The notes below the pieces were generated by a model. The model was not told where the DNA came from. It ran no database searches and was given only the letters and a program-made list of their open reading frames with translations. A stretch of DNA of 64,000 nt from Acidisarcina polymorpha. GTDB taxonomy: Bacteria; Acidobacteriota; Terriglobia; Terriglobales; Acidobacteriaceae. The position numbers were made by a program, and so were the translations under genes. This document shows positions 1 through 64,000 of this stretch, piece by piece. Location of the stretch: positions 4,092,001 through 4,156,000 of the forward strand of contig NZ_CP030840.1 in NCBI RefSeq assembly GCF_003330725.1, written 5' to 3'. The stretch's first letter is position 1. Each line of letters begins with the position of its first letter.

Positions 1-114
1 TTCCACAATGGCGACATGACCAATCAGCGGTATCTTTACAAGGCCGCTTACAACACCAATCTCCCCGACAGCATGTTCGATGTCGATGCCACGGCGGCAA
101 AGATCAAGAAATAA
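1..114 (+). CDS. C-terminal end of an unidentified protein (partial)
   Basis: The window opens inside an open frame of 37 codons ending in TAA at 112-114. The visible tail contains NLPDSMFDVDATAAKIKK. This resembles the last strand of an outer-membrane lipoprotein-sorting (LolA-like) or similar periplasmic protein, but the piece is too short to assign. It precedes the lipid A operon in the same direction. The family suggestion is inference only. Confidence 0.5.
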   Translation, partial: FHNGDMTNQRYLYKAAYNTNLPDSMFDVDATAAKIKK

Positions 115-188
115 CTTTGACCCGCCGCTCCGCCATGAACTTCGCTCCTTTCCGGAGTGGCCTCTCTCGGTAGCCCCCGGCTTCCCGT

Positions 189-194
189 TATAAT
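189..194 (+). promoter_or_regulatory. TATAAT -10 box upstream of fabZ
   Basis: A perfect TATAAT lies 13 nt before the ATG at 208. No good -35 is visible 16-18 nt upstream (ctcggt). Initiation about 7 nt downstream would give a 5' leader of only about six nucleotides. That argues against the earlier in-frame GTG at 157 and ATG at 193 and fits the lack of a Shine-Dalgarno sequence. Confidence 0.4.
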
Positions 195-207
195 GCAGCT
201 TGCAACT

Positions 208-744
208 ATGGATGCTGAAAACCCCACTCCGCAGTCGAAGCAGGTGCTGGACATCGCCCAAATCATGGCGATCCTGCCGCACCGTTATCCTTTTCTGCTG
301 ATCGACCGCGTCGTTGAAATTACACGCATGAAGCGTATCGTGGCGATCAAGAATGTCACGATCAACGAGCCGTTCTTTGCCGGCCATTTTCCTGAATATC
401 CGATCATGCCCGGCGTTCTCGTCGTCGAAGCGATCGCTCAGGCGGGGGGAGCCCTGCTGCTGACCGAGATTCCCGATCGGGAGAAGAAGGTCATGCTCTT
501 TACCGGCATCGAACGCGCCAAATTCCGCCGCCCCGTGGTTCCCGGCGATCAACTGCGGATCGTAGTTGAAGTGTTGAACTGGCGAGTGCGCGCGGTCAAG
601 ATGGAGGGCAAAGCTTACGTCGACGGAAAATTAGCCTGTGAAGCCGTCATCATGTGCGCCGTTGTCCCTCGCGTCGCCGAGGCCACTCAGACCGCCGAGC
701 CTGAGCCGGAAGCGCGGGTTCTGGAGGCGGTAGTTACTGAGTGA
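208..744 (+). CDS. fabZ: 3-hydroxyacyl-[ACP] dehydratase FabZ
   Basis: Cytosolic hot-dog-fold dehydratase that removes water from 3-hydroxyacyl-ACP in fatty acid elongation. From the ATG at 208 the protein has 178 residues. It shows the [11 protein letters not shown] motif from residue 25 and the catalytic segment [12 protein letters not shown] with His60, followed by Glu74 in VVEAIAQ. About 30 residues after the conserved core form a Glu/Ala/Pro-rich tail, so it is longer than the usual 140-150 residues. The frame is open to a GTG at 157, but a TATAAT at 189-194 makes the ATG at 208 the better start. The stop overlaps the lpxA start by 4 bp (GTGA), so the two are probably translationally coupled. 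Next to lpxA it balances 3-hydroxyacyl chains between phospholipid and lipid A synthesis. Confidence 0.95.
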
Positions 745-1517
745 GCATTCACCCGACAGCGATCGTTGCGTCGAGCGCCATCATTCCCCAATCCTGCAGC
801 ATCGGGCCTTACTCCGTCGTCGGTCCCGACGTGGTTCTTGGAGAAGACTGTGAGTTGGTCTCACACGTCATCCTTGATGGCCATTTGCAGGTCGGGGCTC
901 GCAACCGGATCTTTCCCTTTGCCAGCGTCGGCGTCGCTCCCCAGGATCTCAAGTACAAGAACGAACCAACCCGCGCCGAGATCGGCGAAGATACCGTCAT
1001 TCGCGAGAGTGTCACCATTTCCCGGGGGACCGTCGGCGGCGGGGGCATTACCCGGGTCGGCAGCAATTGTCTCATCATGGCCTACGTGCACATCGGCCAC
1101 GATAGCCAGATTGGATGCCACTGCATCCTGGCGAACGCGGCGACCCTGGCTGGCCACGTCGTGGTGGAAGATTACGCCACCGTCGGCGCGCTCTGCCCAG
1201 TTCATCAATACTGCAGAATCGGAAAATACTCCTTCGTCGGCGGCGGGACCACGATTACGCAGGATGTGCTGCCGTTTTCCCTCACTTCGGCGAAACGCGA
1301 AACCCACGCCTTCGGACTGAACAAAATTGGCCTCGAGCGTCGGGGCTTCACCCGTGAGCAGCTGCGCGCGCTGCAGCACGCCTATCGCCTCTTGCTGGCG
1401 GCCAAATTGAACACCAGCCAGGCCGTGGAACGCCTGAAATCGGAAGGCTTCCCCAGCGAAGAAGTCGCCTATCTGGTCAAATTCGTCGAACAATCGCATC
1501 GCGGTGTTCTCAAGTAG
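741..1517 (+). CDS. lpxA: acyl-ACP--UDP-N-acetylglucosamine O-acyltransferase LpxA
   Basis: First committed enzyme of lipid A synthesis, moving a 3-hydroxyacyl chain from ACP to UDP-GlcNAc. It has 258 residues, the usual length for the family. The hexapeptide-repeat left-handed beta-helix occupies roughly residues 1-185. MAYVHIGHD with His120 corresponds to the catalytic histidine of the E. coli enzyme, and CPVHQYCRIG marks the last coils. The helical C-terminal acyl-binding region follows (LRALQHAYRLL). The start is GTG, overlapping the fabZ stop. Six bases separate its stop from lpxI. The gene order fabZ-lpxA-lpxI supports a lipid A operon and a Gram-negative envelope. Confidence 0.95.
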   Translation: MSIHPTAIVASSAIIPQSCSIGPYSVVGPDVVLGEDCELVSHVILDGHLQVGARNRIFPFASVGVAPQDLKYKNEPTRAEIGEDTVIRESVTISRGTVGGGGITRVGSNCLIMAYVHIGHDSQIGCHCILANAATLAGHVVVEDYATVGALCPVHQYCRIGKYSFVGGGTTITQDVLPFSLTSAKRETHAFGLNKIGLERRGFTREQLRALQHAYRLLLAAKLNTSQAVERLKSEGFPSEEVAYLVKFVEQSHRGVLK

Positions 1518-1522
1518 CCGCC

Positions 1523-2413
1523 ATGCAGTTCGATCAGCCCAACAAATTGGATCCACGAAAAAAGCTCGGCCTGATCGCCGGCAATGGCCGCTTTCCCTTT
1601 CTGCTGCTCGACGCGGCCCGCGCCCACGGCGAGGAGATCGTGGTTGCTGCGCTCAAAGAGGAGACCGATACGGAAATGGATGCTCGCGCGGCGGCGGATC
1701 CGGGAATCCGCGTCCACTGGCTCTCGCTCGGCGAACTCTCGCGCCTTATCGAGACCTTCCAGGCCGAGGGAGTGACCCGCGCCATCATGGCCGGCCAGGT
1801 CAAGCACAAACAGATCTTCTCGAGCATCCGGCCCGACTGGAGACTCGCCAAGCTGCTGCTGTCTCTGCGAACGCGAAACACCAATATGTTATTGGGAGCA
1901 GTCGCTAAGGTCCTCGGCGATGAAGGCATTGAACTTATCTCGTCGACGTCGTATCTCGAGCCGATGTTGGCGAAGCCGGGAACTCTCACCGTGCGCGCGC
2001 CCAATGAGCAAGAGCAGCTCGATATCGTCTATGGCCGCGAGATCGCCCGCATGATTGCCGCTCACGACATCGGGCAAACCGTCGTCATTGCTGGCCAAGC
2101 CTGCGTAGCCGTCGAGGCCATGGAGGGCACCGATGCTGCCATTCTCCGCGCCGGCTTGATCATGAAATCGCTCGAAGCGGCAGCATCGACCTTGGATCGA
2201 AGCTTGACCGTCATCAAGGTAGCCAAGCCGAAGCAGGACCTTCGCTTCGACGTGCCGGTCATCGGGGTGGCGACGATCCATGCTATGAGGGAAGCGGGCG
2301 CCACCTGTCTCGCCTTAGATGCCGGTCGAACATTGATTTTTGATGAAATTGGACTTTGCAGGCTGGCCAACGAGTCCAATATTGCGGTAGTCGCGTCATT
2401 GTACCCAGCGTAA
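1523..2413 (+). CDS. lpxI: UDP-2,3-diacylglucosamine pyrophosphatase LpxI
   Basis: Hydrolyses UDP-2,3-diacylglucosamine to lipid X and UMP, the fourth step of lipid A synthesis. LpxI replaces the unrelated LpxH in many non-gamma/beta Gram-negatives. The 296-residue protein has the family's N-terminal domain (LGLIAGNGRFPFLLLDAA) and the later C-terminal catalytic domain with VRAPNEQEQLDI, VEAMEGTDAAI and VIKVAKPKQDLRFDVPVIG, all typical of the former DUF1009 family. The gene starts 5 bp after lpxA in the same direction. No lpxB is in the window. Confidence 0.93.
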   Translation: MQFDQPNKLDPRKKLGLIAGNGRFPFLLLDAARAHGEEIVVAALKEETDTEMDARAAADPGIRVHWLSLGELSRLIETFQAEGVTRAIMAGQVKHKQIFSSIRPDWRLAKLLLSLRTRNTNMLLGAVAKVLGDEGIELISSTSYLEPMLAKPGTLTVRAPNEQEQLDIVYGREIARMIAAHDIGQTVVIAGQACVAVEAMEGTDAAILRAGLIMKSLEAAASTLDRSLTVIKVAKPKQDLRFDVPVIGVATIHAMREAGATCLALDAGRTLIFDEIGLCRLANESNIAVVASLYPA

Positions 2414-2486
2414 AGTCGATTGAGGCGTAAAGTCGATTCAGAAGACCGCCAGGTGGCGCAAGATCGTTGTACGGGAGAACCATACG

Positions 2487-3047
2487 ATGTCCAAAACAAG
2501 CTTGTTCGTTGTAACTCTGATCGTTGCCGTAGTGGGTGTCGCAGCGTTCGCTGCCCGCAGCAGCTTTGCCGACGACAGCAGCATGCCGCAGGTTGGCCAA
2601 TCGGCGCCTACCTTTACTCTGCCGTCGCAGGATGGTACCCAGATCTCTCTCGATAGCTTTAAAGGTAAATGGGTCGTGCTTTACTTCTACCCCAAGGACA
2701 TGACCACCGGCTGCACCATCGAGGCTCACAATTTCCAGCGCGACCAGGATAAGTTCACCAAGGAAAATGCAGTGATTCTCGGTGTGAGCGTCGATTCGAC
2801 CGACAGCCACAAGCAGTTCTGCACCAAGGAAAATCTGACCTTCCGCCTGCTCGCCGATCCCGATAAGAAGGTAGTCAAAGCCTACGGCTCCCTGGGGAGC
2901 TTCGGGCCGATGGTCATCGCCAAGCGGAACACCTTCCTCATCGACCCCAGCGGTAAGATCGTTAAGGTCTGGACAGGCGTCGATCCCTCCAAGCACAGCG
3001 AGGAAGTTCTCGCCGAGCTCGCGACCGTAGAACAGAAGGGCATGTAG
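2487..3047 (+). CDS. exported PrxQ/BCP-type peroxiredoxin
   Basis: Thiol peroxidase that reduces hydrogen and organic peroxides using thioredoxin-like donors. The 186-residue protein starts with a hydrophobic signal or anchor segment (residues 5-23) ending near SSFADD, so it probably works in the periplasm. The AhpC/TSA fold has FYPKDMTTGCT with peroxidatic Cys76. The alpha-type resolving cysteine five residues later is replaced by His81. A second cysteine, Cys112 (HKQFCTKENL), lies 36 residues after Cys76. That is the spacing of beta-type PrxQ such as the Xanthomonas enzyme, so Cys76-Cys112 is the likely disulfide pair. The gene is 9 bp upstream of the DinB-like gene, suggesting co-transcription. 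Confidence 0.9.
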   Translation: MSKTSLFVVTLIVAVVGVAAFAARSSFADDSSMPQVGQSAPTFTLPSQDGTQISLDSFKGKWVVLYFYPKDMTTGCTIEAHNFQRDQDKFTKENAVILGVSVDSTDSHKQFCTKENLTFRLLADPDKKVVKAYGSLGSFGPMVIAKRNTFLIDPSGKIVKVWTGVDPSKHSEEVLAELATVEQKGM

Positions 3048-3055
3048 TCTTTCCT

Positions 3056-3499
3056 GTGAGTGAACTAGTCGCCGCGTTCTCCAAGGGCTGCGCAGAGATT
3101 CGCGCAGCCCTCGTCGCCTTCCCTCCCCATCGGGCCAATACTGCCTACCGCCCCGGGAGCTGGACCCGCAAACAAGTCCTTGGCCATATGCTCGATTCCG
3201 CTTCGAACAACCACCAGCGCTTCGTCCGCGCAGCTCTCGACGGGTACTACTCCGGCCCTGGCTATGAGCAGGACCGTTGGGTCCTCCTCCACGGCTATGC
3301 CGAGCTCCCTTGGGAACTACTCCTGGCACGTTGGCTGTCCGCGCATCTTATGCTCGAGCAGGTCGTCCAACATATCCCCGAATCGCGCCTCCAGGCCGCG
3401 TGTGTCGTGGACAATGCCGCGCCCGTCACCCTGCAATTCCTGATCGAGGACTACATCGCCCACCAGCGTCATCATCTGGCGCAGATCATCCTCCAATGA
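3056..3499 (+). CDS. DinB-like four-helix metal-binding protein
   Basis: A 147-residue protein of the DinB/YfiT-like putative metalloenzyme superfamily, a four-helix bundle that usually binds a divalent metal with three histidines. Visible features are WTRKQVLGHMLDSASNNHQR (residues 37-56, first conserved His at 45) and the C-terminal IEDYIAHQRHHLAQI, which supplies the HxxxH-type pair. Family members include bacillithiol or mycothiol transferases and many of unknown role, so the substrate is not known. The start is GTG, 8 bp after the peroxiredoxin stop. No strong ribosome binding site is visible, consistent with coupling to the upstream gene. Confidence 0.75.
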   Translation: MSELVAAFSKGCAEIRAALVAFPPHRANTAYRPGSWTRKQVLGHMLDSASNNHQRFVRAALDGYYSGPGYEQDRWVLLHGYAELPWELLLARWLSAHLMLEQVVQHIPESRLQAACVVDNAAPVTLQFLIEDYIAHQRHHLAQIILQ

Positions 3500-3725
3500 T
3501 TTAATTCCGGAGACCTCCTACTCGAGGGGCTAGCCCCAAGCCTCCGCTTACCGAAGTTCATTCCCAAAGAAGCGGTTCCCGAGTAAGCTGCCTAGAACAG
3601 TCTCGCCATGGAAACCCGCAGCAAGCGGCGTTATGCATGGCCTTTTTCTAAGAAAAAGCCACTTTGCTCGATCTTCGAGACTCCATAACAGAAGGCATAC
3701 TCTCTGGCAGAGGAAGGGAATCGAT

Positions 3726-5945
3726 ATGACCAGCCGCAATCGTAAAATCTTGATAGTCGCAGCTTCGGTGATCGTCCTCGTCGTGGTGGTGATTACCTGC
3801 ATTCCGCTGTTCCTGAATGCGGACAACTTTCGCGCTCGGATCGAGACCACACTCTCGAATTCGCTTGGCCGGAAAGTCACGCTCGGGAAGCTCAGCTTAT
3901 CGGTATGGTCCGGCAGCCTGGTCGCCGACAATGCCTCCGTCGCCGATGATCCCTCCTTCAGCACCCAGCCCTTCCTGCAGGCGGCTTCAGTAAAAATCAG
4001 TGTGGAATTGCTGCCGCTGATCTTGAGCCGTCAACTGCATATCTCCGGATTTACCCTCGATTCTCCAAAAATCCAACTGCTTCGCACCGGCACCGGCACC
4101 TGGAACTACTCGAGCATCGGCAACTCTCAGACCAAAGCCCCCAGTAAACAGCAGGACACGGCTGACGTCTTTGGCGGCCTCACCGTCGGCTACGTCGACG
4201 TGAACAACGGCCAACTGACCGTGGGCAGCGTCCCTGCGGCCGGAACCCCCACTCTGCCCACGCGCGTCTACGACAAGCTCGACCTCGATGTAAAGAAATT
4301 CTCGTTCGATAAGCAGTTTCCCTATAGCGCATCAGCAAGCCTGCCCCATGGCGGGAGCGTCACGATTCTCGGAAACGCCGGTCCGGTCAATCAGAAAGAC
4401 GCATCCCTGACTCCGTTCTCTGCGCGTCTCGTCCTGAAAAACCTAGATCCGCTCGCCGCTGGCTTTGTCGATGCGGCTGAGGGCATCTCCGGCACCGTCG
4501 ACTCGATCACGGCCGATGCGCTTTGGAATGGCCGCCTCTTGCATATCACTCAGCTGGCCATCGATTCTCCCCGCCTCACGCTCGCCAGCACCAACCAGCC
4601 TCCCAAGCCCGCCCCCGCCAATGGTCAGGCCGGCAACACCATGTTGAATAACTTTGCGCTCGACAAACTCGAGGTGAAGAACGGGACTATCACCATGACC
4701 TCGGCGGGCAAAGCCGGGCCGCCTGCCGTCTACCAGCAATTGAACGCCAACCTCACCAATTTCTCCTCTACCACCTCCGCTCCTTTCACCCTTAGCGCAG
4801 TGGTTCCTTCCGGAGGAAGCGTCAACGCCAGCGGCCACGCCGGTCCTCTGAGTCCGCAAGCCTCCTCCTCGACCCCCTTCGACGCACAGATGGCGCTCAA
4901 ACACATCGACCTGGCAACCAGCGGGCTGCTCGCGGCCGATGCAGGAATTGGCGGGATCGCCAACCTCGATGCCAAAGCCAACTCGAACGGTCAAGTCCTC
5001 AATGCTACGGGAACCGCGCATGTCGACGGCATCCGGCTGGCCAAGAATGGTTCGCCCTCCTCGATGCCCGTCGATGCCAGCTTTGCGGTTAGCGAAAATA
5101 TCTCGACGCTCGCCGGGAGCGTGCAAAATACGACCGTCGCGATAGGAAAGGCGCCCATCGCCATCTCCGGTACGTACCAGACCACCGGACCGGCCACCAC
5201 GCTCAACCTGAAAGTGAACAGCAACGCAGTCTCAATCGACGAATTGCAGGCTTTTCTTCCCGCTCTCGGCGTTCACCTGCCGCCTGGCTCCAGGCTTCAG
5301 GGCGGGACCCTGACTACCTCGCTTGCCATCACCGGATCGAGCGCGAGCCCGGTCATTAGCGGCCCGGTGGCCCTCGAGAATACGCAGCTCAGCGGCTTCG
5401 ATCTTGGCTCCAAACTGTCGACAATCACCGCCCTCACCGGCGGATCCCATACCGGGTCCGCAACCGCCATCCGTTCCCTCAAGATGAACGTCCGGGTAGA
5501 TGGAGGCGACGTTCGAACCGACAATGTAGCCCTCGTCATGCCGGCGCTCGGCTCAGCGACCGGCAACGGGACCGTCAGTGCGGCGGGCGCGCTGAACTAC
5601 CAGATGCTCTTGAAGCTGACGGCCTTAGGTGGCGGCGGCACCACTACCTCGGCAAACTCCTCCGCCGGGGGCATTGCTGGCCAGCTAATGGGCATGATCC
5701 CTGGCCAGGGATCTGGTGGAGGATTGGGAGGCATCGCCGGCGGCGCTCTCAAGAACGGAATCCCTGTCGCCATCGGGGGAACGACCAGCAATCCAACGTT
5801 CACCCCCGATATGCGTGGCCTGGCCACAGCTGGCGGCATCAACGCTGCCCAGGGCCTGCTTCATGGCAAACAGTCCCAAACGCCTGCTCAAACCAATCCG
5901 CTCGGCAATGCCCTCGGCGGACTGCTCAACCATCAGAAGAACTAG
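3726..5945 (+). CDS. AsmA-family envelope protein
   Basis: Large inner-membrane-anchored periplasmic protein of the AsmA/YhdP superfamily. These proteins are linked to outer-membrane assembly and phospholipid transport across the periplasm. From the ATG at 3726 it has 739 residues. A single transmembrane helix spans residues 8-30, followed by the AsmA N-terminal signature (FRARIETTLSNSLGRKVTLG). A long repetitive beta-rich body with several internally similar segments (VKNGTITMTSAGKAGPPAVY-like) follows. The C-terminus is Gly/Ala-rich, ending in an AsmA-type domain around residues 500-650. The start was chosen because GAGGAAGGGA lies just upstream; the frame stays open to 3633 without a ribosome binding site. 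Substrate is unknown. Confidence 0.85.
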   Translation: MTSRNRKILIVAASVIVLVVVVITCIPLFLNADNFRARIETTLSNSLGRKVTLGKLSLSVWSGSLVADNASVADDPSFSTQPFLQAASVKISVELLPLILSRQLHISGFTLDSPKIQLLRTGTGTWNYSSIGNSQTKAPSKQQDTADVFGGLTVGYVDVNNGQLTVGSVPAAGTPTLPTRVYDKLDLDVKKFSFDKQFPYSASASLPHGGSVTILGNAGPVNQKDASLTPFSARLVLKNLDPLAAGFVDAAEGISGTVDSITADALWNGRLLHITQLAIDSPRLTLASTNQPPKPAPANGQAGNTMLNNFALDKLEVKNGTITMTSAGKAGPPAVYQQLNANLTNFSSTTSAPFTLSAVVPSGGSVNASGHAGPLSPQASSSTPFDAQMALKHIDLATSGLLAADAGIGGIANLDAKANSNGQVLNATGTAHVDGIRLAKNGSPSSMPVDASFAVSENISTLAGSVQNTTVAIGKAPIAISGTYQTTGPATTLNLKVNSNAVSIDELQAFLPALGVHLPPGSRLQGGTLTTSLAITGSSASPVISGPVALENTQLSGFDLGSKLSTITALTGGSHTGSATAIRSLKMNVRVDGGDVRTDNVALVMPALGSATGNGTVSAAGALNYQMLLKLTALGGGGTTTSANSSAGGIAGQLMGMIPGQGSGGGLGGIAGGALKNGIPVAIGGTTSNPTFTPDMRGLATAGGINAAQGLLHGKQSQTPAQTNPLGNALGGLLNHQKN

Positions 5946-5969
5946 ACACGGCGTGAGGAGACGCGACCA

Positions 5970-6416
5970 ATGAAGTGGCTGATCAGCATCTTGGTGAAAG
6001 GGATCACGGGCATCCTGGTGATTGCCATGCTGGGTTTTCCGAGAAACGGCTTTACCGAAGACGACACATCTGTCAAATCGGAGACGTTGCTCAAGACGAC
6101 CACATCCTGGGATGGTGTTCCGTATGCTTCCTATCCGAAAGGCCAGCCGGAGCTTACGGTGTTGAAGATTACCATCCCAGCCCATACCGAGTTGCAGTGG
6201 CACCAACACCCGATGCCGAATGCAGGCTATGTTCTCTCCGGCGAGATCACTGTCGAGAAGAAGGACAACGGCGAGAAGCGACTGATCACCGCCGGGCAAG
6301 TGCTGCCCGAGATGGTCGATGCACTGCATCGAGGAATGACCGGCGACTCACCAGCAGTGCTGATTGTCTTCTATGCGGGAACGCCAGGAATGCCGCTGGT
6401 TGTGGCCGGCAAGTAG
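5970..6416 (+). CDS. membrane-anchored or exported cupin protein
   Basis: A 148-residue protein with an N-terminal hydrophobic segment (residues 5-24, signal or anchor) and one cupin domain. Cupin motif 1 is visible as IPAHTELQWHQHPMPNAGYVLSGEI, supplying two or three metal-ligand histidines. Motif 2 is weaker (MVDALHRGMTGDSPAVLIVFY, with a possible fourth ligand His). Cupins cover many reactions, so no activity can be named; a periplasmic small-molecule-binding or dioxygenase-like role is possible. A GGAG lies about 10 bp before the ATG. The gene follows the AsmA-family gene by 24 bp and ends before the bidirectional terminator at 6522-6553. Confidence 0.75.
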   Translation: MKWLISILVKGITGILVIAMLGFPRNGFTEDDTSVKSETLLKTTTSWDGVPYASYPKGQPELTVLKITIPAHTELQWHQHPMPNAGYVLSGEITVEKKDNGEKRLITAGQVLPEMVDALHRGMTGDSPAVLIVFYAGTPGMPLVVAGK

Positions 6417-6521
6417 GTTAGGGCAAGTGGGTTAGTTGGATAAGGAATAAGTCGATTTTGGTCCGGGATAGGTGCAAACCGAGCTGTTCTCTACCTGGCC
6501 AGATAATTCTAGTTGCAAAAG

Positions 6522-6553
6522 CAGATAGGACACCCATTTGGGTGCCCTATCTG
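6522..6553. terminator. bidirectional terminator between cupin and DUF2382 genes
   Basis: Fifteen-base arms (6522-6536 and 6539-6553) pair with a single mismatch around a two-base loop. On the minus strand the hairpin is followed by CTTTTGC. It lies between two convergent genes and can end both transcripts. Confidence 0.75.
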
Positions 6554-6570
6554 TTCTCGGAAGCCGCCCT

Positions 6571-7530
6571 TTACGCAGTGCGCTTGGTTACATCGGCGTC
6601 GCGGGTGGAATCCTCGACCACCAGTTCTTCGTGGCTGATGTTGTCGCCAACGCTGCTCACGTTTTGAACTGCGCGCTTGCCCACAGAGACCTCTTCGCGA
6701 ACCACTGTGTCCTTGCCGACCGAAGCAACCTCTTCGGACAGCGGAATGCGAATCTCAGTACCCTCGCCTACCCGGCCGGTCGCAGTATGAACATCGGTGG
6801 GCGCAGTCCGCTCAATGACGAGTTCCTCGCGGGTCACAGGTACTTCCACTGTTTGGGTCTCGGTGATGACCTCTTTGCGGATGCGAACTTCTCCGCGGCT
6901 CACGCGGTCCTTCTGGACCCGAAGAATTTCGCCCAATAATTGGATACGCTGCGGACCTTCCACGACGGAAGGGGTCGCCGGCTGGCTGTAATCGTAGGAA
7001 GAGGCTTCGTTGCCGAGGTCTCCGCCATTTTCAACGAGAATGCGCTCCGCATCTGCTTCGCGGCCGGGAGCGTTCACAGTCACGACCGAACCCTGCTCTC
7101 CGCTGCTGAAACGATGTCCAAAGTAGCGGGACCGCTCTTCCGGAACCGACAGCCCAGAGAGAGACTGATGAACGTCTTCACTCGAGTAAGCGCTTCGGTC
7201 GGTGTAGGGGTCAGCGCCGGTAATCTCGTGGCTGGCGAAGTCGCCGCGGGTGCGCTCGTCTGCATACGGCTCGACCGGCTCAGAGCTGAAAAAGTTACGC
7301 ACCTTGTCCCAGGCGCTCTCTTGGTTGCCAGCAGCATGAGCCGGCTTATTGGTCGAAGAGGCCGTTGTGCCTGCCGCTCCGGTGTCAGAAGGATTGCTGA
7401 CTCGAGTCGCGACACCAATTTGACTGCTGCTGAAACCGGCATCTCGCAGCTGACTTACCGCATTTTCAGCCGCGGATTCATTCGTAAAGTAAGCGACGAT
7501 GGTCGTCGATGATGCGGTGGTATTCGCCAT
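6571..7530 (-). CDS. DUF2382 stress-type protein with GSP17M-like N-terminal domain
   Basis: A soluble 319-residue protein with two recognisable parts. Residues about 8-45 (TIVAYFTNESAAENAVSQLR) resemble the general-stress-protein-17M-like fold. Residues about 195-315 are a DUF2382 domain, a charged repeat with RIRKEVITETQTVEVPVTRE and EELVIERTAP. A low-complexity Ser/Thr/Ala linker joins them. DUF2382 proteins (YsnF/AvaK-like) are common in soil and desiccation-tolerant bacteria and are usually tied to stress, but the molecular role is not known. The gene stands alone, divergent from rplA, and ends 18 bp from a strong terminator. Residues THEELV-like repeats near the end are shared between its own tandem motifs. 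Confidence 0.85.
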   Translation of the reverse strand: MANTTASSTTIVAYFTNESAAENAVSQLRDAGFSSSQIGVATRVSNPSDTGAAGTTASSTNKPAHAAGNQESAWDKVRNFFSSEPVEPYADERTRGDFASHEITGADPYTDRSAYSSEDVHQSLSGLSVPEERSRYFGHRFSSGEQGSVVTVNAPGREADAERILVENGGDLGNEASSYDYSQPATPSVVEGPQRIQLLGEILRVQKDRVSRGEVRIRKEVITETQTVEVPVTREELVIERTAPTDVHTATGRVGEGTEIRIPLSEEVASVGKDTVVREEVSVGKRAVQNVSSVGDNISHEELVVEDSTRDADVTKRTA

Positions 7531-7844
7531 GTGAAAAACTCCTGTAGTTCGTCAGTCGTGCTGGTGAACTGAACAAAGCTCCGCCCCTTCCCCATTTGAG
7601 GGCGACAAGCTTCAATGAAATTTAAGGATTGTTGATGAAGGGCGCTCTTTCCGCGAAAGAGTTCATGTGCTTGGTGACTTCATCCTCCCGCCGCCCTCGC
7701 AATTCAACACACACGATTGGTAGGTTTTATTGCGGGAAAGGTTGCACAACTTCGAATGTGGAAAACATGAATTCACCCGCATGAATTAACCTCCCCAATT
7801 AGCCAGATGATGGGTTCATCAACAAAGCGCTCGCGAAACCTCCC
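7531..7844. other. intergenic region upstream of the rplA promoter
   Basis: No coding sequence, tRNA or strong hairpin was seen. In most bacteria secE, nusG and rplK would lie just here, upstream of rplA; none is present, not even as a fragment that I can recognise. Confidence 0.6.
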
Positions 7845-7873
7845 TTGCTAAAGCGGGCGTTTTCCGGCATACT
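7845..7873 (+). promoter_or_regulatory. candidate promoter of the rplA-rplJL-rpoBC operon
   Basis: TTGCTA (7845-7850), a 17-bp spacer and CATACT (7868-7873) form a plausible sigma-70 promoter (4/6 match at the -10). Initiation near 7880 gives an 80-nt leader. It places rplA as the first gene of its transcript. Confidence 0.5.
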
Positions 7874-7879
7874 CATAAG

Positions 7880-7960
7880 AGTGTCTCAGCGCCAAGTTGA
7901 GACCAGTCGCACACCACGGCCGGATGGCTCTAGGTTCCTGGCGGTGGGAGACGAGGAAAA
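7880..7960 (+). promoter_or_regulatory. structured 5' leader of rplA, possible autoregulatory site
   Basis: GTCTCA (7883-7888) pairs with TGAGAC (7898-7903). The same GTCTC can instead pair with GAGAC at 7948-7952, next to the ribosome binding site GACGAGGA. Two exclusive foldings that differ in access to the start region would suit translational feedback by a ribosomal protein, as L1 does in other bacteria. I did not recognise a named Rfam leader. Confidence 0.35.
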
Positions 7961-8671
7961 ATGTCAACTAAAGTATCCAAGAATATAGCGAAGGCGCGCG
8001 CGCAGGTGGAGAAGCGTCCTTACTCCCTGGCCGACGCGGTGCCGCTCCTGCAAAAAGTTAAGTTTGTGAAATTCGACGAAACCGTCGACCTGACCCTCCG
8101 ACTCGGAGTCGATCCTAGGCATGCCGACCAGATGGTTCGCGGCACGGTCGTTCTACCCCATGGTCTGGGGAAGACCAAACGGGTGGCCGTCATCGCTTCA
8201 GGCGATCGTCTCAAGGAAGCGGAGACCGCAGGCGCTGATTTTGTTGGCGGGGAAGACATCGTCGAAAAGATCCAGAAAGAGGGTTGGACGGATTTTGACG
8301 CCCTCATCGCCACTCCCGACATGATGAAGTCCGTTGGACGCCTGGGTAAGGTGCTCGGTCCGCGCGGCTTGATGCCTAACCCGAAGACCGGTACGGTGAC
8401 CAACGATGTTGCCGCCGCCATTCGCGAGATCAAGGCCGGTAAGGTGGAGTTCCGCACCGATAAGACGGCGCTGGTTCATGTCCCGGTCGGCAAGCTCTCG
8501 TTCCCGGTGGAAAAGCTGATCGATAACGCGACCACGGTGATCTCGAGCGTGGTCCGCGCCAAGCCTTCGGCGGCAAAGGGTAAATACATCAAGGGAATCA
8601 CCATCAGTTCGACCATGGGCCCCGGTATCGCGCTTGATAGCGCGGTTGCCGACTCCGCGGCGAAAGCCTGA
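7961..8671 (+). CDS. rplA: 50S ribosomal protein L1
   Basis: Binds 23S rRNA at the L1 stalk, helps release of deacylated tRNA from the E site, and is a translational repressor of its own operon in many bacteria. The 236-residue protein shows the family core, including [17 protein letters not shown], the L1 signature [20 protein letters not shown] (residues about 126-145) and the C-terminal [18 protein letters not shown]. Length is standard. GACGAGGA precedes the ATG. The gene normally follows rplK; here it is first in the cluster, with its own candidate promoter at 7845-7873. Confidence 0.97.
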
Positions 8672-8762
8672 AGATAGCCCTCGCTTCTAGCGCTAGCCGC
8701 TAGCAAGCTCGCTGGGCAAGCGCACGACCAAGCCGCTATGCGGCAGACAGAATCGGATTTTT

Positions 8763-8797
8763 AGCTGAGAGCTAGTAGCTAAAAGCCAGAGGCTATT
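8763..8797 (+). repeat. period-7 AGCTNNN repeat before rplJ
   Basis: Five consecutive heptads start at 8763: AGCTGAG, AGCTAGT, AGCTAAA, then degenerate AGCCAGA and GGCTATT. They end directly at the rplJ ATG and include its weak ribosome binding site (CAGAGG). Upstream, CTAGCGCTAGCCGCTAGC (8687-8704) looks like another degraded block. Similar blocks precede rpoC. Confidence 0.7.
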
Positions 8798-8798
8798 T

Positions 8799-9632
8799 AT
8801 GGCATTGACCAAAGTAAAGAAGGCGGAGAAAGTCGCCCAGCTCGCCAAAGAGCTGGAAGGCTCGACCAGTGCGATCGTAGGCACCTTCGCCAAGTTGACT
8901 GTAGCGCAGGATTATTCCTTGCGCGGCGTCGTGCGCAATGCGGGCGGCCGTTATCGCGTACTCAAGAACAAGCTGGCTGCGCGTGCGTCGCAGGGAACCG
9001 GCGTCGAGGCAGCGCTCCAGGGGCTTAAGGGCGTCTCGTCGGTCGCTTACACCTCCGGCGACCCGGTTGCACTCGCGAAGGCGCTTTCCGCCTGGGTTAA
9101 AGACAACGCTGAATTCACTTTCAAGCTGGGCATTGTTGAAGGCAAGGTCATTACCGTTGAAGAGGTTGGTCAACTGGCGACCATGCCGGGTAAGGAAGAG
9201 ATTTATGCCAAGCTGCTCTTCCTGATTCAGTCTCCTGCCCAGCGTCTGGCAACGGTGCTCAATGCCACCGGTCGCGACCTCGCCGTCGTGCTGAACCAGG
9301 GCGTCGAAAAGGAGAAGTTTGCGGGCAAAGCGGCTCCGGCTGCCGCCAAGGCAGAGGCTTCGGCAGTGGAAGCTGCTCCGGCGCCGGCGGCAGCAACCGA
9401 AGCTCCTGCTCCGGCAGAGGCAGAGTCGACTCCTGTGGTTGAAGCTGCGGCGCCTCCAATCGAAGTGGCTCCCCCAGTTGAGGCTGCTCCTCAAGCCGAA
9501 TCCCGCCCGGATGGCCCCTCCGCCAACGAGCAGGCAGCCAGCGAAGACCCGGTTGAAGGCAAAGTGGAAGCAGTGGCCGAGACTCAGAATCCAGAGACGG
9601 CGGCTGCCGCGCCAGAAGCGCCAGCCAGCTAA
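8799..9632 (+). CDS. rplJ: 50S ribosomal protein L10 with long Ala/Pro/Glu tail
   Basis: Anchors the L7/L12 stalk to 23S rRNA. Residues 1-165 are a normal L10: N-terminal LAKELEGSTSAIVGTFAKLT, then FKLGIVEGKVITVEEV and the C-terminal helix PAQRLATVLNATGRDLAVVL that binds L7/L12 dimers. After about residue 167 comes a tail of roughly 110 residues made almost only of Ala, Pro, Glu and Val. The protein therefore reaches 277 residues against the usual 165-175. The tail follows the L12-binding helix, so it would extend from the flexible stalk base. The codon pattern shows no frameshift. The ATG lies directly after AGCT heptad repeats. Confidence 0.95.
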   Translation: MALTKVKKAEKVAQLAKELEGSTSAIVGTFAKLTVAQDYSLRGVVRNAGGRYRVLKNKLAARASQGTGVEAALQGLKGVSSVAYTSGDPVALAKALSAWVKDNAEFTFKLGIVEGKVITVEEVGQLATMPGKEEIYAKLLFLIQSPAQRLATVLNATGRDLAVVLNQGVEKEKFAGKAAPAAAKAEASAVEAAPAPAAATEAPAPAEAESTPVVEAAAPPIEVAPPVEAAPQAESRPDGPSANEQAASEDPVEGKVEAVAETQNPETAAAAPEAPAS

Positions 9633-9827
9633 GGATTAGAAGTGGCGGCGCAGTATGGCCGCTTAGTGAAGTTTCGCGGCGGAAACCAATGAGGGGTGCT
9701 GGTCTGGGCACAACGGAAACCTCAAAGGGCTATGCGGCAACCGGAGCGCGGAAGTTCTCCGGATCGATGGGCAAAGTTGGATTGACAGGTTTCAGGTAAG
9801 AACAAATTTCAGGTAGTGGAGAGAATC

Positions 9828-10205
9828 ATGGCGGATCTGCAGCAGTTGGAAGATCAGTTAGTCGGGCTTAGCCTGTTGGACGCGGCGGCCCTGGTCAAGA
9901 AGCTTGAGGAGCGTCTCGGCGTCTCCGCGGCAGCAGCGGCTCCGGTCGCCGTAGCCGGCGGGGGTGGAGCGGCGGCGGCAGCGCCAGTCGAAGAGCAGAC
10001 CGAGTTCACCGTCATTCTTAAGGATGCCGGAGCGAACAAGATTGGCACCATCAAGGCCGTCCGCGAAGTGACCTCGCTCGGATTGAAGGAAGCCAAGGAT
10101 CTGGTCGATGGAGCACCTAAGCCGTTGAAGGAAAACATCAGCAAGGAAGAGGCTGAGACCATCAAGAAGAAGTTTGATGGCGTGGCCACCGTCGAAATCA
10201 AGTAA
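9828..10205 (+). CDS. rplL: 50S ribosomal protein L7/L12
   Basis: Stalk protein that recruits translation factors. The 125-residue protein has the dimerisation N-terminus ([20 protein letters not shown]), an Ala/Gly-rich hinge (about residues 38-55) and the C-terminal globular domain [20 protein letters not shown] with [20 protein letters not shown] at 9817-9822 precedes the ATG at 9828; an in-frame GTG at 9816 lies over that site and is unlikely. Followed by an attenuator-like hairpin at 10247-10309, as expected where stalk protein must be made in excess of RNA polymerase. Confidence 0.97.
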
Positions 10206-10246
10206 TGGCTGTTGCGAAAATCTAAGGTTGTCAACAAGGCAAGTTG

Positions 10247-10309
10247 CATGCCAAACCAGAACGCGCTATCCTAACGGATGTGCGTTCTGGCTGGCATGGT
10301 CGTCTTTTT
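10247..10309 (+). terminator. rplL-rpoB transcription attenuator
   Basis: A long hairpin forms from nested perfect arms: CATGCC/GGCATG (10247-10252 with 10293-10298), CCAGAACGC/GCGTTCTGG (10256-10264 with 10282-10290) and ATCC/GGAT, with a TAAC loop. Only small symmetric bulges separate them. Six bases later comes a run of five T (10305-10309). It sits 42 bp after rplL and 560 bp before rpoB. E. coli has an attenuator at the same place in the operon. Confidence 0.85.
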
Positions 10310-10866
10310 AATCGGCATAAAGTAGTTCTTCGGTCTTCACGGCGCAATGGCGCCAGGTTTTTACTGGGTGGGCGGCCCGCTAAAGACCTTCACTCGCCAG
10401 CAGCACGGGGCGCAGACGTCAGGCAGGATTCGGACAAGCTGTTATTGAAAAGTGCACAAGTCGAATGTGGCGCTCGCGAGACTTCCTGTCTCCGCGAGCG
10501 ATTTGCTTGTTTATCGACACATTCGGCAACTGTCGTGAGTGTGGCCGAGGCTTGCGGTCGGACCGCTCGAATACTTCGCAGTATCGCGTGACTTTGATCT
10601 TTAATCAGCGGCGTCTTCTCTCCCATCGCTCTTCGATGCGGCAGGGTGAGCGTCCAGTGTCGCAGTAAACGTAGTCTGTCTCGCGGGATGCACCATCTGC
10701 GAGGCTGACTACTCGGTAGAAAGCGCTATGTCTCCATTCGATCGAGGCGGATGGGGACACTTAGAGCGTATCGCCACAACAATGGATCTCCGCGCGGCCC
10801 GGGCGGCGGTTCCCTTTTCCGGTCAGTTCTCCGGAACCTCGCGTTTACGGGCCATAGGAGTGATGC
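10310..10866 (+). other. long rpoB 5' region
   Basis: Between the attenuator and rpoB lie over 550 bp without a convincing gene. The longest open frame (10244-10591) has no homology that I recognise, has no ribosome binding site and overlaps the attenuator. A hairpin with arms GGTTCC/GGAACC (10808-10813 with 10833-10838) lies close to the rpoB ribosome binding site (ATAGGAG). No clear promoter was found, so rpoBC probably relies on read-through. Confidence 0.5.
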
Positions 10867-15345
<4,479 letters not shown>

Positions 15346-15362
15346 AACTGCTTTAGCCGCAC

Positions 15363-15397
15363 AGCTCGCAGTTTTTAGCTGGGAGCTGAGCGGCAAA
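15363..15397 (+). repeat. AGCT heptad block after rpoB
   Basis: Consecutive seven-base units AGCTCGC, AGTTTTT, AGCTGGG, AGCTGAG and CGGCAAA lie 17 bp after the rpoB stop. The period is the same as in the block before rplJ and the second block at 15496-15530. Confidence 0.6.
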
Positions 15398-15495
15398 AGC
15401 GACAGGGAAGCATGGGGCTTGAGTCCCAAGCGCAACCTGAAGATGAAGACCGAGGCTGTCTATGCCCGGCCAAGTTTAGAAACAGTAGTAAACGC

Positions 15496-15530
15496 AGCTA
15501 AGAGCTCATAGCTAGAAGCTAAGAGCTAGC
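15496..15530 (+). repeat. perfect AGCTNNN heptad array before rpoC
   Basis: Five exact AGCTNNN units in tandem: AGCTAAG, AGCTCAT, AGCTAGA, AGCTAAG, AGCTAGC. The array ends four bases before the rpoC Shine-Dalgarno AGGAGG (15535-15540). AGCT is self-complementary, so units can pair with each other in RNA. Function unknown. Confidence 0.8.
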
Positions 15531-15546
15531 CGCCAGGAGGGTCGCC

Positions 15547-19737
<4,191 letters not shown>

Positions 19738-19777
19738 GACTGGCCGTCCAGGCAATCGCGCCTTTGGCGCAAAACTA

Positions 19778-19808
19778 AAGCCGTGGAGCAAAGCTCCACG
19801 GCTTTTTT
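19778..19808 (+). terminator. intrinsic terminator of rpoBC
   Basis: A perfect 12-bp stem (19778-19789 with 19793-19804) with an AAA loop runs into a stretch of six T. Confidence 0.95.
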
Positions 19809-19840
19809 GTTCTAGGAACTAAGCTCATCAACACAAATTT

Positions 19841-19870
19841 GTCATCCTGAGCAAAGCGAAGGATCTGCGG
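19841..19870 (+). repeat. dispersed REP-like repeat, copy 1
   Basis: The unit GTCATCCTGAG...CGAAGGATCTGCG has internal ATCCT/AGGAT dyad symmetry. A second, inverted copy is at 57302-57332. Both lie just downstream of a terminator of an essential operon. From memory, close variants are scattered widely through acidobacterial genomes. Confidence 0.8.
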
Positions 19871-19942
19871 TTAAGGATGACCGCATGATCACGGTGTGGT
19901 CGCAGCAATAAGGCTATTCTGTTACCAGGCAGAGTAGAGAAG

Positions 19943-21937
19943 ATGAGAGATCCTCTACCAGTAAGGATTGTAATGGCTATTAAGGCCTACTACCGTGCAC
20001 CTGTACCTAGCTTTCTGGATGATGATGTTGAGCGGATTCTCGGTGTCCTCACGTCCGCGCATCATCATGCATTGGAGGAGTCACAGCGTTGGGCTTGGCT
20101 TGAGCAGTTGCCGATCTTAAAGACGGCGTTTGCGGGGCATCCAGACGGATGGGTGTTTCTAGAACTATACATACCGAGAATGGGAAAGCGGGTCGACGCC
20201 GCTCTTATCGCACGGAACATCGTCTTCTTGATTGAGTTCAAAGTCGGAGCTAAGGAGCATAGCTTACACGCTCTTGATCAAGTACAAGACTACGCCCTTG
20301 ATCTCAAGAACTTTCATGAAGGTAGCCACGATGTTCCGATTGTTCCTATCCTGGTTTCTACAAAGGCTGAGTCAAAGCCGCTTCAGGAACTCAGATTTGC
20401 AGACGATCTTGTAGCCTTTGCAGTCGGAACAAATCGAGACGATCTTGGACCTTTGATCGATTTTGTTTGCGCTCGGCGAATCTTTCCAGCTTGGAATATT
20501 GAACTATGGATGACGCGAGGCTACAAGCCCACTCCCTCAATTGTCGAGGCAGCAGAGGTTCTTTATCGGACCCACAGTGTTACTGAGATATCTCGATCCG
20601 ACGCAGGAGCGATCAATCTTCGCGAGACTAACACTAGCGTAAGCACAGTCATCGATCGATCGCGGCTAGAAAAGTCAAAATCTATCTGCTTTGTGACTGG
20701 GGTGCCGGGATCCGGAAAGACATTAGCAGGATTAGATCTAGCGACACGACGCTCCCTTGAACATGTCGAAGAGCATGCCGTCTTTCTCTCTGGAAATGAT
20801 CCCCTCGTTGAGGTTCTGAGAGAAGCTCTGACGCGCGACAAGGCGAAACGCGAAGGTATATCCAAGAAAGAAGCAGAGCGCGAGGTTCGAAGCTTCATCC
20901 AGAATATCCGTCATTTCCGAGATGAATATGTGGGAAACGATTCGATCCCGACTGAGAAAGTGGTAGTCTTCGACGAAGCCCAACGTGCGTGGACCCGCGA
21001 GCAGGCAGCGAGCTTTATGCAACGCAAGCGTGGCCAAGCTAATTTCGACATGTCGGAGCCAGAATTCCTTCTGAGCGTGATGAATAGGCATGCGGATTGG
21101 TGCACGGTAGTTTGCTTGATCGGCGGTGGCCAGGAAATTAACACCGGTGAGGCGGGAATATCCGAATGGATCAGCGCCCTTGAAGTTCGCTTTCCAAGCT
21201 GGGAAGTCTACGTTTCTCCGCGAATCGTGCTCCCTGAGTACGGTTATCAAGGAGATATTGATGTTTTCTTGGCATCACCGCGCGTGCACAAGGACGAACG
21301 TCTTCACCTTGCCGTTTCTATGCGATCATTTCGGGCTGAGTCTCTTTCTGAATTTGTAGGCTACTTGATAGACAATCGGTCTGATGATGCGAGAACTACC
21401 TACGAGGTAATTCACAAAGACTACCCCATCTTCTTAACTCGAGATCTGGGTTCCGCACGGAATTGGCTGCGTAGCCATGCTCGGGGAACTGAGCGCTTTG
21501 GGCTCGTTGCATCTTCGGGTGCGCTGCGCTTAAGGCCAGAAGGCATTTTTGTCAAAGCAGATATAGAGCCGGCTAATTGGTTCTTGAATTCTAGTAGTGA
21601 CGTTCGATCTTCTTACTATTTGGAGGATGTAGCGAGCGAATTTGTAGTCCAGGGTCTTGAACTAGATTGGGCAGGAGTATGTTGGGACGGAGACTTTCAT
21701 CACAAGGGTACAGGCTGGGCCTGTCAGTCGTTCAAGGGCACAAAGTGGCAGTCGGTCAGCGTTGAGTCCAGACGACTCTACCTCAAGAACGCCTATCGCG
21801 TCCTCTTGACGCGCGCCCGACAAGGAATGGTTCTCTTTGTTCCGCGAGGCAGCACGGCAGATAGGACGCGCTCTCCGTGCTTCTACGACGGTACCTTTGA
21901 ATATCTACGCAATTGCGGAATTCCAGCTCTAGATTAG
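19943..21937 (+). CDS. PD-(D/E)XK nuclease fused to DUF2075 helicase
   Basis: A 664-residue two-part protein of the DUF2075 (schlafen-like P-loop) family. The N-terminal 200 residues look like a PD-(D/E)XK nuclease: RVDAALIARNIVFLIEFKVG supplies Asp85, Glu98 and Lys100, and FHEGSHDVPIVPILV follows. The C-terminal part is a superfamily-1-type helicase ATPase with Walker A GVPGSGKT (about residue 253), Walker B VVVFDEAQRAW (about 340) and a late VLLTRARQGMVLFV motif VI. Such proteins often sit in defence islands, but the substrate is not established. The start could also be the ATG at 19973, which has AAGGA upstream. Base use looks AT-richer than in the neighbouring operon, suggesting transfer. 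Confidence 0.8.
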   Translation: MRDPLPVRIVMAIKAYYRAPVPSFLDDDVERILGVLTSAHHHALEESQRWAWLEQLPILKTAFAGHPDGWVFLELYIPRMGKRVDAALIARNIVFLIEFKVGAKEHSLHALDQVQDYALDLKNFHEGSHDVPIVPILVSTKAESKPLQELRFADDLVAFAVGTNRDDLGPLIDFVCARRIFPAWNIELWMTRGYKPTPSIVEAAEVLYRTHSVTEISRSDAGAINLRETNTSVSTVIDRSRLEKSKSICFVTGVPGSGKTLAGLDLATRRSLEHVEEHAVFLSGNDPLVEVLREALTRDKAKREGISKKEAEREVRSFIQNIRHFRDEYVGNDSIPTEKVVVFDEAQRAWTREQAASFMQRKRGQANFDMSEPEFLLSVMNRHADWCTVVCLIGGGQEINTGEAGISEWISALEVRFPSWEVYVSPRIVLPEYGYQGDIDVFLASPRVHKDERLHLAVSMRSFRAESLSEFVGYLIDNRSDDARTTYEVIHKDYPIFLTRDLGSARNWLRSHARGTERFGLVASSGALRLRPEGIFVKADIEPANWFLNSSSDVRSSYYLEDVASEFVVQGLELDWAGVCWDGDFHHKGTGWACQSFKGTKWQSVSVESRRLYLKNAYRVLLTRARQGMVLFVPRGSTADRTRSPCFYDGTFEYLRNCGIPALD

Positions 21938-22052
21938 CGTGCCGCCTAGTGGCATCACCCAGATTGGCGGGTCGTCCACATCGGTTAAGTGGGCCAAGGA
22001 ACGCGGCTGGGTCAGTGGCCGAAAGGCCCGCAACCAACTCCTCTGGATCCTC

Positions 22053-22160
22053 ACCATTCTTCTTGCCCGAAAAGCCAGCCCCCGGAACGGTCTGACAGTC
22101 CAGACCGATCAGGCTCTTCTTAAATCTGCGTGGAACGCACTCGTCGAGCAACACCTTCAT
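22053..22160 (-). pseudogene. truncated DUF5615 PIN-like toxin
   Basis: The first 36 codons are a good DUF5615 start: MKVLLDECVPRRFKK with the acidic pair DE, then TVPGAGFSGKKNG. After GKKNG the normal continuation (a region with a second conserved Asp and a QQN motif) is missing. The frame drifts into unrelated sequence, staying open to 21783 inside the 3' end of the nuclease-helicase gene. The nuclease active site cannot be complete. Its start overlaps the stop of the DUF433 gene (ATGA), the usual arrangement of this toxin-antitoxin pair. Confidence 0.65.
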
Positions 22161-22381
22161 TGCAGCTGGCCGGCCAAGGACGCCTTAGCCAACTCCAAAG
22201 CGGCAATGGCCGCTTCATGGCTCACCGTAGGGAAGTCTTCTAAAAACTCGCTGAGCGGCTGACCGCCTTCGAGGTAATCCAGCAGCGCCTGAAAAGGAAC
22301 ACGAGTTCCGCGAAACACCGGAACCCCACCCAGTATCTCCGGGTCTCTCACAATGATCGAGTCTTCGGTCGATGTCTCCAT
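22157..22381 (-). CDS. DUF433 antitoxin-like protein
   Basis: A 74-residue protein with the whole DUF433 signature: IIVRDPEILGGVPVFRGTRV, then LLDYLEGGQPLSEFLEDFPTV and a C-terminal helix. DUF433 proteins are winged-helix antitoxins usually encoded just before a DUF5615 PIN-like toxin, overlapping it by 4 bp, exactly as here. Because the toxin gene is cut short, this antitoxin is probably an orphan. It may still repress its own promoter or cross-neutralise a related toxin elsewhere. No strong ribosome binding site is seen. Confidence 0.85.
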   Translation of the reverse strand: METSTEDSIIVRDPEILGGVPVFRGTRVPFQALLDYLEGGQPLSEFLEDFPTVSHEAAIAALELAKASLAGQLQ

Positions 22382-22503
22382 ACCAAGAAACTACCACGCC
22401 CAGGGACGCTCGGCCCATTCAAGCGCTCAGTTGGCTTGGGTGGGAGGATCAAATCTCCCGGCCTTCTTCAACCAAGCCGAGTATAGCCCTCAGGCCACTA
22501 ACC

Positions 22504-22932
22504 TTACTTACCCTTCCCTTGTTCTTCCACTCGTTTCTTAAACTCATCGACATCTAGAGTGGTTTGACTATGAAACGGCTTGTTCTTAGAGACAGACCAT
22601 AGTTCATTATTAGTTTGGTCGCGTACAGATAGAAGGATAGGGGTAGGGGACACATCGATATTGTTGCCTGGAGGGGTGGGTCTGCCAGCGGTGTCTGCCG
22701 TGAACCGAAGGACCAGATCGGCGTCCTTTGCTTCCTTCACGATTTTGAATCGTCCCCACTTACTTAATGCTTCGTAGGCTTTGTCGGTAATGTGGGAACT
22801 TCCCGTCTGATTGTCGATGTATACCGTTTTGGCCGCTGTCACGCTTGCCGGGAGTGGCGGATATTTGTCCGCCGCATACATCGGAGACACGACGAGAACG
22901 ATGGCAAGAGCGACTGTTTTTGCTGCCTTCAT
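22504..22932 (-). CDS. exported protein of unknown function
   Basis: A 142-residue protein with a clear signal peptide (Lys at 2 and 5, hydrophobic stretch 6-16, cleavage near MYAADK). The mature part has alternating strand-helix character: KTVYIDNQTGSSHITDKAYE, then GRFKIVKEAKDADLVLRFT. This suggests a small alpha/beta domain like those in DUF4136-type acidobacterial periplasmic proteins. I do not recognise a named family. It stands alone between the toxin-antitoxin remnant and a divergent small gene. Confidence 0.65.
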   Translation of the reverse strand: MKAAKTVALAIVLVVSPMYAADKYPPLPASVTAAKTVYIDNQTGSSHITDKAYEALSKWGRFKIVKEAKDADLVLRFTADTAGRPTPPGNNIDVSPTPILLSVRDQTNNELWSVSKNKPFHSQTTLDVDEFKKRVEEQGKGK

Positions 22933-23206
22933 GCAATCTTCCTTTGAGAACTAGAATTCACCGATCTGCGCAGCGCATTCAGTGTAACCAAACGGGCGGA
23001 CGTTGATGATTGCGGAGCCAATCGTCGAGGAACAGGAGTGGCCCGATGTGGGAACTTCATTCGGCCTACACCCTCAGCGACATAACCACGGAATAACTGT
23101 TCCAGCTCGTCGCCAGAGGGGCTTTGCGCATCCTAAAAAACAGCGACGTCCGCAACTCAAGGGAAGCAGTCGCCGCTCGATATCTCGATTTCCGACGAGG
23201 TGACAA

Positions 23207-23413
23207 ATGGCCAAACTATCCAGTGCTGAGAGAAAAGAGCTTCCGTCAAAGTCCTTTGCCGAACCAGAGAAACGGAAATATCCGATCGAAAATGAAGCGC
23301 ACGCCAGAAACGCCCTCGCTCGTGTCTCGCAATCTGGCACACCTGCTGAGAAAGCAAAGGTCAAGGCTGCGGTGAAGAAGAAATATCCGTCTATAGGCAG
23401 CGATAAGAAGTAG
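23207..23413 (+). CDS. small basic DUF6582-like protein
   Basis: A 68-residue Lys-rich protein. The pattern KLSSAERKELPSKSFAEPEK followed by KYPIENEAHARNALARVSQ matches small proteins common in actinobacteria, acidobacteria and phages (DUF6582 type), whose function is not known. GAGGTGAC precedes the ATG. About 270 bp upstream contain only short unconvincing frames. Confidence 0.65.
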   Translation: MAKLSSAERKELPSKSFAEPEKRKYPIENEAHARNALARVSQSGTPAEKAKVKAAVKKKYPSIGSDKK

Positions 23414-23568
23414 CAACGACAAAAAGTAATCTGGGCGGCCGCCGCCAAGTCCGATTACTGACCACTGCTCCGCATCGAATCAGTGTGGCAGTAGCACGGG
23501 CGCGGCGGTATCCGTTACACTCGTCGCTGCTATCCTGCGGTCGATCCGCAGCTGGCACAGCGACGCTC

Positions 23569-23958
23569 ATGAGCCGACCTCTCATCCAATCCATCTCTCC
23601 ATTCTTCATCGTCAGCAATGTCGACCAAACCATCACCTTCTACCGCGACAGGCTCGGGTTTGAGACGAGGCTCCAGCAGCCGGAACGAGATCCATTCTTC
23701 GCCCTAATCGGGCGCGATGGAGCTCAGTTCTTCGTCAAAGCCGAAAAAGACGTATTGCCAGTACCGAACCACATGCGTCATCGCCAATTGCGGTGGGATG
23801 CCTATGTCTACGCACCAGATCCGGATGCGTTGGCCGCCGAATTTGCCAATCGCGGCGCCACATTCAGTGAACCGCTCCAGGACACCCACGACGGTCTGCG
23901 CGGCTTCGAGATAAGCGACCCGGACGGTTACGTCTTGTTCTTCGGTCGACCAAAGTAA
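23569..23958 (+). CDS. VOC-superfamily (glyoxalase/bleomycin-resistance-like) protein
   Basis: A 129-residue single-domain member of the vicinal-oxygen-chelate superfamily. The two beta-alpha-beta-beta-beta units are visible: SISPFFIVSNVDQTITFYRD with GFETRL, then RWDAYVYAPDPDALAAEF and a terminal GFEISDPDGYVLFFGRP, where the conserved Glu is a metal ligand. Homologues act as dioxygenases, glyoxalases or drug-binding proteins; substrate cannot be inferred. The ATG at 23569 starts the domain; the longer frame to 23485 adds a basic, unconserved stretch. Confidence 0.8.
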   Translation: MSRPLIQSISPFFIVSNVDQTITFYRDRLGFETRLQQPERDPFFALIGRDGAQFFVKAEKDVLPVPNHMRHRQLRWDAYVYAPDPDALAAEFANRGATFSEPLQDTHDGLRGFEISDPDGYVLFFGRPK

Positions 23959-24018
23959 CAGCACACCAGGGCGAACAAACAGGTTGTCTCAAGGATTACG
24001 GGAGGCTGACTAAGGGGC

Positions 24019-24310
24019 TCACAGATAGCTAAGCCACCAATCTTTCCGCCGGGCTCGCAGGCGGCTGAACCACAGGCAGCTGGGATGGAGCAGCAGCACA
24101 AAGGCGATCCACAAGCAGTAAATACCAGGCAGGGAGAATCCCCAGTTGGGGGCCGATCTCCGAGCAGAGCTTGAGGACCGATAAAAAGACGCCAGTTTCT
24201 GTGGGTGGCGATGGAGAGCAGCAGCGCCGTTCCGTGGACAAGGTGGATGTGCTGCACATAATAGAAGAACGGTACGCGGCCATCCGCCGCATCGATAAAG
24301 AGGAAGTTCC
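24019..24310 (-). pseudogene. remnant of a heparan-alpha-glucosaminide acetyltransferase-like (DUF1624) membrane protein
   Basis: Two minus-strand frames together give the last hundred or so residues of a multi-pass membrane protein. One frame carries GRVPFFYYVQHIHLVHGTAL (from about 24290). After a frameshift near 24170, another carries WGFSLPGIYCLWIAFVLLL, then RARRKDWWLSYL and a TGA at 24019. This is the usual C-terminus of DUF1624/YeiB-like proteins in acidobacteria. The N-terminal two-thirds are absent, so the gene is dead. The family call is from memory. Confidence 0.65.
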
Positions 24311-24451
24311 GTCGGAGACCGGGCAATGCGGATGCTGTCAACGGCGGGAGGTGCAGCCATGATTCACCGGTTGATAGATGCGGTTGATTCTCCCGCCCAC
24401 GATACTTCAGGCGGCCGGGGACCTTCGCAAAGACTTTTCATAAACGCGCGA

Positions 24452-24486
24452 GAAAAAGACCCCGAAGCCTTTGCTCCAGGGTCTTT
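24452..24486 (-). terminator. terminator of the cytochrome c gene
   Basis: Perfect 8-bp arms (AAAGACCC at 24456-24463 with GGGTCTTT at 24479-24486) are followed, on the minus strand, by a run of T opposite 24453-24457. Confidence 0.8.
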
Positions 24487-24543
24487 GGATTTTGATTCTG
24501 TCGCACGACTCTACCGGGTAAACAGCGCGACATCTCTGAAAGG

Positions 24544-25236
24544 TCACTCTGTGGGGCAGTCGTTGTGCAGCGGGTTCGAGGGGTCCGGAGAACTCTCAAC
24601 ACACGGCACTGCGCTCAAATAATCGTAGATGGCATGCAAGTCATGATCGGTCATCTCGTGATAAGTAGGCCAAGGCATGATCTGAAGCAGCGAGCCGTCG
24701 AACGGAGGAGTGAGGCAATTGGTCGTGATAGTCGACGAGCAGTTCGGATGCAGGTGATCGTAATCCTTACCCGTCCTCATGATGGTAAGGAACTGTTCGA
24801 ATGTATGACCGCCCTCTGGTAGTCCGCTCTTGTCAGGGGTCAGATTGCGCGAGATGATGTCCGGAGAATCAGGCCCTTCGAGCTTGCCGAAGTCTCTGCC
24901 GCCCCCGAGGTAAGTTGCTGGATTGATCTTTGTAGGCTGATTGAAGTAGGGATTGCCGCCAGGCAAAAACTGGGTTTCTACACTGGCAGAGTGGCAATCG
25001 TTGCAACTCCCTACCGCATTGACCAGGTAGCTGCCCAATCCTACAGCCCTCCAGTTCTTTCCTTTCAAGTTAAGAGGAACCGGCGCAATTTCATAACCGC
25101 GCCGTATCTGCGCGTCTTCATTAGTCTGTCGATCATTTGCTTGGACGCGGTGGGAATTGTAGATCGTTGCGGTTGCGACGACGGCGACACCAATTACAAA
25201 GGCACCGAATCTTCGGGTGGCAGTCTGTTTCTTCAT
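24544..25236 (-). CDS. exported mono-haem cytochrome c
   Basis: A 230-residue periplasmic electron carrier. It has an N-terminal signal or anchor segment (residues 11-25 after KKQTATRRF). One haem-binding CNDCH lies at residues 78-82, and a late MPWPTYHEMTDHDLHAIYDYL (written here as two motifs, MPWPTYHEM and DLHAIYDYL) supplies the probable axial Met. Six further cysteines and a GGRDFG segment are typical of acidobacterial 'cytochrome c' proteins located beside dehydrogenases or alone. The start at 25236 follows GGAGGAG; an in-frame ATG at 25269 lacks one. No oxidoreductase partner is adjacent. Confidence 0.85.
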   Translation of the reverse strand: MKKQTATRRFGAFVIGVAVVATATIYNSHRVQANDRQTNEDAQIRRGYEIAPVPLNLKGKNWRAVGLGSYLVNAVGSCNDCHSASVETQFLPGGNPYFNQPTKINPATYLGGGRDFGKLEGPDSPDIISRNLTPDKSGLPEGGHTFEQFLTIMRTGKDYDHLHPNCSSTITTNCLTPPFDGSLLQIMPWPTYHEMTDHDLHAIYDYLSAVPCVESSPDPSNPLHNDCPTE

Positions 25237-25267
25237 GGTTGTTCTCCTCCGGACGCTTTCCGGACGC

Positions 25268-25302
25268 AAAAAGACCCGGGTTAGATACCCCCGGGCCCTT
25301 TG
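25268..25302 (-). terminator. terminator of metK
   Basis: Two CCCGGG blocks (25275-25280 and 25290-25295) pair, extended by G-C and G-U pairs, and are followed on the minus strand by TTTTT (25268-25272). Confidence 0.75.
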
Positions 25303-25319
25303 GTCTGGTACGAAGCTAA

Positions 25320-26489
<1,170 letters not shown>

Positions 26490-26576
26490 GGAAACTTCCT
26501 CCTGCTGGATTGGCGCCCGACGCTCTCACCGAAAGAGCCAGGTATGCCGGATTCAGTACTGGATAATAATAATTCC

Positions 26577-26605
26577 ATCGTACTAAACCAGGCTTGCCTT
26601 GGCAA
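26577..26605 (-). promoter_or_regulatory. metK promoter and leader
   Basis: On the minus strand TTGCCA (26600-26605), a 17-bp spacer and TACGAT (26577-26582) match sigma-70 boxes at 5/6 and 4/6. The roughly 80-nt leader contains a small GCTCT/AGAGC hairpin. I could not match it to a known SAM riboswitch class. Confidence 0.5.
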
Positions 26606-26633
26606 AAGGAGAACACCAGGCGAGCAGCAGAAA

Positions 26634-27203
26634 TCATCCAGAAATGGATTGGAGAATACTGCCCCGGCGAGGACTGACTAGTTGGTCCCTTGCGAAAAAG
26701 CTTGCGGATTCCCCCGAGGAAAAAGGCAGAAGATCAGGAGCGACAACTGTAGCCAATACCGTGAACCCGGCAGATGGATTTGTTGCCGATATCCTTTCGC
26801 GCACGAAGTGGTAAACAAACCAACCCAACCCGGCAATCAGCATCAGCAGAAGAAAAACTCCAGCCCAGCGGAGTCGCGCAGCCGGCCGGTCTCCCTCGGA
26901 CTTCCGGCCCTTGACCACGTTTTCCGCGAACTCGACCCAGTCGCCGTCCTCTGCTTTGAGCAGCCCGCTTTCCTTGTAGGCGGACATAAAGCGTTGAATC
27001 CATGCCTCTTCATCGATGCCAACAGCGCGGGCATAGCCGCGCACGATACCTTTGTTGAAGACGCCGCCGGGAAGTTGCTCGAATTGCTCCCGCTCTAGCG
27101 CCGAAAGGTGCCGACCGCTAATCTTGGTCGAGTTGATGATGCACTCCAGGGAAACTCCGCGGGACTCCCGCTCTCTGCGTAGTTCTTCGCCAAACTGTCC
27201 CAT
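26634..27203 (-). CDS. RodZ-like membrane protein with HTH domain
   Basis: A 189-residue protein. Residues 1-70 form an Xre/RodZ-type helix-turn-helix (FGEELRRERESRGVSLECI, TKISGRHLSALE, GGVFNKGIVRGYARAVGID), as in the cytoplasmic part of RodZ that contacts MreB. A transmembrane helix lies at about 112-134. The periplasmic part is only about 50 residues and lacks the beta-rich domain of full RodZ (usual length over 300). It may act as a short RodZ-like scaffold or a membrane-bound regulator. The frame ends 144 bp upstream of metK, read in the same direction. Confidence 0.75.
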   Translation of the reverse strand: MGQFGEELRRERESRGVSLECIINSTKISGRHLSALEREQFEQLPGGVFNKGIVRGYARAVGIDEEAWIQRFMSAYKESGLLKAEDGDWVEFAENVVKGRKSEGDRPAARLRWAGVFLLLMLIAGLGWFVYHFVRERISATNPSAGFTVLATVVAPDLLPFSSGESASFFARDQLVSPRRGSILQSISG

Positions 27204-27512
27204 ACTCGTATCCTGTTCCGAATCTCGCGTCAGAATGTTGCTCTGCCGCTCCTTCGCCCGTCTCTAGCACCGCCTGACGATCCCGGCACCTTCCTTCCGG
27301 CACCACAATTTGTGCATAAGGTACGACTTTGCGGGCCGAAAGGCAAAATAAAATCCCGAATTTCGTTTGTTCAGCCTCCCATATCGGCTGGCGGCCCGGA
27401 ATTGTTCATGGTTCTCGCCTCTGAATGTGTTCGTCTGCGGGCGCCGGTGTCGCAATGGAACGTCTTCCGCTTGCTACACTTCCTAGAGAGCCTGAAATGA
27501 AAGCGGGAAGCG
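27204..27512. other. intergenic region between divergent RodZ-like and permease genes
   Basis: Contains no gene or strong hairpin that I can support. It must hold the divergent promoters, but no pair of boxes stands out. Confidence 0.5.
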
Positions 27513-28616
27513 TTGAATAGACTGGTCATCGGAAATTTGCTGCATCGTCCTCTGCGGACCTTTATCAGTGTCTTCGCCATCGCAATAGAGGTCGTTATGA
27601 TCCTCTGCATCGTTGCGATCATGCTCGGGCAAGTCAACGGCGCGCGAAGCCTGGCCACCGGTATCGGGGCCGATATGATCGTCCAGCCGCCAAACTCAAC
27701 CTTTCTTTCCGGCATCAGCGGAGCACCGGTTCCGGCGAAGATCGCCGACGTCCTGCGCAAGGTGCCTCATGTCGCGGTCGCGGCGCCAGTGATTGTCAAC
27801 CTCACGGCCGGAGCTTCCTTGGAGACGATCTGGGGCATCGACTACGCCAGCTTCAACGCCCTGCGGCCTTTTGTCTTCATCTCCGGCACGCCGTTTCAGG
27901 GGCCGAACGATGTCATTGTCGACGACTATTTCGCTCGCTCCGACAAAGGCCATCACGTCGGCGAAATGATCACCATCCTGACCCACGAATTCAGGATCTG
28001 CGGCATCGTAGAACATGGCAAAGGCGGCCGGAAGTTTCTTCAAATCAGGACCCTCGGCGGCCTGATGGATAACCCGGACAACGCTTCGCTGTTCTATCTG
28101 CGCAGCGACGACCCCAACAATGAAGATCTCATTCGCAAAGAAATCGTGGCGACCCCCGGCCTTTCCGATTATCAGGTGAAGACCATGGCGGAACAGCTCT
28201 CCATGCTGACCCCGGAGCATCTTCCGGCTTTTACCATCGCGCTGGATGTGGTCATCGGGATAGCGGTAATTATCGGCTTTCTTGTCATTTTCCAGTCCAT
28301 GTATACAGCGGTCATGGAGCGCACCCGAGAGATTGGCGTGCTCAAATCGCTCGGTGCCTCGAAGGGATACATCGTCAATGTGGTGCTGCGGGAAACAGCG
28401 CTGATCTCGATCTGCGGGATTGCTTTGGGCATGTTGCTGACCCAGCTGATCAAAACATGGATGTCCTATCGTTTTCCGACCTTGCCGTTCTTTGTGACTG
28501 CCGACTGGTGGCTGCGGGGGACGCTGATTGCATTTGCCGGGGGAATACTTGGCGCCATTTATCCGGCGCTTAAAGCGGCCAGCAAGGATCCGATCGACGC
28601 TTTGGCTTACGAGTAA
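27513..28616 (+). CDS. FtsX/MacB-type ABC transporter permease
   Basis: A 367-residue inner-membrane protein with the topology of the FtsX family. One N-terminal helix (residues about 15-38) is followed by a periplasmic MacB-PCD-like domain (about 40-230). The FtsX domain has three C-terminal helices (about 240-265, 290-315, 330-355), with RTREIGVLKSLGASKGYIV as the cytoplasmic signature. Such permeases act with an ATPase in export or envelope remodelling, but no ATP-binding gene is adjacent. The start codon is TTG with only a weak GGGAAG before it. It begins with NLLHRPLRTFISV, normal for the family. Confidence 0.85.
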   Translation: MNRLVIGNLLHRPLRTFISVFAIAIEVVMILCIVAIMLGQVNGARSLATGIGADMIVQPPNSTFLSGISGAPVPAKIADVLRKVPHVAVAAPVIVNLTAGASLETIWGIDYASFNALRPFVFISGTPFQGPNDVIVDDYFARSDKGHHVGEMITILTHEFRICGIVEHGKGGRKFLQIRTLGGLMDNPDNASLFYLRSDDPNNEDLIRKEIVATPGLSDYQVKTMAEQLSMLTPEHLPAFTIALDVVIGIAVIIGFLVIFQSMYTAVMERTREIGVLKSLGASKGYIVNVVLRETALISICGIALGMLLTQLIKTWMSYRFPTLPFFVTADWWLRGTLIAFAGGILGAIYPALKAASKDPIDALAYE

Positions 28617-28727
28617 TCAAGGTTTGCCCACGAATAGCTAAAGACCGTGGAACCAAACCCGGGATTTTGGGTTCCTACGGATAGAAAGACCGCGGCAATC
28701 CGCCTGCGGAAGTTGTGTCTTCCAGGG

Positions 28728-30248
28728 ATGAAGCAGAATCCAACAGCGGCGCGAGCCGCGTCGCTTGTTGCAATCGCCTTCGTGGCGATTCTCCTCGCGG
28801 TCCACTTCGTTCACCCGCGCGCGGATTTCCCGAACTTTTCGCCGTGGATGGACTACGCGAAGTATACCGACGAAGGCTGGTATGGCAATGCAGCAATCGC
28901 CTACTTTGTTCGCGGCGGCTGGTATGTTCCTGGAGACTTCAATCCGGCTGTAGCCCTGCCGGTATGGCCCTTCCTGGAGTGGATCCTCTTTCATTTCACG
29001 GGCGTCAGCCTGATGTCGGCGAGAATTCTCGCGGTCGCCATCTTCGTCGGCAGCGTTGCCCTAACTTACTTGCTCGTCAAGACCGAAGCGCCGCGCTGGG
29101 CGGCGTTGCTCGCGGCCGTGATCGCGGCAAGCAATGCTTTTCTCTATTGCTTTAGCCGGCTCGCGATCCTGGAACCGTTATTGATCTTCCTTGGCCTGCT
29201 TTCCTGGCTGCTTGCATTGCTCCTGCCGCGCACGCGGTCCTCGCGGCAGCGGATCACTGTCCTGGTCGCGATCGGGATCCTGCTCTGTCTGATGGTACTC
29301 ACCAAGACGACGGCAATCTTTCTCTTTCCGGCCGTCGCTTATCTTCTATGGAGGTCTCAGCGGCATGACCGGCGAAGCCTGTTTTCAGCAGTGACCCTAG
29401 TCGGACTCGCGGCGGCAATTCCGTGGGGCTTGTATTATTTCTTCCTCGTCAGGCCACACTATCTCGACGACTATCATTACCTTTTCACCGCGAATGTCTA
29501 TCCGCAACCAACCACGGCGAGTGGGTGGTTCATGGCACTCTGGTACGCCGTCCATGGAACATCATGGGTGGATCCAAAGCTGGTCACGGTGACCACTGGA
29601 TTGGTAGTTCTCTCCGTGTTCCTCTTCAGGAGCGTATGGCGAAGCCCCTTGTTTGTTGCTTCATTCCTCGCCAGCGCGAGCTACCTGGGCTTCATCGGCT
29701 TTCACAACAATATGCAGCCGCGTTATTACCAGGTGGTCGCTTTCCCGCTGATCATCATGACGGTTTTGGCGTTGCATAGACTGGCGTCAGGCCTGGACTG
29801 GGCGCGACGGGCCTTGACGGCAATTGCGGCTCTCGGCATTGCGGTTAGCCTTTTCATCAATACCCATGAAACTCTGTGGTTTGCCTTTCACCCGCAATAT
29901 ACGTTCGTCAATGCTGCCGAAGGGTTGACTCGCTACGTCGATCAGCATCCGAACCGCAACCGGCTGCTGCTCTCGATCAGCGGTAGTGACATCGCCTTAA
30001 TCACCGGCCTCCCGGCGATCTGCGACGACTTTGGGACGCTCGATCTTCCCGCCCGGATCCGTAAATACCAGCCCGGATGGTATGCCGCCTGGAATGAGCT
30101 CGACCCCGGGACGCTCGAAGATCTCCAAACCCAGTTCCGGCTAACCGAGGTCGCGAATTTCCCAGCCTATGACGATGAAGACCGTAATGACCTGATCCTC
30201 TATAAACTGACGCCGTTAAAAGACAGCGATGCAAAGAGGCGGTTTTGA
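28728..30248 (+). CDS. GT39-like (ArnT/PMT-type) membrane glycosyltransferase
   Basis: A 506-residue polytopic membrane protein of the GT-C fold. It shows about ten hydrophobic helices. In the first large periplasmic loop lies the acidic DYAKYTDEGWYGNAAI motif, where the Asp/Glu pair is expected to coordinate the lipid-linked sugar donor. The family transfers sugars from polyprenyl phosphate to lipid A, proteins or glycans; this one's acceptor is not evident. The frame opens at a GTG at 28647 with no ribosome binding site. The ATG at 28728 begins a typical N-terminus (MKQNPTAARAASLVAIAF) and is preferred. It follows the permease by about 110 bp. Confidence 0.75.
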   Translation: MKQNPTAARAASLVAIAFVAILLAVHFVHPRADFPNFSPWMDYAKYTDEGWYGNAAIAYFVRGGWYVPGDFNPAVALPVWPFLEWILFHFTGVSLMSARILAVAIFVGSVALTYLLVKTEAPRWAALLAAVIAASNAFLYCFSRLAILEPLLIFLGLLSWLLALLLPRTRSSRQRITVLVAIGILLCLMVLTKTTAIFLFPAVAYLLWRSQRHDRRSLFSAVTLVGLAAAIPWGLYYFFLVRPHYLDDYHYLFTANVYPQPTTASGWFMALWYAVHGTSWVDPKLVTVTTGLVVLSVFLFRSVWRSPLFVASFLASASYLGFIGFHNNMQPRYYQVVAFPLIIMTVLALHRLASGLDWARRALTAIAALGIAVSLFINTHETLWFAFHPQYTFVNAAEGLTRYVDQHPNRNRLLLSISGSDIALITGLPAICDDFGTLDLPARIRKYQPGWYAAWNELDPGTLEDLQTQFRLTEVANFPAYDDEDRNDLILYKLTPLKDSDAKRRF

Positions 30249-30320
30249 TTCCGACAACGCTGCCTGGATCGAACGTTAAGATTGTTTTTCGGGCGCTCCG
30301 CAAAGGAGCGTCGGTGTCGG

Positions 30321-31364
30321 CTACGCCGCTCCTTCCCGCGCGCTCTTCCAGAGGTCGATAGCTCCGTCTTTAGCGTAGTGATCAATCTCCTCCAGCTCTG
30401 CTTGATTGAATTCGAGTTTGTGAATTGCATCGAGAGAACTGTCAAGCTGCTTCACATGCCGTGCTCCGATCAGCGCAGAGGTCACGCGCCGGTCGCGCAG
30501 AACCCACGCGATCGCCATCTGCGCCAGTGTCTGTCCGCGTCGCTTTGCAATCTCGCTTAGTGCACGAACCCGGCCAAGATTGTCGTCGCTTAAGAACTCT
30601 TTCAGAAACGAACCCTGCGCCTGGGCTCGCGAGTTCTCGGGTACTCCGTGCAGGTATTTGTCGGTTAATAGGCCTTGAGCCAGAGGAGAAAACGCGATGC
30701 AACCGACCCCGAGTTCTCCCAGCGTGTCGAGCAGCCCCTCTTCCACCCAACGGTTCAGCATCGAATACGACGGTTGGTGAATCAGCAGAGGGACGCCGCC
30801 CTCTCTCAAAATCTGCGCGGCTTCGCGGGTCCGTTCGGGACTATAGGACGAAATGCCAACGTAAAGTGCCTTCCCCTGGCGCACCGCTTGAATAAGAGCT
30901 CCCATGGTTTCTTCGAGCGGTACATCCATGGTTGGGCGATGGGAATAGAAAATATCGACATACTCGAGCCCCATGCGCTGCAGGCTTTCATCGAGCGATG
31001 CCAGCAGGTACTTTCGCGAGCCGCCAATCCCATAAGGGCCAGGCCACATGTCCCATCCAGCCTTCGAGGAGATCAGCAGTTCATTGCGGTGGGCGCGGAA
31101 ATCCTTTCGCATAATCTCACCAAAGTTCTCCTCGGCGGAGCCGTAAGGAGGCCCGTAGTTGTTCGCCAGGTCGAAGTGGGTCACACCCCGGTCAAAGGCT
31201 CGCCGGATCATCGCCCGTCCGGTCTCAAAAGCATCGATGCCGCCGAAGTTCTGCCATAAGCCAAGCGACACCGGCGGCAAAACTATCCCCGACCGCCCGC
31301 ATCGCCGGAATGTCGCTCCGTCGTAGCGCTTCTCATCCGGTACATAAGTCTTTTCCAAAACCAA
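30321..31364 (-). CDS. aldo/keto reductase (YghZ / glyceraldehyde-3-phosphate reductase type)
   Basis: NADPH-dependent oxidoreductase of 347 residues with a TIM-barrel fold. The catalytic tetrad is visible: Asp in THFDLANNYGPPYGSAEENF, Tyr in the same segment, Lys in LISSKAGW and His in FYSHRPTMDVPLEE. The nucleotide-binding end reads SALIGARHVKQLDSSL. The insert WPGPYGIGGSRKYLLASLDE is typical of the YghZ/Gpr group, which reduces L-glyceraldehyde 3-phosphate and methylglyoxal. No ATG is available: TTG at 31364 lies two bases after GGGAGA, while TTG at 31358 has better spacing. It converges with the upstream GT39-like gene. Confidence 0.88.
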   Translation of the reverse strand: MVLEKTYVPDEKRYDGATFRRCGRSGIVLPPVSLGLWQNFGGIDAFETGRAMIRRAFDRGVTHFDLANNYGPPYGSAEENFGEIMRKDFRAHRNELLISSKAGWDMWPGPYGIGGSRKYLLASLDESLQRMGLEYVDIFYSHRPTMDVPLEETMGALIQAVRQGKALYVGISSYSPERTREAAQILREGGVPLLIHQPSYSMLNRWVEEGLLDTLGELGVGCIAFSPLAQGLLTDKYLHGVPENSRAQAQGSFLKEFLSDDNLGRVRALSEIAKRRGQTLAQMAIAWVLRDRRVTSALIGARHVKQLDSSLDAIHKLEFNQAELEEIDHYAKDGAIDLWKSAREGAA

Positions 31365-31578
31365 TCTCCCTTGCTTTGCTCAGATGCAATCAGCGGACGT
31401 CGCCAGGCGAATCCGCTCTCGCAAAGTATTTCATAAGGAATAGCGGTGGCCCGTTCTGGTTGGCGCCTAACTTCTGCGAACATGGATCATCGCGGCTTTT
31501 ACTCCTTGAACTCATTGGACCGCCAAGCTTGTGCTACGAAACGGAGCGATTTTGAGTGTTTCATCTCTGAGGAATTTG

Positions 31579-32772
31579 ATGTTCTCCGATCGCCCCCCAG
31601 GCGATCCATCTTCGTTCTGGCTTTTAGGTCAATTTGGCGGGTGGCGCACCAGGACTGCCATTCTGCTTGTTCTTCTGTTGGCGCAAGTGCGAGGCGCTAC
31701 CGCGCAGCCAGTTGTAACCGCTTATGTTTTTGCGAAAGACAGCCTGATCGCCCCGGCTCAAATCGACGCCCGGAAGCTCACGCGGGTGAACTACGCATTT
31801 GCCAATATCGCTAAAGGCCGCATGGTGGAAGGCTATGCGAGCGATGAAGCAAATTTTGCCACTCTCAACTCATTGAAACTCGAAAATCCTGGCCTGACGG
31901 TGCTGGTATCGGTAGGAGGGTGGCTATGGTCGGGAGGATTCTCCGATATGGCGTTGACGCCGGCCAGCCGCGCCATCTTCATCGACAGCGTGGCGGATTT
32001 TGTCGTGCGCTACAAGCTCGATGGACTGGACATTGATTGGGAATATCCCGGTATGGCCGGAGCAGGGAACCCCTTCCGGTCCGAAGACAAGCAGAACTAC
32101 ACGCTGTTGCTCAAAGAACTGCGCGAGCGCTTCGACAAGGTCGAGAAGCAGATCCATCGCCGACTCTACATCACCATCGCTACCGGCGCATCAACCGAGT
32201 TTCTGGAGCACACCGACATGAGGACCGTGCAGAAGCTCGTCGACACGGTCAACCTGATGAGCTACGACTACTATGAGCCAGGAGTGGATAAGATCACCGG
32301 CAACCACGCGCCATTGTTTGTCGATCCCTCCGATCCAAAAGCGGTTTCTGCAGATCAATCCGTAAGGGATTTCGAGCAAGCCGGTGTGCCCGCATCCAAA
32401 CTGGTGCTGGGCGTACCTTTCTACGGGCACGTATGGGGACAGGTTCCGCCGTTGAATCATGGTTTGTTTCAGGCAGGAGCGCCCGTACCCAACGCCTTCG
32501 CCAACTACGCGTCAATCGCGACTACCATGCTGGGTCAGGGCTACTCTCGTTATTGGAATGAGAAGGCTTCGGTGCCCTACCTATACAACGCCGAGAAGCG
32601 AATCTTCGTCTCCTATGAAGATGCCGAGTCGCTTTCGGTGAAGTGCAAGTACGTGCTGGATCATCATCTCGCGGGAGTCATGTTCTGGGACTATACGAGC
32701 GATCCCTCGGGCGCATTGCTCGGCGCGATCCATTCGGCGCTCAGGCCAAGTGCCAAGGACGCTCAAAAGTGA
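31579..32772 (+). CDS. secreted GH18 chitinase-like glycoside hydrolase
   Basis: A 397-residue exported enzyme. After a signal peptide (RTRTAILLVLLLAQVRGATAQ overall at residues 25-45; core AILLVLLLAQV) comes a GH18 TIM barrel. The catalytic DGLDIDWEYPG at 148-158 carries the DxxDxDxE motif with Glu155 as the acid, and NLMSYDYYEPG and GVMFWDYTSDPSG are the later barrel strands. Substrate-assisted hydrolysis of beta-1,4-GlcNAc bonds in chitin is expected. The ATG at 31579 follows GAGGA; the frame is open further to a GTG at 31531. The GH2 glucosaminidase-like gene lies 0.8 kb away in the same direction, across kdsC. Confidence 0.88.
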   Translation: MFSDRPPGDPSSFWLLGQFGGWRTRTAILLVLLLAQVRGATAQPVVTAYVFAKDSLIAPAQIDARKLTRVNYAFANIAKGRMVEGYASDEANFATLNSLKLENPGLTVLVSVGGWLWSGGFSDMALTPASRAIFIDSVADFVVRYKLDGLDIDWEYPGMAGAGNPFRSEDKQNYTLLLKELRERFDKVEKQIHRRLYITIATGASTEFLEHTDMRTVQKLVDTVNLMSYDYYEPGVDKITGNHAPLFVDPSDPKAVSADQSVRDFEQAGVPASKLVLGVPFYGHVWGQVPPLNHGLFQAGAPVPNAFANYASIATTMLGQGYSRYWNEKASVPYLYNAEKRIFVSYEDAESLSVKCKYVLDHHLAGVMFWDYTSDPSGALLGAIHSALRPSAKDAQK

Positions 32773-32919
32773 GTGTCAGAAGCAGCGCAGGTGTTGAGCA
32801 AAACAGAGCCGCCCTAAGCAAGCCGAGGAGTCGTTCTGTAGGTTCTTTCTTAGCGAAAAAGCTCGTCTAGAGTAGCTGTTCCACATTACACCTGCTCTGC
32901 TTTGCTCTAGCATGGAGGC

Positions 32920-33504
32920 ATGTCCGATACCATGCTTGCTTCCCTGGCCTCGCCCGATGTGCTCTCTCGTGCCCGCAAGATCAAGCTCTTCCTCATGGAT
33001 GTGGACGGCACCCTCACTGATGGGGGCGTCTGCCTGATCGGAAGGGTGGCCGCGGAAGGCCCGGAAGCCGGGGCGGTCACCGAGATGAAGGTCTTCAACG
33101 CTCAGGATGGTCAAGGCCTGTCTCTGGCCCACACCATGGGCATTCAGACTGGGTTCATCACCGGACGCCACTCCCCCGCGGTCGCACAACGCGCCAAAGA
33201 GTTGAAGGTTCGCTTCGTCTATCTCGGTCAAGCTAAAAAGACCGTGGCTTTCGAGGAATGTGTCAAGCAGGCCGGAGTTTCCGAAGAAGAGGTCGCGTAC
33301 ATGGGCGACGATCTCCCCGACATCCCCCTCGCCCAGCGCGCTGGACTTGCGGTATGCGTGGCCAACGGCGCCCCGGAGTTGCAAGCAGTCTGTCATTACA
33401 CCACAAGCCGCCTGGCCGGCCAAGGCGCCGCGCGAGAGATCGTGGAACTCATTCTTAAATCGCAGGGCCGGTGGGAGGAAGCAGTTCCTCTGGCATTGGC
33501 ATAA
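32920..33504 (+). CDS. kdsC: 3-deoxy-D-manno-octulosonate 8-phosphate phosphatase KdsC
   Basis: HAD-superfamily (subclass C0/IIIA) phosphatase that releases Kdo from Kdo-8-phosphate for the lipopolysaccharide core. The 194-residue protein has the nucleophile motif LFLMDVDGTLTDGG (Asp27, Asp29), the motif II region GIQTGFITGRHS, motif III Lys in LGQAKKTVAF and motif IV YMGDDLPDIPLAQRAGL. The region between Gly40 and Ala54 (GRVAAEGPEAGAV) is longer than in E. coli. GGAGG is only two bases before the ATG at 32920, so an in-frame ATG at 32932 is possible. Confidence 0.92.
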   Translation: MSDTMLASLASPDVLSRARKIKLFLMDVDGTLTDGGVCLIGRVAAEGPEAGAVTEMKVFNAQDGQGLSLAHTMGIQTGFITGRHSPAVAQRAKELKVRFVYLGQAKKTVAFEECVKQAGVSEEEVAYMGDDLPDIPLAQRAGLAVCVANGAPELQAVCHYTTSRLAGQGAAREIVELILKSQGRWEEAVPLALA

Positions 33505-33567
33505 GTCCCTCATTCGAGACCTCGACCGCTCCCGGCAAGCAAGGTATGGTGAAGCTGGGAGATTTGA

Positions 33568-36500
33568 ATGACCACATCCAGACGGGATTTTCTGAAGAAC
33601 ACGATGATCGCGAGCGCAGGAATTTCCCTGCCCGCTCTGCCGGCTTTGGCGTCTTCTTCGCACGAGGCAAATGAAGTGTTAGCTCAGGCGGCCCAGTCAT
33701 CCGGTGCATCTTCTGGGGTCGACTTAGGGTTTACTCGCGGTATCGGTCTCTATCCTGGTGCTCCCTCTGAGAATTTTGCTCCCGAGCTAATAATCGACGC
33801 GTCCACCTACCGGAACCTGGCGCTACTTCGACCCGCCTATCATTCCAGCAGCTACGACTACAACCTGACCGCGCAGCTCGTGACCGACGGCATCAAGGAC
33901 ACCCATCTTCCAACTTGGATTTCTACGTCGGTAAGCGGGCGCGGCATCCTGCCAAAGGCCGAGCGGGAGATGCTCCTCGATCACTTTCATTCCAACCTGA
34001 TCGAGCTAGAAGGTCCGCAGGTGGTAGTCCAGTTCAGGATCGGCGGCGGGGAGGAAGCCCCGTCGGTCGATCGTCTCGCTGTATTCGCGGTGCTCTCGGA
34101 CAAAATTCCCGTGGAGAGCTTGACCTTTACAGTTTCAGTCTCCGAGGATGGCCGCGAGTGGCAGCCCGTCGGCAAAGCCAACGCCTCAGAGCCTCTTTCT
34201 CCAACGGACTATCCGCCGGATATTACCCGAGGAAGACACCTCTTCTATCCTTCCATTCCTCTTCAGCAGACCTCTCAGCATCGGTACTACCAGGTAGAGT
34301 GCGCGTGCTCATCGGCGGACTTCGCCGAGATGCAATGGGGTCTCGGTCAGGTGGAGTTCTACCAAGGTGAGCGGCGTGTCCAGATCGGTGGCCCATACAG
34401 CTTTACCAGCGCGTGGATGAGCGCAGGACTCGACGAGGAATGGGTTTACGTCGACCTTGGCGCTCGATGTGAATTCGACCGGATCGCCCTGTACTGGATT
34501 GCTCGCGCAGCGGAGGGTTCGGTGCAGGTGTCTGACGACGCCAGATCCTGGAGCCACGTGCTTCCTCTTCCCGGCGGATCGGCAATGGTCGACGATCTCA
34601 AGCTGGCAACGCCGGCGAAAGGCCGCTATGTGCGCGTGCTGATGACGCGCCCAACCTCTCCCGATGGATACATACTGAGCGAACTCGAAGTCTATGGAAG
34701 AGGCGGCCCGATCGTTAAGCCAAGAGCCATGCCTTTAGCCCAAAGTGAAAGACGCATCGACCTGGCCGGAGGTGCTTGGCGGTTGCAACGCGCAAGTCTT
34801 GTCACAGGTACTGGAGAATCTCTATCGCACCCCGAGTTCAAAAATGAGGATTGGGTGGTCGCGACTGTTCCCGGCACGGCACTCACCTCCTATTTCAATG
34901 CCCGCGCCATCCCGGATCCTAACTTCGGCGAGAACCAGCTTCACATCTCGGATTCCTTCTTCTGCTCGGATTTCTGGTACCGGACCGAGTTCAATATTGC
35001 CCCGATCCCTGCCGGAGAGATTGCGTGGCTCAACCTGGACGGCATCAACTGGAAGGCAGATGTCTTTCTCAATGGCGAGAAGTTGGGACGCATTGAAGGC
35101 GGCTTTCATCGCGGCCAGTTCGACATCACCGCCAAGCTGGCAGCCGGAAAACCGAACATCCTGGTATTGAAGGTTGAAAAGAACGCTACGCCGGGCAGCA
35201 CCAAGCAGAAGACGCTCGAGAACGTCGGTAAAAACGGAGGCGCACTCGGCGCCGATAATCCGACCTATCACGCCTCGATAGGTTGGGATTGGATCCCGAC
35301 CATTCGGGGAAGGAACAGTGGTATCTGGGGCAATGTTTATTTGACCTTAACCGGGCAGGTGACACTCGAGAACCCCTTCATCACCTGCAAACTGCCGCTT
35401 CCCGACACCTCAAGCGCCGAAGTAACGGTCAACGTGGATTTGGTCAACCACGGAACTAAGCCCATCTCCGGGACTTTGCGCGGACTTTTCGGCAGCGTAC
35501 CGTTCGAACAGCATGTCGTTGTGGAAGCTTCGACACGAAAGAGCATCCAGCTCGATCCCACAACGCATCCAGAGCTGCGCCTGAAAAGTCCAGAGTTGTG
35601 GTGGCCTGCGGGCTATGGAGCCCCCCACCTCTATGACGTCGAGCTCAGATTCGAGATGAAGGACCGGAAGGTGCTCGACAAGAAAACGTTCAAGGCGGGT
35701 GTCCGTCAGTTTACCTACAGCGAAGAAAACAGCGCGCTCAAGATATGGATCAATGGACGCCGGTTCATCGCCCGGGGCGGGAATTGGGGCTTCGGGGAAT
35801 CGATGCTCCGCTACCGCGCTCGCGAGTATGATGCTTCCGTTCGTTATCACCGTGAGATGAACTTCACCATGATCCGCAACTGGGTTGGCCAGATCGGAGA
35901 CGATGCTTTTTACGAGGCTTGCGATCGACATGGAATCGTCGTATGGCAAGATTTTTGGCTCGCCAACCCGTGGGACGGTCCGATTCCCGAAGATAACGAC
36001 CTCTTCATGAGCAACGCAAAAGATTTTGTGTTGCGAATTCGCAATCACGCCAGCATCGGACTCTACTGCGGCAGAAACGAAGGCATTCCTCCGAAGCCGT
36101 TAGAAGACGCTATCCGCAAGATGCTGCCCCAGCTCCATCCAGGACTGCACTACATTCCAAGCTCCGCCGACCTCGTTGTCAGCGGTCACGGTCCTTATCA
36201 GGCGCTGCCGCCGGTGAATTACTTCCGCATCGTGGATGCCAAGCTGCATAGCGAGATCGGTATGCCGAACATCCCCTCGCTTGAAAGTGTGAAAGCAATG
36301 ATGCCTGAAACCGCTCTGTGGCCCCAGGGGCTCAGTTGGGGACTGCACGACTTTTGCCTCGACGGGGCGCAGGGTGGCAGCGGTTTCCGATCCATCATCG
36401 ATCATGGCTATGGGGGCGCTACCAGCGCCGAAGAGTGGATCTCGCTCGCGCAATTCGTGAACTACGAGGGCTATCGGGCGATGTTCGAGGCGCAGAGCAA

Positions 36501-37218
36501 ATATCGCATGGGCCTGCTGTTATGGATGAGCCATCCCTGCTGGCCGTCGTTTGTATGGCAAACCTACGATTATTTTCTCGAACCCACCTCCGCTTACTTC
36601 GGCTGCAAAAAAGCGTCCGAACCGCTGCACATCCAATGGAACCGCCTGACCGACACCGTGGAAGTGGTGAACTACAACGGCGGGAATGCCACTGGACTTA
36701 CCGCCAAGGTCGACATCTTGAACATGAACGGGTCGACCATGTGGTCGAAGACCGCTACTCTCGATAGCGCTGAAGACAGTACCTCTCAATGCATTCCGAT
36801 GGAGTATCCAACCGGCCTCGATCCGGTGCATTTCCTGCGACTATCCCTGACACGCGGAGCAACCGTCCTCTCCAAAAATATCTACATGCGCGGGCGAGAC
36901 GAGAATGACTACCGGGCAATCCGCCAACTGGCAAAAGCCAAGGTGAGGACTGTCACCAGCGCGGAGCGGCAAGGCGACCTCTGGTGGCTGACCACCAATA
37001 TCGAAAACACCTCGGCCTACCCGGCTTTGATGGTGCGACTGCAGGCCGTCCGGGAAAGCACCGGGGACCGCATTCTTCCCGCTATCTACGAAGACAATTA
37101 CCTTACGCTTATGCCCGGCGATCGCCAGACGATCAAAACCGAGCTGCGTCACGCTGATACTCGCGGAGAAAGACCCCGCATGGTGATTGGAGGATTCAAC
37201 GTAGAGCCGATCTCCTAA
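33568..37218 (+). CDS. Tat-exported GH2 glycoside hydrolase, exo-glucosaminidase-like, with discoidin domain
   Basis: A 1216-residue exported enzyme. A Tat signal begins it (TSRRDFLKN, hydrophobic stretch ISLPALPALA). An F5/8-type-C discoidin-like domain lies at about 270-380, with the GH2 sugar-binding domain at about 393-560 and a GH2 immunoglobulin-like domain at about 600-720. The TIM barrel begins at GGNWGFGESMLRYRA. YCGRNEG gives acid/base Glu838, and LHSEIGMP gives the probable nucleophile Glu896. Overall order and the NxxWxG-rich barrel resemble exo-beta-D-glucosaminidases (CsxA type) or beta-mannosidases. With the nearby GH18 enzyme, chitosan or chitin breakdown is the simplest reading. 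GGGAGA precedes the ATG. Confidence 0.85.
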   Translation: MTTSRRDFLKNTMIASAGISLPALPALASSSHEANEVLAQAAQSSGASSGVDLGFTRGIGLYPGAPSENFAPELIIDASTYRNLALLRPAYHSSSYDYNLTAQLVTDGIKDTHLPTWISTSVSGRGILPKAEREMLLDHFHSNLIELEGPQVVVQFRIGGGEEAPSVDRLAVFAVLSDKIPVESLTFTVSVSEDGREWQPVGKANASEPLSPTDYPPDITRGRHLFYPSIPLQQTSQHRYYQVECACSSADFAEMQWGLGQVEFYQGERRVQIGGPYSFTSAWMSAGLDEEWVYVDLGARCEFDRIALYWIARAAEGSVQVSDDARSWSHVLPLPGGSAMVDDLKLATPAKGRYVRVLMTRPTSPDGYILSELEVYGRGGPIVKPRAMPLAQSERRIDLAGGAWRLQRASLVTGTGESLSHPEFKNEDWVVATVPGTALTSYFNARAIPDPNFGENQLHISDSFFCSDFWYRTEFNIAPIPAGEIAWLNLDGINWKADVFLNGEKLGRIEGGFHRGQFDITAKLAAGKPNILVLKVEKNATPGSTKQKTLENVGKNGGALGADNPTYHASIGWDWIPTIRGRNSGIWGNVYLTLTGQVTLENPFITCKLPLPDTSSAEVTVNVDLVNHGTKPISGTLRGLFGSVPFEQHVVVEASTRKSIQLDPTTHPELRLKSPELWWPAGYGAPHLYDVELRFEMKDRKVLDKKTFKAGVRQFTYSEENSALKIWINGRRFIARGGNWGFGESMLRYRAREYDASVRYHREMNFTMIRNWVGQIGDDAFYEACDRHGIVVWQDFWLANPWDGPIPEDNDLFMSNAKDFVLRIRNHASIGLYCGRNEGIPPKPLEDAIRKMLPQLHPGLHYIPSSADLVVSGHGPYQALPPVNYFRIVDAKLHSEIGMPNIPSLESVKAMMPETALWPQGLSWGLHDFCLDGAQGGSGFRSIIDHGYGGATSAEEWISLAQFVNYEGYRAMFEAQSKYRMGLLLWMSHPCWPSFVWQTYDYFLEPTSAYFGCKKASEPLHIQWNRLTDTVEVVNYNGGNATGLTAKVDILNMNGSTMWSKTATLDSAEDSTSQCIPMEYPTGLDPVHFLRLSLTRGATVLSKNIYMRGRDENDYRAIRQLAKAKVRTVTSAERQGDLWWLTTNIENTSAYPALMVRLQAVRESTGDRILPAIYEDNYLTLMPGDRQTIKTELRHADTRGERPRMVIGGFNVEPIS

Positions 37219-37338
37219 GCGCGCGAGTGCCGGAGGAGTGAAGGCGTTCTGAAGCGAGAGGATGTTCGGCAAATCGACGCGACTCAGAGCGCCGTCGAGG
37301 GCTTTCAGCGATAATTGACGCAGTTTGATGGAGGTACC

Positions 37339-38556
37339 ATGTCAGCGACTGCTGGATCACTTCATCCTGTTGGGAGTCCGGCTGCTACGGATGCTCTCGC
37401 TCAATCGTCAATTCAGAGAGTTTCCGTTCCCTGGTATGTCTGGTGCGGTGTCCTGGCGGTGACGTCGGCGGCAATTGGCGGGGCGTGGGATGTTTCCTGG
37501 CACCGCTCGATCGGCCGAGACAGTTTCTGGACGCCAGCGCATATGGCGATTTATGCATGTGGGGTGCTGGCCGCCGTAGTCTGCGGCTACTTGATCTTTG
37601 CGACCACCTTCGGCAAGTCGCAACAACTGAAAAAAATCTCGGTTAGTGTGCTCGGCTTTCGTGCACCCTTAGGTGCATTCATCGCAGCCTGGGGCGGCAT
37701 TGCGATGTTGACCTCTGCTCCCTTCGACAATTGGTGGCACTCGGCTTATGGTCTCGACGTCAAGATTGTCAGTCCGCCGCATACGCTGCTGATTCTCGGA
37801 ATCAGGGCGGTGGGCGTCGGCGTGCTCTTCCTAATTCTGAGCGCCATGAACCGGGCGATCACCGATGGCCATACGGAAGACCAGGGTTACCACAAACTTC
37901 AGCTCCTTTTTCTCTTTCTGGGTGGCTTGATCGTCTCCGGACAAATGTTTTTCCTGCTGGAATATACCTGGGATGTCATGCTCCACGGCTCGACTGCCTA
38001 CGTGGCAATGGCGATTGCCGTACCAGTAGCGCTGGCTATGCTCTCTCGTGCTTCACAGCATCGTTGGGCAGCGACGCTTGCGGCCGCTGTTTACACGATT
38101 TTTGCGATCGCGGAAATCCTCATTCTGCCGCTCTTTCCCGCACAGCCGAAGCTCGGGCCGGTCTTCTATCCGGTGACGCACCTGGTGCCAGCCAAGTTCC
38201 CGATCTTGATCATTGTTCCGGCCCTGGCTCTCGATCTGTTATGGAAGCGGACCAGAGCGTGGAAGACCTGGCAGGTTGCGCTGCTCTCAGGCGCGGTCTT
38301 CGTCGCAGTCCTGGTTGCGGTCGAGTGGCCCGTCGCCAGTTTCCTCATGACGCCCGCATCGGCAAACCGCTTCTTTGGAACGATGTATTTCGATTACAAC
38401 TCGCCTTCGTGGGGAGTGGATCGTTTGCGGCAGTTCATCGAAACCCAACAGGGCCTGGCCCTCTTTCGCGGTCTGAGCCTCGCTGCGATCTGCGCTTCCG
38501 TCGGCGTTTGGATCGGCCTGAGCTTTGGCAGCTGGATGCGGAAGGTCCAGCGGTGA
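37339..38556 (+). CDS. polytopic membrane protein with conserved-looking Trp/His motifs, function unknown
   Basis: A 405-residue inner-membrane protein with about nine or ten hydrophobic helices. Between them are two similar loops rich in Trp and His: WDVSWHRSIGRDSFWTPAH (about residues 50-68) and PFDNWWHSAYGLDVKIVSPPH (about 128-148; shown only in part as DNWWHSAYGLDV and SPPH). Repeated D-x-x-W-H and P-x-H near the membrane surface suggest metal or haem ligation; this is inference. GGAGG precedes the ATG at 37339. The next gene starts inside its stop codon (GTGA overlap), so the two are coupled and probably act together. I do not recognise a named family. Confidence 0.7.
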   Translation: MSATAGSLHPVGSPAATDALAQSSIQRVSVPWYVWCGVLAVTSAAIGGAWDVSWHRSIGRDSFWTPAHMAIYACGVLAAVVCGYLIFATTFGKSQQLKKISVSVLGFRAPLGAFIAAWGGIAMLTSAPFDNWWHSAYGLDVKIVSPPHTLLILGIRAVGVGVLFLILSAMNRAITDGHTEDQGYHKLQLLFLFLGGLIVSGQMFFLLEYTWDVMLHGSTAYVAMAIAVPVALAMLSRASQHRWAATLAAAVYTIFAIAEILILPLFPAQPKLGPVFYPVTHLVPAKFPILIIVPALALDLLWKRTRAWKTWQVALLSGAVFVAVLVAVEWPVASFLMTPASANRFFGTMYFDYNSPSWGVDRLRQFIETQQGLALFRGLSLAAICASVGVWIGLSFGSWMRKVQR

Positions 38557-40004
38557 GGATGCTTGGCGCAGTCTTCCTCCTGGCCTTGATTCTGCCGCAA
38601 TCCGCGCATGCGCATGTGGGCAGTAAAGATGTCTTTCAGCAAGTTACGGCTGGACCGTACAAACTTTTTGTTACGGTTCGTATGCCGGATGTAATTCCGG
38701 GGGTTGCGAACGTCGAAGTGCGGTCGACGGGAGCGGCGATCTCGACGCTGAAAATCACTCCCATGCCGATTACCGGGGAAGCGTCGAAGCACCCGCCCAC
38801 CGCGGACACGATGAAGGTTTCGCCGGTTGATCCCGCATTTTATACCGGCGGAGTATGGATGATGAGCTCCGGCTCCTGGGAGGTAAGGCTCGACATAACC
38901 GGCGCTGGGGGCGACGCGACAGCCTCCGTGCCGGTGCTGGCAGTCGCGATCGCGACACTGCAGATGCAGCGAAAGCTGGGCGTACCGCTAGCCTTGCTCG
39001 GCCTCTTCTTGATCATCAGTATGGCGGGCGTGGTCGGCGCGGCTTTTCGCGAAGCGCGGCTGCCCGCGGGTGAGGCAGTGACTCCACAGTTGCGCCGGCG
39101 CGGCCTTATCGCGACAGTATGTGGCCTGGCATTTATGGCTTTGCTGGTATGGGGAGGCGCGAAGTGGTGGCACGTCGAGGCGGCGAGTTACGCGGAGGAC
39201 ATCTATCGTCCTCCGTTAGCGCAGGCCAGCCTGTCGGGAAATACACTTGATCTAAAGGTAGAATCGTTTCTCTCCGGCAAGACATTCCGCGATTCCGCAA
39301 CCGCATCTCTGCTGCCGGACCACGGTCATTTGATTCATCTCTATGCGATCCGAAAGCCGGGAATGGATGCGGCGTTCCACCTTCATCCCGAACTTGTCGC
39401 GCCGGGAGATTTCCGCATGGCGCTGCCCAGCATGCCTCCAGGTACCTACGCGCTCTATGGAGATATTGTCCATGCAAATGGCTTTCCCGAGACGCTCGTG
39501 ACCACGCTCGAGGTTCCGCCTGGCATGCATGGCGCCCCGCTTGCTCCGGAAGATGCTTCTGCTTTTCCTGCACCGCTCGGCAACGGGCTGAATGCCGGAC
39601 AACTCGGCGACTCCTACAAGCTGCCCGATGGCTACACAATGGTCTGGGATCGTCCGACGCCGCTGACCGCCGATACCGCGTACTCCTTCCGCTTTCACCT
39701 GCTTGCGCCTGACGGCTCGCCAGCCAGCAATATGCAGCCGTATCTCGGCATGGCCGGTCATGCGGCTTTTGTCAAGACTGACGGAAGTGTATTCGCCCAT
39801 ACTCATCCCGAAGGCTCCGCGGCTATGCCCGCTGTCATGCTCGCCAATGGGATGGATGGGGGCATGAATATGGCTTCCGAACCGGTCACCAGCACCGTGG
39901 AGTTTCCGTATGGATTTCCCAAACCTGGAGCCTACCGGATCTTCATCCAAATGAAGCATGGAACGACCGTGGAGACAGGGGTCTTTGACGCGATCGCCCA
40001 GTAA
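38553..40004 (+). CDS. exported/membrane-anchored His- and Met-rich protein, partner of the preceding gene
   Basis: A 483-residue protein with a signal peptide (RMLGAVFLLALILPQSAHA). A first periplasmic beta domain (about 20-130) is followed by two membrane helices (about 142-165 and 185-205) and a large C-terminal periplasmic region. That region holds several His clusters (LPDHGHLIHLYAI, AAFHLHPEL, FAHTHPEG) and a Met-rich stretch (AVMLANGMDGGMNMAS). Similar HxH arrangements occur in YtkA/FixH-like and copper-handling proteins, so metal binding is a reasonable guess. The GTG at 38553 overlaps the upstream stop by 4 bp and keeps an Arg in the signal n-region; an ATG lies at 38559. Confidence 0.75.
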   Translation: MRMLGAVFLLALILPQSAHAHVGSKDVFQQVTAGPYKLFVTVRMPDVIPGVANVEVRSTGAAISTLKITPMPITGEASKHPPTADTMKVSPVDPAFYTGGVWMMSSGSWEVRLDITGAGGDATASVPVLAVAIATLQMQRKLGVPLALLGLFLIISMAGVVGAAFREARLPAGEAVTPQLRRRGLIATVCGLAFMALLVWGGAKWWHVEAASYAEDIYRPPLAQASLSGNTLDLKVESFLSGKTFRDSATASLLPDHGHLIHLYAIRKPGMDAAFHLHPELVAPGDFRMALPSMPPGTYALYGDIVHANGFPETLVTTLEVPPGMHGAPLAPEDASAFPAPLGNGLNAGQLGDSYKLPDGYTMVWDRPTPLTADTAYSFRFHLLAPDGSPASNMQPYLGMAGHAAFVKTDGSVFAHTHPEGSAAMPAVMLANGMDGGMNMASEPVTSTVEFPYGFPKPGAYRIFIQMKHGTTVETGVFDAIAQ

Positions 40005-40061
40005 CATGCGATTTGCTGGATTCTAGTCAATATTTAAATGAAGCCGGGAAACCCCGGCGCG

Positions 40062-40096
40062 CAAGATTCAAGCGCCCAATCATCGCTTGAATCTTG
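40062..40096 (+). promoter_or_regulatory. perfect 13-bp inverted repeat before the SDR gene
   Basis: CAAGATTCAAGCG (40062-40074) and CGCTTGAATCTTG (40084-40096) are exact complements separated by 9 bp, centred 40 bp before the SDR start. No T-run follows. It could be a regulator's operator or an RNA hairpin in the leader. Confidence 0.6.
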
Positions 40097-40118
40097 GAAC
40101 TTAGAGGGAGAGCGAGAC

Positions 40119-40874
40119 ATGGCAGGCAGGCTTCAAGGCAAGGTCGCACTGATCACGGCGGCGGGGCAGGGAATCGGACGAGCGTCAGCACTCAGCTTCG
40201 CGGCTGAAGGCGCCACTGTCTGGGCGACTGACATCAACCAAGCGGCACTTGAGACATTGGCGGCAGAGCGCCCCGGCATCCAGACCCGCGTTTTGAATGT
40301 ACGCAACGAAGAAGCGATCCAGGCGATTGCCCGGGAGCTTGGGACGCTCGATGTGCTCTTCAACTGTGCCGGGTTCGTCCATCAAGGAAGCATTCTTGAA
40401 TGTTCCGAGGAGGATTGGGCGTTCTCTTTCGATCTGAACGTGACCTCGATGTACCGCACCTGTCGCACCTTTCTGCCGGGGATGATTGCGGCGCGCAAAG
40501 GGAGCATCGTCAATATGTCGTCCGTGGCTTCAAGCATCAAGGGGGCGCCGAATCGCTTTGTCTATGGGGCGACCAAGGCGGCCGTAATCGGCTTGACCAA
40601 AGCCATCGCCGCGGATTACGTCACCCAGGGCATTCGCTGCAACGCAATCTGCCCAGGGACCATCGAGACTCCATCGCTCGGCGAGCGGGTGGCAGCCCAG
40701 ACCGACGCCCATCGCGATCTGGAGACGGTGCGTGCCGCCTTCGTCGCGCGTCAGCCAATGGGCCGTCTCGGGCGTCCGGAAGAGATCGCTGCTGCGGCCC
40801 TTTATCTGGCCTCCGACGAGTCGTCTTTCATGACTGGACAAATGATTGTCGCGGACGGCGGCTGGAGCAACTAA
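40119..40874 (+). CDS. SDR-family dehydrogenase (sugar-acid or DHRS6-like)
   Basis: A 251-residue classical short-chain dehydrogenase/reductase. It has the NAD(P) site ITAAGQGIGRAS, the NCAG motif (FNCAGFVHQG), catalytic Ser in NMSSVAS and the YxxxK pair in FVYGATKAA. The overall sequence, with RCNAICPGTIETPSL and a late MTGQMIVADGGW, resembles 2-keto-3-deoxy-L-fuconate dehydrogenase and human DHRS6. A role in sugar-acid catabolism is likely but unproven. GAGGGAGAG precedes the ATG at 40119; the open frame upstream to 40038 spans a 13-bp inverted repeat and is probably untranslated. Followed by a second SDR gene. Confidence 0.85.
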   Translation: MAGRLQGKVALITAAGQGIGRASALSFAAEGATVWATDINQAALETLAAERPGIQTRVLNVRNEEAIQAIARELGTLDVLFNCAGFVHQGSILECSEEDWAFSFDLNVTSMYRTCRTFLPGMIAARKGSIVNMSSVASSIKGAPNRFVYGATKAAVIGLTKAIAADYVTQGIRCNAICPGTIETPSLGERVAAQTDAHRDLETVRAAFVARQPMGRLGRPEEIAAAALYLASDESSFMTGQMIVADGGWSN

Positions 40875-40964
40875 AGTCGACCGGCTTGAATACTTGATGC
40901 CAAGATCGAATGGTCGGGCGCTCCGGCAATGCTTTACAACCGAACTTCCGTTGAGGGATATCGC

Positions 40965-41732
40965 ATGGGCCCTTTTGCAATCTATCCCAGCCTCCGAGAC
41001 AAGGTAGTTCTAATTACCGGTGGAGGGTCGGGGATTGGCGCCGCCTTTGTGGAACACTTCGCCCTACAGGGGGCTAAAGTCGCTTTTTTCGACATCGCCA
41101 CTGACTCTGCAGAGAGCCTGCTTGATTCGCTTTCGACACGATGCGCGCATCAGCCGTACTTCCTAGCCTGCGATGTGACGGACACTCAGACGCTCAGGCA
41201 GATGATTGCCAAGACCTCCGCCGACCTTGGAAACATAACAATCCTGGTCAACAATGCTGCCAGTGACAATCGACATTCTTTCGAAGAAGTAACCCCTGAA
41301 TACTGGGACGAACGGATAGCCATCAACCTGAAGCATCAGTTCTTTGCCGCGCAGGCTGTCGCCGCAGGGATGAAGGCGGCCGGCGGAGGTTCGATCATCA
41401 ATATGAGCTCGATTGCCTGGATGATCCCATCCCCCCAGGTTGCTGTCTACGCTACCGCCAAAGCCGCCATTGTCGGCATGACTCGTTCGCTCGCGCACGC
41501 GCTCGGAGCCGGCAACATCCGGGTGAACTGCGTGCTTCCCGGCGCGATCTTGACTGAACGCCAGCGGCGGCTGTGGATGACGCCGGAGTACCTGGAGCAG
41601 ACCATCGCTCTTCAATGCATCAAGCGAACTCTTCTGCCCGAGGATGTCGCGAGGCTCGTGCTCTTTCTCGGCTCGGATGACAGCGCGGCCATTACCAACC
41701 AAAGTCACATCGTCGACGGCGGTTGGATTTAA
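40965..41732 (+). CDS. SDR-family dehydrogenase
   Basis: A 255-residue classical SDR with the NAD(P) site ITGGGSGIGAAF, VNNAASDN (Asn-Asn-Ala-Ala motif), catalytic Ser in NMSSIAWMI, and YATAKAA carrying Tyr and Lys. The late segment reads SHIVDGGW. Similar proteins oxidise aldoses such as L-fucose, D-galactose or L-arabinose, and two adjacent SDRs would fit successive steps of one sugar pathway. No dehydratase, aldolase or transporter lies nearby to prove it. The ATG at 40965 is preceded by GAGGGA with seven bases; an earlier ATG at 40929 lacks one. Confidence 0.85.
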   Translation: MGPFAIYPSLRDKVVLITGGGSGIGAAFVEHFALQGAKVAFFDIATDSAESLLDSLSTRCAHQPYFLACDVTDTQTLRQMIAKTSADLGNITILVNNAASDNRHSFEEVTPEYWDERIAINLKHQFFAAQAVAAGMKAAGGGSIINMSSIAWMIPSPQVAVYATAKAAIVGMTRSLAHALGAGNIRVNCVLPGAILTERQRRLWMTPEYLEQTIALQCIKRTLLPEDVARLVLFLGSDDSAAITNQSHIVDGGWI

Positions 41733-41778
41733 AGCCCTGCCAGCACGAAAACTGAAACGGCGTTAGGAAAATGAACCT

Positions 41779-42942
41779 CTACCCCTTGGCCAGGCGACGG
41801 ATCAGTCGTTGGCCGGGGCGTTCAATCCATTTCATGGTCATGACCGCCGCCAGCACGAGCAACAGGTAGCTGAACCAGGGATCGAGTCGGACCAGCCCTG
41901 TCTTCTGCAGCACCCCTGAATCGTGCATCAGCGTCCATAAGTTGAAGTGCAGCAGATAGAGGCAGTAGCTGGCTTCCCCGAGCATGACAAAAGGCAGAAA
42001 TCCGAAGAGCCGGGCAAGAATGTTCTTGCCGGCGAGCCCCAGGATCGTCAGTCCGAAGAGCGGCATCAGCAAGCCATCGTGCAGAAAGACATAGGGAAGT
42101 CGATCACCGTTCGAGAGCACAAAGTAGAGTGAGCCGAGACCAGCGAAGCCGAGCAGCAGTCGCCATCGGTTCTCAAGAGGAAAGCGCTCGTTCAGATCCG
42201 CGAGCACAATGCCGAAGAGGAATGACGGAACGTGGGGCGGAGGGGTGAACTTGAGTGCCCGCATCCACCAGCCATTTGAATATCGATCCGGGTGCAGGTC
42301 CCCGTCGGGATGCAACCAGGTATAAAGCGCGGGGCACAGCATGCCCACTAGCCAGAACGACATCAAGAGTGCAAATAACCAGCGAATTTTACGCGGACGC
42401 TTCCAGCGGAGGGCGAGCGGAAATAGCAGATAGAAGAATGCCTCGGTGCACATCGTCCAGGCAGGCGTGTTCCAGAAGGTCGAGAGCGCCGGACTCCACC
42501 CTTGCAGGAGGGTGAGAGTCAGGAAAAATCCGGCAAAGAACATCGGCCGGCTTTGCGAGTGGTATTCCGTCTCGAGCATTGCCAGCGAAATAATCAGGCT
42601 GAAAAGGTAGACAGGGTAGAGCCGGGAGAGACGCGCAACCCAAAACTCGCGCACATTCATCTCGCCGCGGGCCGCCCGATCGGTGTAGTTGTAGGCCAGA
42701 ATGAAGCCGGATAACAAAAGAAAGAAGCTTACCGACGTATAGCCATTGTCGACGATCGGCGAGAACCAGCCAAAGTCTTTTGGATCGCCGAAGTGGAAGA
42801 ACACCAGATTCAAAGCCGCGAAGCTTCGCAATCCAGTGAGCGCTGGAAGGCGAGATTTTCTGCTGGGAGGCTCCGTTTTGTTCAGCGCCGCCGTCGAAAC
42901 TTTGAGGGGTGGATCAAGTACTGCCGCAGACGGTCTGAGCAC
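41779..42942 (-). CDS. acyltransferase family 3 (OafA/ExoZ-like) membrane protein
   Basis: A polytopic membrane O-acyltransferase of about 387 residues. It opens with the family signature LPALTGLRSFAALNLVFFHF (the His is the proposed catalytic base) and then shows about ten helices. FWVARLSRLYPVYLFSL is the conserved Arg-containing loop, and GEASYCLYLLHFNLW is the C-terminal motif. Such enzymes acetylate or acylate O-antigen, exopolysaccharide or peptidoglycan; the acceptor is unknown. The frame opens at 43062 inside pyrH. The GTG at 42942, 15 bp after pyrH, is the first start clear of that gene, but it has a poor ribosome binding site, so the start is uncertain. Probably co-transcribed with pyrH. 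Confidence 0.8.
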   Translation of the reverse strand: MLRPSAAVLDPPLKVSTAALNKTEPPSRKSRLPALTGLRSFAALNLVFFHFGDPKDFGWFSPIVDNGYTSVSFFLLLSGFILAYNYTDRAARGEMNVREFWVARLSRLYPVYLFSLIISLAMLETEYHSQSRPMFFAGFFLTLTLLQGWSPALSTFWNTPAWTMCTEAFFYLLFPLALRWKRPRKIRWLFALLMSFWLVGMLCPALYTWLHPDGDLHPDRYSNGWWMRALKFTPPPHVPSFLFGIVLADLNERFPLENRWRLLLGFAGLGSLYFVLSNGDRLPYVFLHDGLLMPLFGLTILGLAGKNILARLFGFLPFVMLGEASYCLYLLHFNLWTLMHDSGVLQKTGLVRLDPWFSYLLLVLAAVMTMKWIERPGQRLIRRLAKG

Positions 42943-42956
42943 GGTTTGCTTCGAGG

Positions 42957-43661
42957 TCAGGCCGTGACCAGGGAGCCGATCTTCTCCTCGCAGATCACCC
43001 GCTGGATATTCCCTGGCTGGTTCATGTCGAAAATGATCATGGGCAGATTGTTGTCTTTGCACAAGCTCACCGCAGTTGCATCCATGACCTTCAACCCAAG
43101 CCGAAGGATTTCCATGTAGGTTATTTCGTCAAATTTCACAGCTTCTTTATTGATGACCGGATCGGAGTCGTAGATGCCGTCGACTTTGGTTGCCTTTAAC
43201 AATACGTCTGCTTTGATCTCCATGGCCCGCAGCGAAGCAGCGGTATCGGTCGAGAAATACGGGTTGCCGGTACCGGCGGCGAAGATGACGATGCGCCCTT
43301 TTTCCAGATGCCGCACAGCGCGGCGGCGAATGTATGGTTCACAAACCTGGTTCATCTCAATCGCCGACATCACCCGGCAGAATACGCCTCGCTTTTCCAG
43401 AGCATCCTGGATGGCGAGAGCGTTGATGACCGTCGCCAGCATGCCCATGTTGTCGGCGGACACCCGATCCATGTGCTTGGCTTGTTCGGCGACTCCGCGG
43501 AAAAAGTTACCGCCGCCAACAACAATGGCAATCTCGACGCCGAGTTTATGGACTTCGGCGATCTCGCCAGCAATTTCGTGGATCTTGGTGACGTCCACGC
43601 CAAATCCGCGCCCGGCTGCCAGCGCTTCTCCAGAAAGCTTGAGGACCACTCGTTTGTACAT
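42957..43661 (-). CDS. pyrH: uridylate kinase
   Basis: Phosphorylates UMP to UDP in pyrimidine nucleotide synthesis; hexameric and GTP-activated in many bacteria. The 234-residue protein shows [19 protein letters not shown], the phosphate-binding [16 protein letters not shown] and [10 protein letters not shown], and it ends in [13 protein letters not shown]. The family usually starts [14 protein letters not shown], so the ATG at 43661 is chosen; another in-frame ATG is at 43679. In many genomes pyrH follows tsf; here it is 14 kb from tsf. Confidence 0.96.
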
Positions 43662-43742
43662 TCTTCTGAAGTATCGCATATTGGAGCCGCGCCAAAGGCG
43701 AGTTGGCGCACCAAAGTGCGCCGCATTACTCGACCTTTCCGA

Positions 43743-44339
43743 TCACGGATAGAGCCGGGTCTTCGTCCATCCACCTGCCGAAGACTCAAAGAGAAACCGG
43801 TCATGCAGGCGGTCGGCGCCGTCCTTCCAAAACTCAATCCGGTCGCCGCCTACGCAATATCCCCGCCAATACTCCGGTCGAGGCACCTCTCCGGGATGCT
43901 CCTTGCCAAAGTTTTGCACCTGCTCTACCAACGATTCTCGATTGGCGAGCGGCCGGCTCTGCCGGGAGACCGCCGCGCCTAACTGGCTTCCTCGCGAACG
44001 GCTGTGAAAATAGGCATCCACTTCGCTGTTCTCCAGCTCAGAGACCCGGCCCTCGACCCGTACCTGGCGACGCAGGCTCTTCCAGTGGAAACATAGGGCA
44101 GCCACTGGATTCGCCGCCAGTTCCAGGCCTTTTTTGCTTTCTGCGTTGGTGAAGAAGCAGAATCCACGCTGATCGATCCGCTTGACCAGGACCATACGCA
44201 CACTCGGAACCCCATGTGGCGTTGAGGTCGCAAGCGCCGCCGCGTTCGCATCATTCGGCTCGGCCGTCTCCGCTTCGCTGAGCCACAGCCGAAAGATCTC
44301 GAGCGGATCCGCTGTGTCCCAATCTAATTCCTCACTCAT
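43743..44339 (-). CDS. pdxH: pyridoxamine 5'-phosphate oxidase
   Basis: FMN enzyme oxidising pyridoxine or pyridoxamine 5'-phosphate to pyridoxal phosphate. The 198-residue protein carries PSVRMVLVKRIDQRGFCFFT, the FMN-binding SKKGLELAANP and FHWKSLRRQVRVEG, and the C-terminal signature EFWKDGADRLHDRFLF before TKTRLYP. Length is slightly shorter than E. coli PdxH because the N-terminus is trimmed. The gene lies upstream of pyrH on the same strand, with 82 bp between. Confidence 0.94.
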   Translation of the reverse strand: MSEELDWDTADPLEIFRLWLSEAETAEPNDANAAALATSTPHGVPSVRMVLVKRIDQRGFCFFTNAESKKGLELAANPVAALCFHWKSLRRQVRVEGRVSELENSEVDAYFHSRSRGSQLGAAVSRQSRPLANRESLVEQVQNFGKEHPGEVPRPEYWRGYCVGGDRIEFWKDGADRLHDRFLFESSAGGWTKTRLYP

Positions 44340-44509
44340 GCACTCATGGTAGACCGATCCTGGTACTGGCAGAGGGCGGGAAGAGGCTCAAGTCCAAAGC
44401 GGGACAAGGATCTTGCAGTGGAACCAACATCATCTGTTTTCGGTATGAACGAGAACCAGGTCTTCCGCGGCAGAGGTCTTCCGCCGCGAAACGCTGCGAA
44501 TCCACCGGC

Positions 44510-45070
44510 CTACTTGAGCGCCGCCTGAACTGCCGAAATCACTTCTGGTGAGTCAGGCGTGATGGCCGGCTCAAACCTTGCCACTGGATTGCCGTTCCGG
44601 TCGAAGAGGAACTTGGTGAAATTCCATTGGATTTCGCCGCCGAACTTTGGGTCGGACGACTTGTCGGTCAGGAACGCATAAAGGGGCGCTTTGTCCTCGC
44701 CCTTGACTGAAACCTTCGACATCATGGGAAAGCTGACGTTGTACTTATTGGTGCAGAATGTCTTGATCTCGGCGTCGGTTCCGGGTTCCTGGCTCATGAA
44801 GTTATTCGCCGGAATGCCGACGATGACCAAGCCCTGACCTTTGTACGTCTCATATAGCTTCTCAAGCGCGGCATACTGCGGAGTGTAGCCGCATTTACTC
44901 GCCACATTCACCAATAAGAGCGCCTTTCCGTGATAACTCGATAGACTTACCGGTTGATGGGTATCAATGGATTTTAAGGAGAAATCATAGACACTGCCCG
45001 CCGTTGCCGCCATCGCCACCCCTGCTACTGCCGTAAACAACATCCCCGCCAATTTTGCCAGCTTCCGCAT
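44510..45070 (-). CDS. exported glutathione peroxidase-family protein
   Basis: A 186-residue thiol peroxidase. It has a signal peptide (hydrophobic 7-22, cleavage near AMAATAG), then the GPX fold: VNVASKCGYTPQYAALEKLY with the peroxidatic Cys60, IPANNFMSQEPGTDAEIKTFC with the Gln and a probable resolving Cys, and QWNFTKFLFDRNG with catalytic Trp and Asn. Bacterial members normally use thioredoxin-like donors rather than glutathione. With the exported peroxiredoxin at 2.5 kb this suggests peroxide defence in the periplasm. Divergent from the AIM24-family gene. Confidence 0.9.
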   Translation of the reverse strand: MRKLAKLAGMLFTAVAGVAMAATAGSVYDFSLKSIDTHQPVSLSSYHGKALLLVNVASKCGYTPQYAALEKLYETYKGQGLVIVGIPANNFMSQEPGTDAEIKTFCTNKYNVSFPMMSKVSVKGEDKAPLYAFLTDKSSDPKFGGEIQWNFTKFLFDRNGNPVARFEPAITPDSPEVISAVQAALK

Positions 45071-45151
45071 TGATTCCTCCAGAGTTGCCTCAAATCATAA
45101 CTTAGCCGGGAACCGTAATTGTCTTAGGAGTGTAACTTCAGGTGTATTTTG

Positions 45152-45234
45152 GCTGGCAGGCGAATGGGAATCTCTGGGTACCGCATGGCCTGATTTCCAG
45201 CAGCGAGGACTGGGGTGCCTGGGCGCCTGCCAGC
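45152..45234 (+). ncRNA. candidate structured RNA element
   Basis: Perfect 11-nt complementary arms GCTGGCAGGCG (45152-45162) and CGCCTGCCAGC (45224-45234) enclose 61 nt. That interior can form a further GGGAAT/ATTTCC stem. It lies in the divergent region between the peroxidase and AIM24-family genes, 113 nt before the latter. It could be a leader structure or small RNA. No known family was recognised. Confidence 0.3.
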
Positions 45235-45347
45235 ATCCTGAATGAGAAGTAAAGTAGCTCGAGGGCAGCCGGGAGCGATATAGTCGTATCCAATTCGGCG
45301 GACCCATCTCCCGCGTCGTTCAACCTGATTTTGTAACAGGAGCGTCT

Positions 45348-46103
45348 ATGCAGAGCAATATCGTTGGCACCACGATGCCGGTGCTCGAGTTCATCCTCGA
45401 GCCCAATGAAGCCGTCATCTCCGAAGCTGGAGAGCTGTCCTGGATGGGTGCTTCCATCCAGATGACCACCCACACGCAGCTGGCGGGCGGCGGCGGTCTT
45501 TTCGGCGCCATTCGCAGGGTCGCCGGGGGAGGCAGCCTCTTCATGACGGAATACCGAGCCGTCGGCGCTGCCAGCGAACTGGCGTTCGCGACCAAGGTTC
45601 CGGGTCACATCCTTCCAGTGCCGGTGGGCAATGGCTATGAATACCTGATTCATCGCCACGGCTTCTTGTGCGGAACACCGCAAATCCAGCTGGGCGTCGG
45701 CTTCCAGCAATCTCTGGGCGCTGGCATCTTCGGGGGCGATGGATTTCTCCTGCAGCATGTGAGCGGCGTTGGAACCGCGTGGATTGAGCTGTCGGGCGAG
45801 GTCATCGTCAAGGACCTGCGTCCCGGTGAGACTCTGCGGGTCCACCCCGGTCACGTCGGCGCGTTTCAGACCAGCGTCTCTTTCCAGATTGCGCGCATTC
45901 CGGGTATTCGCAATATGATCTTCGGCGGAGATGGCATCTTCCTCGCGGCGCTGACCGGCCCGGGCAGGATCTGGCTCCAGTCGCTGCCGATCTCCCGTCT
46001 GGCTCACGCGCTCGCCGAGTATCTTCCCAATCGAAACGAGCAACGCGCGGAAGGCGGCGTTGTCGGCGGAATTGTCGGGTCGATCTTGGGCGGGATGAAG
46101 TAG
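45348..46103 (+). CDS. AIM24/TIGR00266-family protein
   Basis: A 251-residue beta-rich protein of the AIM24 (TIGR00266) family. Typical segments are MPVLEFILEPNEAVISEAGE, GGLFGAIRRVAGGGSLFMTEY, VPGHILPVP, GTAWIELSGEVIVKDLRPGE and the C-terminal GPGRIWLQSLPISRLA. A Gly-rich tail ends the protein (VVGGIVGSILGGMK). The family folds as a double-stranded beta-helix trimer; the mitochondrial member is needed for inner-membrane organisation, and bacterial roles are unknown. AGGAG lies before the ATG. The gene stands alone. Confidence 0.88.
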   Translation: MQSNIVGTTMPVLEFILEPNEAVISEAGELSWMGASIQMTTHTQLAGGGGLFGAIRRVAGGGSLFMTEYRAVGAASELAFATKVPGHILPVPVGNGYEYLIHRHGFLCGTPQIQLGVGFQQSLGAGIFGGDGFLLQHVSGVGTAWIELSGEVIVKDLRPGETLRVHPGHVGAFQTSVSFQIARIPGIRNMIFGGDGIFLAALTGPGRIWLQSLPISRLAHALAEYLPNRNEQRAEGGVVGGIVGSILGGMK

Positions 46104-46144
46104 GAGAACTCCACACCGGCCGAATCGTGCTACTAGGGACACTG

Positions 46145-46175
46145 TCTTGCCGAACCGTTGGACAGGCCGGCAAGA
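46145..46175 (+). other. hairpin after the AIM24-family gene
   Basis: TCTTGCCG (46145-46152) pairs perfectly with CGGCAAGA (46168-46175) around a 15-base loop. No T-run follows. It may be a weak or Rho-assisted transcript end. Confidence 0.35.
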
Positions 46176-46375
46176 ACAAATTGCTTGCCCGGTTATAGAT
46201 TCTTCCCGCAACTCCCGCTTTCCGGATTGACTTTCGCAGGGAACCGTCGCATCGTTGATGTGCTTCAACAACCGCGTTCGCGAGCGGATCCACTGGGAAC
46301 AGTTCGTCCAACCGCCAACCAGAGAGGCGAGCTCGCCGCCTGAAGCCGCCTGCCTCCCGCCATTAGGAGCACACC

Positions 46376-49300
46376 GTGAAAACTTTGACTTCCTGCGCAG
46401 CCGCGCTGCTGGCTCTCGGCCAGTTCGCCGCCTCTGCGCAGATTTCCTCTTCTTCTGCCTTCGCCTCTCAACCAACCCAGAATTCCAAACCCTCCGCCCT
46501 GAACCCGGCGGTGACGGCAAACTTCGCCAAGCTGCCGCTCAGTTTTGAAGCGAACCAGGGCCAGACCGACAGCCAGGTACGCTTCGTATCCCGCGGCCAG
46601 GGCTACTCACTTTTTCTGACCAACCGCGAAGCCGTGCTGGCGCTGCACAAGAACGAGCCGCAGCCGGTCCATGGACGCGACGGCAAGCCAGCGCTCTCGG
46701 CGAAGGCCGGAAAGACCGCCGTGGTCCGGATGGAGTTGGACGGCGCTTCGGATGGATTACGCGTCGTCGGCGAAGAGCCGCTTCCCGGCAAGTCGAACTA
46801 CTTCATCGGCAGCGATTCGTCGAAGTGGCATACCAACGTGCCGACCTACTCCAGGGTGAAATACACGGGGGTGTATCCCGGAATCGATCTTGTTTACTAC
46901 GGCAACCAGCAGCAGCTGGAATACGACTTCGTCGTCGCGCCGAACGCCGATCCGAAGCAGGCGCGGCTGCATTTCGCCGGAGCCGACAAGCTGAAGTTGA
47001 ACCACGACGGCGACCTGGAGATCATCGCCAAGGAGGGCGAGATCGCCTTCCACAAACCGGTCGTCTACCAGATGAAGGACGGGCAGCGACAGCCGGTTAT
47101 CGGCAGCTTCAGGCTTTTGGCGAAGAATACGGTTGGATTCGAGCTAGGCAGCTACGACCGTAGCCGGGAGTTGGTGGTGGATCCGGTTTTGGCCTATTCG
47201 ACTTACCTGGGTGGGACACAGGCCGAATATGCGGAGGCTCTTGCCGTGGATCAGGATGCGAATGTTTACGTTACCGGGGAAAACTACTCGACGGATTTTC
47301 CCCTCACGAAACACCCTCTGGAGAAAACCTCGACTGCCGTATATCTGACCAAGCTCAACCAGACCGGCACCGCCCTTGACTACTCCACTTACTTCGTCTC
47401 CGACGTCTACAATACCGTCTCGCCTACCGGCCTTGCGGTCGATGCTGCCGGGGATGCCTATTTGACCGGAGCGACCGGGGATGGATTTCCAACCACCAGC
47501 GGAGCCTTCCAAACCGCTTATAAACGAACCGACGGGAATGACACCGGATTTGTAGCCAAAGTCAACTCCACCGGTTCGGCGTTGGTCTACTCCACGTATC
47601 TCGGCGGAAGCGGGGGACACATTAAGTACGAAAACGGATACTGCCAGGCGATTGCGGTTGATGCCGAGGGAAATGCTTATGTGACCGGCTACACCGACTC
47701 CGCCGACTTTCCGGTGACCAAGGGCGCTTATCAAACCACCAAGAAAAGCGAACTCTCCGCATTTGTAACCAAGCTGAATCCAGAGGGCACAGGACTTGTC
47801 TATTCAACCTTTCTGGGCGGAACCTCTGTCGCTCCCCTCGGAGAGATTCCAGAGGACGACGGCTATGCCATCGTATTGAACTCAGCCGGAGAAGCTTACG
47901 TTGGGGGCTCGACTGTATTCACAGACTTCCCGACGACGGCTAATGCCTTTCAGACCGTCAAACCGTCGCCGGGCTCATCCGGAAGCAGCGGTTTTGTCAC
48001 AAAACTCAATGCCGCCGGTTCTGGACTGGTCTTCTCGACCTTCCTGGGGGGAAGTAATCCGGTCGGAACTCAGAACTTCGGTCAACCCGGAGACTTCGTC
48101 GTCGGCGTCGCAGTCGACCCCCAGGGAAATGTGTTTGCCGTCGGCGAAGCCTCCTCTACAGATTTTCCGGTGACCAGCAATGCCATTCAAAGCACTGCCG
48201 AGAGCACACTCGACGGATTTGTCACCAAGCTGGATCCGACTGGGTCCGCCTTGGTCTACTCTACTTATTTGGGTGGCACTAGTTTTACAGATGGAGGTCT
48301 CCCTTTACCAGGCGCAGTGGTTGCGGGAGTGGCAGTGAATAAGCAAGGAGATGCTTTTGTCACCGGGCATACTATCGCAACGAACTTCCCAGTAACAAGC
48401 GGGGCCATCCAGCGGCATAACCTTGCGGCCAGCAAGAAGAGTACCAACGCCTTCCTGACTGAATTCGATCCAGGCGGCTCGCTTCTTTATTCCACATATT
48501 TTGGGGGAAACGGGAAGGTTCCAGGGTATTCAGATGCGTATGACGGTGGTGACAAAGCAATTGCTGTCGCCCTCGACTCTTTAGGAAACGCGTATATCGC
48601 GGGTACGACGATTTCAAGTGATTTCCCGGTAACACCCGGCGCGTTTCAGACGCAATATCAGACGTCTATCGATTCTGACGGTATACATACCACCTTCGTG
48701 GCCAAGTTCGCCTTTCACAAACCAACCAGCACCACCTTGGTAGGCAGCAGCAACCCAGCGGTCCTTGGAACCACCGTAAAGTTCACCGCCACGGCGACTC
48801 TTGTGTATGGTGGAACCCCGGTCGGCGATGTCAGCTTCAGCGTCGACGGCCCTGTCGTGGCCCATATACCGGTCGATGCCTCCGGGCAAGCCGTCTTCTC
48901 GACGAGCACACTGTCTGCCGGGCAACACACGATTACTGCGCGCTTCCCCGAAGATACCGACAGTTACTCGAGCAGTAGCGCTACTTTAGTTGAGACCATC
49001 ACCGGAGGGCAGGTAGCCACACCATTCTTCCCCAGACTCGGAGGAACTTATCATTCCGGAGACAAGTTCGCTATCGAGGATTCAACGCCGGGCGCGACTA
49101 TCTACTACACAGTCGACGGAACGACGCCAACCGCAGCCTCTACGCGGTACACCAGCCCGATCCTCATTTCCACCACTACGACGATTAAAGCGATCGCCGT
49201 TGTGAGCGGGGACACCAACAGCGCGGTGGCCACGGCGACTTACACAATCGTGCCTGCCGCAGTCACAACCACAACCTCGCTGACTTCCTCCACGAATCCC

Positions 49301-49546
49301 TCAACCCTGGGCGACGCGGTGACGTTCACAGCGACCGTAACCGCCGCTTCCGGGCCGACTCCCACGGGCGCGGTCACCTTCAAGAACGACAGTGTGGTGC
49401 TTGGAACCGTCCCGCTGACCGGCGGCAAGGCGTCGATCAGGACCTCCAACCTTACCGTTGGCGGCAATACATTCGCCGCCATCTACACCGGCAACGCGAC
49501 CGACGCGGCCAGTGCAGCCACCATCACTCAGGAGGTTGCCCAATAA
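46376..49546 (+). CDS. secreted SBBP-repeat beta-propeller protein with Ig-like and chitobiase-type domains
   Basis: A 1056-residue secreted protein. After a signal peptide (SCAAALLALGQFAASAQ) comes the conserved N-terminal region of SBBP proteins (LPLSFEANQGQTDSQVRFVS, residues about 60-270). At least seven SBBP repeats follow, each opening with a variant of LVYSTYLGG and carrying YVTG...DFPVT (about 270-770). Next are a bacterial Ig-like domain (about 780-875), a chitobiase-type C-terminal beta domain (YYTVDGTTPTAASTRYTSP) and a second Ig-like domain. The family is abundant in acidobacteria and presumed to be a surface or binding protein. The GTG start follows TAGGAG. It ends soon after EVAQ without a sorting domain. 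Confidence 0.88.
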   Translation: MKTLTSCAAALLALGQFAASAQISSSSAFASQPTQNSKPSALNPAVTANFAKLPLSFEANQGQTDSQVRFVSRGQGYSLFLTNREAVLALHKNEPQPVHGRDGKPALSAKAGKTAVVRMELDGASDGLRVVGEEPLPGKSNYFIGSDSSKWHTNVPTYSRVKYTGVYPGIDLVYYGNQQQLEYDFVVAPNADPKQARLHFAGADKLKLNHDGDLEIIAKEGEIAFHKPVVYQMKDGQRQPVIGSFRLLAKNTVGFELGSYDRSRELVVDPVLAYSTYLGGTQAEYAEALAVDQDANVYVTGENYSTDFPLTKHPLEKTSTAVYLTKLNQTGTALDYSTYFVSDVYNTVSPTGLAVDAAGDAYLTGATGDGFPTTSGAFQTAYKRTDGNDTGFVAKVNSTGSALVYSTYLGGSGGHIKYENGYCQAIAVDAEGNAYVTGYTDSADFPVTKGAYQTTKKSELSAFVTKLNPEGTGLVYSTFLGGTSVAPLGEIPEDDGYAIVLNSAGEAYVGGSTVFTDFPTTANAFQTVKPSPGSSGSSGFVTKLNAAGSGLVFSTFLGGSNPVGTQNFGQPGDFVVGVAVDPQGNVFAVGEASSTDFPVTSNAIQSTAESTLDGFVTKLDPTGSALVYSTYLGGTSFTDGGLPLPGAVVAGVAVNKQGDAFVTGHTIATNFPVTSGAIQRHNLAASKKSTNAFLTEFDPGGSLLYSTYFGGNGKVPGYSDAYDGGDKAIAVALDSLGNAYIAGTTISSDFPVTPGAFQTQYQTSIDSDGIHTTFVAKFAFHKPTSTTLVGSSNPAVLGTTVKFTATATLVYGGTPVGDVSFSVDGPVVAHIPVDASGQAVFSTSTLSAGQHTITARFPEDTDSYSSSSATLVETITGGQVATPFFPRLGGTYHSGDKFAIEDSTPGATIYYTVDGTTPTAASTRYTSPILISTTTTIKAIAVVSGDTNSAVATATYTIVPAAVTTTTSLTSSTNPSTLGDAVTFTATVTAASGPTPTGAVTFKNDSVVLGTVPLTGGKASIRTSNLTVGGNTFAAIYTGNATDAASAATITQEVAQ

Positions 49547-49570
49547 CCGCGTTTCACGACAACGACGAAT

Positions 49571-49611
49571 GACTACGGCCAGAGCAGATAGAACGATCTC
49601 TGGCCATAGTC
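49571..49611 (+). terminator. hairpin after the SBBP gene
   Basis: Fourteen-base arms (49571-49584 and 49598-49611) pair with one mismatch around 13 bases, 25 bp after the stop. There is no T-run, so termination is likely but not certain. Confidence 0.5.
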
Positions 49612-49750
49612 AGAACTGCGTGGGAGGTGCCCGCCAAGCGCTTCGCCGTCGGCAAGCAACACGCGTTCGTAATCTTAATCTGGAAGTCCGCATACCACAT
49701 GTGCGCGTCCCACCGCCCCAGAAGGGCCGAAAACGGGTGTTCGGCTAGTT

Positions 49751-49778
49751 CGTGGACACTACTCCGTGGACACTACTC
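49751..49778 (+). repeat. 14-bp exact tandem duplication
   Basis: CGTGGACACTACTC occurs twice in direct tandem (49751-49764 and 49765-49778), 15 bp before the GT2 start. It could be a polymerase-slippage product or paired regulator sites. Confidence 0.7.
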
Positions 49779-49793
49779 TAGGATAACGGCAGC

Positions 49794-50630
49794 ATGATCT
49801 CTGTCGTGATCTTGACGCGGAATGAACAACTTGACCTCCCCGGCTGTCTCGCTTCGGTCGCCTGGTCGGACGATGTTCATGTCTTTGATTCTTATTCGAC
49901 TGACAACACCATCGAGATTGCCCGGGCCGCTGGAGCCACGGTCCACCAGCGGGTCTTCGACAACTACGCGGCTCATCGCAACGCTTCGCTGCAACTTACC
50001 TTTACCTATCCTTGGCTCTTGATTCTCGATGCGGATGAGCGGCCGACGCCTGAACTCTGTTTGGAGATGCAAGCGGCGGTCCGGAGGGCTTCAACGGACA
50101 TTGGCGGCTTTCGTATTCGCCGGCGGGACTTTCTCTTCAACACATGGTTGGAACACGCGCAGATTTCACCGTTCTATATCCGTCTGGTTCGCCCGGAGCG
50201 ATCGCGCTACACGCGAGCCGTTAACGAAGTCATCGAAGTGACGGGCAAAGTCGGGGAACTCAGTCAGCCACTCGATCATTTTCCCTTTTCAAAAGGAATG
50301 GCGCATTGGATCGCCAAACACAACACCTATTCGACCATGGAGGCGGAGCTGATCGCGAGCGAACAGAGCTTGCAGAACTCGTCGCTGACTCCGTCATGGA
50401 AAACCGCTCTCCTAGACCCGGATTTTCATACTCGCCGGCGGCACCAGAAGGCGCTTTTTTATCGAATGCCCGGGAGGCCGCTGCTCAAGTGGCTATACAT
50501 GGTGGCCGTAAGGCGGAGCTTTCTGGATGGCTGGCCCGGTTTGACCTACGCCACGCTCCAAGCGATCTATGAGTATTTCATTGTGTTGAAGACGCGAGAG
50601 CTACTACGCCATTCGGCTAGGAATCAATAG
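49794..50630 (+). CDS. family 2 glycosyltransferase (WaaE/KdtX-like)
   Basis: A 278-residue inverting GT-A glycosyltransferase. ISVVILTRNEQLDLPGCL begins the Rossmann-like domain. WSDDVHVFDSYSTDNT follows, and the DxD-type metal and donor site is LLILDADERPTP. The C-terminal region matches the WaaE/KdtX-like group that adds glucose to the LPS inner core: GFRIRRRDFLFNTWL, MPGRPLLKWLYM and FLDGWPGLTYATLQAIYEYF. Transfer to LPS or a surface polysaccharide is therefore likely. The gene converges with the TonB-receptor gene and their ends overlap by 7 bp. Confidence 0.88.
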   Translation: MISVVILTRNEQLDLPGCLASVAWSDDVHVFDSYSTDNTIEIARAAGATVHQRVFDNYAAHRNASLQLTFTYPWLLILDADERPTPELCLEMQAAVRRASTDIGGFRIRRRDFLFNTWLEHAQISPFYIRLVRPERSRYTRAVNEVIEVTGKVGELSQPLDHFPFSKGMAHWIAKHNTYSTMEAELIASEQSLQNSSLTPSWKTALLDPDFHTRRRHQKALFYRMPGRPLLKWLYMVAVRRSFLDGWPGLTYATLQAIYEYFIVLKTRELLRHSARNQ

Positions 50631-53600
50631 AGCAGCTTCAACGAGAACTGAATCTGTCGCGACGTTCCCGCCGTTTTGCTGATCTCACCAAATCCGGAGC
50701 CACGAATCGTATTCGCCGACAAGCCCATATCGACGATGTTGAAGAGATTGAAGAACTCCGAGCGGAACTCTACGTCGAAAAGTTCGCCGCCCTTGGCGCG
50801 TGTCCCGACCGGCGTGTCTTTGATCAACGAGAAGTCGAAGTCGTAGTAGGCCGGACCACGAAAGGTATTTCTGCCCAACGAGCCGAAGACGCCCTGGTTC
50901 GGCCCGGTACCTCCTGGTACGCCGATAGGTATAGAAAAGAACGACGCATTGTTCGCGCCCTCTCCGAAATAGTCCTCACGGACCTTTCTCGCCGTCGACA
51001 GATGCGGCGTTGCGATCTGATCGGGTCGATCGACGCCATTCGATCCCGCCGCGGTTTGTTGCACCCCGGAGTAGATGGTGAAGGGAAGTCCGCTACTGAT
51101 CGTCGAGATACTGAGCAGCGTCCAACCGGCGGTCACTCTCCTGCTGACCGGCTGCAAAAGCTGGGCTTTCTCGAGCTGAAGGTCCTGGGCAAGACTCATG
51201 GTGAAGCCATGTTTCACGTCGAAGCTTGATGGCCCTTTCTCCGGACGATAATCGAAAGGATTTTGCGGAAAGGGAACGGTGACCGCGCCGGTATTGCCGG
51301 TGCCGCCGATCACCGCGCTGGTATCGTCGAGCGACTTCGACCATGTGTAGCTGACCTGAACGCCCGGGCCGCCATGGGGCACGGTGCCCGAGAGCGATGC
51401 CTGCAATGCGTGATAGCTCGAATGCGAGTTTGCGATCACCAAAGTCTCCGTACCGAAGCCGCCAATCACATTCCCGGCATTGTCGAACTTGGTGTAAGGC
51501 GCAAACCCAGGGCCCGCGCCAGAGTAGCCATTCGGATAACTATAGCGGGGGAGCCTCACCGAAGCGGTCCCCACGTAGGCTGCATCCGCGGTCAGCTTGC
51601 CAAACTGCCGCTCCGCGCCAAGCGTCCACGTCTGCAGATAGGCATTGCCGAAGTTGCGGTCGACGCCGGCCAGAGTCAATGGAGTGACGTTCGTACCCGG
51701 CGAGAGCGCGGCCAGGTCCCGCTGATAGCGATCAATATCGAGCACCGTGTTCGCAGGAACTGTCTTAGTGTTTCCGCTCGCAAAAACGTCCTGGCCACTC
51801 GGCGTGTAGAACGTGGGAAGCTGCGCTGAATTGATTTGAAAACCATAAGCAACCGCCGCAGCGGGCGCGGCGACAATGCGGGGATAAATGACGAAAGGTA
51901 CCGCTCCAGTTAACGCGTTATCTTGCCATATATTGGGCGGAATTGTCGTAATTCCGCCGCCCGCGTGGAGGTGCAGCGTGTCGTGAACTCGCCAATCTAC
52001 TTGGACCCGTGGACCAACGCCGCTCCAGTCGAAGCGATAGCCGGGTTGCGGGTTGTCGACGAACTCCTGCTGGCCGCCGTTCATCAGGAAGCCGGCAGTA
52101 CGGTGGGCGCGTTCCGTGATCGGCGAGTACACCTCGTAGCGGATACCATAGTCGAGCACGAAGCGGTCGGAGATCTTCCAGTTGTCCTGAATGTAGAGCG
52201 CGCCCGCGTTGCGAGAGATTGCGGCGGGACCGATATGGCTGCCGCCGGAGGCATAAGGCGCGGCCACGGCAGTCGTGTAGACAAAGGCGCTCCCCGTCAA
52301 GAACGCGCTTAGCGTGTCCGGCAACGGATCACCCACATGGACGTCGTGAGTGCCGCTTTGAGAGGGGATATTCGCTGTGGCGTAAGCCGTGCCTCCGCCA
52401 AAATCGTATTCGCCATTAGGGCTGATGCCGAAGTAAGTTGTGTCTCGATTGAGCCTCACCTCGCCGCCCGCCTTGATGGTGTGCCGCGCCGTCGTCCACG
52501 TGAAGCTCTGGCGCGCCATGATGAGATTTCCGTAGGAGGACATCACCGACCCTCCTGCCGTATTGAATCCCTCGAAGAGACCGTCGTTAAACTTGACCGC
52601 CGGATCGACATGGTTGGTCGTCGGAAATTGTGGCGTGGTGCGAGTGACGCTGATCGAGCTTTCGAAGGCAAAGCGAGGCGAAACCGTACGGGTGTACGTG
52701 ACGATGCCGTTGCGCTGATGGTCGACATAGATGATGCCGAAGGTGGGGTCGATCGCGGTCTGGTCGGGATTCGTAGTTGGCCCGAAGAGATTATTGAAGG
52801 TGAATCGACCCATCAGCTGCGACTTGTCGGAGAGTCGCTGATCCAGCCGGATCGAAAACTGATTGGCGTCAGTGACGACTTTAGACGAAGCCGCGTAGGT
52901 ATTCGCGCCATAAGGCCCGGTGGGGTTATTGGGCAGCGGATACCGGCTCAGGATGGGCGCTATCAAAGGGTTTGGTGTCGCGAACAGCACATCTCCCGGA
53001 TAGGCGGTTGTATCCAGGCCGGCGCGTTCCTGCGGGGTTGGAACGGGCAGCACCTGGGTCGTTCCAAGCACTTGGCGAAATCCCTGGTATTGACCGAAGT
53101 AGAACGTCTTCCCGCGGCCGTCGTAGATATGCGGAATGACAACCGGGCCGCCGTTGGTCAATCCAAATTCATTACGCCGGAACGGCGGGATTCTTCCCGG
53201 ATCGGCGATGGTCGGATGGTCGAAGTAGTTGCGTGCGTCGAGCGAGGAATTTCTGATGAATTCAAAGATCGATCCATGGAAGCCGCTGGTCCCCGATCGG
53301 GTAATGACGTTCGTAAATCCGGCCGCCCCACGACCGATCTCTGCCGGCATCCAGCCGGAGCTCGACCGGATCTCTTCGACTGCATCGACGTTGAAGTTGC
53401 TGAAGGCCGCGCCCCCCATCTCCGGATCGCTGGTGTCTGCGCCGTCCATCGCGAAGGTGGCTTCGACGCCGCGTTGCCCATTGATGGCGAACTGCTGGGT
53501 GAAGTTGGTGGCGCCGTTCGCATCCGTCATGGTGCCAGCCGCGAGCAGCAGCAATTGGCTGAAGTCGCGCTTATTCAGCGGTATCGCGCTTACCGTCTCA

Positions 53601-53983
53601 CTCGAAAGCTGTTCCCCGCCCGTGCCCGCTTTGGCGGCTTCAAAGGTAACCGCCACCGTGCCTTGATTCGATAGGCTGACGATTGCCGGGGGCAATTCCG
53701 TGGCCAAGGCCAGGGAGCTGGGGTAGCTATGGCTCACCTGGTCGATGACCACGGCAAGTTGATAGTCGCCGGGCGGCAGCGCAGGGAATTCAAAGGCCCC
53801 GTCTGCGTTCGTGTTGGCCACCAACTCGCCATGACCACCGGTTAGATGGATGGCTGCAGCCTTGATTGGGGTTCCACCCGTGGTGCGGAGCACGCCCTTC
53901 CAGGAGCGGGTTGAGAGTTGTTGGCCGTATAGGACAGAAGAGACAACGAGGAGGTAGACAAGAAGTTGGGCCGGCTTTCGCAT
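50624..53983 (-). CDS. TonB-dependent receptor with carboxypeptidase-regulatory-like N-terminus (Oar-like)
   Basis: A 1119-residue outer-membrane protein. After a signal peptide (QLLVYLLVVSSVLYGQQ) a carboxypeptidase-regulatory-like beta-sandwich spans about 25-105 (SWKGVLRTTGGTPIKAAAI, GAFEFPALPPGDYQL). A plug-like domain (about 125-250) contains FAINGQRGVEATFAMDGAD. The rest is a large beta-barrel ending in the aromatic FSLKLLY. This architecture is greatly expanded in Terriglobia and is thought to import glycans or other large nutrients. The ATG at 53983 has no Shine-Dalgarno and lies 8 nt after TATAAT, suggesting a leaderless message. A TTG at 53992 would lie inside that box. Confidence 0.9.
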   Translation of the reverse strand: MRKPAQLLVYLLVVSSVLYGQQLSTRSWKGVLRTTGGTPIKAAAIHLTGGHGELVANTNADGAFEFPALPPGDYQLAVVIDQVSHSYPSSLALATELPPAIVSLSNQGTVAVTFEAAKAGTGGEQLSSETVSAIPLNKRDFSQLLLLAAGTMTDANGATNFTQQFAINGQRGVEATFAMDGADTSDPEMGGAAFSNFNVDAVEEIRSSSGWMPAEIGRGAAGFTNVITRSGTSGFHGSIFEFIRNSSLDARNYFDHPTIADPGRIPPFRRNEFGLTNGGPVVIPHIYDGRGKTFYFGQYQGFRQVLGTTQVLPVPTPQERAGLDTTAYPGDVLFATPNPLIAPILSRYPLPNNPTGPYGANTYAASSKVVTDANQFSIRLDQRLSDKSQLMGRFTFNNLFGPTTNPDQTAIDPTFGIIYVDHQRNGIVTYTRTVSPRFAFESSISVTRTTPQFPTTNHVDPAVKFNDGLFEGFNTAGGSVMSSYGNLIMARQSFTWTTARHTIKAGGEVRLNRDTTYFGISPNGEYDFGGGTAYATANIPSQSGTHDVHVGDPLPDTLSAFLTGSAFVYTTAVAAPYASGGSHIGPAAISRNAGALYIQDNWKISDRFVLDYGIRYEVYSPITERAHRTAGFLMNGGQQEFVDNPQPGYRFDWSGVGPRVQVDWRVHDTLHLHAGGGITTIPPNIWQDNALTGAVPFVIYPRIVAAPAAAVAYGFQINSAQLPTFYTPSGQDVFASGNTKTVPANTVLDIDRYQRDLAALSPGTNVTPLTLAGVDRNFGNAYLQTWTLGAERQFGKLTADAAYVGTASVRLPRYSYPNGYSGAGPGFAPYTKFDNAGNVIGGFGTETLVIANSHSSYHALQASLSGTVPHGGPGVQVSYTWSKSLDDTSAVIGGTGNTGAVTVPFPQNPFDYRPEKGPSSFDVKHGFTMSLAQDLQLEKAQLLQPVSRRVTAGWTLLSISTISSGLPFTIYSGVQQTAAGSNGVDRPDQIATPHLSTARKVREDYFGEGANNASFFSIPIGVPGGTGPNQGVFGSLGRNTFRGPAYYDFDFSLIKDTPVGTRAKGGELFDVEFRSEFFNLFNIVDMGLSANTIRGSGFGEISKTAGTSRQIQFSLKLLY

Positions 53984-53991
53984 CAGGCGCA

Positions 53992-53997
53992 ATTATA
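53992..53997 (-). promoter_or_regulatory. TATAAT box giving a leaderless TonB-receptor transcript
   Basis: On the minus strand TATAAT is followed by eight bases and then the ATG at 53983. A weak -35-like CTTCAC lies 17 bp upstream. Transcription would start on or next to the initiation codon. Confidence 0.5.
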
Positions 53998-54251
53998 TTG
54001 ATCTGGAACGTTCGGTGAAGCGTGAAATCCAATCCGGCAACAGAGGGAATCCGCCTCTTATACCTTTCGGGGAAAGCGCCATGCTGAGTCTCGCTCACCC
54101 GACCCGGAGACGCGCAGGCACGATCCAGCTCTCTCCGATATGGGTGATGGACTTAGGGATTTCGAGATGAAGCTTGAGTTTCGTGCTGTCTTCGCAGCCA
54201 ACCTTGGCGAGGCCGGGTGCAACCTACCAGAGCAGTTTCTTGGAGGGTCCC

Positions 54252-54521
54252 ATGAATGGCGACAAGGTGAAGGGTGTGCTGCAGAAGATCGGCGGGCATA
54301 TTGAAGAGTCCGCCGGGGCGCTGGTCGGCGATGAGAACTTGAAGCTTGCCGGACAGGAAGATCAGATCAAAGGGGAAGCGCGCGAAGCGTGGGGGAATGT
54401 GAAGGAGGCTGGCGAAGCGTTAGTGGATCGAGCCCGGATCGCGAAGGCGGATGCTGAGCTGAAGTCGGCGCGCGCGGAGGCCTTCGATCGCGAACATGAT
54501 ACTCAAATACGTCACGAATAG
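54252..54521 (+). CDS. CsbD-family stress protein
   Basis: An 89-residue hydrophilic protein. MNGDKVKGVLQKIGGHIEES and LKLAGQEDQIKGEAREAWGN form the CsbD-like core. CsbD proteins are small, abundant general-stress proteins of unknown mechanism. The tail is rich in Ala, Asp and Arg. GGAGGG precedes the ATG at 54252; an upstream in-frame ATG at 54174 adds an unconserved 26 residues. With the DUF2382 protein it is one of two stress-type genes in the window. Confidence 0.88.
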   Translation: MNGDKVKGVLQKIGGHIEESAGALVGDENLKLAGQEDQIKGEAREAWGNVKEAGEALVDRARIAKADAELKSARAEAFDREHDTQIRHE

Positions 54522-54653
54522 AGATTGTTGGAGTGGCGTCCGGCAAGCTTTGAGTACCTGGGGTCCTCAATCCCGCTCAAGCTGAAGGCGACTTGGTCCC
54601 GGTACAGGGCTTCTCAATTAGCGGTGCCGACAATCCCGCTGACCAAGGAAGAT

Positions 54654-55439
54654 TTACGTCTCGCTCTTCAAGTCCCTGGCGGTCACGACTTCGCGGCTGA
54701 TGGTGTCAGAGACGACCCAGCTAGCGCCGGCGATGGCGATACTGATGGCGTTCCCGGCCCAGTTGAAGTGATTGCCCGGCTCAGCGAGGAGCCTTGGAAT
54801 CCAGAACAATACTTCGAAGATCAATATCTGGGCGGTGAGCAGGCGCGACGCGAGCAGGGCCTTGATGCGGGTGAGGATGGCTATGGCGGCCGCGAAAAAT
54901 CCCAGCGTCGTGATGTAGGCCCAGAACATCCGGTTTGGAGGTAGCCAATTTGGGATTCCACCCAGCAATCCCGGCATGTCAATGATATGGACGATGCCGA
55001 AGGAGATTGGGCAGATCCCGAAGAGGAGCACAAAGAAGGAGCGGCGGCGGCCGATCGGTGAACCAGGAGGCGAGAAGGTCGCGCAGAGGATGAGGCCGGC
55101 GGCGACTAGAGAGAATTCCTCAAAGACATTGCCGATCGGGTCATAGTTGCCGAGATTGACCAAGGCCCTAGGCACCCAGATGAGCGTGAAAATCGAGTAG
55201 AGGACCGTCAGGGTCAGAGCGGCGGCGCGGGCGGTGTGGGGCAAGAGGAGCGCAATACCCGCGGCGAGCTCGATGACTGCAGTGATATACGCGAGCGGCG
55301 CACGAAGGGGGACGTTGGGGCCGACATTCTGCCATGTTGTGGCGAAATCACCAGAAACCAGACCCAGCAGGCCGAGAAAGATAGCTGCTGCGGCGTAGAC
55401 ATAAAGTCCGAGATTCGATGTGATTCCGCGTCTTTCCAT
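54654..55439 (-). CDS. DoxX-like polytopic membrane protein
   Basis: A 261-residue protein with seven or eight hydrophobic helices. The first half (LGLYVYAAAAIFLGLLGLV, then AYITAVIELAAGIALLLPHT) has the GxxE/ExxxGxxLL pattern of the DoxX/DUF4870-like quinone-associated membrane family. The second half repeats a similar arrangement (FGIVHIIDMPGLLGGIPNW). Function is unknown. The ATG at 55439 is preferred over one at 55460. Its 5' end lies about 45 bp from the tsf remnant. Confidence 0.65.
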   Translation of the reverse strand: MERRGITSNLGLYVYAAAAIFLGLLGLVSGDFATTWQNVGPNVPLRAPLAYITAVIELAAGIALLLPHTARAAALTLTVLYSIFTLIWVPRALVNLGNYDPIGNVFEEFSLVAAGLILCATFSPPGSPIGRRRSFFVLLFGICPISFGIVHIIDMPGLLGGIPNWLPPNRMFWAYITTLGFFAAAIAILTRIKALLASRLLTAQILIFEVLFWIPRLLAEPGNHFNWAGNAISIAIAGASWVVSDTISREVVTARDLKSET

Positions 55440-55482
55440 CGCCTGTCTGGAGTACAGCATCTTCGGAGATTCAAGTGCGTTC

Positions 55483-55620
55483 GCTTGGCCGCAGTGAACT
55501 TAGCCTGTGCGCACACCATTATTGTCGCCAACCTTGAATCTGGCAAACCGGCGGACGCAGATGTTTTCGCAGAGCTTGTCAGCCTTGGTGGTGATCCTGT
55601 CATTGATGGCGGTGGTTTAG
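55483..55620 (-). pseudogene. second, decayed copy of the tsf 3' end
   Basis: The minus strand aligns without gaps to the end of tsf over 99 nt; by hand I count about 81 identities. It encodes LCENICVRRFARFKVGDNN against LGENIFVRRFARFKVGDNN in the true EF-Ts. A stop codon interrupts it upstream, and a frameshift follows GDNN, after which CAQAKFTAAK matches the true AQAKLSAEE end. It lies in the same orientation as tsf, 1.73 kb further downstream. Only the 3' part exists. Confidence 0.85.
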
Positions 55621-55632
55621 CCCTCGTTATTT

Positions 55633-55676
55633 GGCAAAGGAGAGATTCGAACTTGGCTGACGGATTGGGAGTCGAG
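55633..55676 (-). other. tRNA-like 3' fragment
   Basis: On the minus strand the sequence reads like the 3' half of a tRNA. An anticodon-loop-like CTCCCAA is followed by the T-loop AGTTCGAATC and the 3' T-stem and acceptor half CTCTCC-TTTGCC. The 5' half of the T-stem (CCAAG) does not pair with CTCTC, and no 5' half is present, so this is not a functional tRNA. Fragments starting at the T-loop are typical attachment-site scars. Confidence 0.3.
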
Positions 55677-55851
55677 TAGCATGCAGCAGCGCCTCGATGA
55701 GGTTAGGAGATTGCGCCGTCCCGCGTCTGGCGCACGGAGCGCTCAAATGTAGGTAACCCTCCAGGTCTGGTACCGCGGGTGGATCGATCCGAGAGGCATA
55801 GTCCTCAGGCTGTTTGGTGGGTGGTAGGATATTCCTACTGGAGTTGCACTT

Positions 55852-56211
55852 ATGAAGAGTTCTCCACCGCTCCTGGAATATCTGAATACCACAAAGATTG
55901 GAGAAAAGGGCCAGCTCACGGTGCCGAAGCAGTTCCGCGAGGAGCTGGGCTTGGAAGCGGGTGCTCCCTTTGCCGTGCTGCGGTTGGGCGACGGGCTGAT
56001 TCTGCTTCCTGAGCAGAGGCGCTTCGATGCCCTTTGCGAGCGAATCAGTTCGGCGCTGGCCGCGGCTGGCGCCACCCCGCAAGTGTTGATGGCGACGCTG
56101 CCGGAGACACGACAACGACTTTTTGAGCGTCGCTATGGGAGCGCCACGATGCCGCTCGGCCCGACGACGCCGTTTGACGCGGGCGAGTCCAAGTCGCGTC
56201 GGAAGAAGTGA
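55852..56211 (+). CDS. AbrB/SpoVT-type antitoxin
   Basis: A 119-residue protein with an N-terminal swapped-hairpin AbrB DNA-binding domain: IGEKGQLTVPKQFREELGLE, then GAPFAVLRLGDGLILLPEQ (residues about 15-54). The C-terminal half should bind the toxin (FDALCERISSALAAAG, ETRQRLFERRYG). Its stop overlaps the start of the PIN gene by 4 bp, the classical toxin-antitoxin arrangement. It probably represses its own operon. Confidence 0.85.
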   Translation: MKSSPPLLEYLNTTKIGEKGQLTVPKQFREELGLEAGAPFAVLRLGDGLILLPEQRRFDALCERISSALAAAGATPQVLMATLPETRQRLFERRYGSATMPLGPTTPFDAGESKSRRKK

Positions 56212-56672
56212 CTCGCAGGCTTAGGCTTTTTCTCGACTCCAATGTGCTGACTGGAGGCATAGTCGCTCCGTGGGGGCTGGACAAGGCGGTGTTGTCTCTC
56301 TGCGCGGCGAGAGTTTGCAAACTGGTGCTGGCTGAGGCGGTGCGCGAGGAGGTCGAAGAGAACCTGCTTGTTCACGCACGCAAACTCCCTCCGAAGCAGG
56401 CGGATGAATTGATCGAAGACTATCGGCGATTGATAGAACTCACAAAACCGGAGTTGGTTGCCTTTCCGGAGTTGAACGCGATACTTGCCGGTCGGAAGCT
56501 GATCCGCCATGAGTCCGATATCCCGGTACTGCTCTCCGCAATGGATGCCAAGCCAGACTGGCTGCTGACCCATAATACGAAGCACTTCACTCTGAGCGTG
56601 GCGCAACGGACTGGGCTGCGGATTGCGACTCCGGTGGAGTTCTTTGAGACTTTGGCGGGGTTGCTTCAGTAG
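56208..56672 (+). CDS. PIN-domain toxin (VapC-like ribonuclease)
   Basis: A 154-residue PIN-domain protein, expected to cut RNA with Mg. Acidic residues are Asp10 in LFLDSNVLTGG, Glu43 or Glu47-48 in LAEAVREEVEE, and Asp104 in HESDIPVLLSAM. The usual fourth position reads THNTKHF, with Asn instead of Asp, as in some active PIN groups. GTG start inside the antitoxin stop. The pair lies in the islet between the two tsf 3' ends, as expected for a mobile or island-stabilising module. Confidence 0.85.
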   Translation: MTRRLRLFLDSNVLTGGIVAPWGLDKAVLSLCAARVCKLVLAEAVREEVEENLLVHARKLPPKQADELIEDYRRLIELTKPELVAFPELNAILAGRKLIRHESDIPVLLSAMDAKPDWLLTHNTKHFTLSVAQRTGLRIATPVEFFETLAGLLQ

Positions 56673-56769
56673 CGCGTCGTCGGAAATCGCACCTAATCTA
56701 CACAGACTAGACGGAAATCTGAGGGCGAGCCGCCGCACCGTTCGTGCGGAGCGAGGGTGGCGCTTAAAA

Positions 56770-57244
56770 GGAACCTTCATCGACGAGTTGGAGAATAAGT
56801 TCTCTGGTCTGGCCGAAAAGTCTCAAGAGGTTATGGATGAAGGTGCCATTCTGCCGCCTGCCCTGTACGAGGGGACCCGTGGCTTTATCGAAAGCGTAGC
56901 AAAGCAAATCAACGCCTCATATGAACACAACATCTTTGACGAGGCGCCTTGAGGAGGTGTTGCTTATACTAGCGTACGAAAAGCTTGGAGTATCAGGGAC
57001 CATAAAAGATTCAATGAGCAACAGTTACTTCATGCTCGAAGGGATCGTCAATGATGCCAAGACAAATGCAATTTTAAACCTGTCTAGAAATGCCAAGACC
57101 ACGATCGAGGATACTCGTAAACTCGGCAATTACTCGGCGCACAAGATTACTTACACCTGCAAACGCGAATATGTTCGTGAACAGATCGGGGAATTCAGGG
57201 CGCTTTTTGATGAGCTTTTGCACAAGGCCGGCATTCGCGTTTAG
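56770..57244 (+). pseudogene. frameshifted gene of a small helical family
   Basis: Two overlapping frames look like one protein. The first (to the stop at 56952) carries FIDELENKFSGLAEKSQEVM and FIESVAKQINASYEHNIFDE. The second (in frame from 56942) continues RRLEEVLLILAYEKLGVSGT, YFMLEGIVNDAKTNA, LNLSRNAKTTIEDTRKLGNY and SAHKITYTC. The break is near 56941-56945. The second part resembles DUF4145-like proteins found around defence loci, from memory. No convincing start is seen for the first part; an ATG at 56921 could start the second alone as a 107-residue protein. Confidence 0.6.
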
Positions 57245-57261
57245 CTGCAGCAAAAACTCAA

Positions 57262-57284
57262 GCCCGGGAGAAATTCTCCCGGGC
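57262..57284. terminator. bidirectional terminator between islet and tsf
   Basis: A perfect 10-bp stem GCCCGGGAGA/TCTCCCGGGC (57262-57271 with 57275-57284) has an AAT loop. The minus side continues into GAGTTTTTGC, the plus side into CTTTGG. Confidence 0.85.
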
Positions 57285-57301
57285 CTTTGGCATTGCTGAA
57301 A

Positions 57302-57332
57302 CGCAGATCCTTCGGCTACGCCTCAGGATGAC
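57302..57332 (-). repeat. dispersed REP-like repeat, copy 2
   Basis: Inverted copy of the element at 19841-19870: GTCATCCTGAG, a variable middle, then CCGAAGGATCTGCG. It lies between the tsf stop and the terminator. Confidence 0.8.
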
Positions 57333-57352
57333 ACTTTTGTTGTTGGTGACTA

Positions 57353-58003
57353 TTACTCTTCAGCACTTAACTTAGCCTGAGCCACAGTCCAGTTATTATC
57401 CCCAACCTTGAATCTGGCGAACCTCCGAACGAAGATGTTTTCGCCGAGCTTGCCGACTTTGGTGGCGATCATGTCCTTGATGGCGACGGTCTGGTCCTTG
57501 ATGAAGGGTTGGTCGAGTAAGCAGACCTCTTCGTAGAACTTGCTCATCTTGCCTTCGACGATCTTTTCGACGACGGCGGGGGGCTTACCGGTGGCGGCCG
57601 CCTGGGCGCGGAAGACGTCCTTCTCGCGCTCGAGGTCTTCGGCGGTCACATCTTCGCGGCGGACGTAGCGCGGGTCGGTCGCGGCGATATGCATGGCGAT
57701 GTCCTTGAGCAGCTCCTGAAAGTCTTCGGTGCGGGCGACGAAGTCGGATTCACAGTTGACTTCGACGAGCACGCCGATCTTGCCGCCGGCGTGGATGTAG
57801 GTGCCGACCGCGCCTTCGCTGGTGGTGCGCGAGGCCTTCTTGGCGGCCGAGGCCATACCCTTCTTGCGGAGAACGATGACGGCCTCTTCGATGTCGCCCT
57901 TGGCTTCGGTGAGGGCGCTGCGGCAATCCATCATCGGCGCGCCAGTCTTTTCGCGGAGTTCTTTTACCTGTGCAGCAGAAATATTTTCAGTCACGGTCGA
58001 CAT
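57353..58003 (-). CDS. tsf: translation elongation factor Ts
   Basis: Nucleotide exchange factor of EF-Tu. The 216-residue protein is the short EF-Ts type: N-terminal UBA-like AAQVKELREKTGAPMMDCRS, coiled-coil-binding ALTEAKGDIEEAVIVLRKKG, then the core GKIGVLVEVNCESDFVART. The C-terminal LGENIFVRRFARFKVGDNNW closes it. It is the last gene of rplM-rpsI-rpsB-tsf. A hairpin lies in the 142-bp gap from rpsB. A diverged duplicate of its last 45 codons lies 1.7 kb downstream. Confidence 0.97.
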   Translation of the reverse strand: MSTVTENISAAQVKELREKTGAPMMDCRSALTEAKGDIEEAVIVLRKKGMASAAKKASRTTSEGAVGTYIHAGGKIGVLVEVNCESDFVARTEDFQELLKDIAMHIAATDPRYVRREDVTAEDLEREKDVFRAQAAATGKPPAVVEKIVEGKMSKFYEEVCLLDQPFIKDQTVAIKDMIATKVGKLGENIFVRRFARFKVGDNNWTVAQAKLSAEE

Positions 58004-58092
58004 GTCCTTCTCCCAATTCTATTCAACTTCATTGGCGACAGCCGGTGCGGAGGCGGCTGTCATCCGATCTTAATGTTGTCCCTGAACACGCT

Positions 58093-58119
58093 TGAAGCGT
58101 GGCCGAGAGCCACGCTTCA
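58093..58119 (-). promoter_or_regulatory. rpsB-tsf intercistronic hairpin
   Basis: TGAAGCGTGGC (58093-58103) pairs perfectly with GCCACGCTTCA (58109-58119) around CGAGA. No T-run follows in either direction. It may be an mRNA stability or processing element, or a partial terminator, between rpsB and tsf. Confidence 0.6.
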
Positions 58120-58145
58120 GGAGCTTCCTTATTGCGAAGTTGCCG

Positions 58146-59048
58146 TTAGAGCGCGTGTTCGACGGCTTCAGGCTCATCGAGGGTGGTCACCGCGACCGGA
58201 GCCTTGCGGATGCCGCCGCCGAGGACGGCTTCGAGATCGACTTCGCCATCGGTGTCGTCGCCTTCGGGCTCATCGGCGCCGGATTCAAGGCCGACGGAGA
58301 GTACTGGCTTTTCTTCAACGGCACTGGCGGAGACACCGGCGATGTCCATGTACTGCTTGTCACCGGCGATCTGTACCCCTTCGATGACCGAATCGGAGAT
58401 CTTCGAGGTGAACAGACGGATAGCGCGCAGCGCATCGTCGTTACCGGGGATCACGTAGTCGACGACCGTCGGATCGCAGTTGGTGTCGACCACGGCGACG
58501 ACCGGGATGCCGAGCTTTCGGGCTTCGGCGACGGCAATCGCTTCGTTGTTCGAGTCGACGATGAACAGGGCATCGGGCAGACGCTTCATGTTCTTGATGC
58601 CGGCCAGGTTTGCCTGTAGATGCTTACGCTCGCGCTCGAGCTTGATGACTTCCTTCTTGGTAAGCAGTTCGTAGCGGCCGTCGGTGGCCATCTCATCGAG
58701 TTCCTGAAGGCGCTTCACAGACTTCTGCACGGTGATCCAGTTAGTCAGAAGGCCACCCAGCCAGCGGTTGTTGATATAGAACATGCCGCAGCGGTTGGCT
58801 TCCTCGGCGATGGCGTCCTGCGCCTGCCGCTTGGTTCCGACAAAGAGAATGACCTTGCCAGTCGCGGTCAGATCGGTGACCCACTTGCTGGCTTCCTTGA
58901 ACATCTTCAAGGTCTTCTGCAGATCGATGATGTAAATGCCGTTGCGCTCGCCGAAGATGTATTCCTTCATGCGCGGGTTCCAGCGCTTCGTCTGGTGCCC
59001 GAAGTGGACTCCCGCTTCGAGCAGCTCCTTCATGGTGATGTTAGCCAA
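58146..59048 (-). CDS. rpsB: 30S ribosomal protein S2 with acidic tail
   Basis: Small-subunit protein next to S1 and the mRNA exit. [55 protein letters not shown] and [20 protein letters not shown] with [13 protein letters not shown] are standard S2. The core ends near residue 235. The remaining 65 residues are rich in Asp, Glu, Val and Ala ([19 protein letters not shown]), giving 300 residues instead of about 240. Second C-terminally extended ribosomal protein in the window. Followed by tsf. Confidence 0.97.
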
Positions 59049-59134
59049 ACAGCCTCCTTGTTAGATTGCATCCTGACCCTTGGGTCGAGGATTTATCCCC
59101 TCGCGGGGAGATTGAACTACTGAAATGTCGTAAA

Positions 59135-59160
59135 CCCATGTCTCTACATCGAGACATGGG
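59135..59160 (-). terminator. rpsI-rpsB intercistronic hairpin, possible attenuator
   Basis: CCCATGTCTC (59135-59144) pairs perfectly with GAGACATGGG (59151-59160) around six bases. In the transcribed (minus) direction it is followed by TTTACG, a short T-run. It may reduce read-through from rplM-rpsI into rpsB-tsf. Confidence 0.55.
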
Positions 59161-59199
59161 GCACTCATCCTAGAATTCCAAATTCTTGCTTACTTCTCT

Positions 59200-59595
59200 T
59201 TACCGCTTGCTGAACTGGAAGCGTGCGCGTGCACCCTTCTGTCCGTACTTCTTCCGTTCCTTGATGCGAGCATCGCGGGAGAGCAGGCCGTCAGCCTTGA
59301 GCGTCTTGCGCAACTCCACGTTGAACTCTAGCAGTGCTCGGGCGATGCCCATCTTGACCGCATCGGCCTGACCGGAGACGCCGCCGCCGCGTACGGTGGT
59401 GATTACGTCAAAGGTCGCGGTGTGCTCGGTGAGGACCAAGGGCTGCTTTGCCGAGGCGCGCTGTTGTTCGGTGACGAAATACTCTTCGTATCCCTTGCCG
59501 TTGACCTTGAACTGGCCACTTCCGGGGCGAAGGAATACGCGGGCGATCGCCGACTTGCGCCGTCCCGTGCCGTAATACTGAACCAGATCTGCCAT
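59200..59595 (-). CDS. rpsI: 30S ribosomal protein S9
   Basis: Small-subunit protein whose C-terminal tail reaches the P-site tRNA. The 131-residue protein has [40 protein letters not shown] and the basic end [22 protein letters not shown], complete with the terminal Lys-Arg. Length is normal. It follows rplM by 34 bp, the nearly universal pairing. Confidence 0.97.
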
Positions 59596-59629
59596 AACCG
59601 TCCTAGTCTTGAATCTTTACGTCTGAAAC

Positions 59630-60064
59630 TTACGCTGTGAACTCCAGCGGTTGCGGCTGCTGCGCCTGGTGAGGGTGCTTGTCGCCGCGGTATACCTGAA
59701 GCTTAGAGGCCATCTTGCGGCCCATCTTGGTCTTGGGAAGCATGCCCTTGATCGCATCTTCAACGATCTTTTCGGGCCGCCGCGCGAGCAGGCGGACATA
59801 CGACTCTTCGCGCAGACCGCCGGGGAAGCCGGTGTAACGGCGGTACATTTTGGTCTGGCTCTTGAGTCCGGTCAGCCGGATCTTCTCGGCATTGATAACC
59901 ACGATATGATCCCCAACATCGATATACGGGGTGTATTGCGGGCTCCGTTTGCCGGCCAGGTAGCTGGCGGCGACCGTCGCCAGGCGGCCGAGGGTCTTGC
60001 CACTAGCGTCTACCACATACCACTTGCGGTCGATCGCATTCGCGCTTGGAACAAAAGTCGACAT
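59630..60064 (-). CDS. rplM: 50S ribosomal protein L13
   Basis: Early-assembly large-subunit protein. The 144-residue protein shows [36 protein letters not shown] and the [20 protein letters not shown] segment. It ends with a His/Gln-rich stretch. First gene of the rplM-rpsI-rpsB-tsf cluster; AAGAGGAAGAG lies before the ATG. The 276-bp upstream region must hold the promoter, but no clear boxes were identified. A short palindrome ACTAGAATCTAGT lies at 60083-60095. Confidence 0.97.
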
Positions 60065-60340
60065 CTCTTCCTCTTTACCTAAACTAGAATCTAGTCGAAC
60101 GAAAATCCTGAAATAGCTACTACGCGCGGATTCCCCGGGGATTACCTTCCCACGGACAAAACCATAGGTTCGCCTGAGCAGCGCAGAATGAAACCGAATG
60201 GCTTTCCGGGTGAGCCTCTCTGTGGATCACGATCAAACACACAGGGATGCAAGCGCGGAACTGCGCAAGAACTAAAGAATACCGTACGCGGAGAACAGAG
60301 TCAACGCGCGGCGCCCTGCTTTGTTAAATTTGCCTCGCTG

Positions 60341-60664
60341 TCAGCTTCCGGCCGTAAGATTGTAGATGAGGCCGAACGGGTCTCGCACGTTACAACGGGG
60401 GAACTCCGGCTCAACTTTCAGAATCTCGCCTCCGCTCTTCACCAGCCGGACTTTGGCTTGCCCGACATCATCTACCTTCACCTCCAGAACCGGTCCAAGA
60501 GGAGGGCCTTGTTCAATGAACAAGTTGATGTTCTGCCCGTGGAGACTCAACATGTTTGGAGCCTCACCGCTTACCTTGAAACCCAGTTGATTGACGTAGA
60601 AAGATGCCGCTACCTTTGGATCTAGTGCTTGGATGAGAATGTCGGCGCCGAAGCTGTTTGCCAT
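60341..60664 (-). CDS. VOC-superfamily protein
   Basis: A 107-residue vicinal-oxygen-chelate domain protein. Strand-helix pattern ADILIQALDPKVAASFYVNQ, LGFKVSG, NINLFIEQGP, then LEVKVDDVGQAKVRLVKSGG and RDPFGLIYNLTAGS. Members include glyoxalase, fosfomycin-resistance and dioxygenase enzymes; the short length and lack of a clear full set of metal ligands leave its activity open. A 14-bp tandem repeat array lies about 50 bp upstream. Confidence 0.8.
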   Translation of the reverse strand: MANSFGADILIQALDPKVAASFYVNQLGFKVSGEAPNMLSLHGQNINLFIEQGPPLGPVLEVKVDDVGQAKVRLVKSGGEILKVEPEFPRCNVRDPFGLIYNLTAGS

Positions 60665-60710
60665 CCGGGGTTCCTCCCAGCTACCTCACTGCGCGAGCCT
60701 TCCCGCGGCT

Positions 60711-60766
60711 CCACGATAGCGGATCCACGATGGCGGATCCACGATGGCTGATCCAAGATAGCGGAT
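60711..60766. repeat. 14-bp tandem repeat array, four units
   Basis: Four units of the form CCACGATAGCGGAT follow without gaps (60711-60724, 60725-60738, 60739-60752, 60753-60766), with one or two differences each. A degenerate fifth unit follows. The array lies between the VOC gene and the transaldolase terminator. Confidence 0.85.
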
Positions 60767-60928
60767 CAATCATAGATGGTCTCTCTGAACCAGACACGCA
60801 GCAAGCTGATCCATTTTTATGAGCGGCTCTGTTTCTTCGTCAGGCTAATCTCCAGTTCAGTTTGGGTATTGAAGAGACGTGCCGGACCGGTTCAAAATGC
60901 GGAGGAGAGACCCCCAAAGAGATCACAT

Positions 60929-60955
60929 AAAAAAGGCAGCCAAATCAGGCTGCCT
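60929..60955 (-). terminator. terminator of tal
   Basis: Perfect 8-bp arms AGGCAGCC/GGCTGCCT (60934-60941 with 60948-60955) with a six-base loop precede TTTTTT on the minus strand. Confidence 0.9.
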
Positions 60956-60989
60956 CTTTCTATCTTCCAGACGACGAGCTCGTCGATCC

Positions 60990-61997
60990 TTAGTGAGCGC
61001 CGACGGTTTCCTTGCTGGCTCCAAGTTCCGCGAGTCGCGCAGCGAGCAGCTTCTCCAGGTTTTCCAGTGCGGAACTGAAACCCTCGATGCCCTCTTTCAA
61101 CTTGTCATGCGCCATACGATCAGCGGCATGCATCTTTTCGAAGGTGGCTTCGTCGATGCTGAGCTTTTCGACGTCTTGTTGCTTGGCCTTCGCCGGATCG
61201 AGCTTGCGCGGCAATTCGCCCTGCTTCGCTTCGAGTTCCTCGAGCAGCTTCGGAGAGATGGTCAGAAGGTCGCACCCGGCGAGCTCTTCAATCTCGCCGA
61301 CGTTGCGGAAGCTGGCGCCCATGACGACGGTCTTATAGTCGAACTTCTTGAAGTAAGTGTAGATCTTGGTGACTGACTGAACGCCAGGATCATCGGCGCC
61401 CACATAATCCTTGCCTGTGTCTTTCTTGTACCAGTCGAGGATGCGACCGACGAAGGGCGAGATTAAGGTGACTCCGGCTTCGGCGCAGGCGATGGCCTGG
61501 TGGAGACCGAAAAGCAGAGTCAGATTGCAGTGAATGCCTTCCTTCTCAAGGATCTCGGCGGCCTTTATACCTGGCCAGGTTGAGGCGATCTTGATCAGAA
61601 TGCGCTTCTTATCAACACCTTGCTCCTTATACTGCTGAATGATCTCCCGAGCTTGGGTCAAGGTCTTCTCGGTGTCATAAGATAGCCGGGCATCAACTTC
61701 AGTCGAAACGCGTCCGGGAATGATCTCCAGAATGCGCTTGCCGAAAGCGACGGCAAGATGCTTGAACGCGAGATTGGCGACGTCTTTGTCGCTTGCATTA
61801 TCGCCCAGCTGCTTCTTGGCGTCGAGCAGCACGCCGTCCACAATCGGCTCATACTGCGGCATTTGAGCGGCAGTGGTGATGAGCGAGGGGTTGGTGGTCG
61901 CGTCTTGCGGCTTCACCTTCTTAATCGCCTCGATGTCACCAGTATCGGCGACGACAATCGTCATTTCGCGGAGTTGCTCGAGCAGGCTCTTCGACAT
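60990..61997 (-). CDS. tal: transaldolase
   Basis: Moves a dihydroxyacetone unit between sedoheptulose 7-phosphate and glyceraldehyde 3-phosphate in the pentose phosphate pathway. The 335-residue protein has the TIM-barrel motifs [36 protein letters not shown], the Schiff-base Lys136 in [37 protein letters not shown] and [15 protein letters not shown]. Its length places it with the long E. coli TalB-like class. GGAGG lies before the ATG, and a strong terminator follows. It is monocistronic. Confidence 0.96.
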
Positions 61998-62100
61998 AAA
62001 ACTACCTCCAGCTTATTCACTTGAACTTTATCAGGTATTCCACCCCACATCCAGACGGGTAGCAAATGCCCATCCTCGGCAAGGAGCGACAATAGTCTGA

Positions 62101-62128
62101 TGTTGAAACGGGAGTAACCGCTTCAACA
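62101..62128. other. hairpin between tal and the FAA-hydrolase gene
   Basis: TGTTGAAACGG (62101-62111) and CCGCTTCAACA (62118-62128) pair with one mismatch. It lies 128 bp past the FAA-hydrolase stop, in a 258-bp gap with no gene. No T-run. Confidence 0.4.
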
Positions 62129-62255
62129 CGGAGACCATATTCTGGCTTCGTCAAGCTGGGCGGCGCATGTCTTGGGCGTATTTGCCCATGCTAAACGGAA
62201 CCGAGGCTGCGATGCATCGAGCTTTTGCTGGGAGAGCATGCGAGCTGCGCAGCCT

Positions 62256-63065
62256 TCAAGGTAGAAAGGCGGCCACAGGATTTGATAGTGTGCCCACCCC
62301 TTCCACTGAGACCTCAACGAGATCGCCTGGCTGCATAGGAGCAACGCCCGCCGGCGTTCCGGTAGGAATAAGATCTCCGGGCAGCAGCGTCATGGCCGCC
62401 GTGATGTAGCGAAGCAGGTGGGCGATGGGGAAGATGAGGTCGATCGTGCTTCCATGCTGCTTCACATTACCGTTGAGCCGGGTCTCGACCTCCAGGCCGA
62501 GGTCGGGATCGATTTCATTGGTGACGATCGGGCCCACTGGGCAAAAGGTGTCGAATCCCTTGGCGCGGGACCATTGCCCGTCAGATTTCTGAAGGTCGCG
62601 GGCGGTTACGTCGTTGACGATGGTGTATCCACGGATATATTGCCTGACGTCCTCGTCGGGCTGAATGCGGCTGGCACGTTTGCCAATGACGACGGCGAGC
62701 TCCCCCTCGAAATCGACACGGCTCGATTGCGGTGGAATGCAGATAGTTTCGCCGCTGGCGAGGATCGCGGAGGGAGCTTTCAGAAACAGCAGCGGCTCTT
62801 TGGGGACCTCGTTGCCCAGTTCGGCTGCGTGATCACGATAGTTGCGGCCGATGCAGACGATCTTCGACGGGACGACTGGGGCGAACAATGTAGCCCGGCC
62901 GAAGGGTACCGGTTCAAAGGCGGCAGCCTCCGCTTCGCTCGGAAACCTGGTCCAGGCGTCCTCCTCAGGAGGCGGCAACAGAATCTCGATCCAGTCATGG
63001 CCGCCCCGTTGACGCACTTCTCCGTACTGTGGACCAAAGTCGGTTTGAAAGCGGCAATATCGCAT
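62256..63065 (-). CDS. fumarylacetoacetate hydrolase-family protein
   Basis: A 269-residue enzyme of the FAH superfamily, which cleaves C-C bonds or decarboxylates acyl-pyruvates with Mg. It has VCIGRNYRDHAAELG, LFLKAPSAI, the metal-binding VDFEGELAVVIGKRA (Glu pair), YTIVNDVTARDLQ, KGFDTFCPVGPIV and the late PTGTPAGVAPMQPGDLVEVS. It best resembles acylpyruvase-like members (YcgM/FAHD1). The ATG at 63065 follows GGAGA; the open frame extends to 63164 into the neighbouring Fn3 gene, which is unlikely to be used. It lies 25 bp downstream of that gene and is probably co-transcribed. Confidence 0.9.
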   Translation of the reverse strand: MRYCRFQTDFGPQYGEVRQRGGHDWIEILLPPPEEDAWTRFPSEAEAAAFEPVPFGRATLFAPVVPSKIVCIGRNYRDHAAELGNEVPKEPLLFLKAPSAILASGETICIPPQSSRVDFEGELAVVIGKRASRIQPDEDVRQYIRGYTIVNDVTARDLQKSDGQWSRAKGFDTFCPVGPIVTNEIDPDLGLEVETRLNGNVKQHGSTIDLIFPIAHLLRYITAAMTLLPGDLIPTGTPAGVAPMQPGDLVEVSVEGVGTLSNPVAAFLP

Positions 63066-63090
63066 TGGCAGGTTTCTCCGGTAGTACGAA

Positions 63091-64000
63091 CTATGGTTTG
63101 GTGCGCAGAGTTTCGGTGACTTCCACCGAGCGGGCGCTTTCATTGCCATCCCGGTCGATAGCACTGACCGAATAGGTGTATTCTTGCCCTGGTTTTGCGG
63201 TCAGGTCGCGGTACGAGGGGGTCTCTAGGGGAGCGTCCGCGGGTGAGACGCGGGTTGGTTCGCTGCTTCCTTGACGGCGGTAGACTGCGTATCCAGCCAG
63301 ATCGCTTTCAGTATTCGGAGCCCAAGATAAGTCGATAGCGCCCTCATCTGGTGCGGCAACGGCGGCAAGGCCGATTGGGGGCCGAGGGGGAAAAGTGTCC
63401 TTGGTTGTCACGCTAATCTCTGAGCTCGTAGCCCCTTCCACCTGAACCGACTTACCGTTGACCGTGACTACCTCGGCACGGGAGAGTCGATAGCTGTAGC
63501 GCTGATTCGGCGCTGCATCAGGATCGAGGACCTTGCCGGTCTCCAGGCCATCCGGCTGCTGCACAGTGAGCATTTGGTCTTTGACAAGCTGCGGCGACGA
63601 TTCTGCAAAAGGAGAGTGTCCCGGTTTGGCGGAGGTTGAAGGCTTGGAGATCGAAAGTAGAGTGCGTTGAATCTCGATCTTGTGCTCGTCTCCGTTTAAG
63701 GAGGATGGCTGCCACTGCAGCAGCACGCCGGACGCTGTCATCTCTCCGCGCACGCCGGAAAGCGGCGGCGGGGCTGCTCCGGCGAGAGTGTAGACCGGGT
63801 TCGAAGCTCCTGCAGAGCGGCCGTGCCTATTACGAACCTCAATCGTATAGCTAAGCAATTGCTTGGAACCACCCGCCAAAGAGGCTGGCAGAGTATCTAC
63901 ATAGCTGGCGGGCTTTTCAGGGGGAAAGCTGACATCGGCCACAGTCTCGCAGGAACCATTGCCCACCTGGCGGCAAATGTGCACCGGTTGCGGGCCCTTG
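63091..64000 (-). CDS. fibronectin type III protein (partial, N-terminus outside window)
   Basis: At least 303 codons of a secreted-type protein whose 5' end lies beyond the window; the frame is open through the edge. Two or three fibronectin type III domains are visible. The last reads FPPRPPIGLAAVAAPDEGAI, DLSWAPNTESDLAGYAVYRR and QEYTYSVSAIDRDGNESARS, and an earlier one has TIEVRNRHGRSAGASNPVY. These are beta-sandwich modules for binding or spacing, typical of cell-surface lipoproteins. It sits just upstream of the FAA-hydrolase gene on the same strand; the functional link is unknown. Confidence 0.8.
   Translation of the reverse strand, partial: KGPQPVHICRQVGNGSCETVADVSFPPEKPASYVDTLPASLAGGSKQLLSYTIEVRNRHGRSAGASNPVYTLAGAAPPPLSGVRGEMTASGVLLQWQPSSLNGDEHKIEIQRTLLSISKPSTSAKPGHSPFAESSPQLVKDQMLTVQQPDGLETGKVLDPDAAPNQRYSYRLSRAEVVTVNGKSVQVEGATSSEISVTTKDTFPPRPPIGLAAVAAPDEGAIDLSWAPNTESDLAGYAVYRRQGSSEPTRVSPADAPLETPSYRDLTAKPGQEYTYSVSAIDRDGNESARSVEVTETLRTKP

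Follow-up and report, generated by a model that had tools for sequence, protein, structure and literature searches.

Copper membrane monooxygenases (CuMMOs; pMMO, AMO and HMO) catalyse the opening reaction in the aerobic oxidation of methane and ammonia, and both their origin and the parts needed for catalysis are still debated. Within them, PmoB is laid out as a beta domain, two transmembrane (TM) helices and an outer beta part, a layout that recurs in the second protein considered here. According to a passage of PMC12576850, the copper ligands of PmoC are D156, H160 and H173 at the CuC site and N227, H231 and H245 at the CuD site; three phenylalanines around CuD (F177, F240 and F248) are described in a passage of PMC11194816.

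The window, which is the whole stretch of 64,000 nucleotides analysed here from Acidisarcina polymorpha (contig NZ_CP030840.1), holds two genes that the initial annotation had read as a coupled membrane module for handling or oxidising a metal, with no name known for it. The 4-bp overlap that it had noticed between them is real (37339-38556 versus 38553-40004): gene 2 starts with the GTG at 38553, GTGA forming the overlap, and an ATG at 38559 is an alternative possible start. The coupling is likewise borne out by conserved histidines and co-occurring genes; what had been missed is the identity of the pair, a fused PmoC-PmoA protein and a partner resembling PmoB. In gene 1 the copper-binding half of PmoC/AmoC is naturally fused to a PmoA/AmoA-like domain, and soil bacteria of the Acidobacteriota hold in this pair an unrecognised, stripped-down relative of the methane and ammonia copper enzyme, in which two of the three subunits are fused and the active site is altered. 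Homology to the CuMMO superfamily, taken alone, is highly probable. The features of the pair are collected in Table 1.

Table 1. Coordinates of the gene pair and of its domains and putative metal sites in the window.
Feature	Position	Strand	Description
Gene 1	37339..38556	+	405 aa, about 10 TM helices; PmoC/AmoC core and PmoA/AmoA-like domain, natural fusion
PmoC-like core	37426..37869	+	Residues ~30-177, equivalent to PmoC ~108-246; PmoC N-terminus absent
CuC-like site D51-x3-H55-x12-H68, with R60-D61	37489..37542	+	PmoC D156, H160, H173, R165; 93/93
CuD-like site D130-x3-H134-x13-H148	37726..37782	+	PmoC N227, H231, H245; Asp for Asn; 93/93
PmoA/AmoA-like domain	37864..38553	+	Residues ~176-405; from VIA-align and hhalign
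Gene 2	38553..40004	+	483 aa; laid out like PmoB, with signal peptide, beta domain, 2 TM helices and two more beta domains
H21 of gene 2	38613..38615	+	First mature residue if AxA|H is cleaved; cleavage inferred from the motif
N-terminal beta domain of gene 2	38625..38942	+	Residues ~25-130; CrdA/CopC-like fold
C-terminal double domain of gene 2	39216..40001	+	Residues ~222-483; DHxHxxH, HxH, GH and HxHP clusters

The fused membrane protein

The analysis covered 80 of 182 relatives. Residues were counted over 93 rows for gene 1, after removal of the window copies (L001, L002), of L006, L016 and L017 (<350 aa) and of L018 (no match), and over 86 rows for gene 2, after removal of window copies or proteins of <440 aa (L001, L002, L007, L018, L040, L047, L074, L095) and of five further loci with no gene 2 match. 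Profiles were built from alignments A1 (gene 1, 76 rows) and A2 (gene 2, 75 rows) and from six rows each of canonical PmoC, PmoA and PmoB; reversed profiles and a few unrelated membrane clusters (three) served as hhalign controls, and the tree comes from the quick version of the search.

The family and database matches of the gene 1 protein lead to PmoC/AmoC. Pfam AmoC (PF04896) is its sole Pfam match up to E 10 within the HMMER filters (E 0.0033, 17.3 bits against a curated cut-off of 26.7), NCBIfam TIGR03078 matches it at E 6.1e-4 (19.3 bits against a curated cut-off of 280.6), and 13 of 76 relatives match AmoC at E<=0.1; within the same limits no Pfam match to the CopD membrane family appears, and up to E 10 neither Pfam nor NCBIfam yields a haem family. 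A single-sequence search of the PDB up to E 10 returned three matches, all of them PmoC/AmoC chains, the best being 7s4l_C (E 6.4e-4). In profile comparison the two halves separate: the N-terminal half aligns with PmoC at P 1.1e-4 (reversed 0.27; against PmoA 0.07) and the C-terminal half with PmoA at P 1.2e-4 (reversed 0.35; against PmoC 0.21), while the three unrelated membrane clusters give P 0.16-0.59. The family PF02461, to which PmoA belongs, has no match in the genome of the window itself.

The predicted structure (pLDDT 92.3) adds the subunit A fold, which is seen by both VIA-align and hhalign. The first 12 of the 50 VIA-align rows listed are pMMO/AMO subunit A (Z 14.5-13.5), as in row 9cl6_B, where model residues 176-405 superpose on chain residues 19-248 (Z 14.4, 204 residues, rmsd 3.7); Foldseek against the PDB gave no match at E<=0.001, the best being 0.014. 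The PmoC half superposes on 7s4m_C (model 30-177 on PmoC 108-246; 137 residues, rmsd 3.3, 20% identity) at Z 7.5, a score that, taken alone, lies below those of the unrelated rows talin (9.2) and cytochrome b561 (12.1).

The identity of the N-terminal half is sharpened by its ligands. The repeated D-x-x-W-H motif of the initial annotation is present twice, as D51-V-S-W-H55 and D130-N-W-W-H134, with D51, W54, H55, D130, W133 and H134 invariant in all 93 aligned relatives, and its P-x-H-type motifs supply H68 (TPAH) and H148 (SPPH), which are equally invariant. The CuC triad D-x3-H-x12-H of PmoC is thus complete in every relative, R60-D61 occupies the place of the PmoC R-D, and the ligand spacings of +4/+17 at CuC and +4/+18 at CuD are those of PmoC throughout; the combined pattern D-x3-H-x12-H followed by [DN]-x3-H-x13-H is found in 93/93 relatives and in none of 20,000 shuffles of the window's gene 1 protein. 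Two changes set the CuD-like site apart from the canonical one: its Asn ligand (6/6 canonical PmoC rows) is Asp in 93/93, and the phenylalanine shell (Phe in 6/6 canonical rows at each of three positions) is lost, gene 1 positions 72, 143 and 151, assigned by offset, being Y/Q/H, I/V and L. In a third motif, WDVMLH, the histidine H216 is kept in 92/93 relatives and the Asp is not kept.

The exported partner, its linkage and one-gene relatives

The gene 2 protein (predicted structure at pLDDT 92.5, with helices at 140-167 and 178-214) begins its predicted mature form with H21, the counterpart of the mature N-terminal His of PmoB (His33); H21 is His in 86/86 rows and is preceded by an AxA-like site in 82 of them, a motif from which cleavage is predicted. 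Its N-terminal domain is nearest to CrdA in VIA-align (Z 10.8), with CopC at 8.4, and the YtkA family is matched by 2 of 75 members. Conservation extends through the HxH clusters that had been pointed out: H262 and H276 occur in 86/86 rows, H257, H278, H403, H416 and H418 in 85/86 each, and H259 in 83/86, with H80 (48/86) and H207 among the variable histidines. The Met-rich stretch proposed along with them holds less well, for many relatives have Met in the MLANGMDGGMNM region (majority consensus) but at shifting positions. A lack of histidine conservation among homologues had been named beforehand as refuting such a module, and histidines are conserved in both genes.

A sequence relation between gene 2 and PmoB was sought and dropped, none being detected: against the six-row PmoB profile hhalign gave P 0.067, and the reversed control did better (0.0087). 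The structural matches listed for gene 2 do not include PmoB, an absence that excludes nothing. The CuB pair H137-x-H139 of PmoB is absent from the N-terminal domain, whose sole conserved His is H21; close to where CuB would probably lie, as judged by eye, there are a conserved W102 and M104. Of 297 genomes, 28 match domains like the C-terminal ones of gene 2 with no gene 1, and the three examples read are separate proteins, lying next to a membrane fusion protein of the efflux type or carrying metal-binding-like repeats (named by eye).

The two genes are inherited together. Both are present at 92 of 98 loci, and gene 2 or its remains lie in the same genome at every gene 1 locus examined. The profile searches suggested earlier as a check on co-occurrence found gene 1 in 16 of 297 genomes of the phylum, all 16 of which also match gene 2; in 14 both genes are matched over their full length, although gene 1 of G155 and gene 2 of G249 each carry a single in-frame TAG, and two hold broken pieces of both. 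Homologues of one gene routinely lacking the other had been the second proposed ground for refuting the module, and the co-occurrence of the two genes speaks against it. Among the exceptional loci, L016 and L017 are broken copies and L018 is a fragment, the genomes G213 and G167 holding remains of both genes; L066 stops at a contig end, with most of gene 2 in its genome; and L034 and L043 lack a nearby gene 2, a full-length copy lying on another contig with no gene 1 beside it. Across 85 rows, the pairwise distances for one protein track those for the other (r 0.93). The domain order, C-A and then a B-like gene, is that of the xmoCAB operon. Among 74 clustered loci only gene 1 (74) and gene 2 (73) are widespread, and no non-overlapping family accompanies the pair at more than 10 of them; the other ORF clusters of at least 12 loci are frames overlapping the pair, judged from one printed member each, and the types of window neighbour tested were GH18, GH2, two SDRs, acyltransferase, FtsX/MacB and PMT. 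PF02461 is unmatched in 30 of 32 pair-bearing genomes, several of uncertain completeness, and the other two (G298, G301) have a separate canonical PmoA in a canonical operon besides the pair. No viral relatives appeared in scans with profile A1, canonical PmoC, canonical PmoA and P0004, and no relative of the gene 1 protein was found in phages. The hosts include the culturable Terriglobus roseus, Edaphobacter and Granulicella.

Actinobacteria have a single protein, annotated as hypothetical (e.g., WP_024126299.1, WP_138230750.1), in which the gene 1 fold is joined to the N-terminal part of gene 2. Its profile (A6) aligns with A1 at P 1.4e-24, and its tail aligns with the N-terminal half of gene 2 at P 1.5e-5 (reversed 0.052; 3.2e-4 without the signal peptide); a PmoA match of its middle part failed (P 0.63). 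All six PmoC-type ligand positions are kept in 5/5 of these relatives, and a PDB search with their profile returned AmoC/PmoC chains only (5/5, best E 0.0074). Copper-resistance genes surround three of the five: two P-type ATPases, a metal-sensitive regulator, a multicopper oxidase and a four-helix copper-binding protein in Leifsonia; a P-type ATPase, a heavy-metal-associated protein and a cupredoxin in Streptomyces mirabilis; and a multicopper oxidase, a cupredoxin and DUF305 in Streptomyces F2. On two Mycolicibacterium plasmids and in Rubrobacter the copper neighbourhood is less clear or negative.

Catalysis, copper handling and other readings

The initial annotation had left the metal as copper or haem iron; copper is favoured, since the ligands are arranged as in the copper sites of PmoC, and haem is weakly backed. 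The best explanation, whose whole statement stands at an even chance, is that the pair forms a membrane copper complex on a deep side branch of the CuMMOs, activating O2 and oxidising neither methane nor ammonia. Gene 1 would be the membrane body, with the triads D51/H55/H68 and D130/H134/H148 followed in the same chain by the PmoA-like domain; gene 2 would assemble with it as an outer subunit replacing PmoB, with His as its first mature residue, a domain of the CopC/CrdA type and two TM anchors, and its added His-rich double domain probably serves to gather copper or pass it on. At the CuD-like site, copper would bind and activate O2 with electrons from membrane quinol, and the activated O2 would oxidise a small substrate, presumably neither methane nor ammonia, because of the Asp ligand and the loss of the phenylalanine cage.

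The main rival, which is credible though somewhat doubtful, assigns the pair to copper handling and not catalysis: a CuMMO-related scaffold would take up, store, relay or oxidise copper, for instance from Cu(I) to Cu(II), and the His clusters of gene 2 would be its outer copper collector. The CrdA-nearest, CopC-resembling N-terminal domain of gene 2 speaks for it, as does the company that the C-terminal domains keep elsewhere; the copper genes near three of the five actinobacterial relatives also do, although they fit catalysis equally. Plasmids are enriched in metal resistance, so this neighbourhood is biased, and the Mycolicibacterium and Rubrobacter cases do not strengthen it; nor does any non-overlapping family recur beside the pair itself at more than 10 of the 74 clustered loci. 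Against copper handling stand, moreover, the retained PmoA-like domain and the invariance of the whole shell round the triads (W, R-D, P-H), which is more than a carrier seems to need.

The shared scaffold, ligand register and xmoCAB-like order could also indicate a true CuMMO of the Acidobacteriota, oxidising methane, ammonia or short alkanes or alkenes, but this is improbable, given the CuD Asp in 93/93, the three replaced phenylalanines, the missed cut-offs of PF04896 and TIGR03078, the scarcity of PmoA in the searched pair-bearing genomes (30/32 unmatched, completeness varying as above) and the two genomes that carry a canonical operon on top of the pair; methane or ammonia oxidation proper is rejected, the active-site Asn and Phe being lost. 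Still less probable is a haem or other four-helix membrane protein of the cytochrome b561 type, in which likeness to PmoC and PmoA would be convergent. The b561 row aligns over residues 26-207 above the PmoC row, and Cytochrom_B561 is matched by 1 of 76 relatives (E 0.012); however, subunit A fills the first 12 rows listed, the His/Asp register and the WH and RD motifs match PmoC exactly while reversed controls fail, and the gene 1 protein itself matches no haem family within the limits given above. This helical-bundle likeness and single weak Pfam match were set against the exact PmoC register, and the haem reading was rejected.

The O2-activating copper complex remains the preferred reading. 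A more tentative and rather unlikely extension holds that the pair (Acidobacteriota, Binatia-type) and the one-gene form (Actinobacteria) make up a branch of the pMMO/AMO superfamily whose original work was copper chemistry, through Cu(I) oxidation or relay; if so, a membrane protein of copper tolerance would have given rise to the methane and ammonia monooxygenases, and an early or parallel arrangement would survive in the one-chain form.

Significance and comparison with known systems

In the titles, abstract openings and passages of the literature covered, among them few subscription papers or preprints, no PmoC-PmoA fusion and no such Acidobacteriota proteins are described; PMC10504283 and PMC6688271 contain fusion wording alongside pmoC and pmoA. 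The pair is a natural reduced form in which the active-site half of PmoC is joined to a PmoA-like domain, while the N-terminal part of PmoC and any recognisable PmoB are missing. It provides a natural Asn-to-Asp substitution at the presumed active site, might serve as an outgroup in CuMMO phylogeny and, as a fused scaffold, is possibly easier to express; its culturable hosts can be grown and tested. A weak PmoC/AmoC match in a soil genome does not necessarily indicate that its host oxidises methane or ammonia.

Compared with PmoC/AmoC (PF04896, TIGR03078), gene 1 shares the core TM helices, the CuC triad, the CuD His at +4/+18 and the WH, RD, T and PH motifs in the same register, whereas it lacks about 107 N-terminal residues, has Asp at CuD and a replaced Phe shell, is fused to an A-like domain and scores under the family cut-offs. 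Its C-terminal half has the fold of PmoA/AmoA (PF02461; Z up to 14.5 at 10-15% identity) and aligns along the P...P...LD stretch; unlike PmoA/AmoA, it is part of a fusion and, by eye, lacks canonical motifs such as GDWxFW and TPEYLR. Gene 2 resembles PmoB/AmoB in its signal peptide ending in AxA|His (canonical 6/6) and in being the next gene downstream, and differs in having no detected sequence homology, no HxH CuB pair and two His-rich C-terminal domains. With the periplasmic copper proteins of the CopC/CrdA/YtkA type it shares the fold of residues ~25-130, yet it has two TM anchors and is tied to a PmoC/PmoA-like membrane body. The one-gene actinobacterial form has in common with the pair the PmoC core, a similarity reaching into the first A-like helices and the AxA|H beta domain, but it is a single chain without the His-rich double domain. 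Finally, where the canonical CuMMO is encoded by three genes (xmoC, xmoA and xmoB), there are two here, with C and A fused.

Organization and distribution of the gene pair

The two genes (see the table below) overlap by exactly 4 bp, as stated in the initial annotation, through the sequence GTGA. The window, at G000:C1:4092001-4156000, belongs to a host genome of 7.6 Mb in which the DNA of the pair and the gene 1 profile each find a single match. Among 92 loci with both genes, with start codons set by our own rule, the overlap is exactly 4 bp in 36, two of which are the window copies. The region upstream of the pair (31531-37218) encodes two glycoside hydrolases, one of GH18 and the other a large GH2 protein of the exo-beta-D-glucosaminidase type, which likely form a chitin/chitosan-degradation neighbourhood with no visible link to the pair.

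Coordinates of the gene pair and of its one-gene relatives
Feature	Location	Strand	Remarks
Gene 1	37339-38556	+	405 aa
Gene 2	38553-40004	+	GTG start inside gene 1 end
One-gene PmoC-like protein	L171 7944-9371		actinobacterial plasmid; annotated 'hypothetical'
One-gene PmoC-like protein	L173 7917-9362		actinobacterial plasmid; annotated 'hypothetical'
One-gene PmoC-like protein	L174 5986-7455		actinobacterial plasmid; annotated 'hypothetical'
One-gene PmoC-like protein	L175 5992-7482		actinobacterial plasmid; annotated 'hypothetical'
One-gene PmoC-like protein	L176 6004-7437		actinobacterial plasmid; annotated 'hypothetical'

Gene 1 is found in 16 of 297 genomes of the phylum, all of which also match the gene 2 profile, in keeping with the coupling proposed initially; it is full length in 14, all with full-length gene 2, and genomes G167 and G213 hold broken, decayed pieces of both genes. 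One in-frame TAG interrupts an otherwise well-conserved copy of gene 1 at L006 (G155) and of gene 2 at L007 (G249), and gene 1 stands alone at L034 and L043, with full-length gene 2 elsewhere in each genome. Pairwise distances of the two co-inherited genes correlate at 0.93 (85 rows).

Genome contigs yielded 182 relatives; the 80 retained are by title mostly Acidobacteriota (e.g., Terriglobus roseus, Edaphobacter, Granulicella, Bryocella, Silvibacterium, and Acidipila), together with two Binataceae MAGs; MAGs labelled Rhodanobacteraceae, Nevskia, or Betaproteobacteria were placed among acidobacterial rows, and these labels may be wrong. In a quick tree, the Binataceae loci L081 and L087 cluster with L085 and L096 (support 100) inside the family. 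G297 (L081) and G298 (L085) seem to belong to one phylum, because the same sampled genomes are listed for both; since only G297 of 198 genomes in that phylum matches the gene 1 profile, transfer is suggested. The PmoA family has no match in 30 of 32 pair-carrying genomes and is found in the other two, G298 and G301, where the pair accompanies a canonical pmoC-A-B operon (L118, L119), upstream of which lies a protein resembling, by eye, a FixH-like and SCO-like fusion. In the class to which G300 belongs (299 genomes, among them those that carry L024 and L061 and are named Terriglobia), PF04896 gave 15 weak matches, none above cut-off.

The two halves of gene 1

Up to E 10, the gene 1 protein retrieves three PmoC/AmoC chains only from PDB sequences (best E 6.4e-4, residues 31-173), and a profile of 76 relatives likewise finds AmoC chains only (3/3, best E 4.3e-4). 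The sole Pfam match of the protein itself is AmoC (E 0.0033, below cut-off), and its match to NCBIfam TIGR03078 (E 6.1e-4) lies far below that cut-off; among the 76 relatives, 13 match AmoC at E<=0.1 (best 1.5e-4), and fourteen further families are matched by one member each. Canonical subunits were taken from six operons, namely L118 and L119 and the plasmid operons L120-L123 of Mycolicibacterium, Rhodococcus, Mycobacterium, and Methylomagnum. Gene 1 aligns with their PmoC in hhalign (P 1.5e-4, probability 51.6), pairing FDNWWHS with FNEWGHS and WDVSWHRSIGRDSFWTPAH with WDGSWHQTLVRDTALTPTH; the N-half profile gives P 1.1e-4 against PmoC and 0.27 against the reversed control.

In pMMO, CuC is ligated by D156, H160, and H173 and CuD by N227, H231, and H245, with R165 bonding water at the site (PMC12576850), and CuD is regarded as the active site, ringed by F177, F240, and F248 (PMC11194816). 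At the PmoC ligand offsets, gene 1 carries D51, H55, and H68, then D130, H134, and H148, along with R60, each in 93/93 relatives; a lack of histidine conservation, which the initial annotation named as refuting it, is not seen for these four. This double ligand motif arose in 0 of 20000 shuffles. Unlike pMMO, gene 1 has Asp for the CuD Asn (93/93) and Y/Q/H72, I/V143, and L151 for the three phenylalanines. Both triads presumably bind copper; two His and one carboxylate per site would also suit iron, hence copper is only the putative metal.

The AlphaFold2 model of gene 1 (pLDDT 92.3, pTM 0.90) resembles subunit A in VIA-align, where the best 12 of 50 listed rows are pMMO or AMO chains (Z 14.5-13.5), subunit A by molecule name, with entries matched and chain letters not all printed. 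AMO subunit A covers model residues 176-405 (204 residues, rmsd 3.7), and most pMMO rows start at residue 18-22. PmoC (7s4m_C) covers 30-177 (137 residues, rmsd 3.3, 20% identity) with a Z of 7.5, lower than unrelated hits, for example talin (9.2) and cytochrome b561 (12.1). AMO/pMMO chains occupy the top four Foldseek rows, yet at E 0.014 and worse. The C-half alone has no PDB match by sequence; its profile gives P 1.2e-4 against PmoA and 0.35 against reversed PmoA. With the halves swapped, P is 0.07 (N-half against PmoA) and 0.21 (C-half against PmoC), and three control membrane clusters give 0.16-0.59; these profile values are consistent with the division into halves. Given these structural and controlled half-by-half matches, we interpret gene 1 as a fusion, in operon order, of PmoC's copper half and a PmoA-like domain.

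Gene 2 and the one-gene actinobacterial version

The gene 2 model (pLDDT 92.5) comprises a signal helix, a beta domain (27-130), TM helices (140-167 and 178-214), and further beta domains. His directly follows the predicted signal peptide in 86/86 rows, after an AxA-like site in 82/86, the same arrangement as the AxA|H of canonical PmoB (6/6 rows). By sequence, however, no relation to PmoB is detected (P 0.067; reversed control better, 0.0087), so the likeness of gene 2 to PmoB is confined to its layout; Pfam gives no match. Its N-domain fold is closest, among the matches listed, to H. pylori CrdA (Z 10.8) and is similar to CopC (Z 8.4). The C-terminal half forms a domain pair of its own that is widespread: the gene 2 profile matches 46 of 297 phylum genomes, 16 with gene 1, 28 via the C-terminal half only, and 2 solely via a short N-domain piece. 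The double His-rich C-terminal domain occurs in separate proteins at L156, L163, and L166. These three were read and named by eye from sequence; one adjoins an efflux-type membrane fusion protein, and two have metal-binding-like repeats.

Searching plasmids with gene 1 (tblastn) found 4 of 72,556 records, all actinobacterial, and the query P0004 found 7. All six ligand positions are kept in the five complete one-gene proteins, whose PmoC-like part is followed by A-x-A-H-D-P-G-Q-G and, by eye, a beta domain and a final TM helix. Their profile, A6, matches gene 1 (P 1.4e-24, positions 9-216 vs 35-262), PmoC through positions 1-130 (2e-5; reversed 0.12), and only AmoC/PmoC among PDB sequences up to E 10 (5 sequences, best 0.0074). 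Its tail matches the gene 2 N-half (1.5e-5; reversed 0.052; 3.2e-4 without the signal peptide) and gives 0.09 against PmoB; its middle fails against PmoA (0.63). This fusion is independent evidence that links gene 1 with gene 2's N-terminal region. On Mycolicibacterium chubuense pMYCCH.01, the one-gene relative and a canonical xmoCAB operon share one plasmid.

Proposed function and comparison with copper monooxygenases

With its fused C-A body, two conserved triads, and a partner bearing an N-terminal His by motif, the pair would assemble into a complex holding copper in the triads, activate O2 with quinol electrons, and oxidise a small substrate. We give an O2-activating copper enzyme about an even chance, favoured because the second shell (W, R-D, P-H) and the A-like domain are retained. 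The same retention speaks against a role in copper handling, a somewhat less probable reading to which the added His-rich domains and the copper-gene islands around the one-gene relatives point. The copper-resistance setting is clear in three of five (Leifsonia, S. mirabilis, and Streptomyces F2) and less clear in two Mycolicibacterium plasmids; a Rubrobacter locus, where the gene looks split, has no copper neighbours. In S. mirabilis, copper tolerance was improved by a cosmid named for hoxN (SMIR_41220; PMC9195940); the relative there, SMIR_RS41270 (L176), lies about ten locus tags away. A methane, ammonia, or alkane oxidiser proper is improbable, and a haem protein, as the haem-iron option of the initial annotation would have it, is more improbable still.

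No description of such a gene pair was found in the literature searched, and it is particularly interesting because its hosts are culturable and tests are feasible. The pair lacks features that define the copper membrane monooxygenases (CuMMOs), namely the CuD Asn, the Phe shell, the CuB His pair, the three genes, and scores above the family cut-offs; it is thus not classed as a CuMMO, but it is related to them.
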